From Bacillota bacterium (GTDB lineage: Bacteria > Bacillota > Clostridia > Peptostreptococcales > Anaerovoracaceae): a DNA stretch of 45,453 bases. Every line of letters begins with the position of its first letter. Position 1 is the first letter of the stretch. Shown piece after piece: positions 1-45,453 of this stretch. The stretch covers positions 1-45,453 of the forward strand of contig JALENF010000066.1 of the NCBI GenBank assembly GCA_022767945.1, in the 5' to 3' direction. Made by a program: the position numbers and the translations under genes. Under the pieces are notes generated by a model. The model was not told the origin of the DNA, made no database searches, and saw only the letters and a list, made by a program, of their open reading frames with translations.

Positions 1-1824
1 AGTTTTGTCTGAAACATCTACGCTGGTAGACGCGTCAGCGCCGCTTCCTGAGTTGGTGATATCGTTGTCTGAAGGCAGTGATGGAATTACTGTGATTCCT
101 CCGCTACTGTTTGAGGAATTCTCCTTATATACAATCGTGAATTTTGAGAACTTGCTTGTGCTGAATGTAAGAATATCATTATCCTCGCCCTTCTCAACAT
201 GACATTCAAGAACCTGAGGTGTCTCGCCTTCGTGTTCACGAATTACACTATAATTATTCTCATCACCCGAGAAGTTTCCGTCAATAGAAATGTCGATAGG
301 TACAATGAACTCTGTCTCTGGCTTGCTTTCTACACTCATCGTAATATCAAATGCACGAGCTGCACCTTCAGCAATTTCATCTTCTGTCAGTGTTGAATCT
401 GTTGCGGACAGAACCACATTAGCATCTAAGTTTTCCATGCTAACACCATCAGGTATAGTTCCATTACTAATCATATTGAACGATGCCTGAACATCTTGGT
501 TTTCTACTGATACATTCTTATCTACTGTGAGATGAATGACTATACTTCCTTTACTTTCAGCTACAATACTTTTGAATTCTTTAGCAGGAACTGCAACTGC
601 AATGTTTGTGTAGCCATCGCCTCCACCGCCAGTGTCAAAAGTTTGATATACATTACCATTAATGGATAACTCAGGAATGAAATAGTTGCGATTGACCTTC
701 AGATCAATCAGGTATCTTTCTTCTTTGCCTTCAAGGTCTGTGTCCTCAAGCAAAGGGATAGATACATTGCTTCCGTTCTGAACACTTATTCCAAATCCTT
801 TTCCTGATGCAATTCCGATTTCGGTCTTTCCGTTCGCTATCATATACTGGCTGGCCTCGTCAATTTCAACTGATATTGGCATTACATCAATCCAGCGGAA
901 CTCAACAAATCTTATATTATTATCAATAAGCCAGCTTCTATCAACAGGAATGATATAGTAGTCATTAGTATTGTCATACATGTCCTTAAGACCTATTCTT
1001 TCAGATGGCTGAGTTCCATTATTATTGGAATCATATTCGGGGTCGTCATTATATGTTCCTAAAACAGTATATTTACATTGATGGTTTTCATCAAGTATCC
1101 TGAAGGCTCCGTCTACATCTAGGTGCTTTGAATTGTCTCCCTTAATACGGAAGAATACTTTATATGTACTCCCAAATAAGCCTTTAGCTATTGGAACATA
1201 CCAGTCATTTTCAGTTGAAACTGACTGCCATCCCTCCTCAGATAGATTTTCTTTGCTATCTGCGCACTGATAGGAAATGCTTCCGTCAGTGCCACGAACA
1301 TCAAATGAGATATAACCGGCATCACCGTGGTGTACAGGTGGTTGGTTTCCCCCTTCGGGATTGTTTCCGGATTCACCGCCACCTGGGTTGTCTCCGCTAG
1401 ATTCATCAACCTTGCTAATGCCGATTTCTACTGGATATATCACGCTATCTAACACGAAGGAATATACACCTGTTTCTTTATCGAAATTTCCACCATATGC
1501 AGGATTCGCACTATCAGCGTCCCCTTCTTTGGCCACTATGTTGTTAACAGCAAAACTGTCTTCAGGTGTCACCTTTATATAAATCATTTTGCCTTTAGAA
1601 TCGCTGGAGAGATCAATCCAGATGGCCCCACTGGCATCCTTCGTAGCCTCATCAACGTCTACATAATCTGCGTCTCCAATCTTGTAGGAAACGCTTCCAT
1701 GCGCAAGTTCAGTAGCAGAGAATTTAAGTTTCATTCCCTCTACCCCAAACGCACTCGCGGGCATGTACGCGCACACCAGGCAGACTGCCATGAGTATGGC
1801 GAGAAGTCTTCTTCCTTTCTTCAT
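1..1824 (-). CDS. secreted/surface protein with N-terminal signal peptide, truncated by left window edge
   Basis: Frame stays open from ATG at 1824 to base 1 (608 codons, not in the ORF track because it runs off the edge); starts MKKGRRLLAILMAVCLVCAYMPASAFG (signal peptide), upstream AAGGAAGG RBS; Gly/Asn-rich and Ser/Gly-rich linkers. Confidence 0.85.
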   Translation of the reverse strand, partial: MKKGRRLLAILMAVCLVCAYMPASAFGVEGMKLKFSATELAHGSVSYKIGDADYVDVDEATKDASGAIWIDLSSDSKGKMIYIKVTPEDSFAVNNIVAKEGDADSANPAYGGNFDKETGVYSFVLDSVIYPVEIGISKVDESSGDNPGGGESGNNPEGGNQPPVHHGDAGYISFDVRGTDGSISYQCADSKENLSEEGWQSVSTENDWYVPIAKGLFGSTYKVFFRIKGDNSKHLDVDGAFRILDENHQCKYTVLGTYNDDPEYDSNNNGTQPSERIGLKDMYDNTNDYYIIPVDRSWLIDNNIRFVEFRWIDVMPISVEIDEASQYMIANGKTEIGIASGKGFGISVQNGSNVSIPLLEDTDLEGKEERYLIDLKVNRNYFIPELSINGNVYQTFDTGGGGDGYTNIAVAVPAKEFKSIVAESKGSIVIHLTVDKNVSVENQDVQASFNMISNGTIPDGVSMENLDANVVLSATDSTLTEDEIAEGAARAFDITMSVESKPETEFIVPIDISIDGNFSGDENNYSVIREHEGETPQVLECHVEKGEDNDILTFSTSKFSKFTIVYKENSSNSSGGITVIPSLPSDNDITNSGSGADASTSVDVSDKT

Positions 1825-1967
1825 AGTTTTTTCCTTCCTTTCCCTATAATTTCTCTGAATAGTATGATGATAAGTCCAAATTCTACTTTCCTGCATTTTA
1901 CCATCCAATTAGTGAGTCGGGTATAGAGTTTCCGACACAGGCAAATTGCTTATTATGGAAATAAATG

Positions 1968-1995
1968 TCGACTGCCGGCGGATTACTGCTATAAT
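1968..1995 (+). promoter_or_regulatory. candidate promoter of the XRE-like gene
   Basis: TATAAT at 1990-1995 with weak -35 TCGACT at 1968-1973 (16-nt spacer). Confidence 0.4.
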
Positions 1996-2024
1996 GTACT
2001 CAGAAAAACTCTTGGGAGGATGTT

Positions 2025-3752
2025 ATGAATTTCAGAGATACACTTAACTATTACATTGAAACAGTGGGTACGTCGGGCAAGGAGCTGTCGGAGCACTCCG
2101 GGCTTACACCCTCTGTAATTTCAAGGTATAGGAGCGGTAACAGAGAGCCATCCATCGGCAGCAGCCAGTTTGCACAGCTCATAAAAGGACTGGCAGAAAT
2201 TGCTGAGGAAAAAGGGAAAACACATATCACAGTAGAAATTCTTACGGACACTTTTGCCGGAGCACTGAATTCAAAAGAAGAGGAATTCGAGATATTCCAC
2301 AGACATTTCATCACTCTTTTGACAGGACTGGAAATCAGCATGAAGAATCTGGCTGACGGAATCAACTATGACATGTCCTTCCTTTACAGAATACGTTCAG
2401 GTGAAAGAAGACCGCAAAATATTCATGAAATGGCCGAGCTCATTGCAGGATACGTTGCAGGCAGTTTCAGCAGCCCGGATGAGCTGCTTAAAATACAAAA
2501 AGTTACAGGTGCTTCCGATGATGACCTTAAGGATGCGGATTCATTAAAAAAACATATCTCAGAATGGCTGGTTTCCGAGGAGGTCGACTATTCCGAATCG
2601 GTTGACAGCTTTCTTCACAAGATGAACGACTTCAACCTGGACGAATTTATTGAGGCCATTCATTTCAATGACATTAAAATACCTACGGTTCCCTTCCATC
2701 TTCCTGTATCAAGGAGCTACTACGGAATTCATGATATGCGAATCGGTGAACTGGACTTTTTCAAGGCGACAGCACTGTCGAAATCAGATGCACCTGTTTT
2801 TATGTGTGCTGATATGCCTATGAATGATATGGCCGAAGATATGGACTTCAATAAGAAGTGGATGATGGGAATTGCAGCCGCACTGAGAAAGGGTCTTCGT
2901 CTGAATATGATTCACAACATTGACAGACCTTTCAGTGAACTCATGCTCGGCTTCGAGGCATGGATTCCTATGTACATGACCGGACAGATCTCCCCGTATT
3001 ATCTCCCAGATATTAACACAGACATCTATCATCATCTTCTCTATGTTTCCGGAGCCTGTGCTCTTTCCGGCGAATGCATAAACGGATATCATGATCATGG
3101 GAAGTACTACCTCACCAACAACAAAACTGAACTGGACTATTATAATAAACGTTCCAGAGACCTGCTGAAAAAAGCAAAGCCTCTGATGAAAATCTACAGA
3201 AAAGACGACATCAAAGCTTTCTCAGGTTTTCTTGCCGGGATTTCATCCGTGAAATGTGACCATCACCACATTCTTTCGCAGCCTCCTCTTTATACAATGT
3301 CTGAGGAGCTTCTGAAAGATATTCTGGACAGCAACAGCATTTCAAAAGAAACCGGGGATGCAGTCATGGAATTTTTCAGATTGCAGCAAGAAGGTTTTGA
3401 TAGCATGGGAGAAGTGGCAGAGATAACAGATGACCTACACGTCTTCGACGAGAAAACCTTCAAAGAAAGACCGGTCAGACTTAACGCTGACGGCATCTTT
3501 CCATCGGAGGACATCGTCTATACCTACGAGCAGTACACGGAACATGTTCGCCTGACAGAGAGGGCTGCAGAAAGCCACGCAGGCTACACCTTGAACATTG
3601 TAGAGCCTGCCTTCAGAAACATCAGCATATACATATTCCGTGATAACTTTGTCGTTATTTCCAAAAGCAAGACTCCTGCCATACAGTTTGTCATCTATCA
3701 TCCAACGATGGTTAATGCATTAGACAATCTTGTGCTTATCACAGACAGGTAA
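2025..3752 (+). CDS. large HTH (XRE-like) protein with two N-terminal helix-turn-helix segments and a long C-terminal domain of unknown function
   Basis: ORF 575 aa; HTH-like segments 'SGKELSEHSGLTPSVISRYRSGNREPS' and 'SMKNLADGINYDMSFLYRIRSGERRPQ'; RBS GGGAGG. Confidence 0.8.
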   Translation: MNFRDTLNYYIETVGTSGKELSEHSGLTPSVISRYRSGNREPSIGSSQFAQLIKGLAEIAEEKGKTHITVEILTDTFAGALNSKEEEFEIFHRHFITLLTGLEISMKNLADGINYDMSFLYRIRSGERRPQNIHEMAELIAGYVAGSFSSPDELLKIQKVTGASDDDLKDADSLKKHISEWLVSEEVDYSESVDSFLHKMNDFNLDEFIEAIHFNDIKIPTVPFHLPVSRSYYGIHDMRIGELDFFKATALSKSDAPVFMCADMPMNDMAEDMDFNKKWMMGIAAALRKGLRLNMIHNIDRPFSELMLGFEAWIPMYMTGQISPYYLPDINTDIYHHLLYVSGACALSGECINGYHDHGKYYLTNNKTELDYYNKRSRDLLKKAKPLMKIYRKDDIKAFSGFLAGISSVKCDHHHILSQPPLYTMSEELLKDILDSNSISKETGDAVMEFFRLQQEGFDSMGEVAEITDDLHVFDEKTFKERPVRLNADGIFPSEDIVYTYEQYTEHVRLTERAAESHAGYTLNIVEPAFRNISIYIFRDNFVVISKSKTPAIQFVIYHPTMVNALDNLVLITDR

Positions 3753-3768
3753 ATTAGGTGAAAAAACT

Positions 3769-3796
3769 GGGGCGAACTATTAATATAGTTCGCCCC
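3769..3796. terminator. bidirectional intrinsic terminator between convergent genes
   Basis: GGGGCGAACTAT-TAAT-ATAGTTCGCCCC, perfect 12-bp stem; T-run follows on +, A-run precedes (T-run on -). Confidence 0.85.
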
Positions 3797-3824
3797 GCGC
3801 TTTTCAATTAAGTACGGTATTCAG

Positions 3825-5420
3825 TTACAGTTCCTCAAACAGCCTGGTTCCTCTCTTTTTCAGCCAGAAATACAGTGCTGCATCCAACGCAAGTATAATC
3901 ACTCCGCAGATTCCCAGAAAGGCTTCAGCGGAAACCAGATTGCGAAGCAGATAGTACAGTCCGCCCAGGGCAATTACAAATACCCATCCGCCCATCAGGC
4001 TTACGAACACACCCATGCTCTGCTTTACAGGCACTGTCTCGTTGGTCCACTTCAGGTTAGGTGTCTTCAGGTTTACCGCCAGACCAAACAGTGCAACCAG
4101 CAGCATGAACAGAAGCGGCAGCACAATAACGTAAGCGGTAACTGCCGCAGTCGGGTGCATAGCTATAATGACGCACACCGAGCAGAATACTACAGGCAGA
4201 GTTGTAACAGCTATATGCAGATTCAGCTTCGCCTTAAGCACATCCCAGGCCGAAACAGGCAGAGACTGTATCAGCCACAGGCTCTTGCCCTCCAGAGAGA
4301 CGGACGGAGCCGTTATGTCGTTCATGGATGCCATCATGCAGATTCCGGCACACATGATCAGTGACAGCAGAGGTGAATCCTGAGGAAAGATTCCTAGGAG
4401 TGAGTCGGCTTTGATAATCAGGAACACTCCTCCGGCAGGCAGCAGCAGGGTTCCCAGTCCGCAGTTGAGCATGTAGGTCGAGCTTGATGTAAATCTTGAC
4501 CTTTCTTTAAATAGCAGTGCTGACCCGATGTTTCTCTTCTTTGACGCGCCATGTCTGTAGGCTTTCTTTCCGGAAGTGCCCTTTGCCGTCGCAATGGAGA
4601 TGAAGCTCCTGCTCATAACATAGCAACACAGTGCAAACAGCAGAATAACTGCGACAGTTACTGCGACAGTTCCAGTCAGACTGCCTTCGCCCATTCGTCC
4701 CAGAAGGTACAGCGGATATGCCGCGCCCTTTATCTTCACGCCTATGGTCACTGCATTCTCCAGAACCTTCTGCAGCAATACGTTTGCCTTGAAATATACC
4801 CAGTAATACAGCGCGATAAACACTATGGTGAGCAGAACCGAAACATAGCTTTTTCCCTTTAACCTGGTGCTTATCTTTGCCACACCCCATCCGAGAACGC
4901 AGGACAGGGTAAGTATAAATACAGATATCACAAGCATCAGAAATATGTCGTCTATGACTATCCACGCCGAAAGCTTTCCGATTCCGGACATGTTCATCCA
5001 GTATACGATGAGCGCAGGTATGAACACTATAGCCTCGTAAATCAGGCTCCACAGCCATACACCGGCAAGACGTGCAGCCAGAATTGCAGACGGCTTCACC
5101 GGCAGAGACAGCAGCATTTCGTTGTCGCGTGCCTGATACATGGTTGCGTTCACATTGAAAACACTGCCGAAAACGCCCAGCATTATTGCCATAAATGCCA
5201 TCATCACAATGTACATCCAGCCCAGATCAAGCATTACAAAGGTCTCGCACATCATGGTTCCAACACCGAAGAAAACAGAGCCCAGTGACGCAAAGATAAC
5301 AAGCCACATGATTACCATGGCAGCCATCTTTCCGGCGGAACGACGTTTTCCGCTTTTCTTGTTTAATATAAGCCAGCTGTTAATCTCCAGCATCTGCTTT
5401 TTTAATAATACCTTATACAT
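3825..5420 (-). CDS. ABC transporter permease (exporter type)
   Basis: 531 aa polytopic membrane protein; partner of the ATPase at 6963-7694, separated by the IS110 element. Confidence 0.75.
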   Translation of the reverse strand: MYKVLLKKQMLEINSWLILNKKSGKRRSAGKMAAMVIMWLVIFASLGSVFFGVGTMMCETFVMLDLGWMYIVMMAFMAIMLGVFGSVFNVNATMYQARDNEMLLSLPVKPSAILAARLAGVWLWSLIYEAIVFIPALIVYWMNMSGIGKLSAWIVIDDIFLMLVISVFILTLSCVLGWGVAKISTRLKGKSYVSVLLTIVFIALYYWVYFKANVLLQKVLENAVTIGVKIKGAAYPLYLLGRMGEGSLTGTVAVTVAVILLFALCCYVMSRSFISIATAKGTSGKKAYRHGASKKRNIGSALLFKERSRFTSSSTYMLNCGLGTLLLPAGGVFLIIKADSLLGIFPQDSPLLSLIMCAGICMMASMNDITAPSVSLEGKSLWLIQSLPVSAWDVLKAKLNLHIAVTTLPVVFCSVCVIIAMHPTAAVTAYVIVLPLLFMLLVALFGLAVNLKTPNLKWTNETVPVKQSMGVFVSLMGGWVFVIALGGLYYLLRNLVSAEAFLGICGVIILALDAALYFWLKKRGTRLFEEL

Positions 5421-5428
5421 GACTTACT

Positions 5429-5695
5429 TGTATGATGATTATAGAAGCAAAATCATCATATTTCCTTTCTTTTTATATCGTGGTTTAATACAACTCAGAT
5501 ACTGTGGACTTTTAATGACTTTTTGTAGCTTTGACTACTCGACAGGAGTGTATTGCCGCTACCTTTATCTGAATTGTTTATTAGCTGGATGTTTCCGTAA
5601 GCTTTTGCTTATGAGTACTTATTTCAATCAAGTCTACGATGATAATCGCTGGTGGATATCACGGTATCAGACTTTAGAAAGGGAGGTATAACCTC
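5429..5695 (+). ncRNA. candidate bridge RNA region of the IS110 element (boundaries unknown)
   Basis: Non-coding 267 nt between element left end and transposase; nested helices CAGATA(5496-5501)/TATCTG(5566-5571), GTAGC(5525-5529)/GCTAC(5558-5562), ACTC(5537-5540)/GAGT(5546-5549). Location as for bridge RNAs of the IS110 family. Confidence 0.5.
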
Positions 5696-6862
5696 ATGAT
5701 TTATGTCGGCATTGATATTGCCAAACTTAACCATTTTGCCTCAGCTGTTTCTTCTGATGGCGAAATACTCATTGAGCCGTTTAAGTTCTCTAACGACAGT
5801 GATGGCTTCCATTTGCTGCTCTCTAAACTCGAGTCTTTCGATAAGAGCAGCCTCATCATTGGTCTTGAATCCACGGCACACTACGGTGACAACCTTGTGC
5901 GATACCTTGTTGCTGAGAATTACAAAGTGTGTGTTCTTAATCCCATCAAGACTTCTGTTATGCGTAAAAACAATGTTCGCAAGACGAAGACTGATAAAGT
6001 CGACACTTACATAATTTGCAAAACTCTTATGTTGCAGGATTCCCTTAGATTCGTATCATACTATGATTTGGATCTCATGGACCTTAAATCACTCGGACGC
6101 TTTCGTCAAAAGACCATTAAGCAACGCACTCGCTTGAAAATTCAGCTGACTGCTTATGTTGATGAGGTCTTCCCTGAACTGCAGTATTTCTTCAAATCAG
6201 GCCTGCATCAGAAATCTGTCTATGCGCTTCTCAAAGAAGCTCCAACACCGGAAGCAGTTGCTTCTATGCATATGACTCATCTGGCTCATCTACTCAAGGT
6301 CACTTCCCACGGTCACTTTGATAAAGAGACAGCTCAGCAGTTAAGAGTTCTGGCACAGAAGTCTGTCGGTGCTTGCGACAGTGCTTTATCTATTCAGATA
6401 ACTCATACAATTGCTCAGATTGAGTTATTGAATAATCAGTTAGAGAAAGTTGAAACTGAGATGACTGAAATCATGAAATTCAATGATTCTGTCATCATGA
6501 CTATTCCGGGTATCGGTTACATCAACGGCGGAATAATCCTTGGTGAAATCGGTGATATTCACCGTTTTTCCAGTCCCAACAAGCTGCTTGCATATGCCGG
6601 CTTAGACCCTTCAGTTTATCAGTCCGGAAACTTCCAGGCTAAGAAAACCAGAATGTCCAAGCGTGGATCCAGAGTCCTGAGATATGCACTTGTAAATGCA
6701 GCACACAATGTTGTGAAGAACAATGCTACCTTCAAGGCATACTATGATGCCAAGATGGCAGAAGGCCGAACACATTACAACGCCCTTGGGCATTGTGCCG
6801 GCAAACTCGTCAGAGTCATCTGGAAAATGCTTACTGACGAAGTAGAATTTAACCTCGACTAG
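5696..6862 (+). CDS. IS110 family transposase (DEDD N-terminal domain plus Tnp_20-type C-terminal domain)
   Basis: '[16 protein letters not shown]' N-terminus, '[45 protein letters not shown]' C-terminal domain; RBS GGGAGG. Confidence 0.95.
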
Positions 6863-6962
6863 AGGTCTGGATATTACTAGATAGCCCTACTTGAAAGCGC
6901 CTGTAAGGGAGCTTTGTTAAAGTTACCCTTTTTTACCATGAAAAGATTTTTTAAATTTCCAG

Positions 6963-7694
6963 CTACTTTAGGCTTGACTTTTCATAGCTGGTCTCCTCCA
7001 GTTCCAGGAATACGTCCTCAAGTGATGTATCTCCCTTGACATCTTCCATTGTACCGGATTTAATCAGACGGCCCTGCTTGATTATCGCCACCTTGTCGCA
7101 CAGCTTCTCGGCAACCTCCAGAACGTGAGTCGAGAAGAAGATGGCACTTCCGCTGTCGCAGAGTTCACGCATCATGCCCTTCAGCAGGTGTGATGCCTTA
7201 GGGTCAAGTCCAACGAAAGGCTCATCCATCAAAACCAGCTTAGGCTGGTGTATCAAAGCTGATATAATGGCAAGCTTCTGCTTCATACCATGTGAATACT
7301 CTGAAACGGACTGACCCAGAGAATCTGTCAGTTCGAAAGCATCCGCATATTTTTTTATTCTCTCATTCCTGTCCTTTTCACTGATTTCGAAAATGTCAGC
7401 GATAAAATTAAGGAACTGGATTCCTGTCATGAATTCGTACAGATCCGGATTGTCCGGAATGTAGGCTATATCCCGTTTGCATGCAATCGGGTCGTCTTTG
7501 ATCGAGCGGCCGTTAATAAGAATATCGCCCTGGTCAAAATCCATAATGCCTGTGCACGCCTTCAGTGTCGTTGTTTTGCCTGCCCCATTATGGCCTATGA
7601 ATCCATAGATTTCACCTGCCTCAATATGCAGCGACAGATCATCAACTGCCTTCTTTTCACCATACTGCTTGGTTAAATGTTCGATTTTCAGCAT
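6963..7694 (-). CDS. ABC transporter ATP-binding protein
   Basis: Walker A GHNGAGKTT, signature SHGMKQKL, Walker B LVLMDEP. Confidence 0.95.
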   Translation of the reverse strand: MLKIEHLTKQYGEKKAVDDLSLHIEAGEIYGFIGHNGAGKTTTLKACTGIMDFDQGDILINGRSIKDDPIACKRDIAYIPDNPDLYEFMTGIQFLNFIADIFEISEKDRNERIKKYADAFELTDSLGQSVSEYSHGMKQKLAIISALIHQPKLVLMDEPFVGLDPKASHLLKGMMRELCDSGSAIFFSTHVLEVAEKLCDKVAIIKQGRLIKSGTMEDVKGDTSLEDVFLELEETSYEKSSLK

Positions 7695-7732
7695 TTTTCT
7701 ACCCCCTATGTTTATTATAACAATTATGCAAG

Positions 7733-7799
7733 TGTCAAGTGTGCTTTACATTTATTATATTATCATATTTTCTTTTTATGTCAAGTACGCTTTACATTT
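7733..7799. promoter_or_regulatory. two direct copies of a dyad operator-like sequence upstream of the ABC ATPase gene
   Basis: TGTCAAGTGTGCTTTACATTT (7733-7753) and TGTCAAGTACGCTTTACATTT (7779-7799), 19/21 identical; each has a near-dyad TGTCAAG-N4-CTTTACA. Confidence 0.55.
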
Positions 7800-7884
7800 T
7801 TCTCTCCCAAGAAATCATACAGTCTACCATTCTTCTACATTATAGCTAACGTTCGTTCACATTGTCAATATGTACTTTTCATGT

Positions 7885-7915
7885 AAAAAAAAAACTGCCT
7901 CTGAATAAGAAGCAG
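7885..7915 (-). terminator. intrinsic terminator downstream of lrp-like gene
   Basis: Minus strand CTGCTTCT-TATTC-AGAGGCAG followed by a run of nine or more T. Confidence 0.75.
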
Positions 7916-7935
7916 GCTTATATTCTGTATTCTCT

Positions 7936-8364
7936 TTAATAACGTTCAATTACTGTCTCGAACACGACCTGGGTCTGAGTCTTCCCGTATTTCTGAAGCT
8001 CGCCGACGAAGGTGTTCATAGGAGTGGTTGACGGAAACATTGCCTTGACTATCATGGAATAGTTGCCGGTAATGTGATTGCATTCGATGACGCATTCTTT
8101 ATTTCGGATAAAATCGATAAATTCCGGTTTATCCTCAGGTCGTACTGTTATCATGATGAATGCCTTGATACCGTTGCCCAGCTTTTCGTAATCGGTTGCG
8201 GCATGGTATCCCTTGATAAAGCCGTCATTTTCCAGCTTTTCAATTCGAGCTGAGACCGCCGGGGTCGACAGAAAAACCTCCGCGGACAAGTCCTTCAGCG
8301 GCATTCTTGCGTTCGTTCTGAGCAGTTCCAGCAGTTTGTAATCTATTTCATCTAAGGATCTCAT
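7936..8364 (-). CDS. Lrp/AsnC family transcriptional regulator
   Basis: 'MRSLDEIDYKLLELLRTNARMPLKDLSAEVFLSTPAVSARIEKLENDGFIKGY' HTH_AsnC; ORF-track start (8487) is upstream; ATG at 8364 has GGAGGAAAG RBS. Confidence 0.93.
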   Translation of the reverse strand: MRSLDEIDYKLLELLRTNARMPLKDLSAEVFLSTPAVSARIEKLENDGFIKGYHAATDYEKLGNGIKAFIMITVRPEDKPEFIDFIRNKECVIECNHITGNYSMIVKAMFPSTTPMNTFVGELQKYGKTQTQVVFETVIERY

Positions 8365-8466
8365 AACTCTTTCCTCCATAACAGATATCAAGTATACCAT
8401 ATTTCGTGAATATTCGCAAGCATTCATCAGAAACAACTTCTTTTCAGCATGCATGACACATACAGC

Positions 8467-8505
8467 GAGACCCCACAGGGAAGTCATCCTTCCCTGCGGG
8501 GTCTC
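8467..8505 (-). other. 16-bp hairpin downstream of oadA-like gene (terminator or 3' stabiliser without U-tract)
   Basis: Minus strand GAGACCCCGCAGGGAA-ggatgac-TTCCCTGTGGGGTCTC; the single mismatch is G.U in minus-strand RNA but A.C in plus-strand RNA. Confidence 0.6.
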
Positions 8506-8572
8506 CGCCTGTTACATACATGCACAATCATTTATTATTTAATTCAATTCAGCATTACCTTTTTCCAGTCGG

Positions 8573-9976
8573 TTAAACCGGATAAGCCTTGTTCTTTGAG
8601 TCCATAAGCTCCGGATCAACCAGATGTTCCTTTGCAGCTCTCTTCTTGAAGAAGTCTACTGCAGGTCCGGGCAGAAGCGCATAGGAAAGAACATCCTCAT
8701 CCTGCTCCTTGTATATCTTCATCTCCTCTTCAAGCTTATCAAGCTCATTAGTCAGAAGGTCAGCAGGTCTGCAGGTTATAGGTTCTTCATCTCCGATAGC
8801 CAGCTTCTGTACCTCAGGATTGAAAGGCTTGATAGTTCTGCCGTATTCTCCGCGAAGAATAGCCTTTGTCTCCTTGGACATTACCTTATATCTTTCTCCG
8901 TACAGAACGTTCAGAACAGCCTGTGTTCCTACAATCTGCGAGGAAGGAGTTACAAGAGGCGGTTCTCCCAGATCCTTTCTTACTCTTGGAACCTCAGCCA
9001 GCACCTCATCGTACTTGTCCATTGCATTCTGTTCCTTCAGCTGAGACATAAGGTTGGAAAGCATTCCACCGGGTACCTGGTATAGAAGAGTTTTGATATC
9101 TACGTCTAAGGCCTTAGGGTTTAGAATGCCCTCAGCCATGTATTTTTCCCTGATCGGACGGAAGTGGTTTGCAATCTCTGCAAGCAGATTGATATCAAGA
9201 CCTGTGTCAAACTCAGTGCCCTTGAAGGTCTCAACCATAACTTCAGTTGCCGGCTGGCTCGTACCCATTGAGAACGGGGACAGAGCTGTGTCAATTATGC
9301 TGCATCCCGCTTCGACACCTCTCACGTATGTGATTGGCGCAACACCGCTGGTGCAGTGGCTGTGCAAATCAATCGGAACGTCTACAGTCTTTGTCAGCTC
9401 ACTTACCAGCTCAGTTGCAAAGTTTGGTGTAAGGATACCGGCCATATCCTTAATGCATATAGAATCAGCACCCATGCTCTCCATATCCCTGGCAAGCTTC
9501 TTCCAGTAATCCAGAGTATAAGCTTCGCCTGTTGTGTATGACATGGCAAGCTGAACGTGCGCGCCTTCTTTCTTCGCCGCATTTACTGCCGCCTCAACAT
9601 TTCTCAGGTCGTTAAGTGCGTCGAAGATTCTAAGAATGTCGATACCGTTTGCTACTGACTTCTGAACGAAGTATTCTACAACGTCATCAGCGTAGTGACG
9701 GTATCCCAGCAGATTCTGTCCGCGAAGCAGCATCTGTGTTTTTGTATTCTTAAGATGTTTTCTTATTGTCCTCAGTCTCTGCCATGGATCCTCATCCAGG
9801 AATCTCATGCAGGCGTCGAAGGTCGCTCCGCCCCAGCATTCAATTGAATGATATCCAACTGCGTCCATCTTTTCAAGAATGGGAACCATTTCGTCTGTTC
9901 TCATTCTCGTTGCCATAAGTGACTGATGGCCGTCTCTAAGGACTGTCTCTGTTATCTTTAATTTTTTATCACCCAT
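8573..9976 (-). CDS. oadA: oxaloacetate decarboxylase alpha / pyruvate carboxyltransferase (5S-type) subunit without fused biotin domain
   Basis: 'ITETVLRDGHQSLMATRMRTDEM...IECWGGATFDACMRFLDEDPWQRLRTIRK...LRGQNLLGYRHYADDVV'. Confidence 0.92.
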   Translation of the reverse strand: MGDKKLKITETVLRDGHQSLMATRMRTDEMVPILEKMDAVGYHSIECWGGATFDACMRFLDEDPWQRLRTIRKHLKNTKTQMLLRGQNLLGYRHYADDVVEYFVQKSVANGIDILRIFDALNDLRNVEAAVNAAKKEGAHVQLAMSYTTGEAYTLDYWKKLARDMESMGADSICIKDMAGILTPNFATELVSELTKTVDVPIDLHSHCTSGVAPITYVRGVEAGCSIIDTALSPFSMGTSQPATEVMVETFKGTEFDTGLDINLLAEIANHFRPIREKYMAEGILNPKALDVDIKTLLYQVPGGMLSNLMSQLKEQNAMDKYDEVLAEVPRVRKDLGEPPLVTPSSQIVGTQAVLNVLYGERYKVMSKETKAILRGEYGRTIKPFNPEVQKLAIGDEEPITCRPADLLTNELDKLEEEMKIYKEQDEDVLSYALLPGPAVDFFKKRAAKEHLVDPELMDSKNKAYPV

Positions 9977-9989
9977 TAGTTATCTCCTC

Positions 9990-11114
9990 TTATACTCCAA
10001 ATATTGCCATGAAAGTTCCGGCTGCTACAGCAGTTCCGATTACTCCTGCAACGTTAGGTCCCATAGCATGCATCAGCAGGAAGTTTGTTGGATCCTCCTC
10101 TGCACCTACCTTCTGAGCTACTCTTGCAGCCATAGGTACTGCAGATACGCCTGCTGCTCCGATTAACGGATTTATCTTTCCGCCTGTTACCTTGCTCATA
10201 ATCTTTCCGAATACTACTCCGGATGCTGTGCCGAATGCAAAGGCAAGCAGACCGAGTGCTACGATTTTAATTGTATTCCAGTTCAGGAAGGCTTCAGCAC
10301 TTGTTGTTGCACCGACTGATGTTCCAAGAAGGATTACAACGATGTACATAAGCGCATTTGAGGCTGTTTCCTGAAGCTGACGAACCACACCGCTTTCACG
10401 GAACAGATTTCCCAGCATCAGCATACCTACAAGAGGTGTTGTCGTTGGAAGAAGTCCGCATACAACTATTGTAACGATAATCGGGAACAGGATTCTCTCC
10501 ATTTTGGAAACCTCTCTCAGCTGTTCCATCTTTATCTGTCTTTCTTTTTTAGTAGTAAGAGCCTTCATGATAGGCGGCTGGATAATAGGTACCAGCGCCA
10601 TATATGAATATGCCGCAACCGCAATCGGTCCCATCAGATCGTTCTGATGAAGCTTCATTGCCAGGAATATTGACGTTGGGCCGTCAGCACCGCCGATAAT
10701 GGATACTGCCGCTGCCCCTGCATCACTGAATCCCAGCAGCATTGCACCGATATACGCTGCAAAAATACCGAACTGAGCCGCTGCTCCAAGTAAAAAGCTC
10801 TTCGGATTTGCGATAAGTGGACCGAAGTCGGTCAAAGCTCCCACGCCCAGGAAAATCAGGGACGGGAGGATTGTCCATTCATCCAGCATGAAGAAGTAGT
10901 GGAGCAGTCCACCCTCCTCCATAATAGGAGGATAAATGTTTACAAGAAGCATACCGAAGGAAATAGGAAGCAATAGAAGCGGTTCATACTGTCTTCCTAT
11001 AGCAAGATACATGAAAAAGCAGGCAACTCCAATCATTACTAAATTGCCGAGAGTCAGATTGGCTAATGCAGTCTGACCCAGCAGATTACTTAGAGTCTCT
11101 GTAATATATTCCAT
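9990..11114 (-). CDS. oadB: sodium ion-translocating decarboxylase beta subunit
   Basis: Polytopic; 'GFSDAGAAAVSIIGGADGPTSIF' and 'GVSAVPMAARVAQKVG...MHAMGPNVAGVIGTAVAAG' typical of OadB/MmdB/GcdB. Confidence 0.95.
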   Translation of the reverse strand: MEYITETLSNLLGQTALANLTLGNLVMIGVACFFMYLAIGRQYEPLLLLPISFGMLLVNIYPPIMEEGGLLHYFFMLDEWTILPSLIFLGVGALTDFGPLIANPKSFLLGAAAQFGIFAAYIGAMLLGFSDAGAAAVSIIGGADGPTSIFLAMKLHQNDLMGPIAVAAYSYMALVPIIQPPIMKALTTKKERQIKMEQLREVSKMERILFPIIVTIVVCGLLPTTTPLVGMLMLGNLFRESGVVRQLQETASNALMYIVVILLGTSVGATTSAEAFLNWNTIKIVALGLLAFAFGTASGVVFGKIMSKVTGGKINPLIGAAGVSAVPMAARVAQKVGAEEDPTNFLLMHAMGPNVAGVIGTAVAAGTFMAIFGV

Positions 11115-11141
11115 CTTTTTCTCCTATGTTCTTTGCTTATT

Positions 11142-11498
11142 TTATGCTAAAACTGCCACAACCTGTCCGGCTTCCACAGGGTCTCCTTCGTTTACGCAGA
11201 TTTCAGCGATTTTTCCGTCCTCAGCCGCAACTACAGGGATTTCCATCTTCATTGCCTCAAGAATAAGGATGCTGTCACCCTTCTTTACCTCGTCCCCTGC
11301 TTTTGTAACGATTTTCCATACCTTGCCTGCTGTACCACTGGTAACTTCAGTTCCTTCAGCCTTTGCAGCCTTTGGTGCCGCCGGTGCTGCAGGAGCTGCT
11401 GCCGCAGTCTGAGCAGGAGCCGCTGACATTTCTCCGTCAACGCGTTCAACTTCTACTTCGTATTCTTTTCCGTTTACTCTAACAATATATTTTTCCAT
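11142..11498 (-). CDS. biotin carboxyl carrier protein (biotin/lipoyl attachment domain)
   Basis: 'ILILEAMKMEIPVVA' biotinylation motif; Ala/Pro-rich linker. Confidence 0.95.
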   Translation of the reverse strand: MEKYIVRVNGKEYEVEVERVDGEMSAAPAQTAAAAPAAPAAPKAAKAEGTEVTSGTAGKVWKIVTKAGDEVKKGDSILILEAMKMEIPVVAAEDGKIAEICVNEGDPVEAGQVVAVLA

Positions 11499-11511
11499 GT
11501 TTACCTCCGGA

Positions 11512-11817
11512 TTATCCGATTCTTCTGATTGATCTTACTATATACGGGGCAGGTCCGTCGCCGACCGAGTCGGGACTGATGCCCTTGGAAGCGAGTATCG
11601 CCGCAATGATTGCGGGAACGATGTCCTCGTCTTCATCTGATTCTGCGGGCTTTGATACCGCCGCAGCTGCAGGCTTTGATGCCTCCGGCTTCTTACCCTT
11701 AGGAATAAATCTGAAGCATGAAATCACCAGACTGATGAAAATCAGCATGCAGAAAACAGTTCCCATACCAAGTGCTGTATTTAACAAAGCCTTCTGAAAT
11801 ATTTCACCTAATGTCAT
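11512..11817 (-). CDS. OadG-family decarboxylase gamma subunit
   Basis: Single N-terminal TM plus Pro/Ala-rich tail, in operon between carboxyltransferase and BCCP genes. Confidence 0.8.
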   Translation of the reverse strand: MTLGEIFQKALLNTALGMGTVFCMLIFISLVISCFRFIPKGKKPEASKPAAAAVSKPAESDEDEDIVPAIIAAILASKGISPDSVGDGPAPYIVRSIRRIG

Positions 11818-11835
11818 CTGCTTTCCTCCCGCTCT

Positions 11836-13149
11836 TTAGAATACGTTTGAAAATGCCTCAAAAGCACCTATGATGTACTTGCGTGTATCCTTAGGGCTGA
11901 TTACCTTATCAACATATCCATGCTTTGCAAGGGCTGCAGGGCTGCAGTGTATGCGGCTGTATTCTTCAGCCTTCTTCTCTGCCTCTGCAGGTGATATTCC
12001 GGGATACATTATAGTCACCGCATCCATCGGGTCGATAATATTTACTGTCGCCGTATCCCACATGAACGCCAGATCGCATGACAGTCCCTTGCTGTTCATC
12101 AGGCTGTACGCGCTTCCGTAGATATCTCCTGTGATAAGATTAACCTTTGGAACATCAGCCTGTGCCAGTGCCATAATCAGGCCGGACGCGGATTTTGAGA
12201 AGTTCTTTTCTGTTTCGATAGTTACATCGTATCCCTTGGTATCCGTAATTGTAAGAACCGGGATATTGAATCTGTCACAGAGTGTTACCAGTCTCAGTGC
12301 TTTTTCTATGCCCTCGGCTGTCATTCTCTCTGACTTTCCGTCGTTTCCGTATACACCGACAACGGCGCCGTTCAGTCTCATCAGACCTGCAACCATATCA
12401 TCTCCCCACTGAGCTTTGATCTCCAGGAATCTGTGATTGTCCGCCATTTCGGTAAGCAGCGTCCTTGTATCATTAGTGCAGTTGTCCGAAAGCTCTCTGT
12501 TAAGGTCGTCCTTGCATTCTTTTACCATAGGAAGCTCCTCCGCACTTGACGGAAGTATTTCAACCAGCTTCTTCACGTAAGCTGTAAGCTCTTCCGATTT
12601 CAGAATCGCGTCTGTATAGGTCTTCTGTGTGAACAGCTCCTCTCCGTTTAAGAAGTTCTGGGAGTTCACGAACAGCTTTCCGCTTTCCTCGTCAACGAAG
12701 ATGAAGTCTGCCATGTTTGCCAGAATAGAAACTCCGCCTCCGCAGGTTCCGGCAACAATTACAATCTGAGGAATTACTCCTACCGCCTTTGCCTGTGCCT
12801 TATACACCTTGGAGAGAGCGTTCAGTCCGTCCAGACCTTCCTCCACTCTGATTCCGCTGCAGTCAAGGATTCCGATGATCGGAGCCTTTGACTTCATGGC
12901 CAGATTATACAGATTTACAATTTTTCTTCCGTGCATTTCACCTAGTGAACCGCCCATGGAAGTGTTCTTCTGGCTGTAGATGTACACCAGCTTACCACCC
13001 ATAGTACCATAACCCGTTATGATTCCATCGCCGTCTTTTGCGTCGCTTGGGCTGCAGAAATCCGTGAATCTTGCTGTAATGCTTTCACCTATTTCCACAA
13101 AGCTGCCGTAATCAACAAGCTCTTCAATTCTTTTTCTTGCAATTTCCAT
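11836..13149 (-). CDS. carboxyl transferase (12S / methylmalonyl-CoA decarboxylase alpha-like)
   Basis: ACC-type carboxyltransferase fold ('GGGVSILANMADFIF', 'GAVVGVYGN...', 'TDTKGYDV'); start reassigned to MEIARKRIEELVDYGSFVE (13149, GGAGG RBS). Confidence 0.9.
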   Translation of the reverse strand: MEIARKRIEELVDYGSFVEIGESITARFTDFCSPSDAKDGDGIITGYGTMGGKLVYIYSQKNTSMGGSLGEMHGRKIVNLYNLAMKSKAPIIGILDCSGIRVEEGLDGLNALSKVYKAQAKAVGVIPQIVIVAGTCGGGVSILANMADFIFVDEESGKLFVNSQNFLNGEELFTQKTYTDAILKSEELTAYVKKLVEILPSSAEELPMVKECKDDLNRELSDNCTNDTRTLLTEMADNHRFLEIKAQWGDDMVAGLMRLNGAVVGVYGNDGKSERMTAEGIEKALRLVTLCDRFNIPVLTITDTKGYDVTIETEKNFSKSASGLIMALAQADVPKVNLITGDIYGSAYSLMNSKGLSCDLAFMWDTATVNIIDPMDAVTIMYPGISPAEAEKKAEEYSRIHCSPAALAKHGYVDKVISPKDTRKYIIGAFEAFSNVF

Positions 13150-13186
13150 TACTATCCTCCATATCCGGATTTTTTTCATCGTTATA

Positions 13187-13214
13187 ATTATACTAACCTG
13201 AAATCATATTTCAA
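13187..13214 (-). promoter_or_regulatory. promoter of the Na+ carboxyltransferase operon with overlapping palindrome
   Basis: Minus strand TTGAAA-N16-TATAAT; perfect palindrome TGAAAT-CAT-ATTTCA at 13199-13213 overlaps it. Confidence 0.6.
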
Positions 13215-13295
13215 TCACATATTTTGTGTTATCTGTTTAACTTTGTTTCTTAACTTTGGCACAAGCTTCACCTAATTATTTTAAGTGAAACCTAC

Positions 13296-13328
13296 AAAAA
13301 AAAGAGCTGTTTTCAACAAAAACAGCTC
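13296..13328 (-). terminator. intrinsic terminator downstream of nudix gene
   Basis: GAGCTGTTTT-CAACA-AAAACAGCTC (13304-13328) with T-tract on minus strand. Confidence 0.8.
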
Positions 13329-13345
13329 AGTGTCATTGACATTTT

Positions 13346-13858
13346 TCACTTTTTCATTTGTCGCACTTCACGGCTGTCCTTTTCACGGATAACCTCCACA
13401 AGCTTATCGCTTCTGTCATAGTGCAGTGTCAGATCTATGGTCTCCCCCTCTATCAAAGCCTCCAGAAACTGTCTGTCCCCTTCCCACAGGTTGAGATCCA
13501 TGATTCTGTCTTTCTCAATCCAGGCAAGCTCACCTTCAGGGCACAGAAAGCGATCCGTCCGGCCATCGGCTACTGTCAGCCGTCCCTCGTAGCCGTCGGC
13601 CAGATAGAGATAGGTAATCTCATCCTCCCATGCATCCAGAATGAAATTCACCCGTCCGCAGAACTTATATGAGGTCAGCCTGAGTCCCGTTTCCTCATAC
13701 ACTTCACGAATAAGGCACTCCTCAGGGCTTTCTCCCGGCTCCAGCTTTCCGCCTACGCCTATCCACTTTCCCTGATTCATATCCTGTTCCTTCCTGTTGC
13801 GGTAAAGCATGAGGACTTTATCGTTTTCCTTTATATAGCAAAGTGTGGTCTCCTTCAC
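13346..13858 (-). CDS. NUDIX hydrolase (8-oxo-dGTP diphosphatase-like)
   Basis: Nudix box 'GGKLEPGESPEECLIREVYEETGL'. Confidence 0.95.
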   Translation of the reverse strand: MKETTLCYIKENDKVLMLYRNRKEQDMNQGKWIGVGGKLEPGESPEECLIREVYEETGLRLTSYKFCGRVNFILDAWEDEITYLYLADGYEGRLTVADGRTDRFLCPEGELAWIEKDRIMDLNLWEGDRQFLEALIEGETIDLTLHYDRSDKLVEVIREKDSREVRQMKK

Positions 13859-13868
13859 AATAATACCT

Positions 13869-14906
13869 CTACTGCTGCAGGCCTTCTATTACTCTCAGAA
13901 GATCCCCGAATACGCCGTATGCAGTCTGCTCAATCTCCGGCGCGTGCTCTATAACTGAAATCTTTCCCATCAGGTCAGTAGTGATGGATACAACGGATGT
14001 CGTGCTGTCAATGGATGCCAGCATGTCGTTCATCTCCACCTCAACCGGCTTGACAAAGGCAGTTACCTTTCCGTCTTCATCCAGCTTTCCGCAGCACAGC
14101 AGCTTGATGACCTTTCCTCTGGAAGCTGCATCCTTAATGTCTTCCGCAGTAATGTTTTCAATGCCGGTACGGTCAACCATGTCCGGGGTGATGCCCGCCT
14201 TCATAAGAACGTTAAGAAGAGCAGTCACCTTAGCCGCCGCATCGTAGCCTTCAATGTCCATTGCCGGATCCGCCTCGACAAAGCCCAGCTGGCGCCCGCT
14301 TTCCATGATGCTGTCGTAATCCCTGCCCTTTGCCATCTCCTCAAGAATATAGTTGGTGGTGCTGTTAAGGATTCCGGAAACCTCAGTCACCCTGCACATC
14401 TTCAGCGTGTGCTCTGTAAGGTTGAATACAGGTGTTCCGTCCATTACCACTGTCTCATAGAAAAACATGCAGCCGTTATCTTTTGCCATCTGCTCCAGCT
14501 CGTCGAATGCCCATGCTATAGGCCCCTTATTTGCTGTTATTACGTGTTTTCCGCGGGCAAAGGCGGCTTTGATATGGTCTATTGCCGGCTGACCTGTAAA
14601 TATATTCAGCGGCGTCATTTCGCATACAACGTCATAGTCTGCAGTCTCTACAACCTCCATGGCGGTCAAAGCTCCCAGACCCTCAGTATCCTCAGGGAAC
14701 GCACCGGATGCCCCTGCAGTGCATACCTTCTCCAGGTCAATTCCTCCGGGGTTGACAATTGAACCCCTTCTTCCTGTAACGATTGCCGTCACTATGACGT
14801 CGCAATCGTATCTTTCCTTTATTTCTTCATGTTTATCTGCAAGCATTCTTCCGAAAGCACTGCCTGCATTTCCAAAGCCAAGCATGGCAACCTTCAGTTT
14901 TCTCAT
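13869..14906 (-). CDS. hom: homoserine dehydrogenase-like protein
   Basis: 'VAMLGFGNAGSAFGRML', 'VITANKGPIAWAFDEL', 'SGILNSTTNYILEEMAKG...LGFVEADPAMDIEGYDAAAK'. Confidence 0.92.
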   Translation of the reverse strand: MRKLKVAMLGFGNAGSAFGRMLADKHEEIKERYDCDVIVTAIVTGRRGSIVNPGGIDLEKVCTAGASGAFPEDTEGLGALTAMEVVETADYDVVCEMTPLNIFTGQPAIDHIKAAFARGKHVITANKGPIAWAFDELEQMAKDNGCMFFYETVVMDGTPVFNLTEHTLKMCRVTEVSGILNSTTNYILEEMAKGRDYDSIMESGRQLGFVEADPAMDIEGYDAAAKVTALLNVLMKAGITPDMVDRTGIENITAEDIKDAASRGKVIKLLCCGKLDEDGKVTAFVKPVEVEMNDMLASIDSTTSVVSITTDLMGKISVIEHAPEIEQTAYGVFGDLLRVIEGLQQ

Positions 14907-15520
14907 CTCAGTAAAGCCTCAATTCTCTGATTCAGCATCTCAAGTGCAACAACGTTAAATCCGCCCTCCGGAATAATAATATCCGCTTTTTTCTTGCTCG
15001 GTTCCACAAACTGCTCGTGCATCAGCTTGACGGTGGTCAGATACTGGGTCACAACGGAGTCCAGGGTTCTAGCTCTTTCCTGAACGTCACGAAGAATTCT
15101 TCTGATAATTCTCACATCTGCGTCCGTATCCACGAACACCTTGATGTCAAAGCAGTCCAGCAGATCCTTGTTTTCAAATATCAGTATTCCCTCCACGATT
15201 ACAACCTTGGAAGGCTTCTTAACCTCTGTCTGGCCTACAGCTCTGTTGTGAATGGTAAAGTCGTACACCGGAATCTCCACAGTCTCCCAGTTTTTCAGTC
15301 TCTTCACATGCTCTACAAGCAGATCCGTATCGAAAGCATCAGGGTGATCGTAGTTTGTCTCACATCTCTGCTCATAGGTCATCCCCTTCTGCTCTTTGTA
15401 GTAGGAATCATGGCTTATAACCGTAATGGCATCTCCAAAGTTTTCCTTTATCTTTCTTATCAGTGTGCTCTTGCCGGAGCCTGTTCCCCCGGCAATTCCA
15501 ATTACTATTACGTTATCCAT
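14903..15520 (-). CDS. udk: uridine kinase
   Basis: 'IGIAGGTGSGKSTLIRKI', 'VISHDSYYKEQ', 'YDHPDAFDTDLL'; overlaps hom by 4 nt. Confidence 0.93.
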   Translation of the reverse strand: MDNVIVIGIAGGTGSGKSTLIRKIKENFGDAITVISHDSYYKEQKGMTYEQRCETNYDHPDAFDTDLLVEHVKRLKNWETVEIPVYDFTIHNRAVGQTEVKKPSKVVIVEGILIFENKDLLDCFDIKVFVDTDADVRIIRRILRDVQERARTLDSVVTQYLTTVKLMHEQFVEPSKKKADIIIPEGGFNVVALEMLNQRIEALLR

Positions 15521-15524
15521 CAGT

Positions 15525-17225
15525 TTATCGTTTCTCCTGTGTCTGAACCTGCTCTGCCGCAGCTTCCCCGCTTCTGTCCTCTTCTGTTATGGCTGAGCCA
15601 AGAACCAGAGTCGTCTTATCCAGCTCCTGAACCAGATTGTTGATCTTGGCAAGCTTGTCTCCTGAAATATCCGGAGCAACAGCCAGGTCTGTAGTATATA
15701 GAATATTTTCCAGCTGATAATGAATCTTTGCCAGCTGAGTACGCAGTCTCTCGATTTCGTCGTCCTTGCGTCCTTCCTCTAGAAGCTTCTCAACGTGAGT
15801 GATTTCTGCAGTGTTCATATCCAGTTCATACTCTGAATTCTCCAGAACAACTACCGGGTCGTAGCCCAGCTTATCTGAAATAAGCTTTGCAAAATCCTTC
15901 TTGGAGTCCTCTTCACCGTGAACAAGGAATACCTGTCTAGGCTTCTTCCGGAAACCGGAAATCCACGCAAACAGACCGTTCTGGTCAGCATGTCCCGAGA
16001 AACCTTCCAGATTGTAGATTTCCGCATTTACATGAACAGCCTCGCCGAACAGAGTGATGTCCTTAGTGCCTTCAACCAGCAGCTTTCCCAGAGTACCTTC
16101 TGCCTGATATCCTACGAAAACAACGCTGGAACGCGCATCCCACAGGTTGTGCTTCAGATGGTGGCGTATACGTCCCGCTTCACACATGCCGCTTGCAGAA
16201 ATTATAATCTTAGGGCTTCTGTCCATGTTAAGTGCCTGAGATTCAGCAGTGGTTCTCGTAAACTTCAGGTTCTTGAAGTCAAGCGGATTATCGCCGCGCA
16301 TGATGTATGCCTTTGTTTCCTCATCAAACACCTGGGCATTCTTTCTGAACACCTCCGTTGCAGTGGTTGCCATAGGGCTGTCCACATATACCTTAACCTT
16401 ATCCAGCTGGTCTCTGTACTCAGGATGCTCCTCATAGAATCTGTTAAACTCGAAGATAATCTCCTGTGTTCTGCCGACTGCAAATGAAGGAATAACAACG
16501 TTGCCGCCCCTCTTTATTGTTTTCAGCACTATGTCCAGCAGCTGATTTATACTGGTTGAGTTCTCCGGATGATTTCTGTTACCATAGGTAGTTTCCATAA
16601 TAACATAATCAGCCTTCTTTATTATGGTAGGATCTCGCAGAATTGGTCTGTCAATCATTCCGAGGTCGCCGGAAAAGACGATTTTGGACTCCTTTCCGTC
16701 CTCTGTAATCCACAGCTCTGTAATAGCTGAACCGAGAATATGTCCCGCATCGTTAAATACAATCTTCATATTTTCGTTCAGCTCAATCAGCTGATTGTAA
16801 AGAACGGGTTCAACGTACTGCAGAGCCTCTACTGCATCGTTATATGTATACAGAGGTTCAACCGGCGGTTTTCCGGCACGTAAAGCCTTTCTGCTCTGTC
16901 TCTCTGCATCCTTTTCGTGAATGTATCCGCTGTCCTTCAGCATTACGTCAAGCAGGTCAGCTGTAGCATCTGTGCAGTAGATTTTTCCCCTGAAGCCGCG
17001 TTTGACAAGCAGCGGAATTCTTCCGCAGTGGTCGATATGAGCATGGCTCAGAATAACGCATTCGACCTCTGCCGGGTCAAACGGGAACGGTTCCGCGTTC
17101 AAAGCCTCCTGAGACTTTCCTCCCTGAAACTGACCGCAGTCCAGCAGAATTTTATGATTCTCCGTAGTCAGTAAATGACATGAACCTGTAACTCCTGATG
17201 ATGCTCCACAAAACTTGATTTTCAT
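15525..17225 (-). CDS. MBL-fold beta-CASP RNase-like metallo-hydrolase
   Basis: 'LSHAHIDHCGRIPLL', 'DAGHILGSA', 'FSGDLG', 'SASGMCEAGRIRHHLKHNLWD', 'SGHADQNGL'; start reassigned to MKIKFCGASSG. Confidence 0.92.
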   Translation of the reverse strand: MKIKFCGASSGVTGSCHLLTTENHKILLDCGQFQGGKSQEALNAEPFPFDPAEVECVILSHAHIDHCGRIPLLVKRGFRGKIYCTDATADLLDVMLKDSGYIHEKDAERQSRKALRAGKPPVEPLYTYNDAVEALQYVEPVLYNQLIELNENMKIVFNDAGHILGSAITELWITEDGKESKIVFSGDLGMIDRPILRDPTIIKKADYVIMETTYGNRNHPENSTSINQLLDIVLKTIKRGGNVVIPSFAVGRTQEIIFEFNRFYEEHPEYRDQLDKVKVYVDSPMATTATEVFRKNAQVFDEETKAYIMRGDNPLDFKNLKFTRTTAESQALNMDRSPKIIISASGMCEAGRIRHHLKHNLWDARSSVVFVGYQAEGTLGKLLVEGTKDITLFGEAVHVNAEIYNLEGFSGHADQNGLFAWISGFRKKPRQVFLVHGEEDSKKDFAKLISDKLGYDPVVVLENSEYELDMNTAEITHVEKLLEEGRKDDEIERLRTQLAKIHYQLENILYTTDLAVAPDISGDKLAKINNLVQELDKTTLVLGSAITEEDRSGEAAAEQVQTQEKR

Positions 17226-17279
17226 TTTGTCTCCCCCTTGCATACTCTATTAACTTATCCAATACTGTATTGTTTCTGA

Positions 17280-18053
17280 CTATTCTTCAGAGTGAAAATC
17301 TGAACCTTCTGTAATGTGCAGATGATACTTTCCTGCTATTGTAACCAGCTTCAGCGAATCCTCCTCATCTGCTGAAGGATGATAGCACTCAATTCCCTTA
17401 AGGCCTTCCTTCTTCAGCATTCTGATCAGCTCATCCAGCTTATTCCAGAACTCGTCTGAGCTCTTCTCTCCCAGATTCTTAATCTGCATAGGATGAGCAA
17501 GCACCGCAATGCCTCCCGCCTTCTTAATCAGCTCAATTGCCTCCAGGGTGTCAATTTTCTCCTTCTCCACACTGTCAAAAAGCTCCCACATGTCGGGGAT
17601 TTCGTAACCCTTTGATTTCAGTGCTCTCGCAAAGTTCGGCTTGCCTACATAGTTCTGGTTCGGTCTGGTGATAAGATCGTCATAGGACAGCTCATATCCT
17701 CTCTCGTTTATCAAAGCCAGCAGCCTCTCATTTCTGTCTGCTCTCTTTGCTCTGATATCCTCAAGTCTTTCCAGCAGTTCCTTGTTATCCACGTCTATGT
17801 GGTATCCCAGAATATGCAGTTCAAGCTTCTTTTCTTCGAAGCTACAGTCCGTTCCGAACTCGATTCCCGGAATAACCTGGATTCTGAGTGCTTCTCCGGC
17901 AATTGACGCTTCCCTGACACCGTCCACTCCATCGTGATCAGTAATTGCAATCATATCATATTCCATGTCGCTGTATCGTCTTACAACATCTGTCGGCTTC
18001 ATGGTGCCGTCTGAATAATAAGTGTGAATGTGGTAATCAACCTTGTAACCCAT
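17280..18053 (-). CDS. PHP domain phosphoesterase
   Basis: 'DYHIHTYYSDGTMKPTDVVRR', 'AITDHDGVDGV', 'GSDFHSE'. Confidence 0.93.
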   Translation of the reverse strand: MGYKVDYHIHTYYSDGTMKPTDVVRRYSDMEYDMIAITDHDGVDGVREASIAGEALRIQVIPGIEFGTDCSFEEKKLELHILGYHIDVDNKELLERLEDIRAKRADRNERLLALINERGYELSYDDLITRPNQNYVGKPNFARALKSKGYEIPDMWELFDSVEKEKIDTLEAIELIKKAGGIAVLAHPMQIKNLGEKSSDEFWNKLDELIRMLKKEGLKGIECYHPSADEEDSLKLVTIAGKYHLHITEGSDFHSEE

Positions 18054-18576
18054 CTCTAATTTCCTCAGCCTTTTCCTTTCCTGTTAAATATTCGATAATA
18101 GCTAGCGCAAAGTCAATTGCCGCTCCCGGACCTCTTCCTGTTATTATTTCCCTGTCAACAACAACCTTTTCTCCTGTGGATACTGCATTGACAAGCTCTT
18201 CCTCCATTCCCGGATAAATTGTCGCTCTGTGACCGTCAAACAGACCTGCTCTTCCAAATACCATAGGTGCAGCGCAGATAGCAGCAACAGGCTTTCCTGT
18301 TGCTGCAAAGTCCTTCAGAGCTTCATTGAACTCCTTATGGTGACACAGGTTCGTAGTTCCCGGCATTCCCCCTGGGAGAATAAGCATTCCGCAGCGCTCA
18401 GGCTCTGCGTCCCTGAACAGAATATCGCTTTCCACTCCTATTCCGTGAGCTCCGTAAACCAGTCTGTCCTCCATCAGCGAAACCGTCTTCACCTGAACAG
18501 ACGCTCTTCTCAGCAGATCAACCACTGTAAGTGCTTCAATTTCCTCAAATCCATGTGCTAAAAAAACGTATACCAT
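18037..18576 (-). CDS. DJ-1/PfpI family protein
   Basis: 'VFLAHGFEEIEALTVVDLLRRA', 'PGGMPGTTNL', 'AAICAAPMVFGRAGL'. Confidence 0.93.
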   Translation of the reverse strand: MVYVFLAHGFEEIEALTVVDLLRRASVQVKTVSLMEDRLVYGAHGIGVESDILFRDAEPERCGMLILPGGMPGTTNLCHHKEFNEALKDFAATGKPVAAICAAPMVFGRAGLFDGHRATIYPGMEEELVNAVSTGEKVVVDREIITGRGPGAAIDFALAIIEYLTGKEKAEEIRDGLQG

Positions 18577-18625
18577 TCTTTTTACCTGAAGGCTTTCGCC
18601 TTCCTCTCCTTTTTCAAATTATCTA

Positions 18626-19288
18626 TCAGTAAAATATTCTTTCCTGCTTTGTCAGTGATGCGTTCACATAAGCAAATATGCCGGTCAGAACAACTGCCAC
18701 CACAGTAGCAAAGAGAGCATATGTCTTATACATAGGGTCTCCCAGAACCTGTATCATCAGCGAATCCTTTTCGAGTCCGATTCCGATCATACTGCTGTAC
18801 AGCCATGCTCTGAAAGCTTTGATAGTGACCAGAATCACCCTTGCAATGATGAAAACCGTCAGAATTCCAACAGAAAGCCGGCCGCGGTTTCTGAGTGCCA
18901 GAGTTGAACCTCTGTTAAGCAGGTGAACGTAGATGGCGATGAACAGACCCATCATGACCATTCCAAGTCCCAGCTCTATGTTAAGTATGTTCCGGTACTT
19001 TTTCATGACTGCCTGCTCTGTCTTGTTGAAAAGCGGATCCTGATATTTTCCGTTGTCCTCATAAACCTGAAAGCTCTCATCGCTGAAGGAAGTCAGGTAT
19101 TTGCTGATGCCGTCGGCCATCTCTGATCCTGTTACGCTGTATGGTATGTCCAGAACAGCCTGACTGTCATTGAAGTGATAGACATAAGTAGCTGAAAGTC
19201 TGAGCACCAGTGTAGATGACAGCATAAGTATGGAAGCGGAAATAAAAATCACCATCAGAAAGGACAATACATAATTCAACTGTTTCAT
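18626..19288 (-). CDS. TIGR01906/DUF1461-type integral membrane protein
   Basis: 220 aa with several TM helices and an extracytoplasmic loop after TM1. Confidence 0.6.
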   Translation of the reverse strand: MKQLNYVLSFLMVIFISASILMLSSTLVLRLSATYVYHFNDSQAVLDIPYSVTGSEMADGISKYLTSFSDESFQVYEDNGKYQDPLFNKTEQAVMKKYRNILNIELGLGMVMMGLFIAIYVHLLNRGSTLALRNRGRLSVGILTVFIIARVILVTIKAFRAWLYSSMIGIGLEKDSLMIQVLGDPMYKTYALFATVVAVVLTGIFAYVNASLTKQERIFY

Positions 19289-19376
19289 TAAACTATCTCC
19301 TCATATACGAAAGAGGATAGACGTACCAGCCTATCCCCCTTGATTATCTTATAAAATTTACTGCAGCTGCTGCAGC

Positions 19377-19904
19377 TTAGCCTTCCAGATATGTGATATA
19401 AGGAAGGTTTCTGTATTTCTGGTCGAAGTCCAGTCCATATCCGACTATAAAAAGATCATCAACGGTATATCCTATGTAATCCCCATATACATCTGCAGTT
19501 CTTCTCGAAGGCTTGTCCAGCATAGTGCAGATTTTCACACTTGCAGCCCCTCTGTGAGCAAAATGGTCTTTCAGAAATTTCAGGGTATTTCCCGAATCGA
19601 TGATATCCTCGATGATAAGAACATGCCTGCCAGTGACATCCAGCTCCACGTCATGCTTGATAACCACATTTCCTGAGCTGCACGTACCGGAACCATAGCT
19701 GCTTGCCGAAATAAAGTCGATGGTCATGTCCAGATTGATGTTTCTCATCATATCGGCCATCCACATTACCGCACCTCGCAAGGTTCCAACAAGAACCAGT
19801 TCCTTGTCTCTGTAGTCCTCTGTTATCTGTGCGCCCAGCTCCTTTGCTCTCTGCCAGATATCTTCCTGAGTGTATAATATTGTACCTATTGTATCAGTCG
19901 CCAT
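19377..19904 (-). CDS. hpt: hypoxanthine phosphoribosyltransferase
   Basis: 'VLIIEDIIDSGNTL' PRPP motif, 'FIVGYGLDFDQKYRNLPYI'. Confidence 0.95.
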   Translation of the reverse strand: MATDTIGTILYTQEDIWQRAKELGAQITEDYRDKELVLVGTLRGAVMWMADMMRNINLDMTIDFISASSYGSGTCSSGNVVIKHDVELDVTGRHVLIIEDIIDSGNTLKFLKDHFAHRGAASVKICTMLDKPSRRTADVYGDYIGYTVDDLFIVGYGLDFDQKYRNLPYITYLEG

Positions 19905-19907
19905 GGT

Positions 19908-20237
19908 TTACTCCTTGTCATCTTCTTCTACATCATATTCTACACCCTCGACCATTGTTTTTCCACTAAATTTTCCGGATAAATCCTCACTTTTTTCACC
20001 CATCCAGTAGGAGTCAAGTTCGTCCTTCAAGGTCCACAGAATATAAATCCAGAGAACCAGATCATCAAGAAAACCGAAGGGGAAGATAATCGGCGGTATC
20101 AGATCCACCGGAAGAAAAAGATATACAATACCGAATATTACCAGAGCCTTTTTTCTCATCGGCACAGTCTTATCCTTCAGCAGATAGAAAACTGCCTTTA
20201 TTCTTTTTAAAATTACTCTAAGACTGATGAACTGCAT
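19908..20237 (-). CDS. DUF1232 (YkvA-like) membrane protein
   Basis: 'LFLPVDLIPPIIFPFGFLDDLVL'. Confidence 0.88.
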   Translation of the reverse strand: MQFISLRVILKRIKAVFYLLKDKTVPMRKKALVIFGIVYLFLPVDLIPPIIFPFGFLDDLVLWIYILWTLKDELDSYWMGEKSEDLSGKFSGKTMVEGVEYDVEEDDKE

Positions 20238-20827
20238 TATTCTGCCTCCAGGATTCTTTCAATTTCCGCTAACAAATCTTCGCAGCCTGTCTTCTTCAGG
20301 GAAGAAACAGGAATAACCTTATCCTCTTTTGAAAGCTCAAGGGTTTTTCGTATCAGAGCGATATTCTTCTGCGCCTCGTTCCTTGAGACCTTGTCAGCCT
20401 TGGTGCATACAACGATGCCGTCGAGTCCGTAGTGCTTCAGATAGTTGTACATCTGAACGTCCTGTGCTGACGGCTTGTGCCTGATGTCAACCAGCTGAAC
20501 AACCTTTTTCAGGCCTTCTCTCTTCTGGAAATATGTCTCCATCATGTCTCCCCAGTTTTCGGACATGGACTTGGAAACCTTGGCATATCCGTAACCCGGC
20601 AGGTCGACAATTCTGAACTCGTCATTTATTATATAGAAATTTATCGTTCTTGTTTTTCCCGGACTTCCGCTCACACGAGCCAGCTTTTTTCTGCCTGTAA
20701 TAAGGTTCAGAAGGGATGACTTTCCCACGTTTGAGCGTCCGGCAAAAGCGATTTCCTTCATGTTGTCCGGCGGATACTGGCTCGGTTTTACCGCAACCGT
20801 ATCCAGATCTGATTTTACAATTTTCAT
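20237..20827 (-). CDS. ysxC: ribosome biogenesis GTP-binding protein YsxC/EngB
   Basis: 'IAFAGRSNVGKSSLLNLITGRKKLARVSGSPGKTRTINFY...VDLPGYGYAKV'. Confidence 0.97.
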   Translation of the reverse strand: MKIVKSDLDTVAVKPSQYPPDNMKEIAFAGRSNVGKSSLLNLITGRKKLARVSGSPGKTRTINFYIINDEFRIVDLPGYGYAKVSKSMSENWGDMMETYFQKREGLKKVVQLVDIRHKPSAQDVQMYNYLKHYGLDGIVVCTKADKVSRNEAQKNIALIRKTLELSKEDKVIPVSSLKKTGCEDLLAEIERILEAE

Positions 20828-20842
20828 GGTCTGATTCTTTCC

Positions 20843-23170
20843 TTATTTCACCAGTGCCTCTTCAAGAGCCTGGTCCACATGATCGATTAGCACGAATTCC
20901 AGCTGCTTTCTTACAGTCTGTGGAATATCATCAATATCTCTTTCATTCTCTCTCGGAAGCAGAATTTTCTTGATTCCGGCTCTGTGAGCTGCCAGAACCT
21001 TTTCTCTGATTCCGCCTACAGGCATTACCTTTCCTCTAAGGGAAATCTCTCCTGTCATAGCCACATCTCTCCTTACAGGAGTCTTTGTCAGTGTGGATAT
21101 AACAGCTGTACACATTGTCACGCCTGCTGAAGGTCCGTCCTTGGGAACCGCACCTTCCGGAACGTGAATGTGAATATCGTAGGTCTTGTAGAAATCCTTT
21201 TCAATTCCCAGCTTGTCGCTGACTGAACGTATATAGCTGATTCCAGCCTTTGCGGACTCCTGCATTACATCGCCCAGCTGACCGGTAAGCTCAAGCTTTC
21301 CTGAGCCGGGAACCGCTGTAGTTTCAATCTGCAGAGTGTCTCCTCCCACTGCAGTCCACGCCATTCCTGTAGTAACACCAATCTGATTCTCACCTTCAAC
21401 CATATCATAGTGATATCTGTGTTTTCCAAGATACTTTTCCAGATTGCTCTGTGTTATGGAGCATGTTTTCACACCGTCTGTTACAATTCTTCTTGCAGCT
21501 TTTCTGCAGAGGCTGCCGATTTCTCTTTCCAGATTTCTTACTCCGGATTCTCTTGTGTAATAGTTTATCACATCACGGAGTGCTTTTTCAGAAATTTTTA
21601 TATTTTCCGGCTCCATCGCATGTTCTCTGATCTGTTTAGGAATCAGATACTTCTGCGCAATATTCACCTTTTCCTCTTCAGTATATCCTGAAACCTCAAC
21701 CAGCTCCATTCTGTCAAGCAGCGGTCTCGGAATAGTATCAACCGAGTTTGCGGTTGTAATGAACATAACCTTTGACAGGTCAAAAGGAACCTCCAGGAAG
21801 TGATCGGTAAAGGTGCTGTTCTGTTCAGGATCCAGAACCTCCAGCAGTGCAGAGGCAGGATCCCCCTTGAAATCAGTTCCGATCTTATCAATTTCATCCA
21901 GCAGGAATACAGGATTGTTCTTTCCCGCATCCTTCAGACATGAAATAATTCTGCCCGGAATTGCTCCTATGTATGTTCTTCTGTGTCCTCTGATTTCGGC
22001 CTCATCTCTTACACCGCCCAGAGACATTCTTACAAATTCTCTTCCGGATGCCCTTGCAATTGATTTCGCAATGCTGGTCTTACCTACTCCGGGAGGACCT
22101 ACAAGACAGAGAATCGGGCCCCTGATTGCCTTGGACAGATGCACTACTGCAAGGTATTCAAGTACTCTTTCCTTTACCTTATCCATTCCGTAGTGATCCT
22201 CTTCAAGGATTTCTTCCGCACGTTTCAGGTCGACATTGACTTTGGAAGCTTTGTTCCACGGAAGGGCAAGAATGTTCTCCGCATAGTTACGAATAACCGT
22301 CGCCTCTGCCGATGACGGAGCCATCTTGGAGAACTTGCTGATTTCCTTCTTAACCTTTTCATAGGTCTTCTTTGGAAGCTTCAGCTTATCCAGAGCCTCA
22401 ATCCATTCAGCAGCCTCCACGCCGGCATCCTCTGCCACGCCAAGCTCCTCCTGAATGGCTTTTATCTTTTCACGAAGGAAATACTCCTTCTGATTGTTGT
22501 CTACATTTTCCTTAACCTTTTGGGCAATCTCACGCTCAACAGCGGCAATGCTGTTTTCCTCCGCAAGGATGGAAGTCATCTCTGCGATTCTCTGTGAGAA
22601 GCTCATAGTCTCCAGAACCTTCTGCTTCACACTTGTATGCACAAGCAGTTCGTTTGCCATCCTGTCAAGAACGGCTATAGGGCTGTCTGCGTTAAGAACC
22701 TTGTCAATAGTCTCATTGCTGATCTGATTTGCCTGTGCATATTCAAGGAACTGATCTATCATAACCCTCATGGCAGCCTTGTCTTCTATTGTCATATCCT
22801 CTTCATCAAGGTGTTCTTCAAGAACCGAGATATGACACGCAAGATAGCTTTCCTCGGAAATAGGCATGGTGATATAAGCTCTTGCAATACCTTCTACAAG
22901 AACTCTCACCGCATCTCCCTGTATCTTCAGCATCTGCTTCACCTTGACAAGTGTACCGAAGTTGTACACATCGTTAAAGGTCGGAATCAGAATATCCTCA
23001 TCCTCCTGTGTCGCCACGAAGAGAAGCTTATCGTCAGCCATCGCCTTTTCAAGGGCCTTGATTGACTTTTCTCGTCCTATGTCAAAATGAACAACTGTAT
23101 TTGGAAAAATGGACACTCCTCTAAGAGCGATGCACGGAAATACTCTTTCTTCGTATTTTTCTTCACACAT
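20843..23170 (-). CDS. lon: ATP-dependent protease La (Lon)
   Basis: '[52 protein letters not shown]'; 'PKDGPSAG'. Confidence 0.99.
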
Positions 23171-23205
23171 TTTTCATCCCTCCATCTATCATCTATAAAA
23201 ATATG

Positions 23206-23229
23206 GTCGTGCCCCTTTCAGGACACGAC
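23206..23229 (-). terminator. hairpin/terminator between clpX and lon
   Basis: GTCGTG...CACGAC stem with inner CCT/AGG pairing, then CATATTTTTAT on the minus strand. Confidence 0.55.
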
Positions 23230-23235
23230 TTACAC

Positions 23236-24525
23236 TTATGAGGCATCCGCCTCTTCATCTTTCTTTTCCCTGTTGACAAGAACCAGTTCAGGTTCCCTGC
23301 TGTTCTCTATGGTTTCCTTTGTAATGATGCATTTTTCAACGTCATCACGTGAAGGAATCTCGAACATTATATCTGTCATTGCACCCTCGAAGATGCTCCT
23401 CAGACCCCTGGCTCCTGTCTTTCTTTCAATTGCCTTCTTTGCGATTGCCCTGATTGCGTCCTCTTCAACCTCAAGCTCAACATTGTCAAGCTCGAACAGC
23501 TTCTTATACTGCTTTACAAGGGCATTTTTCGGCTCCTTCATGATTGTCACCAGTGTATCCTCTGTAAGTTCCTCAAGAGTAACGATTACAGGAAGTCTGC
23601 CGATAAATTCCGGTATCAGACCGAATTTAAGCAGATCGCCCGGTTCAATCTTGGAAAGAAGGTTTTTCTCGTCTTCAACAGACTTCTTCTGAACATTGGA
23701 ATTGAAGCCGATAACCTTTTCTCCCATTCTTCTCTGGATAATCTTGTCCATTCCGTCGAAAGCTCCTCCGCAGATGAACAGCACGTTTGTGGTGTCAAAC
23801 TGTATGAACTCCTGGTGCGGGTGCTTTCTGCCTCCCTGCGGAGGCACGTTGGCAACTGTGCCTTCAATTATTTTCAGAAGAGCCTGTTGAACACCTTCGC
23901 CGCTTACATCTCTGGTGATGGAAGGATTCTCTGACTTTCTTGCAATCTTGTCGATCTCATCCACGTAGATGATGCCCTTCTGTGCTTTTTCTATATCGTA
24001 ATCCGCTGCCTGAAGCAGTCGCAGCAGAATATTTTCAACATCTTCACCAACATAGCCTGCCTCTGTAAGTGCTGTGGCATCTGCAATTGCAAAAGGCACA
24101 TTCAGCAGCTTGGCAAGAGTCTGGGCAAGAAGTGTCTTTCCTGAGCCGGTTGGTCCTATCATCACGATGTTGCTCTTCTGAAGCTCAACATCCCCCGCCT
24201 TGTCGGCCTTCTTCTTACCGCTTACGCTGTTGATTCTCTTATAGTGATTGTATACCGCAACAGCCAGGGCTTTCTTTGCCGAATCCTGACCGATTACGTA
24301 GTCTGATAATGTCTCGAAAATTTCTTTCGGTTTTGGAAGCTCAAACTTAACTTCTTCAGTAGTGTATTCGTTGTCTATGATTGCATCGGAAATAATGTCC
24401 ATGCACATTTCCACGCATTCGTCGCAGATGTACACCCCGGGCCCTGCCACCAGGCGCTGCACCTGATTCTGTGGCTTTCCGCAGAATGAACATCTCAGCT
24501 GATTGTTTTCATCATACTTGCTCAT
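23236..24525 (-). CDS. clpX: ATP-dependent Clp protease ATP-binding subunit ClpX
   Basis: N-terminal zinc finger '[31 protein letters not shown]', Walker A '[15 protein letters not shown]'. Confidence 0.99.
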
Positions 24526-24549
24526 ATAATTCCCCCTTAACGTAATGCC

Positions 24550-25131
24550 TTACTTGTGTGCAATTACCTTGTCGATCAGCCCATAGCCCTGAGCATCCTC
24601 AGCACTCATAAAGTTGTCACGGTCTGTATCCTTCTCGATAGTTGACAGCTCCTGTCCTGTGTTCTCACTCAGGATTCTGTTCAGCTTCTCTCTGGTTTTG
24701 ATAATCCATTCGGCGTGAATCATAATGTCAGAAGCCTGACCCTTTGCTCCGCCTAACGGCTGGTGAATCATAACCTCCGCGTTAGGTAATGCGTATCTCT
24801 TTCCTTTAGCTCCGGATGACAGAAGGAATGCACCCATGCTTGCTGCAAGTCCCACACAGATAGTGGACACGTCACATTTAATGTACTGCATGGTGTCATA
24901 AATAGCCATTCCGGCGGTCACTGAACCGCCGGGGCTATTGATGTAAATACAAATATCTTTCTCCGGATCCTCTGCTTCCAAGAACAGCAACTGAGCAACC
25001 ACCAGACTTGCAATATCATCATTGATTTCTCCGCTCAACATGATGATTCTGTCCTTCAACAATCTTGAGTAGATGTCGTAGGATCTCTCCCCTTTACCTG
25101 TCTGTTCAATTACGTATGGTACTAAAGCCAT
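24550..25131 (-). CDS. clpP: ATP-dependent Clp protease proteolytic subunit
   Basis: '[19 protein letters not shown]', '[14 protein letters not shown]', '[14 protein letters not shown]'. Confidence 0.99.
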
Positions 25132-25171
25132 TCTTTCTCCCCCTTATTATTTCTGAAATAATTTTCTCTGA

Positions 25172-26515
25172 TTATTCAGCGTCTGCAGCCGGTTCCTCAG
25201 CAGGTTCTTCAGCTACAGTCTTTTCCTTAACCATTGTAACCTTGGCATTGTCGTAGATTAAGTCGATTGCTTTCTTAACCTTCATGTCCTTGGCGAAGTA
25301 TGACATGTTTGCCTCACCGATCATGTTTCTTACATGTTCTTCAGGAACATTGTACATCTTTGCCATTTCCTTCATTTCTTCGTCCATTTCCTCTGCGGAA
25401 ATTTCGATATTTTCTGCAGCTGCGATTGAAAGAAGGATAATTCTGATAGCAACTCTCTTAGTTGCATCCTCTCTGAATTCTTCTCTGAATTCAGCCATAT
25501 CCTTCTGAACATACTGCAGGTACTGGTCAATTCCCAGTCCCTGGTATCTTAAATTGCGGTCTAATTCCTGAACAATTGAATCCAGTTCATCCTCAACCAG
25601 GTTCTTAGGAGTCTCAACTGTGTTTGCAGCGTAAACCTTTTCGATGGCGTCGTTCTTTGCCTCGTTCAGGTTCTGCTCCTTCAGGTACTTTTCTAGTCTT
25701 TCCTCAATGGATTTCTTTAATTCATCAAGAGTGTCATATTCGCTGACATCTTTTGCGAATTCATCATCAAGCTCAGGAAGCTGTTCTTCTTTTACTTCAT
25801 GTACTGTGCAGTGGAATACTGCATCCTTGCCTGCAAGCTCTTCAGCATGGTATTCTTCAGGGAATGTAACCTTTACGTCTACATTGTCTCCTGCCTTAGC
25901 TCCAACAAGCTGCTCCTCGAATCCGGGGATGAACATTCCTGAACCGATTACAAGCTCCTGGTTCTCTGCTGTTCCGCCCTCGAACTGTTCCTCGCCGACA
26001 AAACCTGCATAGTCAAGAACCACTGTATCTCCTTCTTTTACTTCTCTTTCAGCTACAACGACTCTTGCGTTTCTCTTCTGCATAGATTTGATTTCATTTT
26101 CTACAGCTTCAGGCTTAACCTCAACTTCAAGCTGTTCTACTTCTACTCCCTTGTAGTCCTTGATTTCAACGATCGGGAATACTGCTACTGTAATAGTAAC
26201 AGTTAACGGCTTGCCGTGTCCGATTTCGCTGAAATCAGCCTTAGGGCTTTCAATTACGTCCAGGTCTAATTCTGTTATTGCTGCAGGATATGCTTCCTGG
26301 AACATGCTGTTGATTGCATCTTCAAAGAAAATTCCTTCGCCGTAGTGCTTTTCGATGATGCTTCTTGGAGCCTTGCCCTTTCTGAAACCATCGATTGTAA
26401 ACTGGTCCTTGCTTGCCTGATAAGCTTTAACCACTGCTGCATCAAATTCCTCTGCTGTGAAATCCATAGCAAACTTCACAACGTTGTTCTCATTTGAAAG
26501 AAGTGTTGTTTTCAT
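25172..26515 (-). CDS. tig: trigger factor
   Basis: 'GFRKGKAPRSIIEKHYG', FKBP-like 'GDTVVLDYAGFVGEEQFEGGTAENQELVIGSG'; upstream of clpP-clpX. Confidence 0.98.
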   Translation of the reverse strand: MKTTLLSNENNVVKFAMDFTAEEFDAAVVKAYQASKDQFTIDGFRKGKAPRSIIEKHYGEGIFFEDAINSMFQEAYPAAITELDLDVIESPKADFSEIGHGKPLTVTITVAVFPIVEIKDYKGVEVEQLEVEVKPEAVENEIKSMQKRNARVVVAEREVKEGDTVVLDYAGFVGEEQFEGGTAENQELVIGSGMFIPGFEEQLVGAKAGDNVDVKVTFPEEYHAEELAGKDAVFHCTVHEVKEEQLPELDDEFAKDVSEYDTLDELKKSIEERLEKYLKEQNLNEAKNDAIEKVYAANTVETPKNLVEDELDSIVQELDRNLRYQGLGIDQYLQYVQKDMAEFREEFREDATKRVAIRIILLSIAAAENIEISAEEMDEEMKEMAKMYNVPEEHVRNMIGEANMSYFAKDMKVKKAIDLIYDNAKVTMVKEKTVAEEPAEEPAADAE

Positions 26516-26567
26516 TAATATATGTCCTCCTAAAATTTTATCCTACGTTACGCATAAGCGTTATATA

Positions 26568-27200
26568 TTATATACTTTTTTCGTTGAAAAGTAAAGACAA
26601 ACCTCGCTTGAATTTGCTGGTATTCTCGGGTTTCAGGTCATATTTTGACGCAATTTCGTCTCCAAGAGCCCTCATATCCTCCTCATCTCCTGAATAAAGC
26701 TCGATCTCCATCTCACATATAGGTGTCTCACCGCCGTTAGCGCGCACAAACCCCTCATCTGCCGACAGCTCGCTGATGGACTTTCCCGTATCCAGTCTCA
26801 CCTGCCTGCGCAGGTACTGAATCTCCATCAAAGCCTCCAGAGGTTCATCACCGATAAGCCTCTCCAGCTCACCGCCAACCTCATCCTGACCGAATATGCT
26901 TATTGCAGGATGCCGGGCCTCCTCATCATCTAATGTAATGTTAAGCTCCTGTCTCTTATGCATGCCCTCTGACGTGGTTCCGCCCCATTTAAGTGTGGCA
27001 ACGTTCTCATCGCCCTCTCTTCTTATTCTGAAAGCAAAACCCGCTCTCTGAAGCTTGTAATCAGGTGTATCATAAAAAACAGCATTCATCGGAATCAAAA
27101 CCTCTGTGTTCTCGTCCTTATAACGCCTCACCTGGTCATCATTAAAAATCTCTTCTATCAAAGCCCTGTCGGCTATGGTGTACTTAAGTTCAGTTTCCAT
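26568..27200 (-). CDS. CYTH domain protein
   Basis: 'METELKYTIAD', 'YYDTPDYKL'-type motif, 'FRIRREGDENVATLKWGG'. Confidence 0.85.
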   Translation of the reverse strand: METELKYTIADRALIEEIFNDDQVRRYKDENTEVLIPMNAVFYDTPDYKLQRAGFAFRIRREGDENVATLKWGGTTSEGMHKRQELNITLDDEEARHPAISIFGQDEVGGELERLIGDEPLEALMEIQYLRRQVRLDTGKSISELSADEGFVRANGGETPICEMEIELYSGDEEDMRALGDEIASKYDLKPENTSKFKRGLSLLFNEKSI

Positions 27201-27227
27201 ACGATTCTCCTTTGTGCTTTCGGTATT

Positions 27228-27977
27228 TTAGCACAAACCTGTCAGGCAATCAAGTACGTTATACATTCCGGCCGGTTTCCCCTCAAGCCAGTGAACTGCC
27301 TCGATTGCGCCCTTCGCGAAGATTCTTCTCGAATACGCAGTATGCTTTATCTCTATCACTTCGTCGTCCATGGCGAAAATAACGGTATGCTCTCCAAATA
27401 TGTTACCGCCTCTCACACTGTGTACACCGACCTCTCTCCCTCTTCTTCCGGGTGTGCTTCTTCCACACAGTATTGCTCTTCCCGTAAGCTTTGCCAGCAT
27501 CAAAGCAGTTCCGCTGGGAACATCCGTCTTTCTGTTATGGTGCTTCTCAATTATTTCCACATCCGTATCCTCTCCTGTCATTGCCATGGCATGCTCAACA
27601 AGCTCCGCCATGCAGTTTATCCCATAGGAAAAGTTTGAGCTCAGCATAACAGGTGAAAACTCTGCAATCTTCTCTATTATAGCCATCTGTTCATCATTAT
27701 AACCGGTGGTGGCAATTACCACAGGAACCGCTGTCCCCTCCTCATAAAGCTTTCGGGCACTTTCGTATATATTCTGTATATTCCCCGGATAGCTGAAATC
27801 AATCATACCTTCTGGTTTTGCAGCGGCCGGCTCCATCACCTTTCCTGCTGCTCCATCGTTTGCCGCTCCCTGTTCAGATGCTGCGGCAGCCGGCTCCACC
27901 ACGCAGTCCTCACCCTCCAGAAGCATCTGCCTTACAATATTGCCCATTATGCCGTCTCCGAAAACACATATATTCAT
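27228..27977 (-). CDS. dapB: 4-hydroxy-tetrahydrodipicolinate reductase, atypical low-complexity insertion
   Basis: 'IIEKHHNRKTDVPSGTALMLA', 'VGVHSVRGGNIFGEHTVIFA'; N-terminal GDGIMG. Confidence 0.9.
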   Translation of the reverse strand: MNICVFGDGIMGNIVRQMLLEGEDCVVEPAAAASEQGAANDGAAGKVMEPAAAKPEGMIDFSYPGNIQNIYESARKLYEEGTAVPVVIATTGYNDEQMAIIEKIAEFSPVMLSSNFSYGINCMAELVEHAMAMTGEDTDVEIIEKHHNRKTDVPSGTALMLAKLTGRAILCGRSTPGRRGREVGVHSVRGGNIFGEHTVIFAMDDEVIEIKHTAYSRRIFAKGAIEAVHWLEGKPAGMYNVLDCLTGLC

Positions 27978-28044
27978 TTTGCATACCTCCTGTATATCGC
28001 TATATAGAAGTATATTTTCTGATTTGGCTTATATACTAAGAAAA

Positions 28045-28075
28045 CCGCGGCCGTTAATTTAATAACATGCCGCGG
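28045..28075 (-). terminator. hairpin terminator downstream of nuclease-like gene
   Basis: CCGCGGC-c-GTTA-atttaa-TAAC-at-GCCGCGG; TTTT follows on minus strand. Confidence 0.65.
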
Positions 28076-28083
28076 CGTCAGTG

Positions 28084-28860
28084 TTACATAAGGTAGAGCT
28101 CTATCAGCCTGGATACAATACGTGAATCAAGATTCCCGTTTTCGTCGTCGAAAGTGATTATAAGATTGTCCCATAAACGGTATCCGTTCTCCATATAATG
28201 CCTTATCTTAAAAAAAGCCTGATCTCTGTACACCGGATCATTCATTTTTCCAAAGTGCTCCCATATTTTCTCTTTGCTGTAACTCAAAATCTCAAAATCA
28301 GGTTGAAACTCGATTCCTCCAATTATCTTCACCGGCTCGTAGCGATACTTAATGCCGTTGGCAAACAGTGCATTGGCAATCATCACCTCTGACTTGGATC
28401 TTACAAGTTCTCCTCTGTCTGTAGTCTTTGTCAGGTGTTCCGGATACTTTGTTCTTTTATGATAATTTCGCTCCCATATTTTAGGATCAATTAATCCAAT
28501 TATTTCATATACTTCATCGTCTGGTATTCTGTAGGCCTTTGCCATGTCCCCGGCAACAGCTGCCGGGTCGTATTCTTCATAGTTTTCAAGGAAAAAATAT
28601 ATTGCCTTAAGATTCTTATCAATTATCATCAGCATTTTCTGAAAAAGCTTTTTTCGTTTTAAATGCCTCACAATTGTCGTTTCTTCAGGTCCTATATACT
28701 TTTCGACCATGACTCCATCCTCTTTTTTTCGCCAATAGTAATACTTCCTTCTCATTACGAGATGCCCCGGCGTCGCATTCCTTAACGCATCAGTAATTCT
28801 ACGTTTCAGTTTCAATTGTAAGTTTTTTTCAAGTTCTACATCCTTTAACAGGCTAGGCAT
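28084..28860 (-). CDS. PD-(D/E)XK nuclease-like protein of unknown function
   Basis: 'RSKSEVMIANALFANGIKYRYEPVKIIGGIEFQPDFEIL...WEHFGKMNDPVYRDQAFFKIRHYMENGY' fits E-x(n)-PDF-x(n)-ExxG-type core; start reassigned to MPSLLKD (28860, AAAGGAG RBS). Confidence 0.6.
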   Translation of the reverse strand: MPSLLKDVELEKNLQLKLKRRITDALRNATPGHLVMRRKYYYWRKKEDGVMVEKYIGPEETTIVRHLKRKKLFQKMLMIIDKNLKAIYFFLENYEEYDPAAVAGDMAKAYRIPDDEVYEIIGLIDPKIWERNYHKRTKYPEHLTKTTDRGELVRSKSEVMIANALFANGIKYRYEPVKIIGGIEFQPDFEILSYSKEKIWEHFGKMNDPVYRDQAFFKIRHYMENGYRLWDNLIITFDDENGNLDSRIVSRLIELYLM

Positions 28861-28880
28861 TGTTGTCTCCTTTGGTTTCC

Positions 28881-29152
28881 ATTCTATCATTTGTGTCACA
28901 AATCTCAGTTTGCAATAGTCCGTAGGTCCACTCTGCAATAAAATGACTGGTGTTTGTCAGATTGGCGCACCTGATTTTACATATATTTACATTGTATATT
29001 TTACATTATATCCATTTTATGCCATTTTTCAAGCATAATTTGTAATTATTTTACAATTATAAGCAATGCCACTATATACATTCCTCGCTTAATTCTGCAA
29101 AATTGTTACTACAGGCTATCAAAACTCACAAAAGTGACACAAATGATAGAAT
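28881..29152. repeat. 19-bp perfect inverted repeat pair flanking an AT-rich intergenic region
   Basis: ATTCTATCATTTGTGTCAC at 28881-28899 and its exact reverse complement GTGACACAAATGATAGAAT at 29134-29152. Confidence 0.9.
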
Positions 29153-29175
29153 CGACCACGCGGCGCCAAGAAAAA

Positions 29176-29196
29176 AGAACCGCGTTCAGCGGTTCT
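29176..29196 (-). terminator. intrinsic terminator overlapping the 3' end of the DUF3842 gene
   Basis: AGAACCGC-GTTCA-GCGGTTCT followed by TTTTTT on minus strand. Confidence 0.85.
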
Positions 29197-29602
29197 GGCA
29201 AATTGTCTGAATCATCTTGGCTACCGCATCGTCGACAAGCTCGCCGATGCTCTGGGCATTTACACCCGCAACCAGATTGTCACATCTGTTCATTGGAATA
29301 AGAATGCGCTCCGCTTTGCTTCGCGCAACGGCGAGCGCCATCTTCTCGGTAACCTCGCCAAGAAGGGAATCAGCTATTACAATTCCAAGAGGTCCTATTA
29401 TGATATCAGCTCTGCGGCAGGCTACAACCACCGGGTTTTCACCGGTTGCACCGTCATCAGCTCCGGCTTTCAGCATAGTAGCCGTAGCAGTCGCATTAGT
29501 TCCTACAGCCAGGATCTCCGCATCCGGAAACTGGCTGCGGGCAGCCTCAACTATCTGCTTTCCAAGTCTTCCACCCTGTCCATCTATTACAAGTATCGTC
29601 AT
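29186..29602 (-). CDS. DUF3842 family protein
   Basis: 'ILVIDGQGGRLGKQIVEAAR', 'ADIIIGPLGIVIADSLLGEVT'. Confidence 0.8.
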   Translation of the reverse strand: MTILVIDGQGGRLGKQIVEAARSQFPDAEILAVGTNATATATMLKAGADDGATGENPVVVACRRADIIIGPLGIVIADSLLGEVTEKMALAVARSKAERILIPMNRCDNLVAGVNAQSIGELVDDAVAKMIQTICQNR

Positions 29603-29617
29603 AAGCTATATTCTCTC

Positions 29618-30352
29618 CTATCTTCTCTGCATGCAAAGAGGCAGCTCCAGGCCGTTTGCCTCCATGAGTTCCTTATCGCTCAGAATTTCCTCAGTAGGGC
29701 CCATTGCGATAATTTGTCCACCCGATAATAACACCGTCGTCTCACAGGTGTCAAGTATCATATCCAGATCATGAGATGCAATAATTTTTAGATGATCAAA
29801 AGAATTCAGAATATTTATCAAAGCCCTCCTGTTTCTGGGATCAAGAGCATTCGAAGGTTCATCCATGAGAATGATGTCCGGCGTCATTGACAGAATTGTC
29901 GCGATAGAAACCAGCTTTTTCTCTCCCCCGGACATCTTATATATGTGCTTGTCTCTCAGATGCTCTATTCCGGTCAGCTTCATTGCATGCTCAACCCGCT
30001 CCTTGACATCAGCTTCGCTTAAGCCGTAGTTTCTCGGAGCAAATGCAATATCCTCATAAGCTGTGGACATGAACAGCTGGCTGTCAGAATCCTGAAAAAC
30101 ATACCCTATTTTTTCACGAATCCTAGCCAGGGTTCTCTTTTCCACGGGAATATCCATGACCTTTATAGAACCGGTGAAATCCAGATTCAGACCTACAAGC
30201 ATCTTCAGCAGGGTAGACTTTCCCACCCCGTTTTCACCTATAAGTCCGATTGAATCATGTTCCTTCAGATGGAGATTGATGTCCTTCAGGACGGTTTTTC
30301 CGCATTCGTAAGCAAAGCTTACATTTTCTATGTCAATATGTATATGACTCAT
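29618..30352 (-). CDS. energy-coupling factor transporter ATPase (nickel/cobalt type)
   Basis: Walker A 'GENGVGKSTLLK', signature 'MSGGEKKLV', Walker B 'IILMDEPSNALDP'; start reassigned to MSHIHID. Confidence 0.93.
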   Translation of the reverse strand: MSHIHIDIENVSFAYECGKTVLKDINLHLKEHDSIGLIGENGVGKSTLLKMLVGLNLDFTGSIKVMDIPVEKRTLARIREKIGYVFQDSDSQLFMSTAYEDIAFAPRNYGLSEADVKERVEHAMKLTGIEHLRDKHIYKMSGGEKKLVSIATILSMTPDIILMDEPSNALDPRNRRALINILNSFDHLKIIASHDLDMILDTCETTVLLSGGQIIAMGPTEEILSDKELMEANGLELPLCMQRR

Positions 30353-31149
30353 TGAAATAATCCTCCCACAACAACAATTACCGGACATACTCTAAGGAAA
30401 ACAAACAGACCTGCGAAAAAGACGAAATAAACAAGGTCGCTCCTCTTAAATCTGTCCTTTTCCCCTATATATGTAAAGTCACCGTTATAGCCGCGAAGTG
30501 TCATGCTCTCATAAACAACTGTTGCCCTGTCCATACTGCGAAGCAGCAGCTGACCCGTCAGAGAACCCCAGACCTTAAAGTGGATTCCCTTCTGTCCGGG
30601 TGCTCTCAGAGAATACGCCGCAGTCATTCGGCCCACCTCGTTCAGGAGAAGAACGATATAACGGTATGTAAGCATAATCTGCGTAACCATTATTTTCGGA
30701 ACGTGCAAAAGTCTCAGAGCGTAGCACAGCTTTTCAATCGACGTCGTTGCAATAAGAAAATACGACGCCAGCACGCTGAAAACACCCTTGAGCATAAGAG
30801 TCACCATGGAAATGACGCCTGCCCTTACCGTTATCCCGTAGAAGGTCACCAGAGTCTTGTCAAAGAAGGGATTAAACAGTCCGATAAAACAGACCAGCGG
30901 CAGCACCACCTTCAGTCTGGCAAAGGTAGACTTCACCGGGATATCCCCCAGAATAAACATGGCAATCGGATATACAGCCATGCCAAGCAGCCCCATGATG
31001 TCATACTTTCCAAAGGATACAACCAGGGCTATATATCCGATTGTCAATAACAGCTTAACCAGCGGATGAACATTGTTCATCCACTGGTCCTGATCTGACA
31101 TATTATCTAATTTATGAATCTCATGAATTGCGTTTTCAATCCTGCTCAT
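30349..31149 (-). CDS. energy-coupling factor transporter transmembrane protein (CbiQ/NikQ)
   Basis: Polytopic; 'YSLRAPG', 'ESMTLRGYNG' coupling-helix-type motifs. Confidence 0.9.
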   Translation of the reverse strand: MSRIENAIHEIHKLDNMSDQDQWMNNVHPLVKLLLTIGYIALVVSFGKYDIMGLLGMAVYPIAMFILGDIPVKSTFARLKVVLPLVCFIGLFNPFFDKTLVTFYGITVRAGVISMVTLMLKGVFSVLASYFLIATTSIEKLCYALRLLHVPKIMVTQIMLTYRYIVLLLNEVGRMTAAYSLRAPGQKGIHFKVWGSLTGQLLLRSMDRATVVYESMTLRGYNGDFTYIGEKDRFKRSDLVYFVFFAGLFVFLRVCPVIVVVGGLFQ

Positions 31150-31161
31150 AGTCCGACCCGA

Positions 31162-32160
31162 TTACTGCCTTCTCTTTCTCTTGAAAAACTTAAACAGATA
31201 GCATGCTCCGATGCATACAATCACAACGACTCCTCCACCTAAAACCCCGGAGAATGAAGTTCCGGCTGCGGCATCAGACCCCTTGAACGCGTAGTCAGGA
31301 AGCAGGGCTGTCTTGTCCTGAATTCCTGCCGCAGCATCGTATGCACCGCCTTCCGCCTCAAGCTCAGCCGTTCCTGCAACCTTTTCCATGGACCATTCCA
31401 GTCCGTCAGGATTTGATGATGCGAACAGCGACAGACCTCCGCCTATCAAAACTGCCACAACTGCAAGTACAGCAACTGTCTTCTTGAAGGACATGCTGCC
31501 TTCCTTCTTTTCCGCGTCGCCTGAAGCGTACAGAAGCTCAGGTCTTGCCTGGTGAACGAAGCACAGCACCGCTGCTGTAATCATACCTTCAACAGCTCCG
31601 ATTGCCAGGTGAATCGGCTGCATGGTTCCGACGAACACCTTGAAAGGAAGCTCAGTAATACCTGAAGCGAGAGTCTCAACAGTCACGCTGAATGCTCCAA
31701 GCTGAAGTGTCAGCACACATCCCAGAATTGAAGCGAATATAATCTTTCCCTTAGTCATTCCGTTCTTCATAATCGGCTTCCAGATCAGAAGCGCCCCCAT
31801 AAAGCATCCATAAAACGCCATATTCCATATGTTCGCACCGAGAGCCAGCAGCCCACCGTCGGCGAAGAGCAGACATTGTATGAGGAGCACCCCTATCATG
31901 GTCAGGAATCCCGCATAAGGTCCCAGCAGAGCAGACAGCAGCATTCCTCCGCAAAGATGTCCGCTTGAACCAGTTCCCGGAATAGTAAAGTTGATCATCT
32001 GAGTGGCAAAAACAAATGCGCCCATTACTCCCATTACCGGAATCTTCTTAGGATCGTCCTCCTCCCTCACTTTTTTTATTGAATAAGCCGCAGCCGCGCC
32101 GGCCGCAACGTACATTGTACCCGCTACTGCAGGTGCCACTAAAGCATCTGCCATATGCAT
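31162..32160 (-). CDS. CbiM/NikM substrate-binding component fused to PDGLE (NikN) domain
   Basis: N-terminal 'MHMADAL', 'GHLCGGMLLSALLGPYAGFLTM', C-terminal 'SNPDGLEWS'. Confidence 0.93.
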   Translation of the reverse strand: MHMADALVAPAVAGTMYVAAGAAAAYSIKKVREEDDPKKIPVMGVMGAFVFATQMINFTIPGTGSSGHLCGGMLLSALLGPYAGFLTMIGVLLIQCLLFADGGLLALGANIWNMAFYGCFMGALLIWKPIMKNGMTKGKIIFASILGCVLTLQLGAFSVTVETLASGITELPFKVFVGTMQPIHLAIGAVEGMITAAVLCFVHQARPELLYASGDAEKKEGSMSFKKTVAVLAVVAVLIGGGLSLFASSNPDGLEWSMEKVAGTAELEAEGGAYDAAAGIQDKTALLPDYAFKGSDAAAGTSFSGVLGGGVVVIVCIGACYLFKFFKRKRRQ

Positions 32161-32200
32161 ACCGCATACCTCCTTGTTATATTACCTATTTCTACATTTT

Positions 32201-33496
32201 CTATTTCTGAATTCTTTCTCTTACTTCCCTGAGTGACAGGCCCTTCTCCTTTGCTATTCTTGCAAGGTCGTCGAACTCTGCCTTTTTCCGGTTAACCCCC
32301 TGTCCGCTGCAGGTCTTCACGCTCACATCGCCCCAGGGTGTTTCCACTTTATCAAAACTTCTTTCCAGCACAATCCTTTCAAATTTATTTATTCTGACTC
32401 CGATAGCGGTGGTGTGCTTAAAGATGAGTTTTGATAGACGGTTTCTGTCGTCAGGTCTGCACATGCAGACAAGCTTTGTTGCCGGGCGGCTCTTCTTCAT
32501 GACGATGGGCTGGCAGTAGACGTCCAGCGCACCCTCTTCCATGAGAACCTCCATGGCAAAACCCATTTCTTCAGCAGTCATATCGTCCAGATTTGTGGAA
32601 ATCTCAATGACATCATCTGCCTTGTCTTCGGTCTCTCCAAGCATTACCCTTACACAGTTAGCGCGTGCAAACTCCTTTGTGCCCATGCCGTATCCGTCTT
32701 TCTCCACGATCATCGCCGGCATAGATCCGAACTCTGAAACGAAGTGCTTAAGCAGAGCCGCACCTGTCGGAGTGCAGAGCTCGCCTTTGATGTCTTCGCT
32801 GTAGATTGGAATTCCCTGCAGAATTCTTGCTGTTGCAGGTGCCGGAACCGGCAGCACTCCATGTGCGCATTTTACAGTTCCGCTTCCTACGTGAACCGGT
32901 GACGCATACACCTTTTCGATTCCGAGCATTTCCATTAGCAGGCAGTTGCCCACAACGTCTGCAACCGCATCCAGCGTTCCCACCTCGTGGAAATGGATGT
33001 GCTCCATGTCCCTGCCGTGAACCTGACATTCGGCCTCTGCAATCAGTCTGTAAACCGCCTTTGCGTTTTCCTTAACTCTGTCGCTTACGTTAAGGTGACT
33101 GATCATGTGCTCGATGTCAGCCATGCCGGAATGGTGGTGATGCTTGTCGCACCCCTCGTGGGTGTGGCCTTCATGGTCATGGCTGTGTGTATGGCCATCA
33201 TGAGAATGGCCGTGCCCGTGATGATGCTCATGGTCATGATTATGTCCATGGTCGTGCTCGTGGTGATGATGGTCGTGTAAGTGCTCATCCTCCTCAACCC
33301 CATGAACATGAACGTGCATATGAGTGCCCATTATCCCGCAGGTTTCCTTAGGCTCAGCGTGAACGTGAACCCCCGGGATTCCCATAGAATTCAGTTTTGA
33401 TACAAATTCCTCCTTATCCGGAAGCAGCTCACACAGTGCTCCCATCAGCATGTCTCCTGCTGCACCCATACTGCAGTCAATATACAAACTTCTCAT
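32201..33496 (-). CDS. larC: nickel-pincer cofactor biosynthesis protein LarC, single continuous ORF with His-rich loop
   Basis: 'YIDCSMGAAGDMLMGAL', His-rich 'HDHHHHEHDHGHNHDHEHHHGHGHSHDGHTHSHDHEGHTHEG', 'HFHEVGTLDAVADVVG', 'PTGAALLKHF', 'STNLDDMTAEEMGF'. Confidence 0.95.
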   Translation of the reverse strand: MRSLYIDCSMGAAGDMLMGALCELLPDKEEFVSKLNSMGIPGVHVHAEPKETCGIMGTHMHVHVHGVEEDEHLHDHHHHEHDHGHNHDHEHHHGHGHSHDGHTHSHDHEGHTHEGCDKHHHHSGMADIEHMISHLNVSDRVKENAKAVYRLIAEAECQVHGRDMEHIHFHEVGTLDAVADVVGNCLLMEMLGIEKVYASPVHVGSGTVKCAHGVLPVPAPATARILQGIPIYSEDIKGELCTPTGAALLKHFVSEFGSMPAMIVEKDGYGMGTKEFARANCVRVMLGETEDKADDVIEISTNLDDMTAEEMGFAMEVLMEEGALDVYCQPIVMKKSRPATKLVCMCRPDDRNRLSKLIFKHTTAIGVRINKFERIVLERSFDKVETPWGDVSVKTCSGQGVNRKKAEFDDLARIAKEKGLSLREVRERIQK

Positions 33497-33498
33497 TC

Positions 33499-34251
33499 CT
33501 ACCCCTCCATATTGTTAATCAAGTGTGCCTGATATCCTGCGCCGAAGCCGTTGTCGATGTTTACTACGCTGACACCGCTTGCGCATGAGTTCAACATGGA
33601 AAGAAGTGCTGTAACGCCGCCGAGGGCTGTACCGTAGCCTACACTTGTTGGAACTGCAATCATGGGACAGTCTGCAAGTCCGCCCACAACAGATGCAAGG
33701 GCACCTTCCATTCCCGCAATGGTAATAATCACTCTTGCGTTCATGATGTCCTCTGTGTGAGCAAGGAGCCTGTGGATTCCGGCAACGCCGACATCGTAAA
33801 GCCTCTTCACGTTGTTTCCGAGAATTTCCGCTGTAAGAGCTGCCTCCTCGGCAACAGGTATGTCGCTGGTTCCTCCCGTGGCAACCAGTATGTATCCCTT
33901 CTGTCTCGGCTTGATCATATCTCCCACAAGTCCTATTCTTCCTTCCTTATAATAGGTAAATGGAACATCCTTGTTAAAATAATCTGCCGCTTCCTGACTC
34001 ATTCTCGTAATAAGAATGGTCTTCTGTCCGCTTTCGTACATCCTGTGAGCAATAATGTCGATCTGCTCAGGCGTCTTGGACGCACCGTATATGATTTCAG
34101 ACGCGCCCTGTCTGAGACCTCTGTGGTGGTCAATCTTGGCTATGTCGATATCCTCAAAAGGAGCAAGCTTCAGCTTCGTAAGAGCCTCGTCTGTACTAAC
34201 CGCTCCATCCTTAACCTGCTGCAGCAGGTCTCTGATATCCTGTTGTTCCAT
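33499..34251 (-). CDS. larB: nickel-pincer cofactor biosynthesis protein LarB
   Basis: 'DHHRGLRQGASEIIYGASKT', 'VGVAGIHRLL', 'VPTSVGYGTALGGVTALLSMLNSCASGVSVVNIDNGFGAG'. Confidence 0.95.
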   Translation of the reverse strand: MEQQDIRDLLQQVKDGAVSTDEALTKLKLAPFEDIDIAKIDHHRGLRQGASEIIYGASKTPEQIDIIAHRMYESGQKTILITRMSQEAADYFNKDVPFTYYKEGRIGLVGDMIKPRQKGYILVATGGTSDIPVAEEAALTAEILGNNVKRLYDVGVAGIHRLLAHTEDIMNARVIITIAGMEGALASVVGGLADCPMIAVPTSVGYGTALGGVTALLSMLNSCASGVSVVNIDNGFGAGYQAHLINNMEG

Positions 34252-35001
34252 CTATCTTTCCTCCATATCAAGCATGATAACTTCAAATAATGGCTTTAGT
34301 TTTTCTGTTATATCCTTTCGCATTTCAACGGCTCCGGCCATCTGAGAACCGGGAAGCTGGATTCTTGCCCCTCTGCCGTACAGCCTTACGCGAAAATCAC
34401 TGAAACCGAGAGATGCGAGTTCTGTCTCCGCCTTTTCCACTCTTGCGAGCTTTTCATCTGTAATTTCCTCGCCTGTGGGAACTCTCGTCGCAAGGCAGGC
34501 ATAGCTCGGCTTATCCCATGTGAACAGACCGGCTTCTCTGGAAAGCTCTCTTACGTCGGCCTTGGTCAGTCCGCACATACGAAGGGGCGAAAGAACCTTC
34601 ATTTCCTTAAGTGCTCTCATTCCCGGACGGTCACCTTCTTCGTCGCTGGCATTTGTTCCGTCCATTATGTACTCGTATCCGGCCTCCGCGGCTGTCTTTG
34701 CGATGAGCCCGAAGATATTGTTCTTGCAGTGATAGCATCTGTCGGCCGGGTTTTTTCTCACCTCTTCACTTGACAGTGCGTCACAGTGAAGCACATCAAA
34801 ACCCACTCCCACGTATTCAGCCAGTCGCTTTGCATCCTCCAGCTCAAACTCCGGCTGGAACTGGCTTTTTACGAAAATCGCCTTTACATCTGCCCCATAC
34901 CTGTGTGCAGCATACAGTAAAAACGATGAGTCCACGCCGCCCGAAAAACCAAGTGCAACCTTGGGATATTTCGTAAAGAATTCCTGCAGGTTCATTTCCA
35001 T
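34252..35001 (-). CDS. larE: ATP-dependent sacrificial sulfur transferase LarE
   Basis: 'VALGFSGGVDSSFLLYAA' PP-loop, 'RCYHCKNNIF', 'DGTNASDEEGDRPGMRAL', 'PSYACLATRVPTGEEIT'. Confidence 0.95.
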   Translation of the reverse strand: MEMNLQEFFTKYPKVALGFSGGVDSSFLLYAAHRYGADVKAIFVKSQFQPEFELEDAKRLAEYVGVGFDVLHCDALSSEEVRKNPADRCYHCKNNIFGLIAKTAAEAGYEYIMDGTNASDEEGDRPGMRALKEMKVLSPLRMCGLTKADVRELSREAGLFTWDKPSYACLATRVPTGEEITDEKLARVEKAETELASLGFSDFRVRLYGRGARIQLPGSQMAGAVEMRKDITEKLKPLFEVIMLDMEER

Positions 35002-35125
35002 GTACCTCCCGTCTCTGGTCGTTTTGATAAAACAAAAAACAAAAAACCATAGTCAGCCTCTCCTTCTGGAGTCTGCTGCCTGTGGTTTTCTTCTGAAAAC
35101 TTATGACTCTTCTTAAGTCATTTAT
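35002..35125 (-). promoter_or_regulatory. candidate structured 5' leader/attenuator of larE operon
   Basis: Minus strand TATAAT at 35137-35132; hairpins 35103-35108/35116-35121 and 35085-35090/35095-35100; terminator-like hairpin 35047-35085 followed by TTTTTTGTTTTTTG about 30 nt before larE ATG. Confidence 0.5.
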
Positions 35126-35173
35126 GTTCATATTATAGACTATGTATTTTTGAGAAAAAAGAACAGATTTCCT

Positions 35174-35662
35174 CTACTTGTCCTTTTTTTCCTTCGCTAT
35201 TTTTCTCAGCTCTTCAAGAAGCTGTCTGTCCAGCACCTGGCGCGTCTCGTTGAGTTCTTCTCTCGAACCTATGTCGGTCATCTGAAGAATCCATATGCGA
35301 CCCTTGAATACAGATGATTCCAGCCTGTTCTTAACGGCCTGGTTTATTTCGCTTACCTTTGCTCCTGCATTAATCAGGTAAATTCTTGCAATTATGCCTG
35401 TTCTGTTAGCTTTTTTAATCTCTATGTAATTCTCTATCTGTCCAAACCTGTGAATAGCCTCTCTGATTTCCTTGGCTATCATCTCGCTGATAATCTGGTC
35501 GCTGCTTTTTCTTAAAATAAGGATGAAAGCAGTTGCTGCGATGATTCCGAGAGGAATAGCTATCTCGTCTCCGAATGCATCAGCTGTACCGAAGTACATG
35601 ATCAGACCGAGCGGCACACTCAGCCAGCTCGCCATGCTCAGCTTCATCAGTGTTTTCTCCAT
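35174..35662 (-). CDS. small membrane protein of unknown function
   Basis: 162 aa, two N-terminal hydrophobic segments and a soluble C-terminal part; GGAAT-type RBS. Confidence 0.7.
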   Translation of the reverse strand: MEKTLMKLSMASWLSVPLGLIMYFGTADAFGDEIAIPLGIIAATAFILILRKSSDQIISEMIAKEIREAIHRFGQIENYIEIKKANRTGIIARIYLINAGAKVSEINQAVKNRLESSVFKGRIWILQMTDIGSREELNETRQVLDRQLLEELRKIAKEKKDK

Positions 35663-35847
35663 ATTCCTTCTGCCCCCTCTCTGACTGCTGCCAGTCGATT
35701 GTTAGACTATTATAATATCTGCAGGAGCTTATGTCAAATGACTTGCCCCTTGCGACGACACCCTTGACTTTTCCCCATATTCCTAGTACCTTGTAAAATA
35801 TACTTAATTATATGGCATCTGCCTGTAAAACAAGGAGGAATTCAATA

Positions 35848-36522
35848 ATGGAACTCAATAAATATTTTGATCATACACTGCTCAAACCGGAAGCGACTCG
35901 TGCTCAGATTCTGGCCATCTGCGATGAGGCGATTGAATACGGTTTTGCCTCGGTCTGTGTCAACTCCTGCAATGTGGGCATAGTGGCTGAACGTCTTTCA
36001 GGCTCTGTTGTAAAAACCTGCGCAGTTGTTGGCTTCCCTCTCGGTGCCTGCACCACAGCCACCAAGGTTTTCGAAGCTTCTGAGGCAATTAAGGCCGGCG
36101 CATCTGAAATAGACATGGTCATTAATGTTGGCCGTCTCAAGGAAGCTGACTACGACTACGTTTCCCATGACATCTCCGCCGTGGTTTCCCGATGCCATGC
36201 GGACGGCGCCATTGCCAAGGTAATCATCGAAACCTGCCTTCTCTCAGAGGCTGAAATCGTCAGGGTCTGCCGACTTGCCGCTGCCGCAGGAGCCGACTTT
36301 GTCAAAACCTCCACAGGCTTTTCCACCTCCGGTGCAAAAGCAGAAGATGTCGCTCTTATGAAAGAAACCGTAGGACCATCCGTCCTCGTCAAGGCCTCCG
36401 GCGGGATCCGCGACCTCGACGCGGCCCGCCGGATGATTGCCGCCGGCGCCGACCGCCTCGGCGCCAGCGCCAGCGTCGCAATAATGCAGGAAGCATCAGA
36501 GTCATCAGACGACTTAATCTGA
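35848..36522 (+). CDS. deoC: deoxyribose-phosphate aldolase
   Basis: '[15 protein letters not shown]', '[18 protein letters not shown]', 'EIDMVINVG', 'KVIIETCLL', '[10 protein letters not shown]', 'VKASGGIRD'; start reassigned to 35848 (AAGGAGG). Confidence 0.97.
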
Positions 36523-36528
36523 TGACTC
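36499..36528. terminator. bidirectional hairpin spanning the overlapping stop codons of convergent genes
   Basis: GAGTCATCAGA-CGACTTAA-TCTGATGACTC, perfect 11-bp stem. Confidence 0.6.
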
Positions 36529-37515
36529 CGAGATCTCACTGTCGCTTTTCCTCTTAATGAGTTTTGATGCTTTCGGTAGTGCTGTTGGAATAGGAACACT
36601 CAACCCCATTACTGCGTTCATAATCAGAATAAACGCAATCAGTACGGCAATGGGTATTACACAGGTAGTCACTATCATAACCGCTACGGCCTCAATCAGC
36701 TGGTTCAAAGCATTCTGGAACTGGTCAATTTTATCCGATGCGGCCTTGCCGACGCTCTTTGCCGTCCCGCCAATTTTATCTGCCAGGGAACCTAAGGCCT
36801 CTCCAACAGCGAAAATACTTTTTGATTCTCCATCCTCGCTGTCTGCTTCGGTCTCGCTCATCTCTTCCTCCAAAGCGGCAACATCGTCTTCATCAATTCC
36901 AGTGTCCTCAAGAATCTCATAACCCACAGCCTTCGACTCCTGATAGGTATCGTTTATCATGTTTGTCACTATCGCACTTGTGGGCACAAGAAGCCAGAAT
37001 AGAATACCAAGCAGCATCAGCCTCAGACTCAATTTATGCAATGCTGAATCTTTCTCTTTTCCAAGAATATTTCGCACGGCCTGCATTCCCATTCCAACAG
37101 GTATCAAAACCTTAAAGGCCAGAAATCCCATTATCGTCAGCAAATATTTCTCGAAGATAATAGCTACGTAGATGATCACCATATAGCCTGCCACATCTGC
37201 CAGCTTATTTGCAATAGGTGTTGTTGCGTCTCCCGGAATTGCCGCCGCACCGGTTGCAAGAGCCGTTGACGTTGCAGTAAGACCCAGCGCCTGCTTTTGC
37301 AGATGGTTAAGGGTCTGCAGTGTTCCATCATAGTTTTCAATAGAGGTTGCAAGTTCTCCCGCTACGAAAAATGAGATTGCCGCAATCAGGATACAGACAA
37401 TCAGGCATATCAGTTTCTGATTTTTGCTGCGATTTTCACTTTCTATTGTGATTATTTCTCCTTCTGCTGCTTCACTTGTTACGATTACGTTATTATCCCT
37501 CGTCTTTTTTCTCAT
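36514..37515 (-). CDS. polytopic membrane protein of unknown function
   Basis: 333 aa, multiple TM segments, acidic central loop '[27 protein letters not shown]'; 9-nt overlap with deoC. Confidence 0.75.
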
Positions 37516-37544
37516 ATTCTGCGTCTCTTTCTCTGCCTCAGCTG

Positions 37545-38651
37545 CTACCCTTTGAAATCAATCAGGAACTGCACGTAATCTGCCATGGACTTTATTGGCT
37601 CTCCGTTGCCTGGGTTCTCCACACCCAGATAATTCTCATAATCCGGGAATTCAAACAGCAGCAGGACATCCCGGAAGGCATCTTCCTTCATCTCGTAGCT
37701 GTCTGCCAGCCAGCCCGGATAAGCAGCACGAAGCTGGTCGAGCCAATCGTCAAAGGAAATATACTCTCCATATGTATACACATTCGTAAACTGATCCAGT
37801 AGGTCGTCAAACCTTTCCTCGGTGTAAGACTCCTCACTCACAGAATCATACGGCATAACTCCGTCGTATACAACAGAAAGCTCCTCCGCAGTATCGTTGA
37901 TATCCTGATCCACCGAGGACACATACATGGATTCCTCACCTGTCTCGAAGGTTACACTGGAAGAATCAGAATTGTAGATGGTGGTGCCAATGGATACCAA
38001 AACCAGCACGATTGACAAAAAAGTCAGAATCTGATTAAGTACGTTTTTCTTCTCCCTGCCGTCTGCAGTGCCTCTGCCTGTGCCGGCTGCTTTACTTCCG
38101 CCTATAGGTTCCGCTATTTGCACGTACTCATCAAAGCCCCCGCCGCGTCTCTCGCGTCTTTCCTCATCAAAGCCCCCGCTGCGTTCCTCTCCATCGGTTA
38201 AGAACTCTTCAGCCTCCATGTCAGCATCTTCTGCCCTGTATTCTGCGACCTCTTTTTTGAATTCCTCAAACTTCTGTGAAAATGTTTTTCTCGTCGTTTC
38301 GTAGCCGGACTTAAGTGATTTCAGCTTGCCCAGGCCGCTGCCATGCTCGTCACAGTCCGAGGTTGTGTGTTTTGACAGGCGCTCCGGCCGTGACCTCTCG
38401 GCGCGTGTCTCCGAACGCCTTTCGGAGCGGTGTTCATCTCTGACAGAGCGACCTGAAGACGGAGCCACACTTCCCGTAGCAATTGAGTATGCCTCCTTCA
38501 GCAGCGCCAGCTTGCGTCTTGCGTATTCAGGCTCGTCGGCATAGTCTGCAGCCTTGTATTTCTTTGCCCAGGTTCTGTACGCCTCGTCGATCTGAGTGCG
38601 AGTCGCATCCTCATGCAGTCCAAGCAGTGCCAGTGCCTCTCTTCTATCCAT
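37545..38651 (-). CDS. membrane-anchored protein with degenerate J-like N-terminal domain
   Basis: 'MDRREALALLGLHEDATRTQIDEAYRTWAKKYK' J-domain-like, no HPD; charged repeat region, one TM, extracytoplasmic C-terminus. Confidence 0.65.
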   Translation of the reverse strand: MDRREALALLGLHEDATRTQIDEAYRTWAKKYKAADYADEPEYARRKLALLKEAYSIATGSVAPSSGRSVRDEHRSERRSETRAERSRPERLSKHTTSDCDEHGSGLGKLKSLKSGYETTRKTFSQKFEEFKKEVAEYRAEDADMEAEEFLTDGEERSGGFDEERRERRGGGFDEYVQIAEPIGGSKAAGTGRGTADGREKKNVLNQILTFLSIVLVLVSIGTTIYNSDSSSVTFETGEESMYVSSVDQDINDTAEELSVVYDGVMPYDSVSEESYTEERFDDLLDQFTNVYTYGEYISFDDWLDQLRAAYPGWLADSYEMKEDAFRDVLLLFEFPDYENYLGVENPGNGEPIKSMADYVQFLIDFKG

Positions 38652-38827
38652 TTCTCAATCTCCCCCATATATGAATACCTGCGAATGCCAAGAGCGAAAA
38701 CACAAGAAAAGCTTCGCTCGTCTTATACTGAAATACTATCAAAACCGACAGACAAAGTCTATTATTTTTACAAAAAATATGCTATTATTATCCCTATGCC
38801 GGAAGAAGCAGATGTAACGAGGTAATT

Positions 38828-39895
38828 ATGAAAAAACTGATTGATAAACTGGAAAAGAACCGGAATTTAAGCAAAGAAGAACTGACGATGCTGGTCGCTG
38901 ACCAGAGTGCAGAAAACCTGCAGTATCTGAACGAAAGAGCTGTCGCTGTAAGACGTTCTGTCTTTGGTAACAGCGTATACATCAGAGGACTCATCGAGTT
39001 TACAAACTACTGCAAAAATGACTGCTATTACTGCGGCCTTCGCTGCAGCAACAGAAAGGCAGACAGATACAGACTCACACCTAAACAGATTCTGCAGTGC
39101 TGCCGCAAAGGACATGAACTGGGATTTCGAACCTTCGTGCTTCAGGGCGGAGAAGATCCCTACTGGAATGACGAGAGGCTGGAGGTTTTGATCGGGGAGA
39201 TAAAGAGAGAGCACCCGGACTGTGCACTCACCCTTTCTATTGGAGAGCGTGAGAGGAAGAGCTACCAGCGGCTTTACGACGCGGGAGCGGACAGATTTCT
39301 GCTAAGACATGAGACAGCAAATGCGGATCACTACGGTATGCTTCACCCGGCGGAAATGTCTCATGCAAACAGGTTGAGATGCCTGAAGGATCTGAAGGAA
39401 ATCGGTTTTCAGACGGGATGCGGTTTTATGGTGGGAAGCCCCGGGCAGACCACAGAGACACTGGTCGAGGATCTCATGTTCATCAGGGAGTTCGAACCTG
39501 CCATGGTGGGAATCGGACCTTTTATTCCGGCCGGCAACACACCTTTCAGCGGCGAGAAGACGGGATCCGTGGAGCTGACTCTGCGGCTGCTGTCCATCAT
39601 CCGCCTGATGAATCCCAAGGTTCTGCTGCCTGCAACCACAGCTCTGGGAACGGCGAAGGAGGATGGTCGCGCCATGGGCATCAAAGCCGGTGCAAATGTA
39701 ATAATGCCGAATCTTTCTCCGACAGACGTAAGGGAAAAGTACCGCATTTACGACAACAAGCTGGCGACAGGTGTCGAAGCAGCGGAGGGATTGAAAGAAT
39801 TAGAGTTAGAAATGGGAAAAATCGGGTATAAAATAGAGATAACCAGAGGGGATTCCCCCTTATGTATAAACACACACAAGAAACAAACAAACTAA
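38828..39895 (+). CDS. hydE: [FeFe] hydrogenase H-cluster radical SAM maturase HydE
   Basis: 'FTNYCKNDCYYCGLRCSNRKADRYRLTPKQI', 'LLRHETANADHYGMLHP', 'GFMVGSPGQTTETLVEDL'. Confidence 0.95.
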   Translation: MKKLIDKLEKNRNLSKEELTMLVADQSAENLQYLNERAVAVRRSVFGNSVYIRGLIEFTNYCKNDCYYCGLRCSNRKADRYRLTPKQILQCCRKGHELGFRTFVLQGGEDPYWNDERLEVLIGEIKREHPDCALTLSIGERERKSYQRLYDAGADRFLLRHETANADHYGMLHPAEMSHANRLRCLKDLKEIGFQTGCGFMVGSPGQTTETLVEDLMFIREFEPAMVGIGPFIPAGNTPFSGEKTGSVELTLRLLSIIRLMNPKVLLPATTALGTAKEDGRAMGIKAGANVIMPNLSPTDVREKYRIYDNKLATGVEAAEGLKELELEMGKIGYKIEITRGDSPLCINTHKKQTN

Positions 39896-39923
39896 CAGAT
39901 TTTTCAGATTGGAGATGGTAAAA

Positions 39924-41354
39924 ATGTATGATCCTAAATCACTTAAGGCGGAGGAGTTCATCTGTCACGAGGAGATACTGGATACACTGAAGTATGCAGA
40001 TGAAAACAAAGATAACAAGGAGCTGATACGTCAGATTCTGGACAAGGCGGCTTTGACGAAGGGCATCAGCCACAGAGAGGCGTCAGTGCTTCTGGCATGT
40101 GAGGACAAGAAGGTCGAGGAGGAAATCTTTGCTCTTGCCAAGAGAATTAAGGACGAGTTTTACGGGAACAGAATTGTTTTGTTCGCGCCTCTTTACCTTT
40201 CAAACTACTGTGTAAACGGCTGCGTTTACTGTCCTTATCACCACCAGAACAAGCACATCGCCCGTAAAAAGCTTTCTCAGGAGGATGTAAGGCGTGAGGT
40301 AATCGCGCTTCAGGACATGGGTCACAAGAGACTTGCTCTTGAGGCCGGCGAAGACCCTGTCAACAATCCGATTGAATATATTCTTGAATGCATTAAGACG
40401 GTTTACTCGATCAACCACAAAAACGGCGCAATCAGACGTGTAAACGTAAACATCGCCGCAACAACAGTTGAGGAGTACAAGATGCTTAAGGATGCGGGAA
40501 TCGGTACATATATTCATTTCCAGGAGACTTATCACAAGGAAGGCTACGAAAAGCTTCATCCTACAGGACCTAAGCACAACTACGCATGGCATACAGAGGC
40601 CATGGACAGAGCTATGGAAGCGGGAATCGACGATGTCGGTCTGGGAGTTTTGTTCGGTCTTGATATGTACAGATATGAGCTTGCAGGTCTGCTGATGCAC
40701 GCAGAACACCTGGAGGCGGCACACGGCGTCGGACCTCACACTATCAGCGTTCCTAGAGTACGTGCGGCTGAAGATATCAACCCTGATGAATTTGACGGCG
40801 GTGTTGACGGCGGAATTACTGACGACCTGTTCGCAAAGATTATCGCTATCATCAGAATTGCTGTTCCTTATACAGGAATGATCATGTCCACAAGAGAAAA
40901 CAAGCAGATGCGTGAACGCGCACTTCAACTTGGAATCTCCCAGGTGAGCGGTGCTTCCAGAACAAGTGTCGGCGGATACGACGAACCTGAACCTGAGGAG
41001 GATAACTCAGCTCAGTTCGAGGTTGAAGACAGAAGAACTCTTGACGAGGTTATCAGGTGGCTTATCGATATGGATTTCATTCCAAGCTTCTGTACAGCCT
41101 GCTACAGAGAAGGCCGTACGGGCGACAGATTCATGGATCTGTGCAAGCATAAGCAGATTCTGAACTGCTGCCATCCGAATGCTCTGATGACGCTGAAGGA
41201 ATATCTGGTTGACTACGCGAGCCCCCAGACGAGAGTGGCCGGGGAGGCTTTGATAGAGAGAGAGCTTGGCAACATTCCTAAGGAAAAAGTACGCAGGATT
41301 GCGGAAGAGTACATCAAGGAGATCGAACATGGCAAGAGAGATTTCAGATTCTAG
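39924..41354 (+). CDS. hydG: [FeFe] hydrogenase H-cluster radical SAM maturase HydG
   Basis: 'LYLSNYCVNGCVYCPYHHQNKHIARKKLSQEDVRREV', 'FQETYHKEGYEKLHPTGPKHNYAWHTEAMDRAMEAG'; ORF-track start is TTG, ATG at 39924 preferred (GGAGATGG RBS). Confidence 0.97.
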   Translation: MYDPKSLKAEEFICHEEILDTLKYADENKDNKELIRQILDKAALTKGISHREASVLLACEDKKVEEEIFALAKRIKDEFYGNRIVLFAPLYLSNYCVNGCVYCPYHHQNKHIARKKLSQEDVRREVIALQDMGHKRLALEAGEDPVNNPIEYILECIKTVYSINHKNGAIRRVNVNIAATTVEEYKMLKDAGIGTYIHFQETYHKEGYEKLHPTGPKHNYAWHTEAMDRAMEAGIDDVGLGVLFGLDMYRYELAGLLMHAEHLEAAHGVGPHTISVPRVRAAEDINPDEFDGGVDGGITDDLFAKIIAIIRIAVPYTGMIMSTRENKQMRERALQLGISQVSGASRTSVGGYDEPEPEEDNSAQFEVEDRRTLDEVIRWLIDMDFIPSFCTACYREGRTGDRFMDLCKHKQILNCCHPNALMTLKEYLVDYASPQTRVAGEALIERELGNIPKEKVRRIAEEYIKEIEHGKRDFRF

Positions 41355-42681
41355 AAAGCCGGACGGCAGTCAGGCTCCGGGCGTTTCGCCAAACGGCGGT
41401 CAGGCTCCGGGCGGCAGCGACCTGAACAGCACTCCAAGCGGCGGACGCGTTCACGTGTCCTTCTTCGGCAGACGTAACGCCGGCAAGTCCAGCCTGGTCA
41501 ATGCGGTCACCGGTCAAAACCTGTCCATTGTCTCCGACACTCCGGGAACCACCACGGATCCTGTCTCCAAGGCCATGGAGCTGCTTCCTCTCGGACCCGT
41601 TGTAATTACAGATACGGCCGGTCTGGATGATGAAGGTCTGGTCGGAGAAATGCGCGTGCAGAAGGCTATGATCATTCTGCGAAAAACAGACATTGCCGTG
41701 CTGGTGGTTGACGGATCATCGGCGGACTTCGGCTCGTCTGATGCGACCGATGGATCCGGCGGAAAATCCTTCCACCTGGCTCCTGACGACGAGCAGCTGG
41801 TCGAGCTTTTCCGCTCAAGAAAGATGCCTTTCATTGTCGCCTTTAACAAAACCGACAAGCTGGCGGCTTCTGCGGCTCAGGCTCTGAACAAGGCCTTTGA
41901 AAACGCTGAATACCCAGTTATCCCTGTCAGCGCTGCTGACGGCCGAGGCATAACAGAACTTAAGGAAAAAATCGCGGCAATGGGAAAGGAAATCGCCGTA
42001 GATAAAAAGATAATCGCGGACAGACTGAATCCGCAGGATGTTGTAATCCTTGTGACGCCAATAGATTCATCTGCTCCTAAGGGCAGAATGATTCTGCCGC
42101 AGGTTCAGGCCATAAGAGACATTCTTGACGGTCATGCAGTATGTATGGTCACTCAGGTTGAGGAGCTTCAGATGTGCCTGGACGCTCTGCGAGAGCCCCC
42201 TGCCCTTGTGGTTACCGACAGCCAGGCGTTCTCTACAGTTAAGGAAATCGTTCCCGAATCAGTTAAGCTTACATCCTTCTCCATTCTGTTTGCTAGACTG
42301 AAGGGAATTCTGAATACAGCAGTTGAGGGTGCGGAGCATCTCAGCAGGCTGAACGACGGCGATAAGGTTTTGATATCTGAGGGCTGCACACACCACAGGC
42401 AGTGTGAAGACATCGGAACGGTGAAGCTGCCGAACTGGATTCAGAAGTACACGGGCAAAACTCTCAACTTCAGCTTTACCAGCGGCGGTCAGTTCCCTGA
42501 GGCCGAGGAGCTGAAGCAGTACGCACTTGTGGTCCACTGTGGAGGCTGTATGTTAAACGAAAGAGAAATGCTTTCCAGAATGCATGTTGCGGAGGAATCC
42601 GGTGTTGCATTCACCAACTACGGAACTCTCATCGCCCACATAAACGGAATTCTTGAGAGAAGTCTGGAGTTTCTGAAATAA
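41329..42681 (+). CDS. hydF: [FeFe] hydrogenase H-cluster maturation GTPase HydF
   Basis: 'VSFFGRRNAGKSSLVNAVTGQNLSIVSDTPGTTTDPV', 'HHRQCEDIGTVKLP', 'HCGGCMLNEREM'; overlaps hydG by 26 nt. Confidence 0.96.
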   Translation: MAREISDSRKPDGSQAPGVSPNGGQAPGGSDLNSTPSGGRVHVSFFGRRNAGKSSLVNAVTGQNLSIVSDTPGTTTDPVSKAMELLPLGPVVITDTAGLDDEGLVGEMRVQKAMIILRKTDIAVLVVDGSSADFGSSDATDGSGGKSFHLAPDDEQLVELFRSRKMPFIVAFNKTDKLAASAAQALNKAFENAEYPVIPVSAADGRGITELKEKIAAMGKEIAVDKKIIADRLNPQDVVILVTPIDSSAPKGRMILPQVQAIRDILDGHAVCMVTQVEELQMCLDALREPPALVVTDSQAFSTVKEIVPESVKLTSFSILFARLKGILNTAVEGAEHLSRLNDGDKVLISEGCTHHRQCEDIGTVKLPNWIQKYTGKTLNFSFTSGGQFPEAEELKQYALVVHCGGCMLNEREMLSRMHVAEESGVAFTNYGTLIAHINGILERSLEFLK

Positions 42682-42692
42682 GGGGGACGACT

Positions 42693-43130
42693 ATGGAGCT
42701 GGTCATCAAGCATTTTACTGAGCTTACGGCAGATGAGCTGTTTGAAATCTACAAGCTGCGCTGCACAGTGTTCATTGTTGAACAGACATGCATCTATCAG
42801 GACGTTGACGATTTCGACCGGATTGCATATCACCTTTGGCTTCGCGACGAGGAAGGCATTCAGGCCTACGCCCGCGTTCTTCCCCAGGGTGCTACCTTTC
42901 CGGAGGCATCTCTTGGACGAGTTATCGCGGTCAAACGTCGCTGCGGTCTTGGAACTCGCATCGTTGATGCCGCTATCAAAACCGCCAGAGACATGTTCAA
43001 CGCTGATATTCTGACCATCGAGGCTCAGGTATATGCCCGCTCGCTGTATGAAAAGTTAGGATTTATCCAGTCTTCTGAAGAATTTGTGGAAGACGGAATT
43101 CCTCATATTCAGATGCAGCTTGAAATATGA
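42693..43130 (+). CDS. GNAT family N-acetyltransferase (ElaA-like)
   Basis: 'LRCTVFIVEQTCIYQDVDDFDRIAYHLWL...ASLGRVIAVKRRCGLGTRIV...AQVYARSLYEKLGF'. Confidence 0.92.
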   Translation: MELVIKHFTELTADELFEIYKLRCTVFIVEQTCIYQDVDDFDRIAYHLWLRDEEGIQAYARVLPQGATFPEASLGRVIAVKRRCGLGTRIVDAAIKTARDMFNADILTIEAQVYARSLYEKLGFIQSSEEFVEDGIPHIQMQLEI

Positions 43131-43139
43131 TAATATAAT

Positions 43140-43206
43140 ATGCGATTTGTGTCACAGTCACAGCTAATAGGATTTCTATCACTTCTGGCACAAATCGCAT
43201 TTTTTA
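43140..43206 (+). terminator. terminator-like hairpin with unusually long loop downstream of GNAT gene
   Basis: ATGCGATTTGTG (43140-43151) pairs with CACAAATCGCAT (43189-43200), 37-nt loop, followed by TTTTT. Confidence 0.6.
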
Positions 43207-43457
43207 TGCTAATTGGGATAAAGAGGACGTTGAACGCACCGTAAAATCTAAAGATTCACGGCGATAATGGCATTCAGGAACGTTATCCTGAACGATGCAA
43301 ATTACAGGTTTACCCACACATTACTGTTTTATTATATCAATGTGACCAATTCCAAGACCATTGCCCAGCTGATTGCTGATAAAATTTGATTAAGCAGGAT
43401 ATATTTTGGTACTGCAGGCAAAAAAAATGCAAAATGTACCGTCCGTGATAAAATTTC

Positions 43458-43543
43458 AAATGTCCGGGGGACATTTTCCCGCCTAACGCCCTTTCGGGCA
43501 TTAGCCAAGGATTAGCCCAGGATTAGCCTGGGACTGAGCCCCT
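43458..43543. repeat. REP-like palindromes plus 11-bp degenerate tandem repeats at ZIP gene 3' end
   Basis: AAATGTCC-GGG-GGACATTT (43458-43476); ATTAGCCAAGG/ATTAGCCCAGG/ATTAGCCTGGG/ACTGAGCCCCT (43500-43543). Confidence 0.6.
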
Positions 43544-44333
43544 AGCCCAAGGAGACATCCAGGATCATCATGATCAGGAAGCCTGCGATGAAGCCCAGGG
43601 TTGTAATTTTGCCGTCGTCGTATTTCTGTGCTTCGGGGAGAAGTTCCTGAACGACAACGTAAATCATCGTGCCTGCAGCAAATGACAGCAGCAGCGGCAT
43701 GACCGGAGTAATAAATGTCGCAAGAACTGCCGCAGATACACCTGAAATAGGTTCAACGATTGCAGATGCGCTTCCTATGAGAAAAGCCTTTCTCTTTGCC
43801 ACTCCGTCTGTGAGAAGAGGCAGCGCAACAGCTGTGCCCTCAGGATAGTTTTGAATTCCGATTCCTACAGCCATTGCAACGGCTCCTGAGAACAGCGCAG
43901 GGTTATCCGGCTGCGAGAGAGCAAGAGCAAAACTCAGTCCCACCGCCATTCCCTCCGGAATGTTGTGTATGGTAATAGCGGCGATGAGCATCATGGTGCT
44001 CTCTTTTATATTTCTTATCTCACCCTTTCTCAGACGCTTTGTATAGTAAGCTTTGAACCTGCCGTCTGCAAAAAGCAGCAGCGAAACCCCCAGAATAAAT
44101 CCAACTGAAACTATAAGCGGTGCAATCTGGTTCAGGCTCTCAGCCCTTGTTATAGCAGGCAGAATCAGTGACCACACTGAAGCCGCAATCATAACCCCTC
44201 CGGCAAACCCCAGGAAGAGACATGATAACGTCCTGCTGATTTCTTTTTTTATCAAAAAAACATTCATGGCACCCAAGGTACTTACAGAAAAAGTAAACAG
44301 GGTGCCAAGCAGTGCCCATGTAATTCCATTCAT
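43542..44333 (-). CDS. ZIP family metal transporter
   Basis: 'AITIHNIPEGMAVGLSFALAL' and 'GIGIQNYPEGTAVALPLL' ZIP TM4/TM5 motifs. Confidence 0.95.
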   Translation of the reverse strand: MNGITWALLGTLFTFSVSTLGAMNVFLIKKEISRTLSCLFLGFAGGVMIAASVWSLILPAITRAESLNQIAPLIVSVGFILGVSLLLFADGRFKAYYTKRLRKGEIRNIKESTMMLIAAITIHNIPEGMAVGLSFALALSQPDNPALFSGAVAMAVGIGIQNYPEGTAVALPLLTDGVAKRKAFLIGSASAIVEPISGVSAAVLATFITPVMPLLLSFAAGTMIYVVVQELLPEAQKYDDGKITTLGFIAGFLIMMILDVSLG

Positions 44334-44421
44334 TTTCTACTATCAGCTCCTTTTGTAATATCCTATGCAGCTGATACCGAAGTGGTTACACGCGTATTAT
44401 CAAGTTAGTCGGTCGCGGTCA

Positions 44422-45453
44422 TCATTTAGACGAAAGCACGATTTCGCGGCCGGCAGCAAACTTTTTAACCAGGCGTGATTTGCCGCTGTCGTAGCAGAGT
44501 CTTTCCAGTCTGTCGCGAACTGACAGGCCGGCCGGAGATTCTACACCGGAGTCGTCAAGAACAAGAGCATCAAATTCATATCCCGGCTTGAAGGTTCCCA
44601 CATCGCCGAAGTACTTTCCTCCACCTGCCGTTGCAAGCCAGAAAGCCTGCTCAAAGGTCAGTACAGGGCTGTCCTGATCCACAAGACGCCAGTACATTTT
44701 GGAAGCTTTGATAGATGAGACCATGGCAGCCATCATATCCAGAGAGGTGCCCCCGGCAATGTCGCTGCCCAGACCCATGTTTACCCCGGACTCGAGGAAC
44801 CTGGCTGCCGGCGCGATGCCGCTGGACAGGTTCATATTTGAGTCGGCGCAGTGTGCGATAAAAGCGCCGTGAGCCTTCATTATCTCAAGTTCCGTATCGT
44901 CGCTGTAAACGCAGTGAGCCATAATTGCAGGATTTTCGGGCGTTCCCATACAGCCGAAGATTTCATATGCGTTGGCGTAGCTTGTTGACGCGGGAACCAG
45001 TTCCTTAACCCACTGAATCTCCGACGGATTCTCTGAAAGGTGTGACTGGATTCTCAGACCTCGTTCCTCCGCAAGCCTGCCCAGTCCTCTCATCAGCTCG
45101 TCGCTGCACGACGGAATAAAGCGCGGAGTCAGAATAGGCTTGGTTCGCTCGTACCTTCCATCGATGGCATCCAGCCATTTTTCGGTGTCTTCAAGAGCAG
45201 CCTGAGGGCTCGGTTCCTGGAGGTTTTGACCGCCGTTTCTGTCCATGTTCACCCTGCCGGCAAATGTCACCAGGCCCGATGCCTCCAGCATGTCCATCAG
45301 CGCGATGGTACCCTCGGTGTGCAGCGTGCCGAAGAAAACAGCCCTAGTGGTAAACGATTTCCTCAAATCCTCGACCAGCTTCCCGTAGGCTCTCTTTGCG
45401 TACTCCACGTCGGCGTATCTGGCCTCCTGGGGGAAGGTGTAGGTGTTCAGCCA
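44422..45453 (-). CDS. guaD: guanine deaminase, truncated by right window edge
   Basis: Frame open to the window edge: WLNTYTFPQEARYADVEYAKRAY...; 'RIQSHLSENPSEIQWV', 'HCVYSDDTELEIM', 'GLGSDIAGGTSLDMMAAM'. Confidence 0.93.
   Translation of the reverse strand, partial: WLNTYTFPQEARYADVEYAKRAYGKLVEDLRKSFTTRAVFFGTLHTEGTIALMDMLEASGLVTFAGRVNMDRNGGQNLQEPSPQAALEDTEKWLDAIDGRYERTKPILTPRFIPSCSDELMRGLGRLAEERGLRIQSHLSENPSEIQWVKELVPASTSYANAYEIFGCMGTPENPAIMAHCVYSDDTELEIMKAHGAFIAHCADSNMNLSSGIAPAARFLESGVNMGLGSDIAGGTSLDMMAAMVSSIKASKMYWRLVDQDSPVLTFEQAFWLATAGGGKYFGDVGTFKPGYEFDALVLDDSGVESPAGLSVRDRLERLCYDSGKSRLVKKFAAGREIVLSSK

What the first reader, a model, noticed from the sequence alone, without database searches (positions are those of the whole stretch)
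5429..5695. Putative bridge RNA in the 5' non-coding region of the IS110 element
Established: IS110-family recombinases (e.g. IS621) use a non-coding bridge RNA with target- and donor-binding loops encoded at an element end. Seen: 267 nt non-coding upstream of the transposase with nested helices (CAGATA/TATCTG, GTAGC/GCTAC, TGATA/TATCA). Short exact matches to element ends and flank: TAGCTGGA (5582-5589) is the reverse complement of TCCAGCTA (6958-6965), which abuts the right CT core; ATGACTT (5515-5521) equals flank 5419-5425; ACTTTAG (5671-5677) equals the reconstructed target A-CT-TTAG. Each 7-8-mer could be chance and I could not fit them into one consistent guide model.
Basis: partly seen in the sequence, partly recalled or inferred. 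Interest (0 to 1): 0.7.

Follow-up and report, generated by a model that had tools for sequence, protein, structure and literature searches.

The report
Bridge RNA aimed at ribosome-binding sites
A small bacterial jumping element makes a guide RNA that sends it into the ribosome-binding site just in front of genes, and its own end seems to carry a spare ribosome-binding site so that the gene it splits can still be read.

Summary
Comparison with about 68 related elements gives: element between CT cores 5427-5428 and 6993-6994 (not 6966); IS110-group DEDD recombinase with all catalytic residues; a covarying five-helix RNA at about 5498-5668; left target guide 5515-5524, right target guide AGGAG 5544-5548, left donor guide 5582-5588; a circle-junction promoter TTGACT-17-TATGAT. 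The left target guide covaries with the target only in the expected register; the left donor guide matches the element end in 59 of 59. Here the insertion splits the SD of an ABC permease; four congeners show the empty site. The element's left tip, read outward into the split gene, carries a near-invariant SD (GAAAGGA) and a hairpin conserved on the outward strand: a likely replacement 'split' ribosome-binding site. Bridge RNA and SD targeting are well supported; rescue of the host gene is inferred. No paper describing it was found.

The parts
5427..5428 (+). left CT core
   Evidence: boundary of conservation in the homologues
5429..5695 (+). left end (LE), non-coding, holds the bridge RNA
   Evidence: about 80-89% identical in close homologues, starts at the same base
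5431..5436 (+). -10 box TATGAT of the promoter formed when the ends join in the circle (TTGACT-17 nt-TATGAT)
   Evidence: sequence; conserved in homologues; same arrangement as IS621 (PMC11208160)
5431..5460 (-). left-tip hairpin, read outward (arms 5431-5440 and 5451-5460)
   Evidence: present in nearly all tips; substitutions keep pairing on the outward strand
5461..5470 (-). outward SD-like AGAAAGGAAA, proposed replacement ribosome-binding site for the gene at 5420..3825
   Evidence: CCTTTC in 67 of 68 tips, 2-8 nt from the hairpin; mostly unpaired
5498..5668 (+). bridge RNA core, closed by P1 5498-5506/5660-5668; P3 5556-5559/5652-5655, P4 5565-5569/5641-5645, P5 5574-5577/5636-5639
   Evidence: count on 60 sequences
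5515..5524 (+). left target guide AUGACUUUUU; pairs with bottom strand of ATGACTTA-CT (5419-5428)
   Evidence: register-specific covariation
5525..5538 (+). P2 stem-loop GTAG...CTAC between the two target guides
   Evidence: GC to AU compensatory change in 10 sequences
5544..5548 (+). right target guide AGGAG; pairs with top strand CT-CCT (6993-6997) = the SD
   Evidence: near invariant; first letter covaries with target (Fisher p 0.0045)
5582..5588 (+). left donor guide TAGCTGG; same letters as left donor 6985-6991
   Evidence: C/T letter agrees with donor in 59/59, at least 4 changes on the tree
5629..5632 (+). right donor guide CAAG; complementary to CTTG at the left end
   Evidence: invariant on both sides, so no covariation; inference
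5696..6862 (+). IS110-group recombinase, 388 aa; D7, E58, D100, D103, S310
   Evidence: Pfam; alignment with IS621 8wt6
6974..6979 (+). -35 box TTGACT of the circle-junction promoter
   Evidence: conserved
6983..6985 (-). ATG in the right end, 7 nt behind the host SD left at the right junction; opens a 5-codon ORF MKSQA
   Evidence: ATG in the 74 right ends matched, stop after 4-5 codons in 58
6985..6991 (+). left donor sequence TAGCTGG
6993..6994 (+). right CT core, true right end
6995..6999 (+). right target CCTCC, the host's SD (GGAGG on the minus strand)

Best explanation
This is an IS110-group insertion sequence whose left end encodes a bridge RNA. Its target loop is programmed with a generic translation-initiation site: the right target guide AGGAG reads the Shine-Dalgarno, and the left target guide (consensus A-T-T-T-T-T-n-C plus the core) reads the spacer and the AT of the start codon. 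The recombinase-RNA complex therefore inserts the circular element between SD and ATG, with its left end toward the gene. The insertion takes the gene's SD away. The element's left tip, transcribed outward as part of the gene's mRNA, supplies a new SD (GAAAGGA) about 42 nt from the ATG; a hairpin between them shortens this to about 12-16 nt, as in the 'split' ribosome-binding sites of phage T4 genes 25 and 38. Shown by comparison: the element ends, the RNA fold, guide-target and guide-donor covariation, SD targeting, and outward-strand selection on the hairpin. Inferred: RNA-guided catalysis by this protein, expression from the circle junction, and rescue of translation of the split gene.
For: Bridge RNA: 26 pairs in 5 helices, 98.1% of cells paired, 45 double-change cells against 8.4 shuffled, collapse when slid by one column. 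Left target guide agrees with the flank only in register 0; window 7/8, L048 8/8. Left donor guide 59/59 with at least 4 changes on the tree. Catalytic D7 E58 D100 D103 S310 line up with IS621. SD targeting: 59/61 insertions have ATG 5-10 nt from the core and 55 of them an ORF of at least 40 codons or open, against 9.5% of GGAG and 15% of AGGAG sites. Empty site SD-ATG in four congeners. Replacement SD: CCTTTC in 67/68 tips. On the tree the partners of the two -10 A's change at least 7 and 11 times (mostly A:T to A:C, i.e. outward U:G; 7 rows A:A), the partner of G once, the partners of three T's never; interior mismatches A:C 29 against G:T 3, while the bridge RNA helices, on the other strand, show G:T 142 and A:C 5. 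Split RBS precedent: PMC3014915. Targets include purM, an AICAR formyltransferase (PurH-type), guaA, mnmG and ackA.
Against: No expression or transposition data. The genome is a draft MAG with one full copy, so copies in one genome could be compared only in [Eubacterium] infirmum (5 copies), where the left flank varies with one guide. Guide-target agreement is partial (4.2 of 8 letters against 3.6 shuffled). Some SD bias could come from survival rather than guidance. CCTTTC can also pair with the transposase's own SD in the inward transcript. Two more distant families (G039, G046) that seem to leave the SD with the gene still carry an outward AAAGGA near the tip. A second GuaA C-terminal-like gene exists in that genome, so the guaA case does not prove rescue. 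The right donor guide could not be tested.
Confidence: 0.82

Rival explanations
1. Bridge RNA with SD targeting is right, but the left tip is not a replacement ribosome-binding site: CCTTTC pairs with the transposase's own SD (AGAAAGG, about 5676-5682) in the inward transcript and lowers transposase translation.
For: CCTTTCT is complementary to AGAAAGG before the transposase ATG (sequence); both are conserved in the close group.
Against: The hairpin next to it is conserved on the outward strand, not the inward one. In the distant G039 and G046 families the tip is AAAGGA-like while the transposase SD reads GAGGT / GGTGAT, so pairing would fail.
Confidence: 0.2
2. SD enrichment reflects survival: the guide only demands CT-CC, and insertions elsewhere are lost because they break genes.
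For: Background GGAG/AGGAG sites already show 10-15% SD context; insertions into coding sequence are counter-selected.
Against: 59/61 in one orientation with a narrow spacing (5-8 nt in 55); the left target guide carries AT at the place of the start codon and covaries with the spacer. Survival alone would also leave insertions in other intergenic CTCC sites.
Confidence: 0.1
3. The non-coding left end is only a promoter and leader region without guide function.
For: It carries a junction promoter half and leads into the transposase.
Against: Covarying fold and guide-target and guide-donor covariation.
Confidence: 0.03
4. The tip hairpin is a transcription insulator or terminator against inward read-through.
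For: Inward, the hairpin is followed by a pyrimidine tract (TTTCCTTTCTTTTT).
Against: The tract is broken by near-invariant CC, and pairing is selected on the outward strand.
Confidence: 0.08

Closest known systems
IS621 (IS110 group) and its bridge RNA (PMC11208160, PMC11208158; PDB 8wt6)
   Same: DEDD recombinase with catalytic Ser; non-coding long left end; CT core; circle-junction -35/-10 promoter; target loop with left guide, stem-loop, right guide; donor guides matching the element ends.
   Different: IS621 inserts into REP sequences (own knowledge); here the target is the SD/start codon. [quoted passage not shown] The left tip carries an outward SD and hairpin. Only distant protein similarity (phmmer E 1e-17).
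ISEc21 seekRNA (IS110) and the IS1111 seekRNAs (PMC11187229)
   Same: NCR-derived RNA with short matches to both target strands; in the IS110 type the bottom-strand match comes first, as here.
   Different: Different targets; no SD targeting is described there.
Split ribosome-binding sites of phage T4 genes 25 and 38 (PMC3014915)
   Same: SD too far from AUG, brought to working distance by an intervening hairpin (27 to 11 nt, 22 to 5 nt).
   Different: Here the split site would be made by transposon insertion and carried by the element's end; not tested in the laboratory.
More distant IS110 elements of the same order (G037, G049, G039, G050; 29-44% aa identity)
   Same: Insert at SD-like sites before ATG (or GTG/TTG) starts.
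   Different: Different registers within the SD. G037's 29% family leaves the SD with the gene and has no outward SD at its tip. Read by eye, not tested statistically.

Membership tests
IS110 family, IS110 group | DEDD RuvC-like domain plus Tnp domain with catalytic Ser | tested here: met
   PF01548 2.8e-41, PF02371 1.1e-27; D7 E58 D100 D103 S310 align with IS621 D11 E60 D102 D105 S241
IS110 family, IS110 group | long non-coding left end upstream of the transposase | tested here: met
   267 nt left end against 130 nt behind the ORF
IS110 family, IS110 group | dinucleotide core at both ends, no long terminal inverted repeats | tested here: met
   CT at 5427-5428 and 6993-6994; homologues likewise
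IS110 family, IS110 group | circle-junction sigma-70 promoter | tested here: inconclusive
   TTGACT-17-TATGAT conserved; circle and transcription not observed
bridge RNA | conserved secondary structure in the left end | tested here: met
bridge RNA | left and right target guides match target DNA around the core and covary with it | tested here: met
   left; right: (weaker, one letter)
bridge RNA | left donor guide matches and covaries with the element end | tested here: met
   59/59, at least 4 changes
bridge RNA | right donor guide covaries with the left end | tested here: inconclusive
   CAAG/CTTG complementary but invariant
bridge RNA | handshake guides beside the right guides | tested here: inconclusive
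   UG after AGGAG does not pair with donor GT (sequence); not tested across the family
bridge RNA | RNA binds the recombinase and directs recombination | not testable with these tools
   needs biochemistry
Rfam families | match to a curated RNA family | tested here: not met
   no hit at gathering; only chance-level hits
split ribosome-binding site (T4 gene 25 type) | SD plus hairpin upstream of AUG with structure-dependent initiation | tested here: inconclusive
   anatomy and strand-specific conservation met; translation not testable

The most novel reading that the evidence does not exclude
A clade of RNA-guided IS110 transposons has evolved guide RNAs that read the generic translation start signal (SD, spacer, AT of ATG), and carries at its left end a replacement split ribosome-binding site, and at its right end a start codon that takes over the orphaned host SD, so that insertions inside ribosome-binding sites of housekeeping genes are tolerated.
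Probability: 0.55. Interest if true: 0.87.

Novelty: new variant of a known kind. Interest (0 to 1): 0.74.

Why it matters
Bridge RNAs are known to be reprogrammable, but what natural guides aim at, and why, is little charted. A family aimed at the Shine-Dalgarno would have a very large number of sites per genome in one fixed orientation relative to genes, and an element end that rebuilds the site would be a way for a transposon to insert in front of important genes without harming the host. It offers a natural set of guide-target pairs, a compact recombinase for gene-start insertion, and a direct test of split ribosome-binding sites.

Tried and rejected
Rfam gave no family. The single-sequence fold was uninformative. 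RNAalifold on the short tip alignment failed because of gaps, so pairs were counted per sequence. GACTACT (5532-5538) was first considered as the left target guide and rejected: it forms P2, and the segment 5' of P2 is the one that covaries. Whole-genome family searches by NCBIfam name failed and were replaced by protein queries. Handshake guides: no convincing match. Literature searches for IS110 or insertion sequences with Shine-Dalgarno or ribosome-binding sites found nothing relevant in the held library; most subscription papers and all preprints are not held.

Full report
Element. The ORF 5696-6862 is a DEDD recombinase of the IS110 group, related to IS621 and ISCro4 with all catalytic residues aligned: D7, E58, D100, D103 and S310. 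One full copy lies in this draft genome. Eighty related loci (57-94% amino-acid identity) were collected. Their left ends begin CT-TGTATGAT and their right ends finish CTTGACTTTTCATAGCTGGT-CT or a close variant; identity stops there on both sides. Joining the ends gives TTGACT-17-TATGAT, the circle-junction promoter arrangement known from IS621 (PMC11208160).

RNA fold. Sixty left ends were aligned. Five helices (P1 to P5, coordinates in 'parts') are paired in 98.1% of cells with 45 double-change cells against 8.4 in shuffles, and fail when slid by one column. P1 encloses everything. Left target guide, stem-loop P2 and right target guide follow each other as in the IS621 target loop, and P3-P5 lead to the donor loop. 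CAGATA/TATCTG and GTAGC/GCTAC are not supported.

Target guides. The letters just 5' of P2 agree with the left flank more than shuffled pairs do (4.21 against 3.60 of 8, p about 2e-4), only in register 0, and also for the 37 distinct guides (1 in 20001 shuffles; without the two best cases 61 in 20001). In the window the guide ATGACTTT faces ATGACTTA. In [Eubacterium] infirmum ATCTATTT faces ATCTATTT. The right target guide is N-GGAG: TGGAG guides face an A at the paired position more often than others do (5 of 11 against 3 of 46, Fisher p 0.0045). L068, the only element with AGAAG, is one of three with T at the matching target position.

Donor guide. AG[C/T]TGG in the RNA equals AG[C/T]TGG at the right end in 59 of 59 elements (44 C, 15 T), with at least four changes on the protein tree (three independent pairs on supported branches, too few for a sign test). 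The right donor guide CAAG faces CTTG, invariant, so untested.

Where it inserts. Of 61 homologous insertions with a left flank, 59 have ATG 5-10 nt from the core on the strand reading away from the element, 55 with an ORF of at least 40 codons or open to the contig end. Only 9.5% of GGAG and 15% of AGGAG sites in the same flanks do. The target read on the gene's strand is AGGAG-N6-ATG, with the cut between SD and ATG. In the window the split site is GGAGGAG-TAAGTC-ATG, at the junction of an ABC ATPase (stop in LELEE*) and its permease. Four genomes of the same genus have the two genes joined without the element...LELEE* or LELEA* with GGAGG just before the permease ATG. The insertion changes the ATPase tail to LELEETSYEKSSLK. 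Target genes elsewhere include mnmG, guaA, xthA, ackA, an AICAR formyltransferase (PurH-type), purM, a leuD-type gene and hemW. mnmG is single in its genome; guaA has a C-terminal-like paralogue.

Left tip. Read outward, the tips are GAAAGGA (67 of 68 with CCTTTC on the plus strand), a hairpin, then CAAG and the gene's own spacer and ATG. The 5' arm on the plus strand is the -10 box and is fixed. The partner letters facing its A's change at least 7 and 11 times on the tree, mostly T to C; the partner of its G once; the partners of its three T's never. A:C on the plus strand is U:G outward, so pairing is kept on the outward RNA only. The bridge RNA helices, on the opposite strand, show the mirror pattern (G:T 142, A:C 5). 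The SD is predicted mostly unpaired (mean 0.83) and lies about 42 nt from ATG, commonly 12-16 nt with the hairpin looped out (the looped-out value scatters where other folds win). Phage T4 genes 25 and 38 use such split sites (PMC3014915). That the split gene is still translated is an inference.

Right tip. The host's SD stays at the right junction and now faces ATG at 7 nt inside the right end, opening MKSQ(A/V)*: ATG in the 74 right ends matched by the pattern used, stop after 4-5 codons in 58 (the search pattern itself required CAT, but the unfiltered list shows it in every right end as well). The ATG overlaps the left donor, so its conservation may have another cause.

Wider group. Elements with 29-44% amino-acid identity in the same order also sit at SD-like sites, in other registers. 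This was read by eye on a few copies and is a lead.

Limits. No transcription, binding, transposition or translation data; draft genomes; relatedness inflates some counts; literature coverage is open-access only.

Noticed in passing
6962-6994, minus strand: Right end supplies an ATG 7 nt behind the host SD and a 5-codon ORF (MKSQA*); 4-5 codon ORF in 58 of 74 homologous right ends. Possible ribosome decoy or a by-product of donor and promoter constraints.
   Followed up: partly
L113-L119, L122-L124, L144-L148: Distant IS110 families (29-44% aa identity) insert in SDs in different registers; the G037 29% family leaves the SD on the gene side and lacks an outward SD at its tip.
   Followed up: partly
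5477-5492: A second conserved -10-like element (TTTAATAC / TATAATA / TGATATAATCA in homologues) lies about 10 nt before P1 and could be an internal bridge-RNA promoter active in the integrated element.
   Followed up: no
6963-7020, minus strand: The insertion replaces the ABC ATPase stop and adds TSYEKSSLK to its C-terminus.
   Followed up: yes
5590-5620: The stem-loop between the donor guides varies strongly in length and sequence and is nearly absent in distant homologues.
   Followed up: no
G002 contig 1, 3-197: A 94% identical C-terminal fragment of the transposase sits at a contig end in another species of the genus, so the element is probably present there too.
   Followed up: no
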